The position numbers and the translations under genes are program-made. Positions 1 to 50,736 of a DNA stretch of 50,736 bases are shown here, one piece after another. The notes under the pieces are model-generated. The model was not told where the DNA came from, made no database searches, and worked only from the letters and a program-made list of their open reading frames with translations. Numbering within the stretch: position 1 is the first letter of the stretch; the number at the start of each line of letters is the position of its first letter. The stretch comes from an uncultured Bacteroidales bacterium (GTDB lineage: Bacteria; Bacteroidota; Bacteroidia; Bacteroidales; UBA932), in contig CALUSM010000019.1 in NCBI GenBank assembly GCA_944323445.1, positions 1-50,736 of the forward strand. Reading direction: 5' to 3'.

Positions 1-44
1 TCGGCCATGTAGAAAATTTCAATAACTTTGTCCTCTGTGATCAT
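1..44 (-). CDS. IS982-like transposase, N-terminal end only (runs off left edge)
   Basis: The minus strand opens with ATG at 44-42 and reads MITEDKVIEIFYMA before the window ends. This short N-terminus resembles the start of IS982-family transposases of Bacteroidales (ITEDKVTEIF-type). The sequence behind it (45 to about 150) is AT-rich, unlike everything to its right, as expected for the end of an insertion element. I did not find a convincing terminal inverted repeat because the other end lies outside the window. Only 14 codons are visible, so the family call is tentative. Confidence 0.45.
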   Translation of the reverse strand, partial: MITEDKVIEIFYMA

Positions 45-149
45 AGCGGTAAGAGTGTTATGTTTGTTTTTTTGATACTTTAAATTTAATACTTTTGCCG
101 CTATTTTCCAAATAATTAATGACTTAGACCTAACTTTATTTCGAACTCA

Positions 150-347
150 CGTGGACTTATAAGCACGAGGCTGACAATCCGGACTGGGACGAGCTGGATC
201 ATCATTTGGACTGATATGCCAAAGGTCGGCGTTGAGTAAGCATCCGAAGAATATGCACCGAACGCCAGCACCAGCAACAACCACTGCTACAGCTTCGTGG
301 CCACCATGCTCAACCCCCTCTGGAAATACTTCGCAGAGCATCACTGA
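150..347 (+). pseudogene. Coding-like debris beside the insertion element
   Basis: Two short stretches have the codon preferences of the neighbouring genes but lie in different frames. The first ends at TGA 212-214 with a DNPDWDELDHHLD tail. The second (240-347) reads on through a YSFVATMLNPLWKYF segment to TGA 345-347. Neither has a start or a recognisable domain. I read this as the frameshifted C-terminal end of a gene cut by the insertion at its left. The family is not recognised. Confidence 0.3.
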
Positions 348-356
348 CTGCGATAA

Positions 357-1571
357 TCACAAAAGGACGGAGGCGTAGACGGCGGCCTTCCGGTCAATGG
401 ACATGGGATATGCCCTGGAGGACGAGGGCATTCGGTGGAATGTGACAGTACGCTGTGAGGGCTGCAGGGTAAACTGCACGGAGCCGCCGACAGCGGGCAC
501 AGGCATGTCGAGGACGGAAGCTATCTGCTCCGCCGACTTGCCGCCGGTAGATACTACGGCACTGCAGGAGGGCATGGAAGAAAGCAGCAACTGAATATCG
601 GTCGGTTCTATGATTTTCAGAAAATTGTCTGAGGCATTGCCGCGCAGACGCTTGACCATATAGGCGGCATCATACAGGGCAATACCCTCCCGCTGGCAGA
701 AATCCACCACCCTGTCATAGTCGAAACGTTTCTGACCCGGTACCACAAAATGTTCCTTGTCTCCGTAGAAGAGCAGGCCCATGATACGCCACATATCGTT
801 CTGAAAATTCGGGTAGAAGAACTCCATCGACCATCTCGCGTGAGGCGGAGGGAAAGAGCCGAGCAGAAGCACACGGGCATTGTCCGGAACGAAAGGCCGC
901 AGGGGATGTGTCTCGAACAGCGGGAACTCCCGGCGCATAAGTTCCTCATCCCGCAGTTTCTCACGCAGGTCAGCCAGTCTCACGGCATTGGGCGAGTCGG
1001 GAAACTGCAGGCGCATATAGCCCCCGTCCCCGTATTTGTCCAGCAGATGACCGTAGCTCTTGCGGAATATCTCCTCATCGGTCATCTCCGGACAGTTGGC
1101 CCTGGCGTAAAGTATGGCACGGGAGAATACCGTATCGAAGTCTATCGCCTTGTCGGCTTCGGAGACTATCCGGCCATAGATGGAGCGCGGCAAGCTTTTG
1201 TTGGACGAGCGGTGATCCTCCACCGCCTCCTTCATCACGTGAATCTGCTCCGGAGAAAACCACCGGCACAAAGCCGTGTCGGCCTCCAGCATACGTCCGG
1301 AAGCCAGATGGTGAGACTCTCTGCCCTCACATATTCCGATATCATGGTACGCCGCTATCGCATACACCATGTCCGGATTCAGGTCATACAGGCGGCCTCC
1401 GTCCATCTGTCCGGCAGAAAGCTTGCGGAATATCTCCATACTCTGGTCCATCACCGACTGTATATGCCTGCGCGAATGGGCCTTGTCGTAGCCGTCATAC
1501 CGGGGCAGGATGTTTTCTGTCACGTACTGCTGCAAAGACCGGGAGACTTCGGGTATAAAGGACTTATTATG
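357..1571 (-). CDS. HD-domain / uracil-DNA-glycosylase-like fusion protein
   Basis: Two domains are visible in about 404 residues. The N-terminal half is an HD phosphohydrolase-like domain, with the metal-binding HD in the segment AIAAYHDIGI preceded by HSRRHI and followed by an EDHR segment. The C-terminal half has the uracil-DNA-glycosylase fold signature LLLGSFPPPHARW early on and a degenerate closing motif RMPSSSRAYP in place of the usual HPSP-type loop, which is closest to the Mug/hypoxanthine-glycosylase branch. The likely role is removal of deaminated bases, with the HD half hydrolysing a nucleotide or acting as a regulator; that pairing is inference. I chose the ATG at 1571; the frame stays open to an ATG at 1688, but that stretch looks like the tail of a decayed upstream gene. 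It is last in the run glnS-rmuC-(remnant)-this gene. Confidence 0.7.
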   Translation of the reverse strand, partial: HNKSFIPEVSRSLQQYVTENILPRYDGYDKAHSRRHIQSVMDQSMEIFRKLSAGQMDGGRLYDLNPDMVYAIAAYHDIGICEGRESHHLASGRMLEADTALCRWFSPEQIHVMKEAVEDHRSSNKSLPRSIYGRIVSEADKAIDFDTVFSRAILYARANCPEMTDEEIFRKSYGHLLDKYGDGGYMRLQFPDSPNAVRLADLREKLRDEELMRREFPLFETHPLRPFVPDNARVLLLGSFPPPHARWSMEFFYPNFQNDMWRIMGLLFYGDKEHFVVPGQKRFDYDRVVDFCQREGIALYDAAYMVKRLRGNASDNFLKIIEPTDIQLLLSSMPSCSAVVSTGGKSAEQIASVLDMPVPAVGGSVQFTLQPSQRTVTFHRMPSSSRAYPMSIDRKAAVYASVLL

Positions 1572-2045
1572 CATATATCTGTTATGATAGTGCGGATTGT
1601 CCGCCTTTGACTTGACCGGGAACTGGAAATCGTTGAGATTCACCACCAGCTGTATCAACTTGCTGCCAGCCCCAGCCGTACCCGTCATAATGATGTACTG
1701 ATGCCACTTTCAGATGCGGATAAATCCAGATATTGTCCACGGCTCCTTCCATACACCAGTATTTTCCGGTATATCTCAACAGGGCTCCCTCCAGGCTGCC
1801 GTCAAAGAAAAAACGGCCATCAAAGAACGCCTCCGGGTAATAGTCCGTCATACGCTTTCCGGGAATCGCTCCCGCATTGACTTTGAACCGATCACTTCAG
1901 ATCCACACCCTGACCGTAAACACGCCTGTCTTTTTGTTGTGGAAAACGCACCGGAGTTTTTCTGCCGGTTTCCGGCACAGGAAACTGCCAGCACTGCACA
2001 CAGCACGCAACCAGTCATTATCCGAATAACACTTCTCATATTCAT
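1572..2045 (-). pseudogene. Decayed lipoprotein gene
   Basis: A clear lipoprotein signal peptide starts at 2045: a basic start, a hydrophobic run and a lipobox ending LAVSCAG. The frame closes at 1848-1850. Coding-like sequence continues in a second frame from 1851 (YWCMEGAVDNIWIYPHLKV) and appears to move to a third frame near 1690 (SKLIQLVVNLNDFQFPV), where codon use again matches real genes. This is best explained by two frameshifts or small deletions in a former lipoprotein gene, whose last frame now runs into the HD/glycosylase gene. The family is not recognised. The alternative is two tiny overlapping genes, which I consider less likely. Confidence 0.5.
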
Positions 2046-2047
2046 GG

Positions 2048-3346
2048 TTATTTATTTTCCTCATTCACTGCTTCTGCATCATCCTGAATGCTTTCACCTA
2101 ACAGAGCCGCATGAAAGGCCCCCTTTATCTGCACTCCCTTTTTCTCCAGCTTCCTGGCAGTCGACACCACGGAGACTCGTCCGGAAAGCACCCTGCGGGC
2201 CTCCTCGAACTTTGCAGTAGCCTTGCCAAGGACAGCTCCGACATCGTCAAAGGTATTGGCGAACTTCCCTACCCTGTCCAGAAGTTCCGAGGCCAGACGC
2301 ATCACCTCCTCGGTATTTTTCTGCTGATTGACCCTTACCCATGTATTCTCGATGATCTTGAGCATGGCAAAAAGATTAGACTCACCGGTGATGATTATCC
2401 TCTTGTCAAATGCCTTGTGCCAGTCTTCGCGGAAATTCTGATAATACAGTTGGAAGGCACCCTCGTTGGGCACGAACATCACCACATAATCCAGCGAATC
2501 GCGGCCGGTCTGACGGATATACTGACTGTAGTTCTTATCGGAAAGTTCCTTTACGTGAGCCTCCACACTCCTGCGGTGAGACGCCAGCGCGACAGCCCGG
2601 CCTGCGTCATCCGTACTGTTGCTGTAGTCAATGTATCCGTCCAGAGACACCTTAGAATCGATAACCACCGCCTTGTTCTCCGGAAGATAAAGCACAATGT
2701 CCGGCACGAGCCTCCGGCCGTTCTCATCGGAAAGAACAGTCCGGCCGTCCATATCCCTGATTGTCTCCTGCTTCACATAATCCTTTCCCTCCTGCAGGCC
2801 CATTCCCTCCAGAAGGTTCTGCAGGACCACCTCCCCCCAGTTGCCCACTGTCTTATTATTTGAGCGCAGAGCAGTGGCCAGATTATCCGCCTGCTTGCCT
2901 ATGGACATGGTCTGTTCCATCATCGAACGGATCTGCTGTTCTATGGACGCGCTGTTTTTCAGGGATTTCTCATTGGAGTCCTCAACTGCGCGGCGGAACT
3001 CCTCCATCTTCTTGCCAAGCGGGTCGAGGATATTCCTGATCTGCTCTGAATTGGTGGCGGAAAGGTCCTGAGACTTCTCTTTCAGAATCTGCGATGCAGA
3101 ATCCTTGAAGGTCAGCACCATCTTCTGAAGGCGCTCATCGTACTCGCGGCGCAGGGTCTCTGCCTCCGCCTTGCGGGCCTCCCTCTGCTCTTCCAGGCTC
3201 TTTTCCAACATTTCAGCCCTTGCCTGAGCCACTTTCAAGTCAGCCTCGGCCAGAGCCGCATCTTTTTTACGGGCAGAGGCCTGGACAATCCAGGCCCCCG
3301 CCGCTCCTATTAACAGTCCTATGACCGCTGACAGAACCCAAAGCAT
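2048..3346 (-). CDS. rmuC: RmuC family DNA recombination protein
   Basis: The 432-residue product has an N-terminal membrane anchor (about residues 3-22). A long charged coiled coil rich in Ala, Glu, Lys and Arg follows to about residue 130. The RmuC domain then includes TVGNWGEVVLQNLLE and PDIVLYLPENKAVVIDSKV, the PD-(D/E)XK-like core of this family. RmuC proteins are thought to limit DNA inversions and rearrangements, probably as nucleases. The gene starts 16 bp after the glnS stop, so it is probably co-transcribed. Length and domain order are normal for the family. Confidence 0.93.
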   Translation of the reverse strand: MLWVLSAVIGLLIGAAGAWIVQASARKKDAALAEADLKVAQARAEMLEKSLEEQREARKAEAETLRREYDERLQKMVLTFKDSASQILKEKSQDLSATNSEQIRNILDPLGKKMEEFRRAVEDSNEKSLKNSASIEQQIRSMMEQTMSIGKQADNLATALRSNNKTVGNWGEVVLQNLLEGMGLQEGKDYVKQETIRDMDGRTVLSDENGRRLVPDIVLYLPENKAVVIDSKVSLDGYIDYSNSTDDAGRAVALASHRRSVEAHVKELSDKNYSQYIRQTGRDSLDYVVMFVPNEGAFQLYYQNFREDWHKAFDKRIIITGESNLFAMLKIIENTWVRVNQQKNTEEVMRLASELLDRVGKFANTFDDVGAVLGKATAKFEEARRVLSGRVSVVSTARKLEKKGVQIKGAFHAALLGESIQDDAEAVNEENK

Positions 3347-3362
3347 ATTTTCCCTATATGAA

Positions 3363-5069
3363 TTAAAAACTGCTTTTGAGTCCGGTGGCGCGGTTGAATA
3401 CCGGCAGTTCCGGTGTAGAGTCCTTGTCCTTGATGTAGTAGCCGTTGCGTTCGAACTGCACGGCGATGCCCGAAGCGTCCTCCAGCAGGCCGGGCTCGGC
3501 GAGAGCGTCCACCTCCTTGAGCGAGTCGGGGTTCAGATAGGCCTTGTAGTCCTTGCCCTCGGGGATGCCGCTCATGTCGGCCTCGGTGAAGAGCCGGTCG
3601 TAGAGTCTCAGGCGTACCTTCTCGCACTGGGTGGCATTGACCCAGTGGATGGTGCCCTTGACGGAGCGCCAGGTGCCGCTGCCGGGCTTGGTGGTCGGGT
3701 CGTAGGTGCAGCGGATCTCGGTGATATTGCCCTCGGCGTCCTTGACCACCTCCTCGCACTTGACGATGTAGGAATATTTCAGGCGCACCTCTCCCCCGGG
3801 ACGCAGACGGAAGAACTTCTTGGGAGGCTCTTCCATGAAGTCGGCCCGCTCGATGTAGAGCTCGCGGCCGAAGAGGATGGTCCTCTGTCCTGCCTCGGAG
3901 TCCTCGGGATTCTTAGGTGCGGTGCAGTACTCGGTGCGGCCGGTCTCGACCTCGGTGGCCGCGCTGCATTCACCGTCGTTCCAGTTGGTGATGACCAGCT
4001 TGACGGGGTCGGTGACCACCATATAGCGGTTGGAGCGTTTGTTCAGGTCCTCGCGCAGACACCACTCCAGGAGCGAAAGGTCGATGAGGTTGTCCCTCTT
4101 GGCCACGCCCACCTTCTCGGCGAAGTTACGGATGCTCTCGGGGGTATAGCCGCGGCGGCGGATACCGCAGATGGTCGGCATGCGGGGGTCGTCCCAGCCG
4201 CTGACGAAGCCGTTGCGCACCAGTTCCAGGAGCTTGCGCTTGCTCATGACGGTATAGGTGAGGTTCAGGCGGGCAAATTCGTACTGATGCGAGGGGAATA
4301 TGCCCAGCTGCTCAATGAACCAGTCGTAGAGCGGACGGTGCACGTCGAACTCCAGGGTGCATATCGAGTGGGTGATGTGCTCTATCGAGTCGCACTGGCC
4401 ATGGGCATAGTCGTACATCGGGTAGATACACCATTTGTCTCCGGTACGGTGATGCGAAGCATGGATGATACGGTACATCAGGGGATCGCGGAACATCATG
4501 TTCGGATGGGCCATGTCGATCTTGGCTCTGAGCACCTTGGAGCCATCGGGGAACTCCCCGTTCTTCATCCGCTCGAACAGATCCAGGTTCTCCTCCACGC
4601 TGCGGTTCCTCCAGGGGCTGTCCACACCGGGCTGCTGGACGGTGCCCCTGTTCTGACGTATCTCCTCCTGAGTCTGGTCGTCCACGTATGCCAGTCCTTT
4701 CTTGATGAGCACCACTGCCCAGTCATAGAGCTGCTGGAAATAGTCGGAGGCGTAGTACTCCCCTGCCCAGTTGAAACCCAGCCACCTGATGTCCTCCTTG
4801 ATGGAGTCCACGTACTCGGTGTCCTCCTTCACTGGGTTGGTGTCGTCGAAGCGGAGATTGGTCTTGCCGCCATACTTCTGTGCCAGGCCGAAATTGAGGC
4901 AGATGCTCTTGGCATGGCCGATATGCAGATAACCGTTCGGCTCCGGCGGGAACCGGGTCATCACCGACTCTACCCTGCCGCCCGCCAGGTCATTCTCGAT
5001 AATCTCTTCCAGGAAATTTTTCTGCACGGTCCCTTCCGCCGTGGTCTGCTGTCTGTTCGAATCTTCCAT
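3363..5069 (-). CDS. glnS: Glutaminyl-tRNA synthetase
   Basis: The 568-residue class I aminoacyl-tRNA synthetase charges tRNA(Gln) with glutamine in the cytoplasm. The HIGH motif is intact at about residues 49-52 (PPEPNGYLHIGHAKS) and the KMSKS-type loop reads VMSKRKL near residue 275. The C-terminal two-barrel anticodon-binding region is present (KGTIHWVN and FERNGYYIKDKDS segments). The start at 5069 lies 24 bp inside a TATATTTG -7 box. It is the first gene of a minus-strand run that continues into rmuC. Nothing in the sequence suggests loss of function. Confidence 0.97.
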   Translation of the reverse strand: MEDSNRQQTTAEGTVQKNFLEEIIENDLAGGRVESVMTRFPPEPNGYLHIGHAKSICLNFGLAQKYGGKTNLRFDDTNPVKEDTEYVDSIKEDIRWLGFNWAGEYYASDYFQQLYDWAVVLIKKGLAYVDDQTQEEIRQNRGTVQQPGVDSPWRNRSVEENLDLFERMKNGEFPDGSKVLRAKIDMAHPNMMFRDPLMYRIIHASHHRTGDKWCIYPMYDYAHGQCDSIEHITHSICTLEFDVHRPLYDWFIEQLGIFPSHQYEFARLNLTYTVMSKRKLLELVRNGFVSGWDDPRMPTICGIRRRGYTPESIRNFAEKVGVAKRDNLIDLSLLEWCLREDLNKRSNRYMVVTDPVKLVITNWNDGECSAATEVETGRTEYCTAPKNPEDSEAGQRTILFGRELYIERADFMEEPPKKFFRLRPGGEVRLKYSYIVKCEEVVKDAEGNITEIRCTYDPTTKPGSGTWRSVKGTIHWVNATQCEKVRLRLYDRLFTEADMSGIPEGKDYKAYLNPDSLKEVDALAEPGLLEDASGIAVQFERNGYYIKDKDSTPELPVFNRATGLKSSF

Positions 5070-5093
5070 TGGACTTATATTTTTACCAAGTCA

Positions 5094-5101
5094 CAAATAT
5101 A
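5094..5101 (-). promoter_or_regulatory. -7 promoter box of glnS
   Basis: The minus strand reads TATATTTG, matching the Bacteroidetes -7 consensus TAnnTTTG, 24 bp before the glnS start. No clear TTTG is seen at the usual spacing upstream. Confidence 0.55.
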
Positions 5102-5123
5102 GGAAGTTCTCAGAAAAATACCG

Positions 5124-5666
5124 CTAAAAATTTTGCAGGATTTCGTTCCTCAGCCTGTCCAGGGACGCAAGGGGGGAATCGGTATGGACTGCGCTGATTG
5201 TAAGGTCCGGGGCCGCGATATAGATACGCGGGATGCCGGAAGCCGCGAACAGAGAGTAGACGCGGCGGTCATCCTGAGCACTCCAGGGCATTGTCAATGA
5301 ATGCTCCTCCCAATAGGACGCGACTGAGGCAGCGCCTTCCTCACGGCTGATGCAGAGCAGAACTATCTCATCTGCAAATTCCTCGTAGACGGCCTGCAGC
5401 ACCGGCAGTTCCTCCCTGCAGTCAGGACAGCCGGTATTGAAAAATGCGATGAGGCTGACATGTCCCTCCAGGTCCTCCGTTGAGACGGACGTACCGTCAC
5501 TGAGCGTCACCCTGAAGTCTGGCAGCCGGTCACCCGGGCCCAGGGATGCCCCTTCCGGATGCCCTTCATGCACACATGACACAACAACTGCCGCCATGCA
5601 CAGCACAGCGGTCACGACAGGCAGCATTCCCGTCAGGGCGGAGAAGGATAAGCGGATATTTCCCAT
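5124..5666 (-). CDS. TlpA-like thioredoxin-fold lipoprotein
   Basis: The roughly 180-residue product has a signal peptide ending in a lipobox-like VVVSCVH, so it is probably a periplasm-facing lipoprotein. The thioredoxin-like domain follows, with DGTSVSTEDLEGHVSLIAFFN leading to the redox motif CPDC (TGCPDCREELP). Proteins of this AhpC/TSA-TlpA group reduce or isomerise thiols outside the cytoplasm. I chose the ATG at 5666 because it gives a good signal peptide; an ATG at 5723 would add a polar leader. It lies downstream of and on the same strand as nothing obvious, and is divergent from the AAA/nuclease gene at 5780. Confidence 0.8.
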   Translation of the reverse strand: MGNIRLSFSALTGMLPVVTAVLCMAAVVVSCVHEGHPEGASLGPGDRLPDFRVTLSDGTSVSTEDLEGHVSLIAFFNTGCPDCREELPVLQAVYEEFADEIVLLCISREEGAASVASYWEEHSLTMPWSAQDDRRVYSLFAASGIPRIYIAAPDLTISAVHTDSPLASLDRLRNEILQNF

Positions 5667-5756
5667 TGCCGACGGCAAATATAGCGATTTTACGTCAACT
5701 GCGGCAGGGCGGGACGTCATCAACTTATTTTCTTACAACAATTCTGTCAAAAATAT

Positions 5757-5764
5757 TAACTTTG
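5757..5764 (+). promoter_or_regulatory. -7 promoter box of AAA/nuclease gene 1
   Basis: TAACTTTG matches the TAnnTTTG consensus and ends 15 bp before the ATG at 5780. The -33 region is not recognisable. Confidence 0.5.
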
Positions 5765-5779
5765 TTTAAAATTTTAAGC

Positions 5780-7321
5780 ATGAAATACCCTATAGGCATA
5801 CAGAACTTCGGGAAAATCCGTCGGGACGGATATCTCTACATTGACAAGACGGAGCTTGTCTACAAACTGGTGAGCGGAGGCAGCTATTACTTCCTCAGCC
5901 GGCCCAGAAGGTTCGGAAAGAGTCTGCTCATATCCACACTGGAGGCTTATTTTCAGGGAAAGAAAGAGCTGTTCTGCGGTCTGGCTATGGAGAGGCTGGA
6001 GAAGGAATGGACGGCAAGACCGGTGCTGCACATTGACCTGAATATCGAGAGGTATAACAAACCGGGAAACCTCCACGACATACTCAACTATACTCTTTGC
6101 ATCTGGGAAAAGCTGTACGGCAGCGACCCGTCGGAGACCTCGCTGTCACTGCGCTTTGCCGGCATCATCAGAAGAGCTCACGAGCAGACCGGACACCGCG
6201 TGGTCATACTCGTGGACGAATACGACAAGCCCCTGCTCCAGGCCATAGGCAACAAGCCGCTGCAGGAGGAATACCGAAGCATACTCAAGCCGTTCTACGG
6301 TGTGCTCAAGACCATGGACGGGCACATCCGCTTCGCCATGCTCACAGGGGTCACCAAATTCGGCAAGGTCAGCGTATTCAGCGACCTCAACAACATGGAA
6401 GACATATCAATGGACGACAACTATGTCTCCCTGTGCGGAATCACGGAAAGCGAGATCCACCGATACATGGAAGAAGGTCTTAATGAACTGGCATCGGCCC
6501 GACACCTTACATACGAAGAGACTTGCCGTAGGCTCAAGGAACTGTACGACGGATATCACTTCACTCCCGGCCCGGAAGGTGTCTACAATCCATTCAGCAT
6601 CCTAAGGACATTCAAGGACAACAAGTTCGGCAGCTACTGGTTCGAGACCGGCACGCCCACTTACCTCGTGGAACTGCTAAAGCAGAGTAATTTCGACTTA
6701 GAAGACCTGACAGGTTCCGAAGTGACTGAAAGCACTCTCAACAACGTTTTCGGAGACGACAAGCCCATCCCGGCAATCTACCAGAGCGGGTACCTCACCA
6801 TCAGGGACTACGACCCTGAGTTCGGGCTATACACTCTTGACTTTCCGAACAAGGAAGTCGAGGAGGGATTCATGGAGTTCCTTCTACCCTGGTACACATC
6901 GCTGGACGGCACCGAATCCCAGGCCACGGTAAAGAAACTGGTACGGGACATCCGCTCCGGGAATGTGGACGCATTCCTGACACGCCTGCAGAGCTTCATG
7001 GCCGACACACCATACGAACTCATACGCGACCAGGAGCTCCACTACCAGAACGTCATGTTCATCGTTTCCAAGCTGCTCGGCTTCTACGTGCAGGCCGAGT
7101 ACCGCACCTCGCAGGGGCGCATCGATCTCCTGCTCCAGACAGACAAGTACGTCTACATCATGGAATTCAAGCTGGAAGGCTCGGCCGAGGACGCTTTGAG
7201 ACAAATCGATGAGCGGTGCTACGCCGCTCCCTTCGCATCAGACACGCGAAAAGTCCTCAAAATCGGAGTCAACTTCTCCAGCCAGACACGCAACATCGAC
7301 CGCTGGCTCATCAGCGAATGA
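5780..7321 (+). CDS. AAA-ATPase-like / PD-(D/E)XK nuclease family protein, copy 1
   Basis: The 513-residue product combines an N-terminal AAA-ATPase-like domain with a C-terminal PD-(D/E)XK nuclease-like domain (the PF09820 plus PF08011 architecture common in Bacteroidetes). The Walker A region RPRRFGKSLL is at about residues 41-50. The Walker B segment ILVDEYDKP is at about 143-151. The nuclease core GRIDLLL...YIMEFKL lies near 445-463, with the expected D, E and K. Function is unknown; members occur in many copies per genome. The ATG at 5780 begins the conserved KYPIGIQNF start shared with copies 2 and 3. The stop sits 9 bp from the stop of the convergent WG-repeat gene. Confidence 0.88.
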   Translation: MKYPIGIQNFGKIRRDGYLYIDKTELVYKLVSGGSYYFLSRPRRFGKSLLISTLEAYFQGKKELFCGLAMERLEKEWTARPVLHIDLNIERYNKPGNLHDILNYTLCIWEKLYGSDPSETSLSLRFAGIIRRAHEQTGHRVVILVDEYDKPLLQAIGNKPLQEEYRSILKPFYGVLKTMDGHIRFAMLTGVTKFGKVSVFSDLNNMEDISMDDNYVSLCGITESEIHRYMEEGLNELASARHLTYEETCRRLKELYDGYHFTPGPEGVYNPFSILRTFKDNKFGSYWFETGTPTYLVELLKQSNFDLEDLTGSEVTESTLNNVFGDDKPIPAIYQSGYLTIRDYDPEFGLYTLDFPNKEVEEGFMEFLLPWYTSLDGTESQATVKKLVRDIRSGNVDAFLTRLQSFMADTPYELIRDQELHYQNVMFIVSKLLGFYVQAEYRTSQGRIDLLLQTDKYVYIMEFKLEGSAEDALRQIDERCYAAPFASDTRKVLKIGVNFSSQTRNIDRWLISE

Positions 7322-7330
7322 CACACTCTT

Positions 7331-8437
7331 TTAGTTGAGCCGTCGGCCGCGGCTGTCGAGGAGTGTGCCGTGCGGACTGCAAAGGTAGAGGTCTTTTCCG
7401 ACTGCCTGTATTTTCCGATAGGACGGTGGGGTGAGTATCCGGCCGTCACCGCTCATAAGACCGTAATAATTTCCATCAGAACTTCCTCCGCAGACCCTGT
7501 TGACCCGGCATGAAGCGAGAGCATACAAAACATTTCCCGCCTCCTCATTTCTGGTAGAATCCCTGAGCCCGCCAGTAGGATAGTAGAGATTCTCCACTTC
7601 ATCTATCAGAAAATCCTCCAGGATATTGCCGTCGTAATCGAAGACTTTCACTGTATGATCCGGGTAGCCCACCTCTATGTAGTCGTCACCTATACTCATT
7701 CTGGGATAGGAAACCGTAAAGACCGTATCCATATCTTTCGTCAGCAGGCCGTTGAGACCGTCCTTCCTCACCTGCCAGAAGTCATCGTAACTTATCACGT
7801 CATCGTATTCCGGCTCCAGCACCCAACGGCCGAGAGTGTCTATCAGCCCGACCTTTCCACTATGATAATCCTCGGCACGGCAGACTCCGTCATGGAACAG
7901 ATAGCTCCCGAAACGCCCTGAGTACCGCAGTCCCTTGTCTATAACCACTTCTCCCTCACGATCGATAAACACCAGGCGGCAGTCCTCCGTCTCCACGCAG
8001 GCCAGCCCCTCCGAGAACACCCATGCGCGCCTGTACTGCGCCGGTATCTCCACCTGACCCGAAAAACGGTTCATATATCCGCGTTTGCCGTCCTTGCAGA
8101 ACACCGCCAGCGTATCTGTCAGCCCATCCGGTACAGCCACCCAGTCAAGTCCTTTCAGCAGCACATCATCACGCTGCCTGTCCATCACCCTTATCCCCTT
8201 GCCGTACATCAGATACTCCAGCGCGATATTGCCGCTGATATACCTGACCTCGTACGCCCTGTTTACCACCATAGGACGTATCCATCGGGAATACACCACA
8301 TTACGGCAAAATGCATAGAAAAGCAACAGCCCGACAAATGCTATGGACAGTGCGACAATCAGACACAGTATCTTCCAGACATACATCCAGAAACCTTCTC
8401 CTTTCCGGAGGATCAACACATTTAACAGTTTACTCAT
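7331..8437 (-). CDS. WG-repeat membrane protein
   Basis: The 368-residue product has one strong transmembrane segment at about residues 18-46 (LCLIVALSIAFVGLLLFY). A series of degenerate WG (KWG) repeats follows, for example GKRGYMNRFSGQVEIPAQY, KVGLIDTLGRWVLEPEYDD and YYGLMSGDGRILTPPSY. Such repeats form beta-rich extracytoplasmic modules of unknown binding role. The gene stands alone: a strong terminator separates it from the lyase gene upstream and its end abuts the convergent AAA/nuclease gene. No catalytic motif is seen. Confidence 0.75.
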   Translation of the reverse strand: MSKLLNVLILRKGEGFWMYVWKILCLIVALSIAFVGLLLFYAFCRNVVYSRWIRPMVVNRAYEVRYISGNIALEYLMYGKGIRVMDRQRDDVLLKGLDWVAVPDGLTDTLAVFCKDGKRGYMNRFSGQVEIPAQYRRAWVFSEGLACVETEDCRLVFIDREGEVVIDKGLRYSGRFGSYLFHDGVCRAEDYHSGKVGLIDTLGRWVLEPEYDDVISYDDFWQVRKDGLNGLLTKDMDTVFTVSYPRMSIGDDYIEVGYPDHTVKVFDYDGNILEDFLIDEVENLYYPTGGLRDSTRNEEAGNVLYALASCRVNRVCGGSSDGNYYGLMSGDGRILTPPSYRKIQAVGKDLYLCSPHGTLLDSRGRRLN

Positions 8438-8446
8438 ATAAAATAA

Positions 8447-8478
8447 TTTTCCCCTATAGAGAGCTCTACAGGGGAAAA
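8447..8478 (-). terminator. Intrinsic terminator after the lyase gene
   Basis: TTTTCCCCT at 8447-8455 pairs with AGGGGAAAA at 8470-8478. The intervening bases are themselves nearly palindromic (TAGAG/CTCTA), giving one extended hairpin with a single A-C mismatch. It lies 29 bp beyond the lyase stop and just ahead of the WG-repeat gene. On the minus strand the 3' arm runs into an A/T-rich tail. Confidence 0.75.
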
Positions 8479-8506
8479 TCTATCATTCTGCTGACAAATC
8501 AGCAGC

Positions 8507-9955
8507 CTACAGACTGTCGCCGAAGTCCTCCTTGAACCTGGCCATGAGCCTCTGCGGCCAGTCGCCGACGGGTTCCATGGGGGTGCGGAAGCAGCGCTGC
8601 ATGCCGGGGATGTCGTGGCAACGGATGGCACCGATGAGTTTTCTGTTGTCATAAAGCCATTTCAAGCGGTCGAGGGCATACATGGTCTGGGAAAGGGTGA
8701 GAACCTTGCGGGGGAATGCCATACGCACCAGTTCCATGTCCGCTACAAAGTCGGGATCATCCTCCGAGACATCCTGATAGGTGCCGCCGTCCATAGTGCG
8801 GACTCCCGAGCAGAGATAGATGGCTGCAGCGAGTGAACTTGCAGGCAGATCGCGCACAGGAATATGGTCACAGAACTTCTTGGCGTCTATCTGGGCTCCG
8901 AGCACACCCGGAGGGGTAACCATAGGGATGCCCATCCTGACGGCCTCATTTACGAAATACCTTATGAACTCGGGGTTCTGGCAGATGTACTCTTCGTCAG
9001 TAGCCTCGTACAGACCCTGGGCCATGGCCTCTATCTCCTTCATGGACATGCCGCCATAGGTGACATAGCCCTCGAATACGGCCACCACCTGGTCCATCTT
9101 GAGCTTGTCCTGATAGTTGTCGGTGGCGATGACGGCACCTCTGGTGCAGGAGAGCTTGCGGGCCGAGAAATAGACTATATCGGCCAGCGAGCACATCTTC
9201 AGCAGGACTTCGGCCAGGGTTGCATGGGCGTAATCCGGCTCGCGCTGAATGATAAGCCAGGCGTTCTCGCCCAGCAGACAGGCGTCGAGCAGCACCTTGA
9301 TGCCGTGACGGTCGGCCACCTTGCGCACCTCCATCAGGTTGGCCATCGAAAAAGGCTGTCCGCCGATGAGGTTGGTGGAGGCCTCCATGCGGATAAACGG
9401 TATATGCTCCGCACCGTACTGCGCGATGCAGTCCTCGAGACGGGCGATGTCGATATTGCCCTTGAACTGGTTGTCGGAGGCGGAGGTGAAGGCCACGTCG
9501 GGAGTGACGAGGTCGATGTGATTTCCGCCGTTGAGCCGGATATGGTTGGCCGTACTTCCGAAGTGGTAGTTCATCGGCACCACGTCCCCCGGTTTGAGAA
9601 ATGCCCGCATGATTACATTCTCGGCAGCGCGGCCCTGATGAGCGGGCACCACATAACGCTTGCCGAGCACATCGAATACGGCCTTCTCGAGCCGCTTGAA
9701 CGACTCGCTGCCGGCGTATGCATCGTCGGCCCGCATCATGGCGGCCAGCTGCAGGTCGCTCATGGCGTTGGTTCCGCTGTCGGTCAGCATGTCCAGATAG
9801 ACATCCGCCGAGTCCATGCGGTAAGTATTGTATCCGCCCTTCTTCAGGGCCTCAAGTCTTTCATCTATAGGCAGGAGCCTCACCTTCTGAACGATACGCG
9901 CACGGTGGAACTCCAACGGGATATCTATGCCAGTGTAGAACTTTACTTTCGGCAT
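8507..9955 (-). CDS. Divergent tryptophanase / tyrosine phenol-lyase family beta-eliminating lyase
   Basis: The 482-residue PLP enzyme is of the aspartate-aminotransferase fold. LTDSGTNAMSD and VPAHQGRAAEN match the conserved blocks of tyrosine phenol-lyase and tryptophanase. The PLP lysine is in FSARKLSCTRGA (family form SGKKD), and the carboxylate-binding arginine is in CSGVRTMDGG. The usual GGHA segment is replaced by PPGVLGAQ, and the aromatic-pocket region differs from both characterised enzymes. The reaction is probably beta-elimination of an amino acid, but the substrate should not be assumed to be tryptophan or tyrosine. It begins 42 bp after ahcY on the same strand and ends at a strong terminator. 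Confidence 0.75.
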   Translation of the reverse strand: MPKVKFYTGIDIPLEFHRARIVQKVRLLPIDERLEALKKGGYNTYRMDSADVYLDMLTDSGTNAMSDLQLAAMMRADDAYAGSESFKRLEKAVFDVLGKRYVVPAHQGRAAENVIMRAFLKPGDVVPMNYHFGSTANHIRLNGGNHIDLVTPDVAFTSASDNQFKGNIDIARLEDCIAQYGAEHIPFIRMEASTNLIGGQPFSMANLMEVRKVADRHGIKVLLDACLLGENAWLIIQREPDYAHATLAEVLLKMCSLADIVYFSARKLSCTRGAVIATDNYQDKLKMDQVVAVFEGYVTYGGMSMKEIEAMAQGLYEATDEEYICQNPEFIRYFVNEAVRMGIPMVTPPGVLGAQIDAKKFCDHIPVRDLPASSLAAAIYLCSGVRTMDGGTYQDVSEDDPDFVADMELVRMAFPRKVLTLSQTMYALDRLKWLYDNRKLIGAIRCHDIPGMQRCFRTPMEPVGDWPQRLMARFKEDFGDSL

Positions 9956-9997
9956 TTTTATATTTTTTAAAATTTTTAAAATCTTCCGGAACTTCTG

Positions 9998-11239
9998 TTA
10001 ATGACCGCCGTACAGGTATTCCTCCTGCTCGGGGGTCAGGGTGTCTATACCGGTGCCCCAGCTCTCGAGCTTCATCCTGGCCACCTCGGCGTCTATCTCC
10101 TCCGGCACGCTGATGATGCGGGGCATGTCCTCTCCGCGGTGCCGTACCAGATAGCGGGCACCCAGGGCCTGGATGGCGAAGCTCATGTCCATGATCTCGG
10201 CTGGATGCCCGTCACCCGAAGCCAGATTGACCAGACGGCCCTCGGCGAGAATGAACACGGAACGGCCGTTCGAAAGGCGGTAGCCCATGATATTGTTGCG
10301 GGCAGTCCATGACTCCACTGCCATGGTCTTGATACCGTGTACGTCCACCTCACAGTCGAAGTGTCCGGCGTTGCAGCAGATGGCTCCGTCCTTCATCTTC
10401 AAGAAGTGCGCGGGAGTTATGACATCATTGCAGCCGGTCACGGTCACGAAGATGTCTCCTATCTCAGCGGCGCGGTCCATCGGCATGACTTTGAAGCCGT
10501 CCATGACGGCCTCTATGGCCTTGACCGGGTCGATCTCGGTGACGATGACCGATGCCCCGAGTCCCTTTGCCCTCAGGGCCACGCCCTTGCCGCACCAACC
10601 GTATCCGGCCACCACTACGTTTTTGCCGGCCACGATGAGATTCGTCGTACGGTTGATACCGTTCCAGACCGACTGACCTGTACCGTAGCGGTTGTCAAAG
10701 AGGTATTTGCACTTGGCGTTGTTGACCAGCACCATCGGGAAGCGCAGCTCCCCTGCCCTGTCCATGGCCTCGAGCCTCATCACTCCGGTGGTGGTCTCCT
10801 CGCAGCCTCCGATGATTCCTGGTATGAGTTCCGGCATCTCGGTATGCAGGGTATGCACCAGATCGCCTCCGTCGTCGATGATGATATTGGGTCCGCAGGA
10901 GACTACCTTACGGATATTGTCCATGTATTCCTGCTCCGAGCAGCCGTACCAGGCGAATACCTCAAGGCCCTCATGCACGAGAGCGGCAGCCACGTCATCC
11001 TGGGTGGAGAGGGGGTTGGAGCCGGTGATGTACATCTGCGCCCCGCCCGCTGCAAGGGTCTCGCAGAGGTAGGCGGTCTTGGCCTCCAGGTGTATCGACA
11101 GTGCTATTTTCAGTCCCTCGAAGGGTCTTTCTTCCTTGAATTTCTTTTCTATCCTGTTGAGCAGAGGCATGTTGGCCCTTACCCAGTCTATCTTGCGGCG
11201 GCCTTCGGCCCAGGTTTCAGGTTTCTTGATATCACTCAT
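9998..11239 (-). CDS. ahcY: Adenosylhomocysteinase, short form
   Basis: The 413-residue product hydrolyses S-adenosylhomocysteine to adenosine and homocysteine, clearing the product of methyltransferases. The family blocks are present: GGCEETTTGV (catalytic Glu), AKCKYLFDNRYGTGQS (catalytic Lys and Asp-Asn) and the NAD-binding loop VVAGYGWCGKGVA. It is the short form, lacking the roughly 40-60 residue insertion of the longer bacterial/eukaryotic type. The DNRYGTGQS block has Thr where the long form has Cys, as in archaeal and Thermotoga-type enzymes. It starts 3 bp after the corA stop and is followed by the lyase, so the three genes form one run. Confidence 0.93.
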   Translation of the reverse strand: MSDIKKPETWAEGRRKIDWVRANMPLLNRIEKKFKEERPFEGLKIALSIHLEAKTAYLCETLAAGGAQMYITGSNPLSTQDDVAAALVHEGLEVFAWYGCSEQEYMDNIRKVVSCGPNIIIDDGGDLVHTLHTEMPELIPGIIGGCEETTTGVMRLEAMDRAGELRFPMVLVNNAKCKYLFDNRYGTGQSVWNGINRTTNLIVAGKNVVVAGYGWCGKGVALRAKGLGASVIVTEIDPVKAIEAVMDGFKVMPMDRAAEIGDIFVTVTGCNDVITPAHFLKMKDGAICCNAGHFDCEVDVHGIKTMAVESWTARNNIMGYRLSNGRSVFILAEGRLVNLASGDGHPAEIMDMSFAIQALGARYLVRHRGEDMPRIISVPEEIDAEVARMKLESWGTGIDTLTPEQEEYLYGGH

Positions 11240-11242
11240 ATT

Positions 11243-12193
11243 CTAAAGCATTCTTCGTTTTCGGAATACCAAAATTACTACAAAAATCGCAACAATCATC
11301 AACGCCAGCAGAATAAAGAAATCCAGCAGTCCGCGGCCGACCGTCGGCAGGCCGATATTCATGCCGTAGATGGACGCTATCAGGGTCGGAGGCATAAGGA
11401 GCAGGGACACGAAGGTAAAGACCTTCATGATGCGGTTCTGCTCGAGGTTGATCAGACCGACTACTGTGTTCTGGAGGTAATCCAGACGCTCGAAGCTGAA
11501 GTTGGTGTGGTTGAGCAGGGATACGATGTCCTTGTTTATGACCGACAGCTTGGGGAAGATATCGCGGGGAAACTTGTCGCTCTTCATGATGGAGGAGATC
11601 ATCCTCTGCTTGTCGACCACGTTCTCGCGTACCAGCATGGTGTTCTCCTGCAGCTGGTTGATGTCCAGGAGGAACTCCTCGTTGACGTCCTTGCCGGCGC
11701 TGACCTTCTTGCTGTAGGTGTCGATTTCCTTGGACATGAGCTCGATCATGTCGGCGTCGAGGTCGATTCGGTTCTCGACGATGCCGATCAGGACGTGATA
11801 GCCCGTGGGATAAAGCCGGCTGTTGACCTGTATCCTGCGCTGGATGTCTGAGAAGCTGCGCAACTGCACGTTCCTGATGGACACTATGATGCCCTCGCAG
11901 AGAATGAACGAGACGGCCTCCATCGAATACTCGTCGGGGCCCGGGATCAGGAAGTTGGTATTGACGGAGATAGTGGTATCGGTCTCGGAGTACCGGGACG
12001 ATGACTCGATCTCCTCGGCCTGTGCCCTGGAGGACAGGGAAGTGTCGAGGAAGGTCTCAACTGCGCGTTTCTCGTCTCCGTCCGGGGAGAAAAGGTCAAT
12101 CCAGATTACATCGTCCATTCCCAGCTCGTCCAGAAATACAAGGGACTGGGAAATGGCTATCTTGCCTTTTTCTTTATAGAATATCTGTATCAT
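11243..12193 (-). CDS. corA: CorA-type divalent cation transporter
   Basis: The 316-residue product carries a long acidic and helical cytoplasmic region and two C-terminal transmembrane segments. Between them is the CorA signature YGMNIGLP. CorA proteins form pentameric Mg2+ channels, with some members moving Co2+, Ni2+ or Zn2+. The C-terminus ends in a basic VFRKRRML tail, normal for the family. It is the first gene of the corA-ahcY-lyase run, preceded by a leader of about 140 nt. Confidence 0.9.
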   Translation of the reverse strand: MIQIFYKEKGKIAISQSLVFLDELGMDDVIWIDLFSPDGDEKRAVETFLDTSLSSRAQAEEIESSSRYSETDTTISVNTNFLIPGPDEYSMEAVSFILCEGIIVSIRNVQLRSFSDIQRRIQVNSRLYPTGYHVLIGIVENRIDLDADMIELMSKEIDTYSKKVSAGKDVNEEFLLDINQLQENTMLVRENVVDKQRMISSIMKSDKFPRDIFPKLSVINKDIVSLLNHTNFSFERLDYLQNTVVGLINLEQNRIMKVFTFVSLLLMPPTLIASIYGMNIGLPTVGRGLLDFFILLALMIVAIFVVILVFRKRRML

Positions 12194-12344
12194 GCTTCTT
12201 TCGGAGTTTGATGATGGTTAAATTGATGGATAATACTCTCCCGCCGGAGAGCGCCTGACTCACCAATAACATCGGACTCTGAACTCGAAAGGCTTGAATT
12301 TCAACTCTATAAACTTAAATCGTTAATACTCGGCCGCAAATATA
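12194..12344 (-). promoter_or_regulatory. Promoter and long leader of corA
   Basis: On the minus strand a TATATTTG -7 box (12344-12337) is followed by about 140 nt before the corA ATG. The leader contains a hairpin with arms CTCTCC and GGAGAG and a second small TTGAA/TTCAA stem. Leaders of cation transporters often carry ion-sensing elements, but I do not recognise a known riboswitch here. Confidence 0.4.
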
Positions 12345-12351
12345 CAAAATT

Positions 12352-12924
12352 TTAAGATAAGTGCTCTATTAAAATCTTTACGCCGATGGCTATGAGGATG
12401 ATGCCGCCGAGGATTTCGGATTTCCTGCCGATGCCGGCTCCGAGGCGGCGACCGCCGAGCAGACCGGCCAGGGAGGCCAGTGCCGTGCAGGCCAGCACCA
12501 TGGCCGTGGTGATACCTATCTTGAGGAATGACAGCTTGATCATGGCCAAGGATATGCCTACGGCCACGGCGTCTATGCTGGTGGCCACGGACAGTAGTAC
12601 GAGCTGCTTGGTATTCAGCAACGAAGTGCCGGACACTTCCTCCTCTTTCTTGGAACAGCCCTCGATTATCATCTTCACCCCGATGTAACCCAGCAGGACA
12701 AAGGCCACCCAGTGGTCCACCTTGGAGATGTAGTCGCTCACGCTGTAGCCCAGCAGCCAGCCGCCAAACGTAAGCCCGGCCTGAAACACAGCAAAGCAGA
12801 AGATAATCCTAAGTATCTGCCTGGTACACAGACTGCCGCGGGTACATATCCCTCCGGTGAGCGAGACCGCGAAGGTATCGAAACACAGGCCCGCGGCAAG
12901 GAGAAAAAGTTCTATATAGCTCAT
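12352..12924 (-). CDS. mntP: Manganese efflux pump MntP
   Basis: The 190-residue, six-helix membrane protein has two homologous halves. The acidic residues typical of MntP are visible in CFDTFAVSLTGGI and SIDAVAVGISLAM, and GGRRLGAGIGRKSEILGG is the usual C-terminal loop. MntP exports Mn2+ when the intracellular level is high. The start overlaps the recR stop by ATGA, so the two are translationally coupled. It ends just before the corA promoter region. Its pairing with recR is probably positional only. Confidence 0.93.
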   Translation of the reverse strand: MSYIELFLLAAGLCFDTFAVSLTGGICTRGSLCTRQILRIIFCFAVFQAGLTFGGWLLGYSVSDYISKVDHWVAFVLLGYIGVKMIIEGCSKKEEEVSGTSLLNTKQLVLLSVATSIDAVAVGISLAMIKLSFLKIGITTAMVLACTALASLAGLLGGRRLGAGIGRKSEILGGIILIAIGVKILIEHLS

Positions 12925-13517
12925 AACAAAGGCGTTCGATTTTTGATAGACATTCCGAGGGTCAGCGAATCGGCGTTCTCCAGGTCATCCCCGAAGCCCA
13001 CCCCGCGTGCGATGGCCGTCACACGGACTCCGGTCCCGGCCAGCAACCGGTTGATGTAGAACGATGTGGTCTCTCCCGCCATGCCCTTGCCGATTGCGAT
13101 GATCACCTCCCTGACCTCCGGCGACGAAGCCCTCTCCACCAGCGAGTCCAGCGGCAGGTCATCCGGTCCGATACCGTCCATGGGCGAGATGACTCCTCCC
13201 AGCACATGGTAGACTCCGTTGTACTCCCCTGTCTCCTCGACACTCATAACATCCTGGATGTTCTCCACTACGAGAATGGTCGAGCGGTCGCGCCGCGTAT
13301 CAGCGCACACCGGACATATCTCCTCTTCCGACAGCATATTGCATATCCGGCAGTAGCGGACTTCTGTGCGGAGCCGTATCAGCGCATTGCCCATCCGGAG
13401 AGTCTCCTCCTCCGGCCTCCGCAGCAGAAAGAGGGCCATCCGCATAGCCGTCACCTTCCCGATTCCGGGCACCGAGCTCAGGGCATCCACCGCCTCCTTT
13501 AATAAGGGTATCATCAT
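12921..13517 (-). CDS. recR: Recombination protein RecR
   Basis: About 198 residues, the usual RecR length. A helix-hairpin-helix region (SVPGIGKVTAMRMALFLL) comes first. A four-cysteine zinc finger follows (CRICNMLSEEEICPVC), then a Toprim domain (STILVVENIQDVMSVEETGEY). RecR works with RecF/RecO to load RecA at gaps. The frame extends upstream to 13850, but that extension is antisense-like over the kinase gene, so I placed the start at the paired ATGs 13517/13514. The 3' end overlaps mntP by ATGA. Confidence 0.95.
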   Translation of the reverse strand: MMIPLLKEAVDALSSVPGIGKVTAMRMALFLLRRPEEETLRMGNALIRLRTEVRYCRICNMLSEEEICPVCADTRRDRSTILVVENIQDVMSVEETGEYNGVYHVLGGVISPMDGIGPDDLPLDSLVERASSPEVREVIIAIGKGMAGETTSFYINRLLAGTGVRVTAIARGVGFGDDLENADSLTLGMSIKNRTPLL

Positions 13518-13519
13518 AA

Positions 13520-14359
13520 TTACATTTTTTTCAAATAATAGCGTTCCAGTCCGTCTCCTGCTCCCGGAGCTGTCATCACCTCTTTCACACCACACTCCAC
13601 CGCAACTTCCCGCAGGATATCCGAGTATGCGCAGGCCACCGACCCCACCGCTGCCAGAGGCAGGTCGACACGGCCGTACCGCAGCACATTGCGTTCCAGG
13701 AAAAGACGAAATCCACGGGTAATCAGTTCCCTGACATAAGGGCATTCCTTCCGGCGGCCCAGGAACAGGGAGAACGAAGCCAGATACCGCGAAGGCATCT
13801 CCCCTCCGTAGACCCGTCCGACCACCGAAGGATAGTCGAGCCCGGGGCATTCCTCCTGCAGAGCCGCTTCCAATTCCCCCGGCAACAGTCCCTTGATATA
13901 GTCCGCCAGCAGCATTTTCCCGAGCCAGGCCCCGCTGCCCTCGTCCCCGAGGATGAAGCCTCCGGCAGGGATGCTCCGGGTTATACGCCCTCCGAGGTAA
14001 AGACCGCTGTTCGAGCCTGTTCCGAGGATAGCAGCCACTCCGTCCTTATCGCCCAGCAGGGCGATGGCGGCTGCCTCCAGATCCGAGCCGACGGTTACGG
14101 CGCATCCGGGCAGCACGGTCTGCAGAGCCTCCCGCACCTTCTCCCCGACCTCCGCGGAGACTACTCCCGCTCCGTAAAAATACACCCGCACATCGGGATC
14201 CGAGACTCCTGCCAAAGCAGCTTCGAACACCTCACGCATAGTCCCAACCCCCTGAAGCACAGGATTGACCCCCGGAGACTCCAGCCTCCGGACAGGCTCT
14301 CCCCGCCTCAGAATCCTCCAGTCAACGGAGGTCGAACCGCTGTCTGCCGTGATTATCAT
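13520..14359 (-). CDS. BadF/BadG/BcrA-type ATPase, probable N-acetylglucosamine kinase
   Basis: The 279-residue ASKHA-fold protein has phosphate-binding loops ITADSGSTSVDWRI at the start and ILGTGSNSGLYLGG near the middle. The signature GGFILGDEGSGAWLGK, common to bacterial GlcNAc kinases of the BadF group, follows. The likely role is phosphorylation of an amino sugar, perhaps in peptidoglycan recycling; the substrate is inferred. I chose the ATG at 14359, which directly begins the first beta strand. It ends 2 bp before recR. Confidence 0.85.
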   Translation of the reverse strand: MIITADSGSTSVDWRILRRGEPVRRLESPGVNPVLQGVGTMREVFEAALAGVSDPDVRVYFYGAGVVSAEVGEKVREALQTVLPGCAVTVGSDLEAAAIALLGDKDGVAAILGTGSNSGLYLGGRITRSIPAGGFILGDEGSGAWLGKMLLADYIKGLLPGELEAALQEECPGLDYPSVVGRVYGGEMPSRYLASFSLFLGRRKECPYVRELITRGFRLFLERNVLRYGRVDLPLAAVGSVACAYSDILREVAVECGVKEVMTAPGAGDGLERYYLKKM

Positions 14360-14373
14360 TGCCGCTCTGTCAT

Positions 14374-14381
14374 TATATTTG
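14374..14381 (+). promoter_or_regulatory. -7 promoter box of the TIGR02757 gene
   Basis: TATATTTG matches the TAnnTTTG consensus and ends 25 bp before the ATG at 14407. It sits in the 47-bp gap between this gene and the divergent kinase gene. Confidence 0.5.
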
Positions 14382-14406
14382 CACGGCAAAAATAGTCAAA
14401 AAAACC

Positions 14407-15114
14407 ATGAATGAAACCGAGGTGATACAGCTGCTGCGGGATTATGCTGCACGATACAATGACTGGAAATATTTCACGGGCGACCCGATAATCTTCCCGA
14501 AGCACTTCGCCGGGCTGCTGGCTGAGGGCAGGGCCTCTCTTCAGGACGTGGAAGTGGCGGCGGCGGTGGCGGCCCATCTGGCATGGGGCCGCAGGGATAT
14601 GATAGTCAGGGACTGCCGCAGGGCAATGGATGAGATGGGATGGCAGCCTTACGGGTATGTCATGGCGGGAAAATACCGCAGCGACAGCACCTCCCTGCAC
14701 CGTACGGTCAGATGGTCGGAGTTTGCGGGCATCTGCGGCAGGCTCAGGGAATTCTACCGCGACAATGAGAGTCTCGAGGTCCTCACTCCGGGACAGATGC
14801 GCGTCCTCGTCTACGGGCAGAAGGACGACCCTTCGGCAGCCAACAAGAAGATACACATGCTGCGGCGGTGGATGGTCCGGGACGACGGGAAGGTAGACCT
14901 GGGACTGTGGAAGAGGACAGACAAAAGGGAGCTGATCATTCCGCTGGATGTGCATGTACATCGGAGCGCGACGAATCTGGGTATAACTGCAAGGCGCAGC
15001 GCCGATATCAGGACGGCTGAGGAAATCACCCGATTCCTGCTGAAAGTGTTCCCGGAGGACCCTGTATTGGGGGATTTTGCTCTTTTTGCAGTGGCCGCGT
15101 CAGGCGGATGTTGA
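14407..15114 (+). CDS. TIGR02757 (DUF2400) family protein
   Basis: The 235-residue product carries the family blocks NDWKYFTGDPIIFPK..., VAAHLAWGRRDMI and LGLWKRTDKRELIIPLDVHVHRSA. The function of this mostly Bacteroidetes and Proteobacteria family is not established; the IPLDVHVHR block is reminiscent of helix-hairpin-helix DNA glycosylase folds, which is only suggestive. I chose ATG 14407 because it begins the conserved helix and follows an A-rich stretch. Confidence 0.85.
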   Translation: MNETEVIQLLRDYAARYNDWKYFTGDPIIFPKHFAGLLAEGRASLQDVEVAAAVAAHLAWGRRDMIVRDCRRAMDEMGWQPYGYVMAGKYRSDSTSLHRTVRWSEFAGICGRLREFYRDNESLEVLTPGQMRVLVYGQKDDPSAANKKIHMLRRWMVRDDGKVDLGLWKRTDKRELIIPLDVHVHRSATNLGITARRSADIRTAEEITRFLLKVFPEDPVLGDFALFAVAASGGC

Positions 15115-15157
15115 AAATTTTTTCACAAATTGTGCCCGATTTTAGATGATTTTTCAT

Positions 15158-15165
15158 TATTTTTG
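15158..15165 (+). promoter_or_regulatory. -7 promoter box of the zeta-like kinase gene
   Basis: TATTTTTG matches TAnnTTTG and ends 21 bp before the ATG at 15187, in an AT-rich gap. No TTTG is seen at the expected spacing. Confidence 0.45.
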
Positions 15166-15186
15166 TAGGTAGTTGTGTTATGAAGT

Positions 15187-15774
15187 ATGCCTAAGTTATT
15201 CATTATCTCCGGTTGTAACGGTGCGGGTAAGACTACAGCTTCCTACACCATTCTTCCGAACATGTTGAACTGCGGCAACTTCGTAAACGCGGACGAGATA
15301 GCGAGAGGCCTCTCTCCCTTCAACCCGGAGAAGGCAGCGATACAGGCGGGAAGGATAATGCTGGCCAGAGTGGAGGAGCTTATGAACGAAGGGCAGGATT
15401 TCGCTATAGAGACGACGCTGGCCACAAGAAGCTATGTCAATCTCATCCGCAAGGCCCAGAGCAAAGGCTATGTGGTGACTCTGCTCTATTTCTGGCTCAA
15501 GATGCCGTCGCTGGCGGTGGAAAGGGTGAAGCTGAGGGTCGAGTCAGGCGGGCACAACGTAAGCGAGGAAAGTATCCGGCGCCGGTACGACATGGGTATC
15601 AAGAACCTGTTCCACCTGTACATACCGGTCTGCGAATACTGGATGATCATAGACAACTCCAACTCACCTGTGATCATCTGCGAGGGAGGAAAGAACATAA
15701 CGACGAAAATACATAATAAAACCTTGTTCAACCAATTGATTAATTATGAGCGAACTAGAATCACGGGAGCTTAG
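15187..15774 (+). CDS. Zeta-toxin-like P-loop kinase
   Basis: The 195-residue product has a Walker A loop SGCNGAGKTT at residues 8-17. The zeta-type blocks NADEIARGLSPFNPE and FAIETTLATRSYVNLI follow, then an arginine-bearing lid near SIRRRYD. Zeta toxins phosphorylate UDP-GlcNAc and block cell-wall synthesis; many short chromosomal relatives have unproven activity. No epsilon-like antitoxin precedes it. Instead a 51-residue ORF overlaps its 3' end by 29 bp in another frame. Confidence 0.8.
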   Translation: MPKLFIISGCNGAGKTTASYTILPNMLNCGNFVNADEIARGLSPFNPEKAAIQAGRIMLARVEELMNEGQDFAIETTLATRSYVNLIRKAQSKGYVVTLLYFWLKMPSLAVERVKLRVESGGHNVSEESIRRRYDMGIKNLFHLYIPVCEYWMIIDNSNSPVIICEGGKNITTKIHNKTLFNQLINYERTRITGA

Positions 15775-15901
15775 AGACAACATCCTTGACGGCCTGAATG
15801 CCACGTTCCAGAAACTGGTCAAGGAAAAAAAGAGAACCAACTCCGAGCTGGCTTTCGTCCAGAACGGCAAGCTGGTCAAGGTCAAGGCTACCAACATCTA
15901 A
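15746..15901 (+). CDS. 51-residue protein overlapping the zeta-like gene
   Basis: ATG at 15746 to TAA at 15901, overlapping the kinase gene by 29 bp and followed 38 bp later by a strong terminator. The product is charged, starts MSELESRELRDNILD, has a helical middle (FQKLVKEKKRTN) and ends in an NGKLVKVKATNI strand. Small proteins of this pattern follow zeta-like kinases in other Bacteroidetes as far as I recall. It could be a partner or antitoxin, which is inference. Codon use looks genuine. Confidence 0.65.
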   Translation: MSELESRELRDNILDGLNATFQKLVKEKKRTNSELAFVQNGKLVKVKATNI

Positions 15902-15939
15902 TTATCTCAGACTAAACTCTGCTACAAACTTAAAGATTT

Positions 15940-15973
15940 AAAAGGGGCTTGCGTATCACACTGAGCCCCTTTT
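15940..15973 (+). terminator. Intrinsic terminator after the zeta-like pair
   Basis: AAAAGGGGCT at 15940-15949 pairs perfectly with AGCCCCTTTT at 15964-15973 around a 14-nt loop. It separates the kinase/small-protein pair from tldD, whose ATG lies 15 bp downstream. Confidence 0.85.
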
Positions 15974-15987
15974 ATTTGACTTCAAAA

Positions 15988-17433
15988 ATGAGTACACCTA
16001 CCATAGACACAAGTTATTACAGCCTGTTCGGAATAGAACCCGACGATGCCCGCAGACTGCTGTCCGCCGCCTTGTCCAAAGGCGGGGACTACGCCGACAT
16101 CTTCTGCGAGCACACCGTCAACAACGAGCTCTCGCTCCGTGACGGCGAGGTCAATTCCGTCCGTTCCAACATTGACTTCGGTGTCGGAATCCGTGTCCTG
16201 AGCGGAGACCGCACAGGATATGCTTTCTCCGAGAGCACCCGCATAGAGGACCTGCTGAAAGCTGCCTCCACCGCCGCAGAGATAGCACGGGACACCTCTT
16301 CGAAGGTAAGTCTGCCGGAAGACTGCACTCCCGTGGATTTCATCAATCACTATCCCCTGCTCTCGGAGCTGTCCGGATGGGAACGGCATACGGTGGAGGA
16401 GAAGAAAGACTACCTGCTGATGCTCAGGAATATGATCCGGCAGGCATCGGAGCGGGTAATCAACATCACCGGACGCATCGGAGACCAGCAGACCAGGATT
16501 CTGTTCTTCAACTCACTGGGACAGTGCTATACTGACCTGCGCCCGATGGCCCTGATGTCCGCCACAGTGGTGATGCAGGAGGGCAGCCGCATGGAGAATT
16601 TCTATGCGTCCAAGAGCTACCGCAAAGGCTTCGACTTCCTCTCGCAGGAGCTGGTACAGGCACTGGCAGATGACGTGGTGGAGGGCTGCAACCGTCTCTT
16701 CGAAGCCTCCCGCCCGCCCTGCGGGGAAATGCCAGTGGTCATGGGTGCCGGCGGCTCGGGAATCTTGCTGCACGAGGCTATAGGCCACTCCTTCGAGGCC
16801 GACTTCAACCGCAAGGGCGTCTCCATCTTCTCCGACCGTATGGGGAAAGTCATCTGCAACCCCGATATCAACATAGTGGATGACGGCACCCTTCCCTATT
16901 TCAGGGGCTCGGTCAATGTAGACGACGAGGGCGTGCCTGGCCAGAAGACCTACATGGTCCGCAACGGCATACTCAACTCCTACCTTCACGACCGCATCAG
17001 CGCCCGTCATTACGGAGTTGCCCCCACCGGCAACGGCCGCCGCGAGTCCTTCCGCTACATGCCCATCCCGAGGATGCGCTCCACCTACATGGAGAACGGC
17101 CCCGCCACAGAGGAGGACCTGATACGCTCGGTGAAGAAGGGCATCTACGTGGACAATTTCGCCAACGGCCAGGTCCAGATAGGCGCCGGAGACTTCACAT
17201 TCTACGTCAAGTCCGGATACATTATAGAGGACGGACACCTGACCCGTCCAATCAAGGACACCAACATCATCGGCAACGGTCCGGAGGCCCTGGCGGCCAT
17301 CACCGGCGTGGCCGGCAACCTCATAGTGGACGACAGCACCTGGACCTGCGGCAAAGGGCAGTACTGCCCCGTATCCTGCGGCATGCCGTCAGTCCTGGTC
17401 AGCAAACTTAATGTAGGAGGCATCAATGAATAA
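15988..17433 (+). CDS. tldD: Metalloprotease TldD
   Basis: The 481-residue subunit of the TldD/TldE heterodimer carries the zinc motif HEAIGH at about residues 262-267 (GSGILLHEAIGHSFEADF). The C-terminal GNGPEALAAITGV and SCGMPSVLVSKLNVGG blocks are typical. The pair degrades or trims peptides, for example in peptide-toxin maturation or antitoxin turnover. I chose the ATG at 15988; upstream in-frame codons lie inside the terminator hairpin. It overlaps pmbA by 8 bp. Confidence 0.95.
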   Translation: MSTPTIDTSYYSLFGIEPDDARRLLSAALSKGGDYADIFCEHTVNNELSLRDGEVNSVRSNIDFGVGIRVLSGDRTGYAFSESTRIEDLLKAASTAAEIARDTSSKVSLPEDCTPVDFINHYPLLSELSGWERHTVEEKKDYLLMLRNMIRQASERVINITGRIGDQQTRILFFNSLGQCYTDLRPMALMSATVVMQEGSRMENFYASKSYRKGFDFLSQELVQALADDVVEGCNRLFEASRPPCGEMPVVMGAGGSGILLHEAIGHSFEADFNRKGVSIFSDRMGKVICNPDINIVDDGTLPYFRGSVNVDDEGVPGQKTYMVRNGILNSYLHDRISARHYGVAPTGNGRRESFRYMPIPRMRSTYMENGPATEEDLIRSVKKGIYVDNFANGQVQIGAGDFTFYVKSGYIIEDGHLTRPIKDTNIIGNGPEALAAITGVAGNLIVDDSTWTCGKGQYCPVSCGMPSVLVSKLNVGGINE

Positions 17434-18733
17434 AGACATAGCACAGAAAGCCCTGGAGACGGCCATGTCCTGCGGGGCATCGGGCTGCCGCGTAACTCTT
17501 TCAGAGAGCACGCAGACATCCATATCATATCTAAACGGAGAGATAGAGAAGCTGCAGGAATCGACCTCCACGGCCCTGGGCATAGCCCTTTTCACCGAAG
17601 GCCGCTACGGAGCCTTCTCCACCAACCGCCTCGAAGAGGACGAACTGCGGCCATTTATACAAAGGTGTATCAGCTCATGCAGGCTGCTGGCGCCGGACAA
17701 ATGCCGTACCCTCCCCGACCCCTCACTGTACTACCGTGGGGGCAGACCGGACCTCGGGCAGTGCGACACGAATTTTTCCAGGATTCCATTCAAGGCCAAG
17801 ACCGACATCCTAGAAGCCACGGACGCCGAGGTGAACAAGAGCGACTCCCGGGTGATTTCCACCGCCTGCGACTGGGATGACTGCCTCCGCTCAGACTACA
17901 TCATCGATTCCCAGGGATTAGAGGCAGAAGCCTCCAGTACATTCTACTCGGTATCCTGCGAATGTACCGTCCGCGGCCATGGAGAGGCCCGTCCGCAGAA
18001 CAACTGGTTCGAGGGCTCCCTCTTCTTCGACCGCCTGCCCTCAGGCTGCGGCAGGACAGCTTACGAACGGACAGTACCGATGATAGAGGCCCGCAAGCTA
18101 AGTTCCGGAAAATACAATGTGGTCCTCGAGAATACCGTTTCGGCCAAAGCCGTCTCGGCCATCATCTCTGCCCTAAACGGCTCGGCACTACAGCAGCGGA
18201 ACTCATTCCTACTGGATTCCCTCGGAAAGCGGCTTTTCCCTGAGAACCTGCTCATTACGGATAATCCCCTCATCCCAGGACGCACCGGTTCCGGCTATTT
18301 CGACAGCGAGGGAGCGGCCACCTGCGAGCGGGACATCATCCGCGACGGAGTGGTGCGGACCTACTTTCTGAACACCTATTTTGCCAATAAGCTCGGAATG
18401 CCCCGCACAGCGGAGGACGCCTACGCAGTATGTTTTCCCCGCAACTCCGGCCTCGGACTGGAGGAAATTCTGCGGCAGACCGGCAGCGGAGTGCTCATAA
18501 CCGGCTTCAACGGAGGCAACAGCAATCCCGTCACCGGAGACTTCTCCTACGGCATCGAGGGCTGGTACTTCGAGAACGGGCAACGGCTCTATCCGGTCAA
18601 GGAAATGAACCTGAGCGGGGATTTCATCTCTTTTTGGGCCCGCAACATACTCATCGGCAATGATCCCATCAGCTTCATGCAGTGGCAGATACCCACACTG
18701 GCTTTCGAGGGGGCCGATATAAGCGGAATATAA
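17426..18733 (+). CDS. pmbA: TldE/PmbA subunit
   Basis: The 435-residue partner of TldD has the same fold but no HExxxH motif, as expected for TldE. Family blocks include SYLNGEIEKLQESTSTALGI near the start and GDFSYGIEGWYFENG near the end, which helps form the shared active-site chamber. Its ATG overlaps the tldD stop and its stop overlaps the antiporter ATG (TAATG), so the three genes are translationally linked. Confidence 0.93.
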   Translation: MNKDIAQKALETAMSCGASGCRVTLSESTQTSISYLNGEIEKLQESTSTALGIALFTEGRYGAFSTNRLEEDELRPFIQRCISSCRLLAPDKCRTLPDPSLYYRGGRPDLGQCDTNFSRIPFKAKTDILEATDAEVNKSDSRVISTACDWDDCLRSDYIIDSQGLEAEASSTFYSVSCECTVRGHGEARPQNNWFEGSLFFDRLPSGCGRTAYERTVPMIEARKLSSGKYNVVLENTVSAKAVSAIISALNGSALQQRNSFLLDSLGKRLFPENLLITDNPLIPGRTGSGYFDSEGAATCERDIIRDGVVRTYFLNTYFANKLGMPRTAEDAYAVCFPRNSGLGLEEILRQTGSGVLITGFNGGNSNPVTGDFSYGIEGWYFENGQRLYPVKEMNLSGDFISFWARNILIGNDPISFMQWQIPTLAFEGADISGI

Positions 18734-20199
18734 TGAAACAACCTGGACTACTAATATCCTTCATCCCGGTCATCCTGCTGATGACTCTGATTGTTATCGG
18801 AGTGACCGTCTTCGGGGCCGACATCACCGGAGGCGCCTCTCAGGTGGCTCTGCTGCTGGCCGCGCTGACGGTCATCGGGATTTCTTTATTCCATCTCAAG
18901 ATGCCCTGGTCCCGGCTGGAGGAGGGCATCATCGACAACCTCGGCAAGACCGGACCGGCCATCTTCATCCTCCTGATGATAGGGGCCCTGACCTCCACCT
19001 GGATGCTGTCGGGAGTGGTTCCGACCCTGATTTACTACGGCATGAAGCTCATCAGCCCGAAGATATTCCTATTAGTGGTATTCCTGCTCACAGCCATAGT
19101 CTCGGTGCTCTCGGGCAGCTCGTGGACCACCATCGGCACCATAGGCGTGGCGATGATGAGCGCGGGCACTATGCTGGGCATCTCCGAGGGCTGGCTGGCC
19201 GGAGCCATCATCTCCGGAGCCTACTTCGGGGACAAGCGCTCGCCCATGTCCGACACCACCAACCTCGCCTCATCCGTAGCGGGAGTAGATATCTACAGGA
19301 ACATCAACTATCTGCTGTACACCAACATGCCGTCATTCGTCATCTCCGGCATAGTGTTCACCGTCGTAGGCTTCACATACAACCCGGCCTCCGAGCTGGA
19401 TCTCAGCGCCCAGTATGCCAGCCTCTCGTCGGCGTTCGTCATCAGTCCCTGGCTGCTGCTCATCCCCTGCCTGACCATTTTCATGATATACAAGAAGATT
19501 CCCCCGTTCATCACCCTCTTTGTGTCCGCCCTGCTCTCCGGCATCATAGCCTTCTTCGTGCAGCCGGACCTCATAGCGCAGATATGCGGAGAAGGAAGGG
19601 GATTCCGGGAATTCTTCTACTTCCTATACCAGTCCCTGGCCGCAGAAGTGACCGTATCCACAGGCGACCCGATGCTGGATACCCTGGCCTGCACCTCCGG
19701 CATGTCCGGCATGCTCGGCACGATATGGCTGATACTCTGCGTAATAGTCTTCGGAGGCGTGATGGAGGCATCCGGCATGATAGAGGCCGTCACTGCCAGC
19801 ATCATCTCCCGCCTGAAGAATGCCGTGCAGCTCGTCTCGGCCACAGTCGCCTCCGGTATCTTCTGCAACATCGTACTCTCCGACCAGTACATGTCCATCA
19901 TCGTTCCGGGAAAAATGTTCGCAGAGGCCTACCGCAAGCGCGGCTACGCTCCCGAACTGCTCAGCCGCAGCCTCGAGGACTCGGCCACAGTGACCTCGGT
20001 ACTGGTACCCTGGAATACCTGCGGAGTGGTGCAGTCCACCGTCCTTGGCGTGGCTACCCTCTCCTACCTCCCCTACTGCATCTTCAACCTGCTCTCGCCC
20101 CTGATGTCCATCTTCGTGGCGGCCATCGGCTGGAAGATCCGCAGACTTCACGACAACAATCAATCAAACATTAATATTAAAGACAATGAAAATCAGTGA
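18733..20199 (+). CDS. nhaC: NhaC-family Na+/H+ antiporter
   Basis: The 488-residue protein is highly hydrophobic with about 11-12 membrane segments. The NhaC blocks are clear: LSGSSWTTIGTIGVAMM and SGAYFGDKRSPMSDTTNLAS, with conserved polar and acidic residues for ion exchange. A second half ends VLVPWNTCGVVQSTVLGV. It exchanges Na+ for H+ across the inner membrane. The ATG at 18733 overlaps the pmbA stop. Its last 14 bp overlap the FKBP gene, so all four plus-strand genes from tldD are probably co-transcribed. Confidence 0.9.
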   Translation: MKQPGLLISFIPVILLMTLIVIGVTVFGADITGGASQVALLLAALTVIGISLFHLKMPWSRLEEGIIDNLGKTGPAIFILLMIGALTSTWMLSGVVPTLIYYGMKLISPKIFLLVVFLLTAIVSVLSGSSWTTIGTIGVAMMSAGTMLGISEGWLAGAIISGAYFGDKRSPMSDTTNLASSVAGVDIYRNINYLLYTNMPSFVISGIVFTVVGFTYNPASELDLSAQYASLSSAFVISPWLLLIPCLTIFMIYKKIPPFITLFVSALLSGIIAFFVQPDLIAQICGEGRGFREFFYFLYQSLAAEVTVSTGDPMLDTLACTSGMSGMLGTIWLILCVIVFGGVMEASGMIEAVTASIISRLKNAVQLVSATVASGIFCNIVLSDQYMSIIVPGKMFAEAYRKRGYAPELLSRSLEDSATVTSVLVPWNTCGVVQSTVLGVATLSYLPYCIFNLLSPLMSIFVAAIGWKIRRLHDNNQSNINIKDNENQ

Positions 20200-20731
20200 C
20201 AAGAAAGTAGTAGCACTCACCTACACCCTCACCGTGGACGGCCAGGTGGCCGACCAGACCACAGAAGACCGTCCCCTCGACTTCATCTTCGGCATGGGCT
20301 ATCTCCTGCCCAAGTTCGAGGAGAATATCGCCGGCAAGGAGCCCGGTGACAGCTTCGAGTTCACCCTCACTCCCTCTGAAGGCTACGGCGAGCACAATCC
20401 CGAGCTGGTGGTCGAGCTTCCCAAGCACATCTTCGAAGTGGACGGCAAGATCCAGGAAGGTCTCCTCACCGTCGGCAACATGATCCCGATGATGAACCAG
20501 CAGGGCGGTGTCATGCACGGCAAGGTTCACGAGGTCAAGGATGACAGCGTGATGATGAACTTCAACCACCCCATGGCCGGCAAGACCCTCAACTTCACCG
20601 GCAAGATCCTCACCGTCCGCGACGCCACCGAGCAGGAGCTGACCGAAGGCCTGCACGGGGAGTTCAAGCAGAGCTCATGCGGCGGCGGATGCTCCTCCTG
20701 CGGCGGGGACTGCTGCGGAGGCTGCAACTGA
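20186..20731 (+). CDS. SlyD-like FKBP peptidyl-prolyl isomerase with Cys-rich tail
   Basis: The 181-residue FKBP-type isomerase has an inserted IF (chaperone) domain, as in SlyD. KVVALTYTLTVDGQVAD opens the FKBP fold, GYLLPKFEENIAGKEPGD is the flap and SEGYGEHNPELV leads into the insert. The C-terminus is a metal-binding tail with seven cysteines (SSCGGGCSSCGGDCCGGCN), a Cys-for-His variant of the SlyD tail used in nickel handling. It probably folds proteins and buffers a soft metal. The start lies inside the last codons of nhaC. Confidence 0.88.
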   Translation: MKISDKKVVALTYTLTVDGQVADQTTEDRPLDFIFGMGYLLPKFEENIAGKEPGDSFEFTLTPSEGYGEHNPELVVELPKHIFEVDGKIQEGLLTVGNMIPMMNQQGGVMHGKVHEVKDDSVMMNFNHPMAGKTLNFTGKILTVRDATEQELTEGLHGEFKQSSCGGGCSSCGGDCCGGCN

Positions 20732-20781
20732 TCTGACTCTACCGTCTGACTGCTCAGCAACTCACAAAACGCCGAATGTCA

Positions 20782-20894
20782 GCAGGCGTAAAATGCAGGT
20801 CTTAAAAGACCAGGCCCTCCCACCGCTTCGCGGCGGGCCCCTCCCTCTAGAGCCGAGGGCGGCTAGTCTTTTTCGACCTGCATTTTGCGCCTGC
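20782..20894. other. Large palindromic three-way-junction structure
   Basis: A 20-bp outer stem (20782-20801 with 20875-20894) has one G-U-type mismatch. After a 2-nt internal loop it continues as AAAAGAC (20804-20810) with GTCTTTT (20866-20872). Two inner hairpins fill the junction: GGCCC/GGGCC (813-817 with 835-839 of this kilobase) enclosing CCGC/GCGG, and CCCTC/GAGGG enclosing CTCTAGAG. It lies 50 bp beyond the FKBP stop with no strong T-run after it. It could be a structured RNA, a bidirectional terminator or a palindromic repeat. Confidence 0.6.
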
Positions 20895-21032
20895 TTGCAT
20901 TGACGGCTGATGGCTACTTGCACTGCATTTTCAAGCCTTACCCGTTTTGCCTGTTTGCCTCATTTTCCTCCACTTTCCTTCTTTTTTCTTTCCTTAACAC
21001 AACTTATCGTAACGCACCTTACCGTCTCCCTC

Positions 21033-21346
21033 CAGTCTGTAATTGTGCATTTTGAACAATCAGCTGGAAAACAAGCTATTACAAAACTATCCCTACAACA
21101 GACTGAACTGTGCACCGAGGCTCGGATTTCTTTAAAAACGCCTATAAAGCGCTGTAGCAGGGGTTGCCAGCGGTCAGCAGATTTTCTCCAGGACGAGTCT
21201 GTAAGCCGATGATCCGCGCATAACGTTGTCAAACAGCAATATATGCGAAAAACAGGAAAACAGATAAGCGGCGACCTACCCCAGTCTTGCTTTATGTATA
21301 TCTCTGAGAAACATGAACATATACTGTATTTGAGATGAACAGACTG
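21033..21346 (+). repeat. Mosaic intergenic element, copy 1
   Basis: Copies of AGTCTGTAA start at 21034, 21196 and (degenerate) 21283. Inverted ACAGACTG copies start at 21098 and 21339. The 54-bp core at 21151-21204 contains TCTCCAGGACGAGTCTGTA, identical in all three copies. The block GATCCGCGC...TTGTCA following the core matches the last unit of copy 3. It fills the gap between the converging FKBP and fucosidase genes and touches the fucosidase stop. The stretch 20895-21032 holds nothing I recognise. Confidence 0.85.
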
Positions 21347-21350
21347 CATT

Positions 21351-22796
21351 TCACTGCAGTGCGGGATACACGCTGAAACGGGATATGCATGGGACGGCGC
21401 GGCTGCTGTCGACTACGAGACGGACGGCTGTTGCGGTCACCGGACGATCGAAAACAGCGATATGCTTGTGTCCTACGGATGTGCCGGTGTAGACTGTCTG
21501 CCACTGGCCGTCAGGCATCCTGGCCTCCACGCGGAAAGACCGGATGCGCTCACCCTGAGCGATATCTTCCTGGATGACACAGCGGTCCACTGACACTGCT
21601 CCAGACGTAGCGGAAGACTGCCGGTCTCCAGCGGATTGCTGCGGAAATTCCAGCAGGAAGGTTCCGCCACGGCCGGAAGCCGATGCGACAGGCGTCCCGT
21701 ACCTGCGCTGTATCTCCTCACCCCACTCCTCTAACCGGCGGACATCCCCCTCAGGCAGCAGGCCGTCAGGATCCGGAGTCAGCCCGACGATGAGTGTGGC
21801 ATTGCGTCCCACCGACTTCTCGTACATGGACATCAGAGCATCGAGAGAGTAGACCGCGTCCTCGTCTCCCGGCTCCCAGAACCACTCGTGCCGGCCTCCG
21901 GCTCCGCGCAGAGGTGTGTCCGCCATAGCCGGCACCCAGTATTGTCCTTCGGGATCTCCGTGGGCGAGCAGACGGTTGTGTTCGGAGGCCGACTCGTTGT
22001 TGCGGTTGTGGCTGTAGGGATAAGGGAACGTGGACCAGCACGGGTAGCCGACGGTTCCGGTCTCGGAGCCGCCCCAGCGAAGGTCAGCCCGGTCCACATT
22101 GTGATAGAAGAGGCAGTCGGGCTGAAGGCTGTCGACTATAGGCTCCACATCCGGCCCCATGCCCCTCGGGTCGTCGGCCCCGCCGTCAAACCAGATCATG
22201 AAGAGGTCTCCGTACCGGGAACACAGTTCCTCCACCATCCGTTCGCAGTACCTCCGGTACCACTCCTGCCGGTTGCGGGCAAAGTCTCCGTCTCCCTCGG
22301 CCGCGAAATTGTGTATCCCTAAAAGCGAGTTCCACCGGATACCGACATATAGTCCCGGCTGCAGTCCGTACTTACGGCACGAGGCCACGAAGTCCGCCAC
22401 GATGTCCCCCTTGCCGTCCCTCCAGCGTACCGCCTTCAGGCAGTAAGGGTTCACATCGCTCTGCCACAGACCGAAACCGGTCTCGTGAGTGGCCGTAAGT
22501 ATGGCGAAACGGGCTCCGGCAGCCTTGGCCGCGCGTATCCACTGGTCGGTGTCGAGATGCTCCGGAGCGAAGATGTTGTAGTCCTCGACCGGAGTAATAC
22601 GGTTGCTTCCCTGACCATAGGCCTGACCGTCGAACACATGCAGGTCATAATGGAACACCACGCCTAATTCGGCCTCGTGCCACTTGAGCTGTCTCTCCGC
22701 CGGAACCAGGATGCAGGCAGTATCTTTCACGCTGGCTGAAGACAACAAACATACTGTCAGCAATAATGCGATGCAGAACCATTTCCGTATATTCAT
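21351..22796 (-). CDS. Secreted alpha-L-fucosidase, GH29
   Basis: The 481-residue product starts with a signal peptide (IRKWFCIALLLTVCLLSSAS). The GH29 catalytic domain includes LKWHEAELGVVFHYDLHVF at its start, ARFAILTATHETGFGLW (general fold signature) and the nucleophile aspartate in DLFMIWFDGGADD. A C-terminal beta region resembling a carbohydrate-binding domain ends the protein. It should remove terminal fucose from host or plant glycans in the periplasm or at the surface. I chose ATG 22796, which gives a clean signal peptide. It follows the flavoprotein gene by 59 bp on the same strand. Confidence 0.85.
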   Translation of the reverse strand: MNIRKWFCIALLLTVCLLSSASVKDTACILVPAERQLKWHEAELGVVFHYDLHVFDGQAYGQGSNRITPVEDYNIFAPEHLDTDQWIRAAKAAGARFAILTATHETGFGLWQSDVNPYCLKAVRWRDGKGDIVADFVASCRKYGLQPGLYVGIRWNSLLGIHNFAAEGDGDFARNRQEWYRRYCERMVEELCSRYGDLFMIWFDGGADDPRGMGPDVEPIVDSLQPDCLFYHNVDRADLRWGGSETGTVGYPCWSTFPYPYSHNRNNESASEHNRLLAHGDPEGQYWVPAMADTPLRGAGGRHEWFWEPGDEDAVYSLDALMSMYEKSVGRNATLIVGLTPDPDGLLPEGDVRRLEEWGEEIQRRYGTPVASASGRGGTFLLEFPQQSAGDRQSSATSGAVSVDRCVIQEDIAQGERIRSFRVEARMPDGQWQTVYTGTSVGHKHIAVFDRPVTATAVRLVVDSSRAVPCISRFSVYPALQ

Positions 22797-22855
22797 GAGT
22801 TCTGTAAATTTATTTCCCATAAGAAATGAATTTGCTTAAAACCAATATTCGTGAA

Positions 22856-24403
22856 CTATAAGTCGCACCGCAGGATGCGCTCGGCGGCACGGATGCCGTC
22901 GATGGCGGAGGAGACGATGCCCCCGGAGTAGCCGGCTCCCTCCCCGCAGGGATAGAGGTTCTGCAGGTCAATGTGCTGGAGGGTCTGAGGGTCGCGGGGC
23001 AGGCGCACGGGCGAGGAGGTGCGGGACTCCACTGCAAGGAGCAGGGCCTCGGAGGTATAGTAGCCCCTGAGCTTTCGGTCAAATGCCGGAAAGGCCTTGC
23101 GCAGGCGGTCGGCGACGAAGCCCGGCAGCACCTCATTGAGGTCCGCGGCAAATGCTCCGGGAGCATAGGATGTCTTCGGCAGTGTCGTAACAACTGACTT
23201 GCCTCTGCGGCTTTTGACAAAATCGGTCATGCGCTGGGCCGGAGCGCGGAATGAGGCCGAGACTTCGAAGCAGCGGCGTTCCACCTCCTCCCGGAAATCC
23301 AGCATTGCCTCCGGGCCGCCGGGGACATCCTCCGGCTCGACGGAAGTGACGATACCGGCATTGGCCCAGCGGGAATTGCGCTGGGAGTTGGACATGCCGT
23401 TGGTGACCACCGTCCCCGGCTCGGTGGACGAGGGAACGAGGATGCCGCCCGGGCACATGCAGAAGGAGAATACTCCCCTGCCGTCCACCTGCTCCACGAG
23501 GGAGTATTCAGCTGCCGGCAGCCAGGGCATGCGCGGGCCGTGGTACTGCGCCCGGTCGATGAGCTCCTGCGGATGCTCCGCCCTGACTCCGAGGGCAAAG
23601 CCTTTGGCCTCCACCGCCCACCCCTTGCGCATGAACAGGCGGTAGATGTCCGAGGCGGAGTGCCCGGTGGCCAGGATGACCTCCGGAGCCTCGAAGACGG
23701 AGCCATTGTCACAGAGCACCTTCCATCCTCCGCCGGGAGTCTGCTGAAGGTCGGTGACGCGGCTGGAGAAATGATATTCGCCTCCGCATTCCACGATATG
23801 GGAGCGCATGGCCTCGACTATCGCAGGCAGACGGTCGCTGCCTATGTGGGGATGGGCGTCGATCCTTATCATGGGGTCCGCGCCGAAGTCGGTGAAGGTC
23901 TTGAGGACTGCGCCCACATCGCCCCGCTTGTTGGAGCGGGTGTAGAGCTTGCCGTCGGAGAATGTACCGGCACCGCCCTCGCCGAAGCAGTAGTTGGAGT
24001 CGGGATTGAGGCCGCCGGTGCGGGAGATGGCGGCTATGTCGTATTTGCGTTCGTGGACGTTCTTGCCCCGCTCGAGGATGATGGGACGGTGGCCGCCGCA
24101 GATGAGTCTCAGGGCGGCGAAGAGTCCGGCGGGACCGGCACCGATGACGATTACGGGCGGCTTCTGCGAGACATCCTGACTGAGGCTGTACGATGCGGTC
24201 CCGGGCGGCACCTCCCCCTGCAGGTATGCGGCTAACCGGTAGCGCCGCAGGATCTTGCGGGAGCGGGCGTCGATGGAGCGGCGAAGTAACCGGACCACTG
24301 CTATTTTCCCGAGAGGAACACCGGCAGCCTTGGCCGCAGCCGTCCTGAAATCCTCCTCCGTGGGAGCGTACGATGCCTCGAAGGCTGTCTCGAATTCTTT
24401 CAT
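22856..24403 (-). CDS. NAD(P)/FAD-dependent oxidoreductase (COG2509-like)
   Basis: The 515-residue flavoprotein has a roughly 80-residue N-terminal extension typical of this group (RRSIDARSRKILRRYRL). The dinucleotide-binding loop VIVIGAGPAGLFAALRL lies near residues 85-101. The blocks YCFGEGGAGTFSDGKLYTRSNKR and CMCPGGILVPSS are family signatures, and GEGAGYSGGIVSSAIDGI closes the FAD site. The physiological substrate is unknown. It begins directly after the tsaD stop, so it is probably co-transcribed with it. Confidence 0.88.
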   Translation of the reverse strand: MKEFETAFEASYAPTEEDFRTAAAKAAGVPLGKIAVVRLLRRSIDARSRKILRRYRLAAYLQGEVPPGTASYSLSQDVSQKPPVIVIGAGPAGLFAALRLICGGHRPIILERGKNVHERKYDIAAISRTGGLNPDSNYCFGEGGAGTFSDGKLYTRSNKRGDVGAVLKTFTDFGADPMIRIDAHPHIGSDRLPAIVEAMRSHIVECGGEYHFSSRVTDLQQTPGGGWKVLCDNGSVFEAPEVILATGHSASDIYRLFMRKGWAVEAKGFALGVRAEHPQELIDRAQYHGPRMPWLPAAEYSLVEQVDGRGVFSFCMCPGGILVPSSTEPGTVVTNGMSNSQRNSRWANAGIVTSVEPEDVPGGPEAMLDFREEVERRCFEVSASFRAPAQRMTDFVKSRRGKSVVTTLPKTSYAPGAFAADLNEVLPGFVADRLRKAFPAFDRKLRGYYTSEALLLAVESRTSSPVRLPRDPQTLQHIDLQNLYPCGEGAGYSGGIVSSAIDGIRAAERILRCDL

Positions 24404-25432
24404 CTACTTGAAGTCAAGGGCTCTGGAAACGGGTGCAGCATCGAGTCCGCCGGTGAGCCCAGCGCGGAACTTAAAGAGACCGGCCACGGCAATCATCGCG
24501 GCATTGTCCGTGGTGAACTTGAATTCGGGGATAAAGGTGGTCCAGCCGCGTTTCTCGCCCTCGGAAGCGATACGGCTGCGCAGGCCCGAGTTGGCCGACA
24601 CGCCGCCGCCGATGGCCACCTGTTTTATACCTGTCTGCTTCACGGCTTTCAGGAGCTTGTCCATGAGCACGTCTATCAGGGTCTTCTGGAACGAGGCGCA
24701 GATATCCGCCATGTTATGCTGCATGAAGTCGGGGTCCTCCTTCAGATGGTCGCGCACGAAATACAGCAGGGAGGTCTTCACTCCGCTGAAGCTGTAATCC
24801 AGTCCGGGGACGTGCGGCTTGGCGAACTTGAAACGCTCCGGGTCACCCTGGGCAGCGAGCCTGTCCACCACCGGACCGCCGGGATAGCCCAAGCCGAGAA
24901 GCTTGGCGCACTTGTCGAACGCCTCCCCCACCGCGTCGTCTATCGTCCGGCCCAGCACCTCGAAGTGCAGCGGGTCGTCCACCCTCACGATCTGGGAGTG
25001 GCCTCCGGAGACCAGCAGGGCCAGGAAAGGAAATGTCGGGGGCACATAGGGCTTTCCCTCCTGCCGGATGAAATGTGAGAGGATGTGGCCCTGGAGGTGG
25101 TTGACATCCACCAGCGGCTTGCCTGTCGCCAGTGACAGTCCTTTGGCGAAGGACACCCCCACGAGCAGCGAGCCGAGCAGGCCCGGCCCGCGGGTATAGG
25201 CTATCGCATCTATCTGGTCCGGCCTCACCCCGGCCTGGTCGAGGGCCTGGCTTACCACCGGCACTATATTCTGCTGATGAGCGCGGGAGGCCAGTTCCGG
25301 CACTACCCCGCCGTACTTGCGGTGTACCTCCTGCGAGGCCATCACATTGGCCAGCAGCGTCTCGCCGCGCAGTACCGCCGCCGACGTATCGTCGCACGAC
25401 GACTCGATTCCCAATATTATCTCTTCTGCCAT
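24404..25432 (-). CDS. tsaD: tRNA threonylcarbamoyladenosine synthase subunit TsaD
   Basis: The 342-residue product transfers threonylcarbamoyl to A37 of ANN-decoding tRNAs together with TsaB and TsaE. Family motifs are ILGIESSCDDTSAAVL at the start, the metal-binding region ELASRAHQQNIVPVV, YTRGPGLLGSLLVGVSFAKGL and the C-terminal GGGVSANSGLR with TDNAAMIA. I placed the start at 25432; nine further upstream codons are not family-like. It is the first gene of the tsaD-flavoprotein-fucosidase run and is divergent from AAA/nuclease copy 2. Confidence 0.96.
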   Translation of the reverse strand: MAEEIILGIESSCDDTSAAVLRGETLLANVMASQEVHRKYGGVVPELASRAHQQNIVPVVSQALDQAGVRPDQIDAIAYTRGPGLLGSLLVGVSFAKGLSLATGKPLVDVNHLQGHILSHFIRQEGKPYVPPTFPFLALLVSGGHSQIVRVDDPLHFEVLGRTIDDAVGEAFDKCAKLLGLGYPGGPVVDRLAAQGDPERFKFAKPHVPGLDYSFSGVKTSLLYFVRDHLKEDPDFMQHNMADICASFQKTLIDVLMDKLLKAVKQTGIKQVAIGGGVSANSGLRSRIASEGEKRGWTTFIPEFKFTTDNAAMIAVAGLFKFRAGLTGGLDAAPVSRALDFK

Positions 25433-25486
25433 ACGTATTTCTGTCTTTACAGGCCACAAAAGTACTAAACAATTCCGATTATTCGC

Positions 25487-25494
25487 TATCTTTG
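25487..25494 (+). promoter_or_regulatory. -7 promoter box of AAA/nuclease gene 2
   Basis: TATCTTTG matches TAnnTTTG and ends 24 bp before the ATG at 25519, in the divergent gap with tsaD. Confidence 0.5.
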
Positions 25495-25518
25495 TCTCCG
25501 GAGCAAAACTATATCGGC

Positions 25519-27063
25519 ATGAAATATCCTATAGGCGTACAGAATTTCGAGAAGATCCGTCGGGACGGATTTCTATACATAGACAAGACAGAGCTCATTT
25601 ACAAACTTGTGAATGAGAGCTGTTATTATTTTCTGAGCCGCCCGAGAAGATTCGGAAAGAGCCTCCTTATCTCCACCCTTGAAGCGTATTTTCAAGGGAA
25701 GAAAGAACTCTTCAAGGGGCTGGCGATAGATACCCTCGAGAAGGAGTGGACGGCAAGGCCGGTGCTGCACATAGACCTGAACGCCAGACAGTACGAGAAT
25801 GCCGACTCGCTGCGGCAGGAGCTCAACAAGCATCTGGAACTATGGGAGACGGCCTACAACAGCCCTTACGGAGACAGGGCATTGGAAGAAAGATTCTACC
25901 ACGTGATACGGCTGGCGCACGAGCAGACCGGACACCGCGTAGCCATCCTCGTGGACGAGTACGACAAGCCGTTGCTCCAGGCCATCGGCAACAAGCCCCT
26001 GCAGGAGGAATACCGCAACATACTAAAGCCCTTCTACGGAGTGCTCAAGACCATGGACGGGCATATCAGGTTCGCGATGCTGACCGGAGTCACAAAATTC
26101 GGCAAAGTCAGCGTCTTCAGCGACCTCAACAACTTGAAAGACATCTCCATGCTCCCGCAGTACGCCAGTCTGTGCGGCCTGACGGAAAGTGAGATTCACC
26201 GGTATATGGAAGAGGGCATACAGAATCTGGCTGCAACACAGCATCTCACATACGACGGGACATGCCGGAAGCTGAAAGTGCTGTACGACGGCTATCACTT
26301 CTCGCCCGGTTCCGAAGGCATCTACAATCCGTTCAGCATCCTCAGAACCATGGACAGCGGCATCTTCGGAAGCTACTGGTTCGAGACAGGCACTCCCACT
26401 TATCTCGTAACTCTCCTCAAGCAGGGCAAGTGCGACCTGAGCGAAATTTCCTCGGCGGTCACCGATGTAGAGACTCTTGACAGCATCTATGGGGACGACG
26501 AGCCCATCCCGGTCATCTATCAGAGCGGGTACCTTACCATAAAGGGATACAACCCGCGTTTTGAGTCATACACACTTGGATTCCCGAACAAGGAAGTCGA
26601 GGAAGGTTTCATGAAATTTCTCGTCCCCTACTACACACCCATCCGGAAATCCGCCACCAACTTCGAAATACAGAAGTTTGTCCGGGAGATAGAGACCGGG
26701 AACGTGGACGCATTCATGACACGCCTCCAGAGCTTCATGGCCGACACGCCTTACGAACTTATAAGAGACCAGGAACTCCATTACCAGAACGTCATGTTCA
26801 TCGTATCCAAGCTCCTCGGCTTCTACGTGCAGGCAGAGTACCGCACCTCACAGGGGCGCATCGATCTCCTGCTCCAGACCGACAAGTACGTCTACATCAT
26901 GGAGTTCAAGTTAGAGGGCTCAGCCGAGGAAGCTTTGAAGCAGATCGAGGATCGCAACTACGCCGCCCCCTTCGCCTCCGACTCCCGCAAAGTCCTGAAG
27001 GTAGGCATCAACTTCTCAGCCCAGAGCAGAAATATTGACAAATGGATTGTCGCCGGCAATTGA
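25519..27063 (+). CDS. AAA-ATPase-like / PD-(D/E)XK nuclease family protein, copy 2
   Basis: The 514-residue paralogue of the gene at 5780 has the same architecture: RPRRFGKSLL near 41-50, ILVDEYDKP near 144, and GRIDLLL...YIMEFKL at the nuclease core. The C-terminal third is nearly identical to copy 1 in protein and close at the DNA level, pointing to recent duplication or conversion, while the middle (residues about 85-130) differs. The start is fixed by the shared KYPIGVQNF opening. Its TGA is directly adjacent to the stop of the convergent SGNH gene, with no bases between. Confidence 0.88.
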   Translation: MKYPIGVQNFEKIRRDGFLYIDKTELIYKLVNESCYYFLSRPRRFGKSLLISTLEAYFQGKKELFKGLAIDTLEKEWTARPVLHIDLNARQYENADSLRQELNKHLELWETAYNSPYGDRALEERFYHVIRLAHEQTGHRVAILVDEYDKPLLQAIGNKPLQEEYRNILKPFYGVLKTMDGHIRFAMLTGVTKFGKVSVFSDLNNLKDISMLPQYASLCGLTESEIHRYMEEGIQNLAATQHLTYDGTCRKLKVLYDGYHFSPGSEGIYNPFSILRTMDSGIFGSYWFETGTPTYLVTLLKQGKCDLSEISSAVTDVETLDSIYGDDEPIPVIYQSGYLTIKGYNPRFESYTLGFPNKEVEEGFMKFLVPYYTPIRKSATNFEIQKFVREIETGNVDAFMTRLQSFMADTPYELIRDQELHYQNVMFIVSKLLGFYVQAEYRTSQGRIDLLLQTDKYVYIMEFKLEGSAEEALKQIEDRNYAAPFASDSRKVLKVGINFSAQSRNIDKWIVAGN

Positions 27064-28200
27064 TTACTTGGGGAACTTGGCGACGAGGCTGCGCCACTGA
27101 TGGTCATTTTTGCGGTCGGGAATGTCCGGCATGATGTGCGTGAGATACTGGGCGAAGACACTGCCGGTGACGGCCATGCCGTAGTTGGTCAGGTGCTGAT
27201 TGGCCCCGTATGTGTCCTGGAACGCCGCCGTGGTATACAGAGACCTCAAAGTAGAGTCCGTCACCTGTGCCGCCTGCAGGTCCAGCCAGTAAGGACTCAG
27301 GCCCTTAAGATGCGCTCCCAGCCTCTGCTGCCATACTGGATAGTTCTTCACGTGCTCCGGATACATCGGGACGGTCAGGAAGACCAGCCGGACTCCGTTC
27401 TCCTTACACAGCCGCGCTATCTTTTCCGTATACTTGGCGGAACTTCTGCTAATCTCATATTCAGCCCCGTCCACCGGAGCACCCTCATCCTCATACCTGT
27501 CCAGCATGGCCTGGGAGAGACCTTTTGAGAAACGGGCGAACTGGCCGAGGTACAGGTCGTTGCGAACCCTGCGCTTAGGCCCCTCGCCCTTGAGGTTGCG
27601 CATCACCTGGTCCGGCTTGGTAAAGATATAGTTGTGGTTGCGGAAAGTCTCGCACCAGGCTATCGGCCAGTTGTGGTAATTGAACAGCGACGGAGTGGAG
27701 CGGACCTTCAGCCAGGTATCCCTGCGGGCCCGGAAGCTGTTGATCTCGTCATTCAGCGCACCTTTCTCCAGCCTGAGCGGATCCGACTCGTTGATGGCGT
27801 AGGTCTCCAGCACCAGCACTTTCGGCTTCTGCACCTTCAGCGCCTCCTCTACGGTAAAATACAGGTCGGCCACACCCACTCCTGAGGCGCCCAGCAGGAA
27901 ACAGTTCAGGCCGCTGCGTTTGGTGAACTCGTAGGGATTGAATCCCGTCAGCAGATGGGAGTTGCCGACCAGCAGCACGTCTATCGGGATATTGTACTGC
28001 TTCATCCTATAGTAACAGTCCCATTTCCACTCCACGTGGTTGTTCATGCTGTCCTCCACGAATATCTGCCTCTTCTCCAGTATCACGATGACGCAGACAA
28101 CCACTGCGGTAAACACCGCACCTTTGGTCAGCAATGACTTCAATGTCCGGGGTTTTTCCTGGCTCTTTTTCTTATTCTGCTGTTTCTGTTTGGATCCCAT
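27064..28200 (-). CDS. SGNH-hydrolase-like membrane protein, MBOAT partner
   Basis: The 378-residue product has a very basic N-terminus and one transmembrane segment (about residues 25-42). An extracytoplasmic SGNH/GDSL-like domain follows, with the nucleophile region VLLVGNSHLLTG (Ser about 81) and a distal histidine in GANQHLTNYG. Such proteins sit beside MBOAT acyltransferases and transfer or remove acyl groups on surface glycans, as with AlgJ/AlgX or DltD. It starts 3 bp after the MBOAT stop. The substrate is not evident. Confidence 0.75.
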   Translation of the reverse strand: MGSKQKQQNKKKSQEKPRTLKSLLTKGAVFTAVVVCVIVILEKRQIFVEDSMNNHVEWKWDCYYRMKQYNIPIDVLLVGNSHLLTGFNPYEFTKRSGLNCFLLGASGVGVADLYFTVEEALKVQKPKVLVLETYAINESDPLRLEKGALNDEINSFRARRDTWLKVRSTPSLFNYHNWPIAWCETFRNHNYIFTKPDQVMRNLKGEGPKRRVRNDLYLGQFARFSKGLSQAMLDRYEDEGAPVDGAEYEISRSSAKYTEKIARLCKENGVRLVFLTVPMYPEHVKNYPVWQQRLGAHLKGLSPYWLDLQAAQVTDSTLRSLYTTAAFQDTYGANQHLTNYGMAVTGSVFAQYLTHIMPDIPDRKNDHQWRSLVAKFPK

Positions 28201-28203
28201 ATT

Positions 28204-29664
28204 CTAGAATTGGAAATAGATAAAACTGTTGTCATTGTTCGTGGCATACACTCCGAAAAGGATTATGGTGAACACCAGTACCAGATACACCGCCCACCTC
28301 AGCCAACCTGGACGACTGAACACCATGATATCCATAATATTTTTCCCACGCTTCTCCAGACGCTCCACCACATATTCGAAGCACATCAGGACGGCCAGCA
28401 GCACCAGGGTGAAGGTCAGCTCGTTCCATGCCAGACCGAATCCGGATATCTGTCCGATGTGGCCGAGCCCCAGGCTCCGTATCATCGTCCATGCCGCATC
28501 GATTCCCTCTGCCCTGAAGAAGACCAGTGAGAAAGTCCACAGACAGAAGACGATTATGGAGGCCATAACACCCCTGACTTTCCACCTGGCCAGCAGAGGG
28601 TCCAGCAATATCACGAACAGGCCGTTGATCAGACCCCATATCACAAAATTCCACGAAGCACCGTGCCACAGTCCGCTGACAGCAAACACTATGAGCAGGT
28701 TCCTCACCGTCCTCCGGCGGCCCTCACGGCTGCCTCCTAAAGGGATAAAGATGTAGTCCCGCATCCACTGGGACAGCGAGATGTGCCAGCGTTCCCAGAA
28801 ATTATTGAAAGAGCTGCTCAAATAAGGCCTGCGGAAGTTGGTACACAGGCTGAAGCCCAGAATCTTAGCTGTGCCTATCGCTATCTGGGAATAAGCCGAG
28901 AAGTCGATATAGAGCTGGAATGCGAAGAATATCAGGGCCAGCACAGACGGGAAGCCGAGAATCTGGGTACTGCCGCCCGCCGCAGCCTCCTGAAACACCG
29001 AATCCACATACACTGCCAGCCGGTCCGCTATCACCATTTTCTTGATCAGGCCGATGAACACCTCCACGATACCTTCCCGGACTTTGTCGTAATCGAATTT
29101 CTTCAGGTCGTCGAACTGAGGCAGCAGATGCGAGGCCCTCTCGATAGGTCCGGCCACCAGCTGCGGGAAGAAACTGATAAAAGTGAGGAAAGCGATTATA
29201 TCCCTGGACGGTGATATTTTCCCACGATATACATCGATGATATAACTTAACGACTGGAATGTATAAAAACTGATACCCACCGGCAGGATTATATTCAGAG
29301 TCTTCAATGAAAGTTCCGCGCCGAAGACGGTGAAAAGGCCGTCGATGCTGTCGATGAAGAAATTGGCGTACTTGAAGAATCCGAGTATTCCGAGATTGAC
29401 CACAAGACTGACTACCAGCAGGGCCTTCCGCTTCCTCCTGTCATTCACATCCGTCCTGCCTATAAGCCGGCCCAGGGTGTAATCCATTGTGGAGCTGAAT
29501 ATAAGCAGGCCCAGGAAGCGCCAGTCCCACATCCCGTAGAAGAACCAGCTGCACGCCAGCAGAAAGGCGTTGCGCAGCCGCACCCCGTGCCTGTTGAACA
29601 TCGTCCAGTAGAGGACGGCCACCACCGGCAGGAAGATACCGAAATCTATAGAATTGAACAGCAT
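28204..29664 (-). CDS. MBOAT family membrane O-acyltransferase
   Basis: The 486-residue polytopic membrane protein has AlgI-like blocks: FFPQLVAGPIERASHLLPQ, NFWERWHISLSQWMRDYIFIPLGG and the catalytic-histidine segment VSGLWHGASWNF (His about 334). These enzymes move acyl groups, often acetyl, across the inner membrane to be attached to a polysaccharide or cell-wall polymer by a partner. That partner is probably the SGNH protein directly downstream. It is divergent from the TetR-type gene across a gap with an ATT repeat. Confidence 0.92.
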   Translation of the reverse strand: MLFNSIDFGIFLPVVAVLYWTMFNRHGVRLRNAFLLACSWFFYGMWDWRFLGLLIFSSTMDYTLGRLIGRTDVNDRRKRKALLVVSLVVNLGILGFFKYANFFIDSIDGLFTVFGAELSLKTLNIILPVGISFYTFQSLSYIIDVYRGKISPSRDIIAFLTFISFFPQLVAGPIERASHLLPQFDDLKKFDYDKVREGIVEVFIGLIKKMVIADRLAVYVDSVFQEAAAGGSTQILGFPSVLALIFFAFQLYIDFSAYSQIAIGTAKILGFSLCTNFRRPYLSSSFNNFWERWHISLSQWMRDYIFIPLGGSREGRRRTVRNLLIVFAVSGLWHGASWNFVIWGLINGLFVILLDPLLARWKVRGVMASIIVFCLWTFSLVFFRAEGIDAAWTMIRSLGLGHIGQISGFGLAWNELTFTLVLLAVLMCFEYVVERLEKRGKNIMDIMVFSRPGWLRWAVYLVLVFTIILFGVYATNNDNSFIYFQF

Positions 29665-29707
29665 TTTGTCTTATTCGGATAAAAATTTTCTTTCATTTTA
29701 TCGCAAA

Positions 29708-29729
29708 ATTATTATTATTATTATTATTA
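29708..29729. repeat. (ATT)7 trinucleotide repeat
   Basis: Seven consecutive ATT units plus one A, between the MBOAT start (29664) and the TetR-type start (29850). It lies 44 bp upstream of the MBOAT ATG, where its length would alter promoter spacing. Confidence 0.9.
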
Positions 29730-29819
29730 CAAGCAAAATTTTATACAAAAATCATTATAAAATATCTCAAAACACGACACAACCGCACTCTCAACAATGT
29801 GTTTTACAGCAGATTTTAT

Positions 29820-29827
29820 TATTTTTG
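29820..29827 (+). promoter_or_regulatory. -7 promoter box of the TetR-type gene
   Basis: TATTTTTG matches TAnnTTTG and ends 22 bp before the ATG at 29850. The -33 position is not a clear TTTG. Confidence 0.5.
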
Positions 29828-29849
29828 CAACAATAAAACAAATGCCGCC

Positions 29850-30605
29850 ATGAATGAGGAAAAGCCCAAGACCAGAATAAGAAGGACCAACGAACAGGTA
29901 GACAAGGCCATCAGCGATGCCCTGACCACTCTCGCAGGCCAGATGCCGCTCGCCAGAATCACTGTAAACCAGCTGATTGCCGAGGCCGGTATCGAAGCCG
30001 CCGTATTCTTCAAGAGATACAGCTCGATAGACGACCTGATATACGAATACGTCCGCGACCACGATTTCTGGCTCGGTGAGACCGTCTCGTACAGGAAGAT
30101 GGACAAGGAAGGCGCGGAGAGATACTACATCCGCACGCTCGAGGATCTGTGCCGCCACCTCGACAGCAACGGGCCGCTCCGGGATTCCCTGCTCTGGGAG
30201 CTCGCATCCGACTCTGAAGCCGTGAAGAAGATCGCTGACATCCGCGAGCTGGAGAACGAGTCCCTGCTGGCCTACTACCGGAAATACTTCAAGGGCACAG
30301 GCCTGGACATCAGCGGCGTAACCGCAGTGCTCATCGCCGGCATCTACTACCTCTACCTGCACCGCGGCAAATCCACCTTCTGCGGCCTGGATCTCAACAC
30401 TGAAAAAGACAGCCGGAGACTGCTGCGGCTCCTGAGCCGGACCGTCCACACCCTGTTCGCAGAGGCAGGCAAGAGCACCTCCGACGACAGCGTCCGGAAT
30501 TCAGAACTTGCCCGTCGCATGGAATCCAAGGGTCTCGACCGCGCCGCCATCTGCGACATCCTCGACCTCACTCCCGACGAGCTTGCCGCCCTCCTGCCCG
30601 AGTAA
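29850..30605 (+). CDS. TetR/AcrR-type transcriptional regulator
   Basis: The 251-residue product has an N-terminal TetR-type helix-turn-helix (ARITVNQLIAEAGIEAAVFFKRYSS, about residues 32-57). An all-helical effector domain follows with no recognisable ligand motif. The last 30 residues (ARRMESKGLDRAAICDILDL...) form a separate helical pair seen at the end of some PD-(D/E)XK proteins, which is unusual for TetR. The divergent MBOAT-SGNH pair is the natural regulatory target, which is inference. I chose ATG 29850 over one 17 codons upstream, which would overlap the promoter box. Confidence 0.75.
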   Translation: MNEEKPKTRIRRTNEQVDKAISDALTTLAGQMPLARITVNQLIAEAGIEAAVFFKRYSSIDDLIYEYVRDHDFWLGETVSYRKMDKEGAERYYIRTLEDLCRHLDSNGPLRDSLLWELASDSEAVKKIADIRELENESLLAYYRKYFKGTGLDISGVTAVLIAGIYYLYLHRGKSTFCGLDLNTEKDSRRLLRLLSRTVHTLFAEAGKSTSDDSVRNSELARRMESKGLDRAAICDILDLTPDELAALLPE

Positions 30606-30632
30606 GCCCCGGCACAACCGGAAAACAACAAA

Positions 30633-32231
30633 TTACTTCAGAAGAAGGCTCTTCCATTCTCCTACGGTGCCGGTCTCCGAGGAGAAGCTGACACCGATGC
30701 AGTGTACCGTGCGGCTGTCGGCTGCGTAAGGGCGGGCGTAGCCTTTCGCCTCTATCTGGGCGAGGGCCTCGTCTGCTGTACCGTCCAGCTTGAACTCGAA
30801 GATGTAGACGTATTTCGGGGTCTCTACGATGCAGTCCACGCGGCCCTGACTCTGAAGCTTCTCCACGCATGTGAGGTAAACACTGACCATTCTCAGAATC
30901 AGATAGAACGTGTACTGGAAATAACGCTCCCTCTCCCGTTCGTCCTCCCTGCGGCGAACTGTGTAAGGTATGTCTGCCAGGAAAGAGGTGAACAGGTCGC
31001 GGATACGGTCTGTCTCTCCGTCCTCGAATGCGTCCAGAAGATCCTGGATCCAACTGCTGACATCGTTGCTCCTGTTTTTGAAATAATCTGAGGCGATAAG
31101 GCTCACGAAACCCTTCTTCACCTCATTGTTCGGAATGTCCAGCAGGAATGTATTGCGGCTCTGCCTGTAATCCTTGATGGTCAGATAGCCGCTCTGATAA
31201 ATCATCGGCAGGGGCTTCTCGACATCGGCCTTGTAGTCGACGAACTGGGAGGGGTCGTAGTACTTGCCGGTAAGCTCGTCCAGGTTCTCGTCCGAGTGAG
31301 ACAGCAGACGGATCAGATAGGTCGGCGTGCCGCTGGCGAACCAGTAGTCACGTACTGCCTTCTGGGCGAAGGCATTCAGAAGGCTGAACGGATTGTAGAC
31401 GTCGGTCATCCGTTCGGAAAAATGATAGCCGTCGTAGTGACGCTTCAGCCTTGAAAGCATCTCCTCGCGGCTCTCTCCGTATGAAGCGGCCATCACATCT
31501 ATCGGCTCTACGAAATAACTCTCCAGCTCCTCTTGAGTAATGCCGCACAGGGTCTCGTAATCCGAAGACATGCTGATGTCCTGAGGCTGGTTGAATCCGC
31601 TGAACACGCTTACCTGCGCAAATTTGGTCACACCCGTGAGCAGCACGAACTGAAGGTCCTCATCCGCCGCCTTGAATACAGAATAGAAGCCCTTGAGTAC
31701 CTCGCGGTTCCACTCCTCCAGCGGACGCTGCTTCCCGTCCACGGTTATGGTATAGCCGGTATCCAGCACGTCCAGCATCGGCTTGTCGTACTCGTCGATG
31801 AGCACCACGCACCTGCGGCCTGTCTGCTCGTGAGCTTTTTTCAGCACGTATGCGAACCGTCTGCCGGCATCGGTGAACTCTTCGCTGCGGCCGTACTGAG
31901 ACTCCCACTGCGATACACTTCCCTCTATTACCGCATCCAGGGTTCCCGGCGCAGTGAAATTGCTGCCGTTGAAGTCGATATGGAACACCGGGTACTCCAG
32001 CCACTCCTTCTCCAGCGAACTGATGGCCAGTCCCTCGAAGAGTCCCTTGCGCCCCAGAAAATAGTTCTTCAGGGTGGATACCAGCAGGCTCTTGCCGAAC
32101 CGTCGCGGGCGGCTCAGAAAATAGATTTTCCCTTCATGCGTAAGCCTGTATACAAGGTCGGTCTTGTCCACATAGGCATAACCGTCCTCGCGGATCTGTT
32201 CGAAGCTCTGAACTCCTATCGGGTATTTCAT
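30633..32231 (-). CDS. AAA-ATPase-like / PD-(D/E)XK nuclease family protein, copy 3
   Basis: The 532-residue relative of the two other copies is clearly more diverged: KYPIGVQSFEQIREDGYAYVD at the start, SRPRRFGKSLLVST as Walker A, VVLIDEYDKPML as Walker B and GRVDCIVE...YIFEFKL as the nuclease core. A second ATG lies one codon upstream (32234). It has a textbook promoter and ends 27 bp from the convergent TetR-type stop. Function unknown. Confidence 0.88.
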   Translation of the reverse strand: MKYPIGVQSFEQIREDGYAYVDKTDLVYRLTHEGKIYFLSRPRRFGKSLLVSTLKNYFLGRKGLFEGLAISSLEKEWLEYPVFHIDFNGSNFTAPGTLDAVIEGSVSQWESQYGRSEEFTDAGRRFAYVLKKAHEQTGRRCVVLIDEYDKPMLDVLDTGYTITVDGKQRPLEEWNREVLKGFYSVFKAADEDLQFVLLTGVTKFAQVSVFSGFNQPQDISMSSDYETLCGITQEELESYFVEPIDVMAASYGESREEMLSRLKRHYDGYHFSERMTDVYNPFSLLNAFAQKAVRDYWFASGTPTYLIRLLSHSDENLDELTGKYYDPSQFVDYKADVEKPLPMIYQSGYLTIKDYRQSRNTFLLDIPNNEVKKGFVSLIASDYFKNRSNDVSSWIQDLLDAFEDGETDRIRDLFTSFLADIPYTVRRREDERERERYFQYTFYLILRMVSVYLTCVEKLQSQGRVDCIVETPKYVYIFEFKLDGTADEALAQIEAKGYARPYAADSRTVHCIGVSFSSETGTVGEWKSLLLK

Positions 32232-32263
32232 CATAGCGCAGTCCTACATTTTCATTTCAGAAA

Positions 32264-32295
32264 CAAAAATACGCAGAAGTCGAGAGCAATGCAAA
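32264..32295 (-). promoter_or_regulatory. Promoter of AAA/nuclease gene 3
   Basis: On the minus strand TTTG (32295-32292), a 20-bp spacer and TATTTTTG (32271-32264) match the Bacteroidetes TTTG-N19-21-TAnnTTTG consensus. The start codon is 30 bp downstream. Confidence 0.8.
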
Positions 32296-32493
32296 TTGAA
32301 CTTGTTCAAATTTCATTGCCGAGGCGTAACAGCATTTGCGGCCATGGGCCAAAAATAGGAATAGGAATAATTACGTGATTATCCGCAAATATCCTCCTAC
32401 ATCATCTGCTTTTCTGGCACCCAGGCTGTTTCACCGCATTGACAGGAGCCCTTTTCCCGGTCTTACCTTTCCCCTGCCACACCGCGCCGCCAA

Positions 32494-32753
32494 CAGTCTG
32501 TAATCAATCATTTCGGGCATACCGTTGAATAACATATGATTATAGAGATATGCAGGAAACAGACTGAACAGCTCATCGGAGCACGTACAGCTTATCAATG
32601 CGCCTGGAGAGTGCTGTGGCAGGGGTGGCCCGCGGTCAGCACCTTTTCTCCAGGACGAGTCTGTAGACTGATGATCCGGACAAAGTACTGTAAAACAGCT
32701 CCGTTTGCCAAAAACAGGATTACAGACTATGAGATGACTGCCCGCAGTCTGTA
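32494..32753 (+). repeat. Mosaic intergenic element, copy 2
   Basis: AGTCTGTA copies start at 32495, 32658 and 32746, with inverted ACAGACT copies at 32559 and 32720. Spacings (64, 163, 88) match the other two copies. The 54-bp core is 32613-32666. A perfect 8-bp inverted repeat TACAGACT/AGTCTGTA lies at 32720-32753. It is in the 802-bp gap between AAA/nuclease 3 and the first GLPGLI gene. The rest of that gap is AT-rich with no other feature apart from the two promoters. Confidence 0.85.
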
Positions 32754-33003
32754 TGCCGCGCACCATGCGTAAACTTATCAGCTCCTCACAGGACAAGCAT
32801 TTTATCTTAAATTTACGATAAAATACGTACAATATAGCCAACGAATTAATAAATACAGAGAAGACAACACAACACATTATTGATTATCAACACAAATTTA
32901 CCCACACATATATTACTGATTTTAAACATTTTAAGAATTCCAGCCCAAAAAAACAATTCGAATCCATATTCAAAAAAATCGCACAATAATAAATAAATAA
33001 ACG

Positions 33004-33011
33004 TATATTTG
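33004..33011 (+). promoter_or_regulatory. -7 promoter box of the first GLPGLI gene
   Basis: TATATTTG matches TAnnTTTG and ends 25 bp before the ATG at 33037, in a very AT-rich stretch. No -33 TTTG at the usual spacing. Confidence 0.5.
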
Positions 33012-33036
33012 TAGCCAAAACAGATACAACAGCACC

Positions 33037-34035
33037 ATGACAACACAACGTCCCATATTATTTACAGCCTTCCTTTTGCTAACTGCCCTCGCATCCCTGC
33101 CCGCCCGCGGCCAGTCCGTATCACTCTACGGCGAGACTCTGAAAACTTCATGTCCGTTGAACTGCCGCGATGTCACCAGCAAGAAACCCATAGGCACCTA
33201 CAGCTACACCGTCACCTACCGGTACGAAGTGGACATGAACGCCTATGACACGGCCGGCAACTATATCCCCGACTACGACATCATGCGCCTGGAGATCAGT
33301 CCCGACGGACTTTCCCGATACTACAGCACCACCGCTGACAGACGGGACTCCATCATGTACAGGGCGAGGACCGATGCCAACCACCGCGGCGGAGTGGACC
33401 TCGACAGCTGGAAGCCGGCGGAAAGATTCGCATTGTACGAGGACACTTACCTCAACTGGCCGGAGGCAGGGGAGCTGACAGTCCGCACAGGCATGGTCAG
33501 GGAAGAATTCGAATACACTGAACCCGTTCCACAGATGACGTGGCAATTTCTGAACATCCCGCCCAGGACCGTCTGCGGCTATCAGTGCATGGCAGCCGGC
33601 ACCACGTTCAGAGGACGGCAGTACACCGTGTGGTTCGCTCCCGAAATACCCATCAGCGCAGGTCCATGGAAATTCTCCGGCCTGCCCGGTCTCATCCTGG
33701 CCGTGGAGGAAAGCTCCGGTATATTCTCCTGGGAAGCCGTCGGCATCAGCTCCGATACCGGGGACATCCACCTGTTCGACCCGAAATACGACTGCATCAC
33801 CAACCACGTCTCCTGCGGAGTACCGCTCATGAAGATACGCCGCATCACCCGCAAGCAGGCCCTTGACCTGGAGCGTCGCAGGTGGGCTGACCCCTTTGGC
33901 ATGATCATCTCCAGCGGAGGTTCAGTACAGATGACAGTCATGCAAAATGGAGAGATAATCTCTGACGAGATGGTTACTGCCGCCAACCGCGAGAAATACG
34001 CCCTTCCTGAAATCCCCGTCCTCGAGCTCGAATGA
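33037..34035 (+). CDS. GLPGLI family secreted protein 1 (module A)
   Basis: The 332-residue product has a Sec signal peptide ending near residue 29 (ASLPARGQS). A beta-rich domain follows, with the family hallmark GPWKFSGLPGLI at about 209-220, preceded by GYQCM and FRGRQYTVWFAPEIPIS. These are the diagnostic blocks of TIGR01200. The family is Bacteroidetes-specific and, to my knowledge, of unproven function. It is first in module A, followed 34 bp later by a close paralogue and then an outer-membrane barrel protein. Confidence 0.92.
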   Translation: MTTQRPILFTAFLLLTALASLPARGQSVSLYGETLKTSCPLNCRDVTSKKPIGTYSYTVTYRYEVDMNAYDTAGNYIPDYDIMRLEISPDGLSRYYSTTADRRDSIMYRARTDANHRGGVDLDSWKPAERFALYEDTYLNWPEAGELTVRTGMVREEFEYTEPVPQMTWQFLNIPPRTVCGYQCMAAGTTFRGRQYTVWFAPEIPISAGPWKFSGLPGLILAVEESSGIFSWEAVGISSDTGDIHLFDPKYDCITNHVSCGVPLMKIRRITRKQALDLERRRWADPFGMIISSGGSVQMTVMQNGEIISDEMVTAANREKYALPEIPVLELE

Positions 34036-34069
34036 TTATAAGTAGAAACAACTTTAAGAGAGTTTCACT

Positions 34070-35029
34070 ATGCGTTACTTGCTGTCACTAATACTGATGC
34101 TTAGTAGTCCTTGTTTGCTGTCTGGACAAAGTATGGAAACAAGCCCCTATGCTGTCGCTCTTCAAAGAACCAATCCGATAAGCCGTGATGCGGTCTCGAA
34201 AAAGGCGATAGGGCGATACGGGTATGCTGTAACCTACCGGTACTCTGTCTCCATGCCGTCTCCTGATACTACTACTTCCTATTATCCGGATTATGACCAG
34301 ATGCGTCTGGAGATAGGGAGCGGCCTGTCAAGATACTACAGTCTTGCTGCGGACTGATGCGACTCGCTCATGTTCAAGGCCAGGCAGGAGGGAACAGACG
34401 GCGTGAACAACAGCTCATGGATGGATGGAGGACGTATCGCAGTGTATGAGGACTGCTATCAGAACTGGCCCGGGCAGGGGACCCTTACCGTCCGTATGGG
34501 CATTGTTGACACAGAATATGAATACTCGGAGAAGATGCCTGATTTCCAGTGGACTTTCATCCCTGATACGGCTATGACCGTATTGGGCTATCAGTGTATG
34601 GCGGCCAGTACGGAGTTCAGAGGCAGGAGATACACCGTCTGGTTTGCCCCGGACATACCGATAAGTGCTGGCCCCTGGAAGTTCTGCGGTCTGCCGGGGC
34701 TGATAATGGCTGTGGAGGAGAGCACCGGCGTGTTCTCATGGGAGGCCGTAGGACTGGAGCGCAGGAGTGGGGATATCCATATTTTCGACCCCGGATATGA
34801 CAACTACGGCGGAGGAGTGCCGAAAATGAAGATACGCAGAATCAACCGCAGACAGGCTTTAGAACTTGAACGGAGAAGATGGGCTGACCCGTATGGGTTC
34901 AAACTGGCATTAGGTATTGATCTGTCGGTAGGCCATTATGAGGGAGACGAGCTGGTAATAGAAAAAGTCACGGCGGCCAACCGCGAGAAGTTTGCCCTGC
35001 CAGAGGTACCCGCATTGGAACTGGAGTAA
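34070..35029 (+). pseudogene. GLPGLI family protein 2, interrupted by one in-frame TGA
   Basis: The frame is intact from 34070 to 35029 except for a single TGA at 34355-34357. The paralogue at 33037 has Arg-Arg here (TADRRDSIM versus AAD-stop-CDSLM), so one CGA-to-TGA change explains it. Signal peptide, GYQCM, FRGRRYTVWFAPDIPIS and GLPGLI (about 207-212) are all preserved downstream. Codon use is more A/T-rich than in the paralogue. The stop overlaps the barrel gene ATG (TAATG), so the loss could also weaken translation of the next gene. A sequencing error cannot be excluded. Confidence 0.75.
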
Positions 35030-37797
35030 TGAATATGGAAATGAATATGATGACTATGAAATTAAAAACCTTCGCAATACTCACCGCAGCCGCAGTGCTG
35101 GCCTGCATCAGCGTTGCAGAGACCTTCGCGCTGCCATCACAGGCTCAAAGGGACACTGTACGGCAGTCATTGGTCCATGCCGTCGTGACAGGGCGCGTGA
35201 CGGACTCCGGCACCGGTGAGCCTGTCCCGGGGGCGAATGTGATGCTGCAGACAGCTGACGGCAGGGCACTTTACGGCTTCACGACCACGGACAGTGACGG
35301 CCGGTACCGTTTCGAGTACAGCCTCAGGGCTGATTCCGTCAGGGTGATGATTACGGGGTTCAATATCCGCAAGGCCTGGAGGAACGTCCCGCTGGCCGCC
35401 TCCGTCACGGCTGACTTCCAGGCCGAATATGAGAGACTTCAGCTCAACGAAGTGACCGTTACCGCCGAGCCGATAAGGCGCCGCGGCGACACCCTCAGCT
35501 ACCTTGTCGACTCATACATCGACACCCTCACCGACAGGGCCATCGGGGACGTGCTCCGCAAGATGCCCGGTATCGATGTCTCCGAATCCGGGCAGATAAG
35601 GTACAACAACCGCCCCATCAACAAGTTCTACATCGAGGGACTGGACCTCATGGGCGGACGCTACGGTGTAGCCGTCAACAACGTCCGGGCCAAGGACATC
35701 TCCCGCGTGGAAGTCCTCGAGAACCATCAGCCCATCAAGGCCCTCAAGGACGTGGAGTTCTCCCCCGACGCGGCCATCAACCTGCGCCTGAAGGACGGTG
35801 CGAAGGGAAGCCTCATCGCCACCCTCTCCCTCGGAGGCGGCTACAAGCCCTGGATGTGGAACGGAGAGCTGGCACTGATGCTCTTCACCGGCAACTACCA
35901 GATGATGACCACCGTCAAGTCCAACAACTCCGGGGACGACGTCACCACCGAACTCACCTCATTCTACGACAGTTTCCAGAAGGAATACTCGCCTCTCTCC
36001 GTGCATCTGCCGGCCCTGCCTGACACCGACCGCGAACGGTATATGGACAACCTCACCCATGCCGTCTCCATCAACAACACAGTCCGCCTCGGCGACAGTA
36101 CGGACAACGACAATACCCTCAACATCAACGCCATCTACCTCCACGACCGCCAGCGGTACAACTCCTCGTCCCTGACCACCTACTATCTCCCGGACGGACA
36201 GCCGCCATTGGAGATAGACGAGACCACCTCCGCCACCGAGCTTTCGGACGGGGCGGAATTCAAGCTGCGTTACAATCTCAACAACGAGAAGATATACCTC
36301 AACGAGCAGATAGCCTTCGGAGCCGAATGGAACCGCAACAGCGGCAGCGTCCTCAGTGACGGCACCCCGGTGGAGCAGGCCATGACAGTCGATCCCCAGC
36401 TCCGTCTCCAGAACGACCTGGGTTTCGTGAAGGTCATGAACGGGAACATACGCCTGAACTTTTCCTCCCGTATCAACGCTTCCTCCATGCCGGCGACCCT
36501 GCGCGTCACTCCGGTGCTGTATCCCGAGATATTCGGTTACGGGCAACAGGCTCAGGAGGCCGTGCAGCTCATGGACAACCGCAAGCTGTACACCCGGAAA
36601 ATATTGTCTTTCAGTAAAGGCTTCAAGGGCGGGCTGGATCTCTTCGTGTCCGCAGGGGTGGTGGCCGACATACAGGGCATGACCAGCGGCCTGACTCCAG
36701 GGGATGGCATTGCTCCGGCTGATTCCATGCACAACGACATGTACTATCACAAGATAGACGCTATGGCCAATGCCGGCCTGACCTACAGATACAGGGAATT
36801 CCGCATAACCGGAGGACTTGGGCTTACGTATTCAGACCTGCTTGTCAGGGACAAGGTTCAGGGCAGTGACAGCAGGCTCGGGAAACTGCTTTTCAATCCC
36901 AATATAAGCATGGACTTGGAGATTACTCCGAATCTCAAGCTGCTGGCATCAGGAGCCCTTATCAACAACCTTGGGGCACCGTCAAGCATATACAGCGGAT
37001 ACATCATGACCGACTACCGCGTCATCGGCAGCCGCAACGGCGACATCGCTCATGGCCGTTACCAGACTTACTCTGCAGAGTTGCGTTATGCCGATGCCTT
37101 GCTGTCTCTCTTCGGCTCGGTCAGGGCGGATTACTGGCGCAGCCGCTCAAACCTCATGTACGGCACCGAGTACATCGGTTCCCTCAGCCGCATACAGACT
37201 TACAGCATCGACAACGTCTCGCAGGGATGGAGCATTGACGGAAAGATAGAGAAACGTTTCGACGCCATATCCACCACCATAGGCATTCCGGTAGGATTCA
37301 CCCGCAACTGGATGGATGTCCTGCGCCAGGGCGAGATCATGCCCGTGTCTACATGGAGCCTGCCCGTAGGCCTGGAGCTTTCTTCCCGCGTGGCTCCCAA
37401 GATATTCCTCGAATACTACATCCGCTATGTACGCAGCGCCAGCGAGATACTCCCCACCGGCCCTGAAGCCGCAGAGACCGCCGAAGTCCTCACCCCAATC
37501 AACGCCGTTCACCAGCGCCTCCGGCTCAGCACCACCTTCTTCAAGCGCCTCAGTGCCAGCATCACCGGAGAACACTACCTCAACGACGCCATTTCCGGAG
37601 GCAGCCGCAACATATTCTTCCTCGACGCCTCCATATCGTACAAAGCCCGGAAATTCGAATACATCCTCGAGGGCCGCAACCTCCTCGGGACCGGCACCTA
37701 CAACCAGCGCACATACAGCGACATCACCAACTTCCAGTACCTCTACCGGCTCCGTCCGCTGTCTGTGATGTTCAAGATACGGTTCAGTTTAGGTTAA
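35029..37797 (+). CDS. CarboxypepD_reg / TonB-receptor-like outer-membrane barrel protein (module A)
   Basis: The 922-residue product has an N-terminal signal peptide. A CarboxypepD_reg-like domain (about 45-125; VTGRVTDSGTGEPVPGANV) and a plug-like region (AIGDVLRKMPGIDVSESGQI..., VEVLENHQPIKALKD) come next. A long beta-barrel then ends in an aromatic strand FKIRFSLG. It resembles the receptor-like partners that follow GLPGLI genes in Bacteroidetes. No TonB box is obvious. The start could also be the ATG at 35056. It overlaps the upstream GLPGLI stop by one base. Confidence 0.85.
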   Translation: MNMEMNMMTMKLKTFAILTAAAVLACISVAETFALPSQAQRDTVRQSLVHAVVTGRVTDSGTGEPVPGANVMLQTADGRALYGFTTTDSDGRYRFEYSLRADSVRVMITGFNIRKAWRNVPLAASVTADFQAEYERLQLNEVTVTAEPIRRRGDTLSYLVDSYIDTLTDRAIGDVLRKMPGIDVSESGQIRYNNRPINKFYIEGLDLMGGRYGVAVNNVRAKDISRVEVLENHQPIKALKDVEFSPDAAINLRLKDGAKGSLIATLSLGGGYKPWMWNGELALMLFTGNYQMMTTVKSNNSGDDVTTELTSFYDSFQKEYSPLSVHLPALPDTDRERYMDNLTHAVSINNTVRLGDSTDNDNTLNINAIYLHDRQRYNSSSLTTYYLPDGQPPLEIDETTSATELSDGAEFKLRYNLNNEKIYLNEQIAFGAEWNRNSGSVLSDGTPVEQAMTVDPQLRLQNDLGFVKVMNGNIRLNFSSRINASSMPATLRVTPVLYPEIFGYGQQAQEAVQLMDNRKLYTRKILSFSKGFKGGLDLFVSAGVVADIQGMTSGLTPGDGIAPADSMHNDMYYHKIDAMANAGLTYRYREFRITGGLGLTYSDLLVRDKVQGSDSRLGKLLFNPNISMDLEITPNLKLLASGALINNLGAPSSIYSGYIMTDYRVIGSRNGDIAHGRYQTYSAELRYADALLSLFGSVRADYWRSRSNLMYGTEYIGSLSRIQTYSIDNVSQGWSIDGKIEKRFDAISTTIGIPVGFTRNWMDVLRQGEIMPVSTWSLPVGLELSSRVAPKIFLEYYIRYVRSASEILPTGPEAAETAEVLTPINAVHQRLRLSTTFFKRLSASITGEHYLNDAISGGSRNIFFLDASISYKARKFEYILEGRNLLGTGTYNQRTYSDITNFQYLYRLRPLSVMFKIRFSLG

Positions 37798-37822
37798 AGA
37801 AACTAATAGTAAAAAGAAACAC

Positions 37823-38416
37823 ATGAAATACAGAATCAGAATCCCGCTCACCGCCCTGGCCATTGCCATGCTGACAATGAACGCAGCCGCACAGTCAAAA
37901 CAAGAGACCGAAAAAGTAACACCGCTGGACAGCACGGTTATCACGCTTGCCGAGATATGGAGCCTGGACCAGGGAGTCCGCAGCGATGTCTCCCTCTATC
38001 TGGAAAACAGTCGCGAGTTCAACCTCCGCATCGACAGCATCTGCTTCGACAAAGCCATTGAATGCATAAGGCACTTCGGATGGGTGACGGACTTGGGCAA
38101 ATACAACTCCACCCACGGATACCTCCTGCAGGCACTCACAGCCGTCATGCTCCACAGCCCCCACAGACTGATGGACGGAGATGTCTACAGCCTCCTGCGC
38201 ACAGAAGCCGAGGCAGGACGGCTGCACCCCGAGGCACTGGCTCTCTTTCTGGACAAATACTACGTCATATACCAGAAACGCTCCCTCTATGGCTCCGACT
38301 TCCGCAAATTCCTCCAGCCGCCTGCCCTCAATCCGGAAGACAGACCGCTGTCGGACAGCCTCCGCCGCGACATCGGCCTCAGCCCCCTGCCCGACTCTCT
38401 GTTCCGCCAACCGTAA
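37823..38416 (+). CDS. Secreted DUF6624-like protein
   Basis: The 197-residue product has a signal peptide ending near AAAQS. The mature part, with WSLDQGVRSDVSLYL, FGWVTDLGKYNSTHGYLLQAL and LFLDKYYVIYQKRSLYGSDF, resembles the DUF6624 pattern (DQ.R, HFGWP, LALLEDR...YGSQ). Function is unknown. It is 25 bp after the barrel gene and closes module A. Beyond it lies a 725-bp gap filled mostly by the mosaic element. Confidence 0.6.
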   Translation: MKYRIRIPLTALAIAMLTMNAAAQSKQETEKVTPLDSTVITLAEIWSLDQGVRSDVSLYLENSREFNLRIDSICFDKAIECIRHFGWVTDLGKYNSTHGYLLQALTAVMLHSPHRLMDGDVYSLLRTEAEAGRLHPEALALFLDKYYVIYQKRSLYGSDFRKFLQPPALNPEDRPLSDSLRRDIGLSPLPDSLFRQP

Positions 38417-38463
38417 TTCAAGTCGATTCAAAAACACTTTGAAAATGTCCAATGTCCACAATA

Positions 38464-38963
38464 CAGTCTGTACAGCTAAAATCCGTATACTCTCGTGTTT
38501 CACAGAAAGTCACATGAAGTATGCGATTTACAGACTGGGGACAGTCACCACTTGTCTGTTGTCCTGCTTTTCGCATACATTGCTGTCTGACAACACTACG
38601 CGCGGATCATTCGATTACAGACTGAAGGCTGTCGACACCTGTCTGTTATCCTGATTTTTCACCCACCTCGCTGTGTAACAATGCTTTACACAAATGTTCC
38701 GATTACAGACTCGTCCTGGAGAAAAGGCGCTGATAACGGACTACCCCTGCCACAGCACTATACCGGCACATTTAAGGAATATGCGTCCTGGCCGCACCGC
38801 TCAGTCTGTAACGTTCTCTTTTTTCACACTTCTTTATAGCATAGCGACTTACGCAAAGTACATCATTTACAGACTGCAGGCAGTTGCCGCGTGTCTGTAA
38901 TCCGCATAACCCTGTAACCATTTGTTTTCCAGCCGAATATTTCAAACGACCAACTACAGACTG
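38464..38963 (-). repeat. Mosaic intergenic element, copy 3 (expanded, reversed)
   Basis: Read on the minus strand, AGTCTGTAA copies start at 38875, 38711 (core), 38623 and 38536, with inverted copies at 38809 and 38472 and a degenerate outer copy at 38962. Steps are 66, 98, 88, 87 and 64. The 54-bp core is 38703-38756. Relative to copy 1 there is one extra ~88-bp unit between core and last unit. A perfect TTACAGAC/GTCTGTAA hairpin lies at 38867-38900. The remaining 180 bp to the next gene are AT-rich promoter sequence. Confidence 0.87.
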
Positions 38964-39106
38964 AGGTGTACCAAAGAACTTTGACTAACGCAGACCGTCC
39001 ACCCCGGCAACATTTATTGAAAACTTCAAATAAAATTCCCAGCAGTACGACCTTATCACCTTACAACAGTCCCAGCAGGAATTTTTTAAAAAAAATTCAT
39101 TTTAAA

Positions 39107-39137
39107 TTGAATTTACTAAAAAAAATCGTTATATTTG
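39107..39137 (+). promoter_or_regulatory. Promoter of GLPGLI module B
   Basis: TTG (39107-39109), a 20-bp spacer and TATATTTG (39130-39137) fit the Bacteroidetes consensus closely. The first ATG follows only 4 bp after the -7 box, so the transcript would start at or next to the start codon. Confidence 0.75.
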
Positions 39138-39141
39138 TAGC

Positions 39142-40023
39142 ATGATGAAAACCTCTACACCCCTCGCGATACTGCTGCCGCTGATTCTGCTTTCCACGGC
39201 CGCATTTTCTTTGGGCGCCCAGACACCCTACATGGACGCCATGTACATCGATGTCCGCTGGGACAGGACCGATACTCTCGGTGAAGCCACGATGCGCCTG
39301 GAATACCGGATGCGCTTTCCCTCCGAGACCGGTTCGGACAGCTCCCACGTAGACAGAAGGATCGTGGAGATAGGCCCGGGACTGCAGAAAGAGTACAGCC
39401 TGATACTGGAGACTTCCGAGATGGCCGGGCACAATGCCTGGAAACAGACTGACGGCGCTTTCGACTCGCACGACCCTGACAGCCCGGTCAACCCCTTTGA
39501 GCTGTACATCACCCCGGACGGCATCACCGTCATCCACAAGACCATGATACTCGGTCCGGTACTCCGCTGGCAGGAGGACACACCCGCATTCGGATGGCAG
39601 CTAACCTCCGATACCTGCACCGTCATGGACTACCCGTGCCAGAAGGCCGTCACCGAATTCCGCGGCCGGGTATGGCACGCCTGGTTCTGTCCCGCCCTGC
39701 CGGTGGACAGCGGCCCTTACAAGTTCCGCGGCCTGCCCGGCCTAATACTCAAGGCAGAGGACACCACCGGCACCTACAGCTGGGAACTCGCTGTCATTGA
39801 GCGGGGTACATGGCCGATTCTCGAAAAACGGCTACTCTACCAGGACTGCACCCGTTCCCAGGCCAGAAAATACATCCGGCAGATGTTCTCCAGCCCCTAC
39901 CAGTGGAAGGTGAGCCGCGGCATGCGCGTCCAGCAGATGGACCCCCAGACCCATCAGCTCAGAGAACTCACCCATGAGGAGAAAAGCGAGTCGTTCCACT
40001 ACGACCCGATAGAACTGGAATAA
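39142..40023 (+). CDS. GLPGLI family secreted protein 3 (module B)
   Basis: The 293-residue product has a signal peptide (LLPLILLSTAAFSLGAQ). Family blocks are DYPCQKAVTEFRGRVWHAWFCPALPVD and FRGLPGLI at about 195-202. It ends DPIELE, a tail shared with the next GLPGLI genes. The start may be this ATG or the next one (39145). It is first in module B, with a promoter so close that the mRNA may be leaderless. Confidence 0.9.
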   Translation: MMKTSTPLAILLPLILLSTAAFSLGAQTPYMDAMYIDVRWDRTDTLGEATMRLEYRMRFPSETGSDSSHVDRRIVEIGPGLQKEYSLILETSEMAGHNAWKQTDGAFDSHDPDSPVNPFELYITPDGITVIHKTMILGPVLRWQEDTPAFGWQLTSDTCTVMDYPCQKAVTEFRGRVWHAWFCPALPVDSGPYKFRGLPGLILKAEDTTGTYSWELAVIERGTWPILEKRLLYQDCTRSQARKYIRQMFSSPYQWKVSRGMRVQQMDPQTHQLRELTHEEKSESFHYDPIELE

Positions 40024-40058
40024 CTCATTTTGTCCGACATATAGCAACATACTGGATC

Positions 40059-40973
40059 ATGAAAAGATTGACACCACCCGCAGGACACATAGGATGCATT
40101 GTCATCCTGATATGCGCCGCCTCCATGCTTATCAGAGCCCAGTCTCCTTACCTCCCCATACCCAACGGTGAATGGGACAGAATCATTACCCTCGACACGG
40201 CGTTTATAAGAATTTCATATGAAATGACATTCCGTGACGCCCTGCCATACAGCACATCCGAACAAGATGCCCTCAAAGGACACGTTTTTGCGGAAGATGA
40301 AATGATTACAGACACGCGCATGGTGGAAATCGGGACGAAATGCAGAAAAGACTATTCGTATATTCTGGAAACAGCGGAACAGGAAAACAAAAAATTGACT
40401 GAAAAAGGCATCTTGCCAAATGCTGGATGTCCGCCTGTCAGGCCATTCGAAATGTTTATTTATGACGGTGGTAAAATCGCAGTAAGCTACAGGACATTAA
40501 TGCATGGCCCTATCCTAAAATTCGAAGACATATGCGTCCCGATGGAGTGGTCCCTTGCTGGCGGGGAGGAGCAGGTCGGAGACTATCAGTGCCAGAAGGC
40601 CGTAACCTCATTCGGAGGACGGGAGTGGACGGCGTGGTTCTGCCCCGACATCCCCGTGGACGGCGGTCCGTACAAGTTCCGCGGCCTTCCCGGACTGATC
40701 CTGAAAGTGCAGGACTCCGAAAAGCATTTCTCCTGGACCATGACAGGCATCGAGAAAGGCTCGTGGCCCATCTACGAGAAACAGTACCTCTTTCAGGAAT
40801 GCAGCCCCAAGGAAGCCGGAAAGATTCTTCAGAACATGTTTCTCCATCCTTTCACGTTCATGAAGAACGCCGGAGTAAAAATCATGATGCGCGACGGAAA
40901 AGGGGGATTCTATGAACCCGGAGAAAAAGAAAACTCCATATCTATGTACTACGACCCGATAGAACTCGAATAA
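40059..40973 (+). CDS. GLPGLI family secreted protein 4 (module B)
   Basis: The 304-residue product has a signal peptide ending near LIRAQS. DYQCQKAVTSFGGREWTAWFCPDIPVD and GLPGLI (about 209-214) are present and it ends MYYDPIELE. It follows the previous gene by 35 bp. Bases 40568-40780 are identical to 42481-42693 in GLPGLI protein 6, although flanking sequence has diverged. The N-terminal half uses more A/T-ending codons than the shared tract. Confidence 0.9.
   Translation: MKRLTPPAGHIGCIVILICAASMLIRAQSPYLPIPNGEWDRIITLDTAFIRISYEMTFRDALPYSTSEQDALKGHVFAEDEMITDTRMVEIGTKCRKDYSYILETAEQENKKLTEKGILPNAGCPPVRPFEMFIYDGGKIAVSYRTLMHGPILKFEDICVPMEWSLAGGEEQVGDYQCQKAVTSFGGREWTAWFCPDIPVDGGPYKFRGLPGLILKVQDSEKHFSWTMTGIEKGSWPIYEKQYLFQECSPKEAGKILQNMFLHPFTFMKNAGVKIMMRDGKGGFYEPGEKENSISMYYDPIELE
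40568..40780 (+). repeat. 213-bp tract identical to 42481-42693
   Basis: By direct reading all 213 bases match the tract in the gene at 41972, covering the GLPGLI core. Identity stops abruptly on both sides. This is a signature of gene conversion between paralogues about 1.9 kb apart. Confidence 0.88.
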
Positions 40974-40987
40974 CACATTTAAAGAGT

Positions 40988-41938
40988 ATGAAAATAAAGA
41001 GCAAAAGAACGGCATTGGCACTGCTGGCCGTCATGGCGGTCCACCCTTTGGCGAACTCTCAGAATCTCAGCGACCAGGAGGTTGCCCGGATTGTCAGCAG
41101 CGGGCGGTATTTTCCTGCGGCAAGGGATTTCAGCCTCAGGGAGAAAGCGGACACGATGGAGATGCGCATATTTTACGGATTCGAATATGTCATCGACACA
41201 TTGTCCGGCAAGTGCCTGCATGAGCCTTATATGCTGGAGATAGGCGGAAAACTGACTCACTACTACAGTTACAACGCCTATATCAGAGACTCCGTGCAAT
41301 CCGAGGTCTATGCCTCCGAGAAAAGCAAAGGAATGAACGCTTTCACCGATATAACGTCCTCCGTAATACCGGAAGGCCAGACTGCCACTTATTATGAAAT
41401 ATTCAGGTGCATTTCCTCTTCGTCCAGATACGTCCTGCTGAGAGTCCAAAACACCGACTACTGCTACAGCGAGAAAGCAGAACAGACAGAGTGGCGCCTC
41501 ACGGACCGGACAGACACCGTCTGCGGATACCGGTGCCAGGTGGCAGAAGGACAGCTCAACGGCAGGCAATGGACGGTATCCTTCTCAACAGACATACCAT
41601 ACCCTTACGGCCCATGGAAACTCGAAGGGCTGCCCGGCCTGATATTAAAAGCCGAAGATTCCGAAGGTCTGCTCAGATGGGAAGCCGTCGGACTGGAAAA
41701 GGGCAGAGGCCGGAGCATATACAGGTACACCAGGAACAAGACATCGGCAATAGGCCTGCACTACAGATGCGAAAAAACAAATAAAAAAAATATCGCGGAA
41801 TTGTGGCGGATGATATGGAGGTCCCCGGGCTTTTTAAGGACCTCCGGAAAGCCGATGACAGTGATGCTGCCTGACGGATCCATTAAAACCGTCGGGGTGC
41901 AGAATCATCATGAGGGTTATTATCCGCCATTGGAATAA
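40988..41938 (+). CDS. GLPGLI family secreted protein 5 (module B)
   Basis: The 316-residue member is the most diverged of the module. Its signal peptide is ALALLAVMAVHPLANS. It has CGYRCQVAEGQLNGRQWTVSFSTDIPYPYGPWKLEGLPGLI (motif at about 214-219) and ends GYYPPLE rather than DPIELE. It lies between two members that share a conversion tract yet does not itself carry that tract. It follows its neighbour by 14 bp. Confidence 0.88.
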   Translation: MKIKSKRTALALLAVMAVHPLANSQNLSDQEVARIVSSGRYFPAARDFSLREKADTMEMRIFYGFEYVIDTLSGKCLHEPYMLEIGGKLTHYYSYNAYIRDSVQSEVYASEKSKGMNAFTDITSSVIPEGQTATYYEIFRCISSSSRYVLLRVQNTDYCYSEKAEQTEWRLTDRTDTVCGYRCQVAEGQLNGRQWTVSFSTDIPYPYGPWKLEGLPGLILKAEDSEGLLRWEAVGLEKGRGRSIYRYTRNKTSAIGLHYRCEKTNKKNIAELWRMIWRSPGFLRTSGKPMTVMLPDGSIKTVGVQNHHEGYYPPLE

Positions 41939-41971
41939 ACGGCTACAATATTTAAAAGTAAAAGTACGATT

Positions 41972-42886
41972 ATGAACAGACCAGTATTACCGGCAAAACT
42001 TACGACCGGCGCCATCCCCCTGCTGTGCGCCGCCTCCATGCTGTGCAGCGCACAGTCCCCTTACCGTCCCGTACCGAACCAGACCTGGAACAAAACCGTC
42101 GCCCTTGACACCGCATTTATGAGAGTATCCTACGAGATGACTTTCCGCGACGCACTGTTCTACAGCACATCCGAACCCGGAGGTCTGGAAGACCATGTCT
42201 TCGCCGAGAAGGAAATCCTCTCCGACACACGCATAGTGGAGTTCGGAGACAGGGTCCGCAAAGACTACAGCCAGATACTCGAAGCACGGGAAATGCTGAA
42301 CCGCGAAATGACTGAACGCGGGGAGATGCCGAGGAACCTAGGCTCCTCATCGGTCTATCCCATCGAGCTGTTCGTATTCAGCGACAGCTACCGGATCAAC
42401 CGCAGAACCCTGCTGACAGGTCCGATACTGCAGTATGAGGGCGGCTGCACTCCCATGCAGTGGTCCCTTACAGGCGAGGCGGAGCAGGTCGGAGACTATC
42501 AGTGCCAGAAGGCCGTAACCTCATTCGGAGGACGGGAGTGGACGGCGTGGTTCTGCCCCGACATCCCCGTGGACGGCGGTCCGTACAAGTTCCGCGGCCT
42601 TCCCGGACTGATCCTGAAAGTGCAGGACTCCGAAAAGCATTTCTCCTGGACCATGACAGGCATCGAGAAAGGCTCGTGGCCCATCTACGAGAAGCAGTTC
42701 CTCTTCCAGAAATGCAGCCCCAAGGAAGCCGCGAAGATCCTGAAGGACATGTACCTCCGTCCTTTTGTGTTCCTGAAAAACACTGGCATCAGGACTCTTC
42801 TGCCTGACGGGAAAGGAGGTGCGAGAGAGCCCGGTGACAACGAATACTCCGTAGCCATGTACTACGACCCGATAGAACTTGAGTAA
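41972..42886 (+). CDS. GLPGLI family secreted protein 6 (module B)
   Basis: The 304-residue product is a close paralogue of protein 4 with the same gene length. Its signal peptide ends near LCSAQS and GLPGLI is at about 209-214. It ends MYYDPIELE. It shares a 213-bp identical tract with protein 4, while the N-terminal half is only similar. It precedes the module B barrel gene by 26 bp. Confidence 0.9.
   Translation: MNRPVLPAKLTTGAIPLLCAASMLCSAQSPYRPVPNQTWNKTVALDTAFMRVSYEMTFRDALFYSTSEPGGLEDHVFAEKEILSDTRIVEFGDRVRKDYSQILEAREMLNREMTERGEMPRNLGSSSVYPIELFVFSDSYRINRRTLLTGPILQYEGGCTPMQWSLTGEAEQVGDYQCQKAVTSFGGREWTAWFCPDIPVDGGPYKFRGLPGLILKVQDSEKHFSWTMTGIEKGSWPIYEKQFLFQKCSPKEAAKILKDMYLRPFVFLKNTGIRTLLPDGKGGAREPGDNEYSVAMYYDPIELE
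42481..42693 (+). repeat. 213-bp tract identical to 40568-40780
   Basis: Second copy of the identical tract described at 40568. Direct orientation, same reading frame in both genes. Confidence 0.88.
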
Positions 42887-42912
42887 CAATCATCCCTAAC
42901 AAGGACCATCCC

Positions 42913-45573
42913 ATGAAAGCCCGACCGACACCCGCCCATACCGCCGGAGCAGCCGCATTTCTTCCAGCCCTCCTGGCCATCGTCCTCCTCTGCACCGCTG
43001 CCCGGACTGCCACGGCACAGGAGCCGCCCCTGGCCACCTTCGAGGGCAGCATCCGCTACGCCGGCACCTCCGAGCCCGCTGTGTGCTACGTCATTGTCAG
43101 CCGGACGGAGGACGGGGTGGCCATAGGCTACACCACCACCGACGGAGAGGGCCACTACACCCTCAGCATCCGCTCCGGAACTGACAGCGTGGTCATCTCA
43201 GTCTCCGGCATGAGCGTCAAGGCCGTGCGCCGCACCGTGCCCAATGTCAGCGGGCGGCACGACTTCGAGGTGGAGGAGTCCCTCTTCGAACTGAACGAGG
43301 TGACGGTCACTGCTCCGAAGATGGAGATGAAGGGCGACGACACCGTATCCTACAACGTCGCATCCTTCCGTGCTCAGGAGGACCTGGTCATCGAGGACGT
43401 GCTCCGCAAGCTGCCCGGCATCACGGTCAGGGACAACGGGCAGATACTCTACAAGGCCAAGCCGATAGCGGGGCTGACCATCGACGGCATGGACCTGCTC
43501 AAGGGCCGCTACGGCATCGCCACGCGCAACATCTCCCCGGACCACATCGCCTCGGTGGAGATTCTCGAGAACCACCAGGCCATCAAGGCCCTCAAGGACC
43601 TGGTGCCCTCCGACAAGACCTACATCAACCTCAAGCTCAAGGCCTCCTCGCGGGGAGTATTCCTGCTCTCGGCGGCCGCGGGAGGCGGCTACGGGGACGG
43701 GGGCCTGTGGAACGCCGAGGCCGCACCCATGTACTTCGGACACAGCAGCCAGCACATCCTCACCGGCAAGACCAACAACACCGGCGACGACCTCGCGTAC
43801 GAGCTGGAGGACCTCACCTCCGGCACCGGCAGGCTCAACCCTGTGCTCTCCTCCGCCACGCTCGCCTCGCCCCCGGCCATCGACAAGGACCGCTACTACC
43901 GCAACACCTCGTACTCCGCCTCCCTCAACGAGCTCTTCCGCACCTCCGGGGGCACGGACATCAACCTCAACCTCTCATACCTCAACGACACCGAGCTGCG
44001 CGACAACACCTCCGAGACCCGGTGGATGCTCCCCGACTCCTCCGTCAACCTCATACGGGAGGGCATATCCAACGTCATCGGCACCGACAAGGTCAACGCA
44101 GAGCTAAGCTTCAAGAGCAACGGGGACCGCCTCTACGTAGACAACCGCAACATCTTCTCCGCCGAGTTCCTCGACATAGCGTCCTCGGTCAACGGCATCG
44201 GCCAGGACTTCGACCGCACCACGCTAAGGGCATCCAGCACGGCCAGCCTGATCAGGCGCAGCGGGGAGAAGAGCGCCTTCGAAATCAACGCCCGCGCCGC
44301 CTACGAGCACACGCCGTACTCCCTGGCAATAGCCCGGGATGGAGGGCAGTGGGCCGGAGCCGTGCAGGACGTCACCGCTGACGCCTTCATGGCATCCCTG
44401 TTCGCCGGCAACGTCACCAGCTTCAGGCTGTGGGACATGAGGATAGAGCCCACCCTCTCGGCCAGCTACCGGCTGGGCAGCCTCGACAGCCGCCTCAGCA
44501 CCCCCCTGGGACAGCTCGAAGACCCTTCCGAAGCCGCCAACCGCCTGATGATGCACCGCCTCAGGGTAGCCCCTGCCGTCTACGCCTACTACACCTCCCT
44601 GCACGTGGACCTCAGCATATTCATCCCCGTGGCCTACTACATGACGTTCCTCGACGACAGATTAGGAGGCACGCGGACGTCCCGGCACAAGGTGTTCGCC
44701 GAGCCCAGCGTCAGCATGAAGATAAAGCCCGCGGCCTCCACCGACATCAACCTCGGCTACTCCATGAGCTGGTCCATGCCGGAGATATCCACCATCTACG
44801 GTGGCGCCGTCCTGAGCGACTACCGCAGCCTGACCCGGTACGCCGCGGACCTGACCGAGGGCATGCGCAACCATTTCTCCCTCGGACTCAGCTACAAGGA
44901 CATCTTCAACATGCTGTTCCTCAACCTCAGCGCGGGATACTCCCTCACCAAGCCGGACATCCTCTACGGATACGACTTCGACGGCATCTACTCCACCACC
45001 CTGACAACACGCACCGGGGAGCTTTCCCACACCGTCAGCGCCGGCATCGAACTGAGCAAGGGATTCTACTGGAAGGACCTGACCGCCAAGCTGGAGCTCG
45101 GAGCCTCATGGACGGACTCACCCTTCCTGCTGCAGGAGCAGGTGGCGAGGATGAACATGCAGGGCTACTCCGCCGGGCTGGACATCTCCCTGTCCCCGTT
45201 CAAGTTCCTCGGACTGACATACAACGGCAGCGTAATGTACTCCCTCTCCCGGCAGGCCTCGGGCGAGAACCTCACCCCGCTGCTGACCGCCTCCAACGAC
45301 CTCACCCTCAGCTTCCGCCTTCCCGCCGGCATCGGCCTCTCCCTGACCGGAGAGCACTACCACAACAGTGCATCCTCCGCGGCCAGTGACTTCGTCCTGC
45401 TGGACGCCGCCCTCAGCTACAAGTGGAAGCGTTTCCGCTGGGAGCTCACCTGCACCAACCTCCTGGACACCCGCGAGTACGTCTACTCCGTGCTCTCCGC
45501 CGCCAGCAGCTTCTCCACCGACTACCTCATCCGGCCCAGAAGCTATTTGCTCAAGATGTTCGTAACTTTCTGA
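42913..45573 (+). CDS. CarboxypepD_reg / TonB-receptor-like outer-membrane barrel protein (module B)
   Basis: The 886-residue paralogue of the barrel at 35029 has the same order: signal peptide, CarboxypepD_reg-like domain (YCTVxVSR... then TTTDGEGHYTLSIRSG), plug-like segment IEDVLRKLPGITVRDNGQILYKAKPI and VEILENHQAIKALKDL, then a barrel ending SYLLKMFVTF. Its codons are markedly GC-rich, more than the GLPGLI genes before it. It is probably an outer-membrane transporter or export channel serving the GLPGLI proteins, which is inference from conserved neighbourhood. Confidence 0.85.
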   Translation: MKARPTPAHTAGAAAFLPALLAIVLLCTAARTATAQEPPLATFEGSIRYAGTSEPAVCYVIVSRTEDGVAIGYTTTDGEGHYTLSIRSGTDSVVISVSGMSVKAVRRTVPNVSGRHDFEVEESLFELNEVTVTAPKMEMKGDDTVSYNVASFRAQEDLVIEDVLRKLPGITVRDNGQILYKAKPIAGLTIDGMDLLKGRYGIATRNISPDHIASVEILENHQAIKALKDLVPSDKTYINLKLKASSRGVFLLSAAAGGGYGDGGLWNAEAAPMYFGHSSQHILTGKTNNTGDDLAYELEDLTSGTGRLNPVLSSATLASPPAIDKDRYYRNTSYSASLNELFRTSGGTDINLNLSYLNDTELRDNTSETRWMLPDSSVNLIREGISNVIGTDKVNAELSFKSNGDRLYVDNRNIFSAEFLDIASSVNGIGQDFDRTTLRASSTASLIRRSGEKSAFEINARAAYEHTPYSLAIARDGGQWAGAVQDVTADAFMASLFAGNVTSFRLWDMRIEPTLSASYRLGSLDSRLSTPLGQLEDPSEAANRLMMHRLRVAPAVYAYYTSLHVDLSIFIPVAYYMTFLDDRLGGTRTSRHKVFAEPSVSMKIKPAASTDINLGYSMSWSMPEISTIYGGAVLSDYRSLTRYAADLTEGMRNHFSLGLSYKDIFNMLFLNLSAGYSLTKPDILYGYDFDGIYSTTLTTRTGELSHTVSAGIELSKGFYWKDLTAKLELGASWTDSPFLLQEQVARMNMQGYSAGLDISLSPFKFLGLTYNGSVMYSLSRQASGENLTPLLTASNDLTLSFRLPAGIGLSLTGEHYHNSASSAASDFVLLDAALSYKWKRFRWELTCTNLLDTREYVYSVLSAASSFSTDYLIRPRSYLLKMFVTF

Positions 45574-45601
45574 TTATTCTGAAAAATTAAAACTTTCACC
45601 C

Positions 45602-46627
45602 ATGAAGCATCTGACCATAATTCTCACCTCCGCGGCACTTGCCCTTTCGGTACTAAATGCCTACGCCTCTCCAAAAGACGGCAACGAATTTAAGGAGACC
45701 GCTTTAAGCGGAACGCCTGTCCGCATGGACATCCCGGACACACCGATAAACTCAGTACTCTCAAACAACGGCCACATCGTCACTCTAAGCAAAATCGAGG
45801 ACAGAGAGGCCGGCTCTGTTTCCAGTTCCGTATCCGTTTACTCCGTAAAGGAAGAGGACATAGTTCTGAAAGGCACACTGAGTCTGCCCGGTGTAACCAT
45901 ATATGACAAGATCATGCTGTTTCCAATGGACACCGAAGGGTATATATGCGGTGTTTCCATAATGAGCGCAAACAGATTCTACGGCATCACAGAGACTGCG
46001 GAACTGAAGGAACTGGAAGCATTGGAGCAAAAGACAAAAGGCCATGTATTCAATTATTCCTTCACCGCACCGGTATGCCTGCTGGACGGATATTTTTACT
46101 TCCTCGAGGTCGGGGATGATTCCAACTACAGCCTTAACAGGACAGAGGACGACGGCACGATAAAGCCCGTCTGTTACCTGAACAAAACAGGCGGAGAATG
46201 GCTCCCGTATCTTGGAGCAGCCTCCGGCAACGGCAGCACGATAGTATTCGGATACAGCTTCTACAGGGAAATCCTGTTCCTGAATACCGAAACCGGTAAA
46301 GCCGTCTCCACATCCTTCGAAGAGCCGGGGTTTTCCGAAGAATTAGCCCGGAATCTCCAGGGAGACATACTCGAAAGTCAGCGGAGATACTACGGGGGAT
46401 ACATCCATGTAGGGAAGAGGGTCTTCCTGGAGAATCTCGACGGCTTTATATTTGCATCCGGTGAAGACACCCCCGATGCTATTCTGGATGTGTTCAGCAT
46501 ATCAGGCAAACCGATGGAAAGACTGCTTCTGGACCGAAGCGGCCACTGCGCCGTGGACGAGAATGGAGGCAGGATACTCCTCTTCACTTACGGAGACAAT
46601 CCCGAATTATTCGTATACAAGTTATAA
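45602..46627 (+). CDS. BF3164-like six-bladed beta-propeller secreted protein
   Basis: The 341-residue product has a signal peptide ending near LNAYAS. Its mature part is a run of beta blades with the TolB-like/BF3164 pattern (VLSNNGHIVTLSK, FYGITETAELKELEAL, ILDVFSISGKPMERLLLD) and a closing GNPELFVYKL-type strand. It is related to the partial gene at the right end. Exact function unknown. It follows the barrel gene by 28 bp and precedes the retropepsin-like gene by 8 bp. Confidence 0.65.
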   Translation: MKHLTIILTSAALALSVLNAYASPKDGNEFKETALSGTPVRMDIPDTPINSVLSNNGHIVTLSKIEDREAGSVSSSVSVYSVKEEDIVLKGTLSLPGVTIYDKIMLFPMDTEGYICGVSIMSANRFYGITETAELKELEALEQKTKGHVFNYSFTAPVCLLDGYFYFLEVGDDSNYSLNRTEDDGTIKPVCYLNKTGGEWLPYLGAASGNGSTIVFGYSFYREILFLNTETGKAVSTSFEEPGFSEELARNLQGDILESQRRYYGGYIHVGKRVFLENLDGFIFASGEDTPDAILDVFSISGKPMERLLLDRSGHCAVDENGGRILLFTYGDNPELFVYKL

Positions 46628-46635
46628 CCGTTACA

Positions 46636-47553
46636 ATGAAACTGACTCTCGCTCTTACGATTATCCTGCTGACCGCAGGCTGCGCCGGCAATACCCGCAG
46701 CACCGGCAACAGTACGGCTTCCACCCATGAAAGCAACTTCATCCTGACCGATGAGGGCCGGATTCACGTGAAAACACAGGTCGACACTCTCACCCTCACA
46801 CTGATCTTCGACAGCGGAGGCGCAGGGGAAATGACCCTTGAGACCGCCTGTGCGAGACTGTTGAACGCCGTAGCTACCGAAGGACTGCACCGGAAAAACC
46901 GGATAGACTCCGCATCCATCGGCGGGCAGAACACAGGCAACACCTACGCCTGGTGCCTCTCTCCCAATAGCGATCAGGATCTTTTCCCCGGCAGCGACGG
47001 CATAATCTGTCCGCAATACGCCATAGACCGGAGAATCTGGGAAATCAATATGACTAACAGCTACATCCGCATCCATGAGAGGGATACAGTTCCGCCTGGG
47101 GCTGCAATCTTTCCGATGAGAATAGAATCCGGGAGGTATCTTTACACAAGGTTTCCCGTTACGGTTATCAGAGGCCGCGACACATTGAAAACAGACAGGG
47201 AAATCCTCATAGACTACGGCAGCACCAGCGCCCTGTGGTTCGAGCACAGTCCCCTGCACAGCGACCCGGCAGTCATGGGGTTCTTCACCTCCAGTCCGCA
47301 GCCACAGGTGGTTGAAAAGGAATGGTGCGAGGAATATACGCTCATGGCCGACAAAATCATACTGCCTGACGGCATGGGTACCCTCACCTCATCCACCGAC
47401 AGCCTGAAAATCAGCCTGACTGTCCTCAATGAAGAATATTACCATGAAGAAAGCGTTCTAAAATACCCGGCTGCCATTATGGGCATCGGCATCCTACGGC
47501 ACTGGAATGTCATGCTGGACCTCAAGAATAAAAGGCTCATACTTTTCCCGTAA
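46636..47553 (+). CDS. Retropepsin-like aspartyl protease lipoprotein
   Basis: The 305-residue product has a lipobox ending LLTAGCAG. Two aspartyl-protease-like loops are present: LTLIFDSGGAGEMTL (Asp about 59) and ILIDYGSTSALWF (Asp about 193). The C-terminal GIGILRHWNVMLDLKNKRLILF strand pair is typical of clan AA proteases. Both loops deviate from DTG (DSG and DYG), so it may be a weakened or non-catalytic member. It is last in module B and converges with the permease gene, with one base between stops. Confidence 0.65.
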   Translation: MKLTLALTIILLTAGCAGNTRSTGNSTASTHESNFILTDEGRIHVKTQVDTLTLTLIFDSGGAGEMTLETACARLLNAVATEGLHRKNRIDSASIGGQNTGNTYAWCLSPNSDQDLFPGSDGIICPQYAIDRRIWEINMTNSYIRIHERDTVPPGAAIFPMRIESGRYLYTRFPVTVIRGRDTLKTDREILIDYGSTSALWFEHSPLHSDPAVMGFFTSSPQPQVVEKEWCEEYTLMADKIILPDGMGTLTSSTDSLKISLTVLNEEYYHEESVLKYPAAIMGIGILRHWNVMLDLKNKRLILFP

Positions 47554-47554
47554 A

Positions 47555-49891
47555 TCACTCAGTGGAAATGGAATCCACCGGATTGCGCAGGGCAGCACTG
47601 CGGCTCAGCAGGGTCACGGTGACGGCGGTAATGAGGGTAATCAGGGCGAGGGCGGCGAGGAACATCCACACGGGAATCGGGCTGCGGTACGGGAAGGAGG
47701 CAGCCCAGTGACGGATGATGACAATGGATACCGGGGCGGTCATGATGAAGCAGATGAGGGTAATCATCAGGTAGTAGCGGTTGATCATCAGCAGTATCTC
47801 CCCGACGGAGGCTCCGTGTACGCGGCGGACGGCTATCTCCTTGCGGCGGAACTGCGTCTCGAAGTACACCAGGCCGAGGATGCCGATGACCGAAATGAGC
47901 ATGGAAATGAGGGCGGCGGCGGTAATGAGGCGGCCGAGACGCTCCTCGCTCCGGTACAGGCGGTCGACAGTCTCGTCTAAGAAATGGATGTCTAAGTCAT
48001 CGGGGTTCAGGGAAGGGTCCAGCTCACAGGCCTTCGACCGGATCCAGTCCATGCTCTCGCGGACTCCCCCGGGCTGTATCCGGGCATAGACTGTCGTCAG
48101 CATGCCACCTGTCTCCTGGCCGAAATTGTACAGGGCCATGGGAGCCATGGCATGCTGCATCGGCTTATAATGGAAGTCCTTGACCACCCCAGCGATATTC
48201 ATCTTCCCGTTTTCCATGTACGAATGAAGGTAAGGCCAGCTGCTCATAGCCGTCTCGTTGAAAATATAGGTACCCTCCGTACTCTCGTCATCTGAGGGAA
48301 CGAAGTTCCGCCCCTCCACTATCTCTAAACCGAAAAACGGTACGAACCAGCGGTCCGTGCCTATAACATCGTACATGATGTAGCCCTCGCCATAGTCACC
48401 TCCCCAGCCGCTCATATCTGCCGAGACTATCGACCTGGATGCAGAGGCGACTCCAGTGATTCCGGGATACTCCAGCAGCATGTTCCGGAAAGCCTCCCCC
48501 CGCTCCGCAATCTTGTCCGTAACCTCCATCTCCACCACCTGTTCCCGGTCAAATCCCATGTCGTAGTTCTTCATATACCGGTTCTGAATGGCTATGAACA
48601 TCGAACACAGCAGCAGTACGAACGATATCACATACTGCACCCCTATCAGCACCGACCGCAGGCTGCGTCCTTTGGCGGAGAGAGAGAAGGACCCCTTGAG
48701 CACCATGGCCGGGTTGAAGGAGGTGCTGTAGAGAGCCGGGAAAATGCCGGCGGCGAGGGCCGTTGCCACCGCTACCCCGAGGGACAGGAGAAGAAGCGCC
48801 GGATTGTCCTGAGGCCGGATGGAAGCGGTGACGTATGACGCCAAAGAAGAAGTAGCCGCGAGCGACATCACCCCGATACTGAGGCCAAATGCCAGCAGAG
48901 CCAGCCCTATGGTGGAGCGCAGCTGCGACCTTATCAGGCCGCCCCTCGTCGCACCCACCACCCTCCGGGTGTTCAGCCCCTTGATGCGGAACGGCACCGA
49001 GGCCATGGCGAAGTTGATGAAATTGATGACCGCTATGAGTATCACGGCTATGGCGACAGTCAGCAGGACAATGGTCGTGGAACGGTTACCCTTGCCGGCA
49101 ACATCCGTCATGACATCCTTTGACCAGTAGACATCATGCAGGCGGGTAAGCCGCAGCTTCAGCACGTCCGCCTGGAATACCTGCCGTCCGATATGCGATG
49201 CCGCCGAATCAACGGCCGCGGCCGCCCCCTCCTCCGTCGAAAGCTTCACATAGCAGCAATAGGACCAGGCGCCCCAGTTTTCCAGACCGTCAAGTCCGGA
49301 CGAGAGAATCAGTTCATTGTCCGCACTGGAATTGTCCGGAAAATCCTTGTACACCGCCAATATGCGGAACGGCCGGGGGTCATCCCCCACCGTAAAGCAG
49401 ACTTCCTTCCCCAAGGGGGACTCATCCCCGAACAGCTTCTTAGACCCGCGGGCAGAGATCAAGGCCGTCCTCGGCATTCCATAACCGGCAGTGTCCCCGC
49501 TGATTATCTCGAACGGAAATACCCTCAGCAGGTCATGCTCTGAATAAGCCACCCTCAGGCTCACCCCCGGACTCTCCGTACCCGTCTCATTGAAAAGCCG
49601 CGATTCCCCTTTGATATATTGGTACACGCTCACCGCCCCGGCCTGAGGAAGCGAAGTCTTCAGGTACTCTATCACCGGCCGCGACACCGTAGGATACCAC
49701 ATTCCCGGATTGGTCGGCAGCATGCTCTCCAAGCGGTAGACCTTCTCATGCTCCGGATAACACCGGTCATACCGCAGGTCATAGAGCACCTGCACCATCA
49801 CCGTCATGAAAATCGAGAAAGCGAGGGTCAGTCCCGCCACATTGAGGACCGTCGAAAAAAGAGTGTGCCGGTCGAAGCGTATGCGTCTCAT
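47555..49891 (-). CDS. FtsX/MacB-type ABC transporter permease
   Basis: The 778-residue product has the two-repeat architecture of large Bacteroidetes permeases. A transmembrane segment (about 15-38), a MacB periplasmic core domain, a membrane cluster (about 265-420), a second periplasmic domain and a final FtsX domain with three membrane segments (including RRKEIAVRRVHGAS, the FtsX signature) follow in order. It probably links ATP hydrolysis to extrusion or envelope remodelling, but no ATPase gene is in the window. It is convergent with module B. Confidence 0.87.
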   Translation of the reverse strand: MRRIRFDRHTLFSTVLNVAGLTLAFSIFMTVMVQVLYDLRYDRCYPEHEKVYRLESMLPTNPGMWYPTVSRPVIEYLKTSLPQAGAVSVYQYIKGESRLFNETGTESPGVSLRVAYSEHDLLRVFPFEIISGDTAGYGMPRTALISARGSKKLFGDESPLGKEVCFTVGDDPRPFRILAVYKDFPDNSSADNELILSSGLDGLENWGAWSYCCYVKLSTEEGAAAAVDSAASHIGRQVFQADVLKLRLTRLHDVYWSKDVMTDVAGKGNRSTTIVLLTVAIAVILIAVINFINFAMASVPFRIKGLNTRRVVGATRGGLIRSQLRSTIGLALLAFGLSIGVMSLAATSSLASYVTASIRPQDNPALLLLSLGVAVATALAAGIFPALYSTSFNPAMVLKGSFSLSAKGRSLRSVLIGVQYVISFVLLLCSMFIAIQNRYMKNYDMGFDREQVVEMEVTDKIAERGEAFRNMLLEYPGITGVASASRSIVSADMSGWGGDYGEGYIMYDVIGTDRWFVPFFGLEIVEGRNFVPSDDESTEGTYIFNETAMSSWPYLHSYMENGKMNIAGVVKDFHYKPMQHAMAPMALYNFGQETGGMLTTVYARIQPGGVRESMDWIRSKACELDPSLNPDDLDIHFLDETVDRLYRSEERLGRLITAAALISMLISVIGILGLVYFETQFRRKEIAVRRVHGASVGEILLMINRYYLMITLICFIMTAPVSIVIIRHWAASFPYRSPIPVWMFLAALALITLITAVTVTLLSRSAALRNPVDSISTE

Positions 49892-50082
49892 ATTCCTTCA
49901 GCATTTAGAGTTTAAATCCATACGCAAATTTAAACCCGTTCCGCCCGCTGTGCAAGGCCCGGAAGTTTTTCTCAACAAGACAACTCTGATTATCAGAATA
50001 TTACCTTTAATTTCGGAAGTTTTAAATTAGCACACACGCGGTAATTGTTCAGGCCGGCCTGACTTTTAATCATGCAGTCTTC

Positions 50083-50736
50083 TCATTTGAACCGGTATTT
50101 GATTATCACATACTCGTCGCCTGTATCCGATACGGGCCGTACCGACAGCAGCTCATCGTCCTGCATGCCCTCGAAGAGCCTCTCCGATGGGGTGATGGCG
50201 GCGAAGTCCTCCGGGATGCCGGTGATTTCCACATTCTGGGAATATTCTCCGGTGCGGGTGTTGTAGAGGCCGAGGAATGCGGAGCTTTCATCTCCGAGAT
50301 TGACGACGGAATAGGCTATGAGTATGTTATCTCCGGCAGCTGCGATCCACAGAAAGTTCAGACGTCCCGCGCTTAGGGACATCAGCCCGTTGAAGGTCAG
50401 GTCACCGTACTCGAAGCGGTAATTGCCCAGGCGCATGAGCATCGCAGGCACGGGCCGGCCGCCCTCCAGAACGTAGACGGTGTCGTTGAAGTTGTTGTAG
50501 ATAAATGGATTGTCCCTGTCTCCGAAAATGTAGTTCTCTCCCATCATGACCTCCTCCGGCATCATCTCGCGGCTCCGCTCCGAGACCGCGGTCAGCCCGT
50601 CAGTTGCGGCATCCCAGCGCAGCATGTCCTGCACGGGAGAGTTCGAGGACGCATACAGAATCATGTCGCCCCCGCTGAAGAAAAACGAGGTGATGTATAT
50701 GCCTGAGTTCATCAGTGCCGACTTGCTGGAACTGCC
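50083..50736 (-). CDS. BF3164-like beta-propeller protein, N-terminal part missing (runs off right edge)
   Basis: The frame stays open to the right edge (reading GSSSKSALMNSGIYI at the edge), so the gene continues outside; the ATG at 50712 is internal. The visible 217 residues carry propeller blades (FFFSGGDMILYASS, ENYIFGDRDNPFIYNNFND, SSAFLGLYNTRTGEYSQNV) and end DEYVIIKYRFK. It resembles BF3164-family lipoproteins. Function unknown. The gap between it and the permease (49892-50082) shows no feature I can support. Confidence 0.65.
   Translation of the reverse strand, partial: GSSSKSALMNSGIYITSFFFSGGDMILYASSNSPVQDMLRWDAATDGLTAVSERSREMMPEEVMMGENYIFGDRDNPFIYNNFNDTVYVLEGGRPVPAMLMRLGNYRFEYGDLTFNGLMSLSAGRLNFLWIAAAGDNILIAYSVVNLGDESSAFLGLYNTRTGEYSQNVEITGIPEDFAAITPSERLFEGMQDDELLSVRPVSDTGDEYVIIKYRFK

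Follow-up and report, generated by a model that had tools for sequence, protein, structure and literature searches.

The question raised by this locus is what kind of element recurs, with fixed spacing of direct and inverted motifs, in three gaps of the window, i.e. the entire analyzed stretch of 50,736 nucleotides (contig C19) from an uncultured Bacteroidales bacterium. The sequence-only reading had proposed either a mosaic of the BIME/REP type or a structured RNA. The copies were found where this reading had placed them, at 21033-21346 (copy 1), 32494-32753 (copy 2) and, on the minus strand, 38464-38963 (copy 3), with one adjustment: the start of copy 2 at 32494 stands, while its end does not, as a truncated third unit extends the copy to approximately position 32778. 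Re-measured start-to-start spacings reproduced the earlier values for copies 1, 2 and 3, namely 64, 64 and 66 from the direct to the inverted motif, 162, 163 and 164 from the first direct motif to a 54-bp core, and 87 (by reading), 88 and 88 from the core to the next direct motif. The number of core bases identical in all three copies, previously given as 22, had to be corrected to 43 of 54. Exact units of the pattern AGTCTGT-N53-61-ACAGACT occur five times in the window and were found once in total over 100 dinucleotide shuffles of it. The intergenic position holds as far as it was tested: mechanical open reading frames (ORFs) of 100-202 amino acids overlap the copies, and none of the six overlapping or abutting ORFs that were searched matched Pfam. 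All three copies sit between Pfam-supported genes or ORFs, and the gaps are convergent, divergent and tandem, as had been described.

The architecture of the repeat family was analyzed in 68 regions (0.50 Mb) with 172 units, orthologous copies included. The building block of the family, unit U, consists of an inverted doublet, AGTCTGTAA ... TTACAGACT, with half-sites of 7-9 bp, and its length from A to T is 71-73 bp in 170 of the 172 units. These units form 86 arrays, 40 of which consist of a single unit. When linkers of up to 130 bp were counted (n=86, again with orthologous copies), 39 were short (S, 16-17 bp), 34 were long (L, 90-93 bp) and 13 were scattered between 38 and 125 bp. Short and long linkers alternate in 27 of the 31 arrays with at least three units; window copy 3, with its S-S run, departs from this order. 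The most frequent full composite, U1-L-U2-S-U3, is approximately 324 bp long, and among 38 near-full-length copies, 30 have a length of 321-327 bp and the rest of 314-356 bp. When 31 of the 38 were aligned (without seven copies, among them the arrays beside the RAYT gene described below and other divergent ones), conservation was 97% in half-site columns and 76% in other columns. A single half-site is not itself palindromic, and the half-site is mostly CTGTAA; an imperfect palindrome of 20-40 nt immediately preceded on its 5' side by a GT[AG]G tetranucleotide is absent. Folding energies of the unit interior, calculated with the ends kept, gave a mean z of -0.33 (n=141 units, 12 of them below -2), and no consistent hairpin was found inside the interior of these 141 units. 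Short central inverted stretches, TGTTGTCAGACAGCA and GTTTCTATGAAAC, were recognized by eye in the U2 and U3 consensus, and the S-linker palindrome reads TTACAGACTG-N14-CAGTCTGTAA. The consensus of an interior-pairing scan was set aside because both unit orientations were mixed in it, which by itself gives a consensus a symmetric look. The sequence ATTATCCGCAAA was ruled out as a component of the element, as it occurs in both orientations and also away from elements.

Copy 1 (21033-21346, plus strand, 314 bp) is a composite of the 324-bp type, U1-L-U2-S-U3. Its unit U1 (21033-21105), CAGTCTGTAA...ACAGACTG, is followed on the plus strand by the long linker (21106-21194), which holds most of the 54-bp core, by U2 (21195-21266), whose right half-site is ACAGATA, and by U3 (21282-21346), whose left half-site is broken. 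Relative to the orthologue in genome G014, approximately 10 bp are missing from U3, and the third motif is reduced to a damaged CAGTCT. The flanking genes, both assigned by Pfam, encode an FKBP_C isomerase (20186-20731, plus strand) and, in convergent orientation, a member of the Alpha_L_fucos family (21351-22820, minus strand). Copy 2 (32494-32778, plus strand, model positions 1-283) has the structure U1-L-U2-S plus the truncated U3, with U1 at 32494-32566 and U2 at 32657-32728 on the same strand, and lies between divergent genes that Pfam assigns to AAA-ATPase_like/PDDEXK_9 (30633-32234, minus strand) and to the Porph_ging family (33037-34035, plus strand). Copy 3 (38464-38963) is a five-unit array that reads U-S-U1-L-U2-S-U-S-U3 on the minus strand and comprises an outer unit (38891-38963), U1 (38802-38876), U2 (38640-38712), an additional U2-like unit (38553-38624) and U3 (38464-38537), all on that strand. 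It is flanked by an ORF without a Pfam family (37823-38416, plus strand) and by a second gene of the Porph_ging family (39142-40023, plus strand, Pfam). A separate motif outside the element, TGATTATCCGCAAA, was noticed at 32376-32389 and recurs in the regions L045, L046, L139, L157, L170 and L173; TTATCCGCAAA was observed 13 times in 0.50 Mb compared with 0.24 expected occurrences. We take TGATTATCCGCAAA to be somewhat similar to a DnaA box.

Copies of the element are not confined to the window, and many further genomic copies were detected. The source genome (G000; 2.29 Mb, 59 contigs, 88.9% complete) contains 36 exact units and none of a reversed-pattern control. Within the genus, units are present in 14 of 19 genomes at 2-36 per genome: next to the 36 of G000, 20 were counted in G014, 17 in G009, 12 each in G003 and G005, 10 in G007, nine in G002, eight each in G010 and G013, six each in G012 and G015, and two each in G006, G017 and G018. 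Zero exact units were found in G001, G004, G008, G011 and G016. The control yielded 0 or 1 match per genome, with 1 in 16 of 118 genomes. In named records the core pattern occurs in seven stretches, two from Candidatus Coprenecus merdigallinarum and five from uncultured Bacteroidales, and we infer that the genus is Candidatus Coprenecus of the Bacteroidales. A search of viral contigs for the core pattern returned no match. Outside the genus, four of 99 relatives showed one to three matches (G027 1, G046 3, G069 1 and G094 1), and the single matches in G027 and G094 equal the control level. The unit-like matches in G046, which belongs to another genus of the same family, are located at C4:66433, C21:202 and C33:178; two of them are alike, and they could represent a related repeat family. 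In G069, again from another genus, the 3.4-kb contig C4 (L174) shows 94-98% identity to a unit-bearing Coprenecus region, and it is probably a mis-binned contig or else a recent transfer.

In contig C5 of the source genome, an ORF (L055:5629-6636) sits between two unit arrays. Its start is likely M48 of the listed ORF, which gives a protein of 336 amino acids that was identified as a RAYT (REP-associated tyrosine transposase), a TnpAREP-type HUH/Y1 enzyme. The match to the Pfam family Y1_Tnp reached 24.1 bits, barely above the gathering score of 23 bits, and the match to the NCBIfam model REP_Tyr_transpos (E 2.6e-8, 33.9 bits) stayed under the 80-bit equivalog cut-off. A profile of 17 RAYT relatives matched the E. 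coli TnpAREP structure 4er8 weakly (E 0.0087), and a single-sequence search of the PDB with the L055 protein returned no match. The AlphaFold2 model (mean pLDDT 78) had 4er8 as its best Foldseek match (E 1.7e-5, rmsd 8.6 over 164 columns, TM 0.34 by query and 0.65 by target), followed by the ISHp608/IS608 and ISDra2 transposases. All 17 aligned members share the residues H52, H54, Y107 and N111. The HUH and Y---NP motifs of the source-genome copy read NHYH and YILRNP, and some members have another residue in place of the motif proline, as in the YILRNS of G003. Because the Y---NP motif is described for this enzyme class (PMC6006769), Y107 is taken as the putative catalytic tyrosine. The model further predicts a helical C-terminal extension (residues approximately 170-296). 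At L055:3480-5629, a stretch that is covered by the homology between G000 and G014, the array and the RAYT gene come after the genes for ribosomal proteins L22 and S3. What we assume to be the usual continuation of the S10 operon is absent directly downstream.

The link between repeats and enzyme was followed through the genus. Among the matches listed, eight loci carry a RAYT that is at least approximately 63% identical to the L055 protein, and G005 has only a 58-amino-acid fragment (72% identity). Doublets of the type GTCTGT...ACAGAC were found within 1 kb upstream of the RAYT start at five of the eight loci (G000, G014, G003, G017 and G010). In G006 and G016 the upstream units read ATCTGT...ACAGAT, with the same 63-bp spacing as GTCTGT units, and the N-terminally truncated copy of G002 has no upstream unit. 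Loci of other Coprenecus RAYT subfamilies (approximately 27-34% identical to the L055 protein), selected among the matches listed, had no unit within 800 bp in any of 35 cases, some of their flanks being shorter than 800 bp; at L235 (contig C8) an element array is 3.3 kb away, and L268 has a lone motif within the gene. The difference between 5/8 and 0/35 loci gives a Fisher p of 5.8e-5 if orthologous loci are treated as independent, which they are not. A PfkB-like gene follows the RAYT gene in G000 (by Pfam), G014 (by synteny), and G006 and G016 (both by eye). Since neighbors are common to the eight loci where they were compared, these loci probably represent one orthologous site, and therefore one ancestral association of array and RAYT that was kept, not five to seven independent events. 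Six unit-bearing genomes (G007, G009, G012, G013, G015 and G018), several of them incomplete, lack a close RAYT among the matches listed; G016 has the RAYT and no exact unit.

The other RAYT genes have repeats of a different kind. At 17 of the 35 loci (L235, L236, L237, L238, L248, L249, L250, L252, L254, L262, L263, L264, L267, L269, L270, L271 and L272), inverted pairs of 6-mers with a different sequence and equal spacing occur at least twice within 600 bp, which indicates that several RAYT subfamilies own repeat arrays. The control value of 12 in 400 random segments was not matched for intergenic sequence, and the contrast is thus indicative only. These tandem inverted arrays are built from CACCTT, GCCGTT, ACATTT, CACCTG, CCTAAC and other 6-mers with a period of approximately 104-127 bp. 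The source genome contains at least seven RAYT-like matches.

Many element copies are orthologous between species, and comparison of their sites revealed differences. At the site of copy 1, full elements are present in G014, G002 and G009, internal deletions in G003 and G012 and a small deletion in G000; in G010 the FKBP gene adjoins the fucosidase gene and the element is absent, and in G005 unrelated sequence lies next to the fucosidase gene. At the site of copy 2, U1-L-U2 is missing in G003, G002 and G015, with a remnant CAGT followed by GAGGG. The copy 3 array has been lost in G002, where CAGT is joined to an intact ACAGACTG; this is the one of three losses with base-level junctions in which the right half-site is intact. 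Several of the deletions that remove units end in or beside half-sites, further ones use short direct repeats, and the deletion ends vary. A difference of approximately 250 bp between L046 and L139 sits between two copies of CAGTCTGTAA. The element is also absent at C8 in G012 and G003, at C1 in G013 and at C7a in G014, G003 and G012. Comparison of 70 flank-joined constructs with the loci analyzed did not reveal a precise empty site of a clean insertion, and no base-precise insertion with duplication was found among the source-genome loci searched in eight relatives, a search aimed at 11 loci, with C53 slightly shortened and C55 and C32 left out. Mobilization of the element is what we infer from the losses and from presence and absence between species. 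The window segment 38971-47549, which carries Porph_ging genes and genes of the outer-membrane type, has no counterpart at the corresponding place of G014 and G018; in both genomes an element is located at a distance of 0.1-0.2 kb from sequence that matches the window at 47550.

Taken together, the arrays are scattered, occur immediately upstream of the RAYT gene and vary in presence between species. The element is most likely an atypical family of the REPIN/BIME kind, restricted in its association to one RAYT subfamily of Candidatus Coprenecus, and the earlier idea of a BIME/REP-like mosaic is borne out by the dispersed inverted doublets, the two linker classes and the RAYT gene beside the same units. 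Because of the enzyme class and the adjacency of gene and array, the RAYT most likely targets single-stranded doublets that have folded by pairing of their half-sites, and cuts beside these. Inverted half-site pairs would fold into hairpins when the region is single-stranded and would be bound by the RAYT; candidates for the recognized hairpin are the unit itself, the S-linker palindrome or the L-linker. Cutting and rejoining beside a half-site, with the conserved CT that precedes GTAA/GTAG as a possible position, would allow units to be excised, multiplied and reshuffled, and ordinary recombination between copies may add further rearrangement. The RAYT gene itself would remain at one locus, like known TnpAREP genes.

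Other explanations account for parts of these observations. An ordinary MITE that has CAGTCTGTAA as terminal inverted repeats and depends on a DDE transposase encoded at another genomic site would explain the precise ends, the near-constant length (321-327 bp in 30 of 38 near-full-length copies) and the dispersal. Such an origin is unlikely, however, as the motif recurs within the element and the unit is thus the doublet, the transposase linked to the repeats belongs to the Y1 HUH class, and no target duplication was recognized when the flanks of the 38 near-full-length copies were inspected by eye. Conservation of the half-site columns, together with copies at the same site in several species, could instead reflect selection on a binding array for a host protein (nucleoid, regulatory or gyrase-type), with a RAYT link that is only historical and may go back to a single ancestral event. 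Copy numbers from 0 to 36 across species of one genus and the free loss of single sites, which would not be expected of an essential binding site, render this quite improbable.

A structured non-coding RNA, either a multi-copy small RNA or a cis element, was the second idea of the sequence-only reading, and it was not supported. The half-sites are able to pair, and changes on both sides occurred in five of 28 RNAalifold pairs, two of them in a long-linker helix (columns 76-82 with 149-155). Neither the window nor the element gave a match in Rfam, though, and the covariation term contributes -0.95 of -14.41 kcal/mol, a signal little above that of shuffles: in a set of 500, 36 scored at least as high in covariation and 43 had at least as many doubly changed pairs. 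The copies also tolerate internal deletions and are found alike in convergent, divergent and tandem gaps. A weak covariation signal may be present, and an RNA as the basis of the element is very unlikely. Least credible are integron- or shufflon-like sites for site-specific recombination that border variable gene cassettes. Synteny does break at several elements, with some compared contigs ending close to the element: window position 32713 continues at 47550 in G014, locus C7b has a conserved right flank and a left flank that differs by species group, and a further break is located at L046/L139. The window nevertheless has breaks without any element at 27048/29868, 30617 and 37707, and deletion ends vary, some lying at short direct repeats.

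The preferred reading of an atypical REPIN/BIME-like family can be set against described systems. Like the REPINs of Pseudomonas fluorescens SBW25 (Bertels and Rainey 2011, PMC3116915), as far as they are characterized there, the Coprenecus units consist of two inverted short repeats, are spread out in ordered tandem clusters, which in the three window copies lie between genes or ORFs, and include a cluster beside the RAYT gene, with one repeat type per RAYT; doublets of 71-73 bp compare with SBW25 peaks at 71 and 110 bp. Unlike the approximately one thousand REP sequences described for SBW25, Coprenecus has tens of units with a different half-site, in which short and long linkers alternate (27/31 arrays of at least three units). 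REPIN excisions are reported in the same source as asymmetric, leaving the right half-site intact; the loss of copy 3 in G002 resembles them, but the other losses do not. With the E. coli BIMEs and their TnpAREP (PMC8266576, as described there), the family shares inverted repeats, variable linkers, tandem mosaics and a repeat-flanked RAYT gene. Cleavage at CT is known from that account for the TnpAREP of E. coli, S. maltophilia and Marinomonas, and the conserved CT before GTAA in Coprenecus fits this. In contrast to the E. coli system as presented there, Coprenecus lacks GTAG plus a hairpin stem, a single half-site being non-palindromic, and its RAYT carries the helical C-terminal extension (approximately 170-296).

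A further relevant group is TnpAREP subclass 2.6 (RAYT group 5) of the Bacteroidetes, for which 'atypical secondary structures' and repeats lacking GT[AG]G are noted (PMC6006769). The Coprenecus RAYT shares with it the phylum and the class-2 signature Y---NP, and in both cases non-GT[AG]G repeats occur close to the gene as well as at other genomic places. The median length given for the subclass, 179 amino acids, differs from the 296-336 amino acids in Coprenecus, and this RAYT may belong to 2.6, to 2.1 or to an unnamed subclass. TIRtrons, in the description of PMC3733652, likewise combine a Y1 transposase gene with adjacent non-GTAG inverted repeats and, in some species, have repeat families elsewhere; unlike their single long TIR pair flanking the gene, Coprenecus has arrays of short doublets mainly upstream. 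The system most likely works like REPIN/BIME-RAYT; it is not a canonical GTAG REP. A more far-reaching interpretation, which we regard as possible but doubtful, is a distinct REPtron class of co-evolving transposase-repeat pairs, in which several Coprenecus RAYT subfamilies operate in parallel, many with their own non-GTAG inverted arrays, the RAYT reads a symmetric doublet instead of a tagged hairpin, and 324-bp U-L-U-S-U composites move as single units. The conserved C-terminal extension of each RAYT subfamily may in that case contact DNA.

For the atypical REPIN/BIME-like family preferred here, a literature search of limited scope found nothing on Coprenecus repeats or on bacterial interspersed mosaic elements in Bacteroidales. 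In the sources cited above, experiments on RAYTs are described only in gamma-Proteobacteria (E. coli, Stenotrophomonas and Marinomonas), and the repeats of Bacteroidetes are merely called atypical. Coprenecus presents several families of transposase and repeats side by side in one genus, together with a natural motif change from GTCTGT to ATCTGT between diverged copies of one RAYT, and therefore the choice of repeats by a domesticated transposase becomes directly testable.
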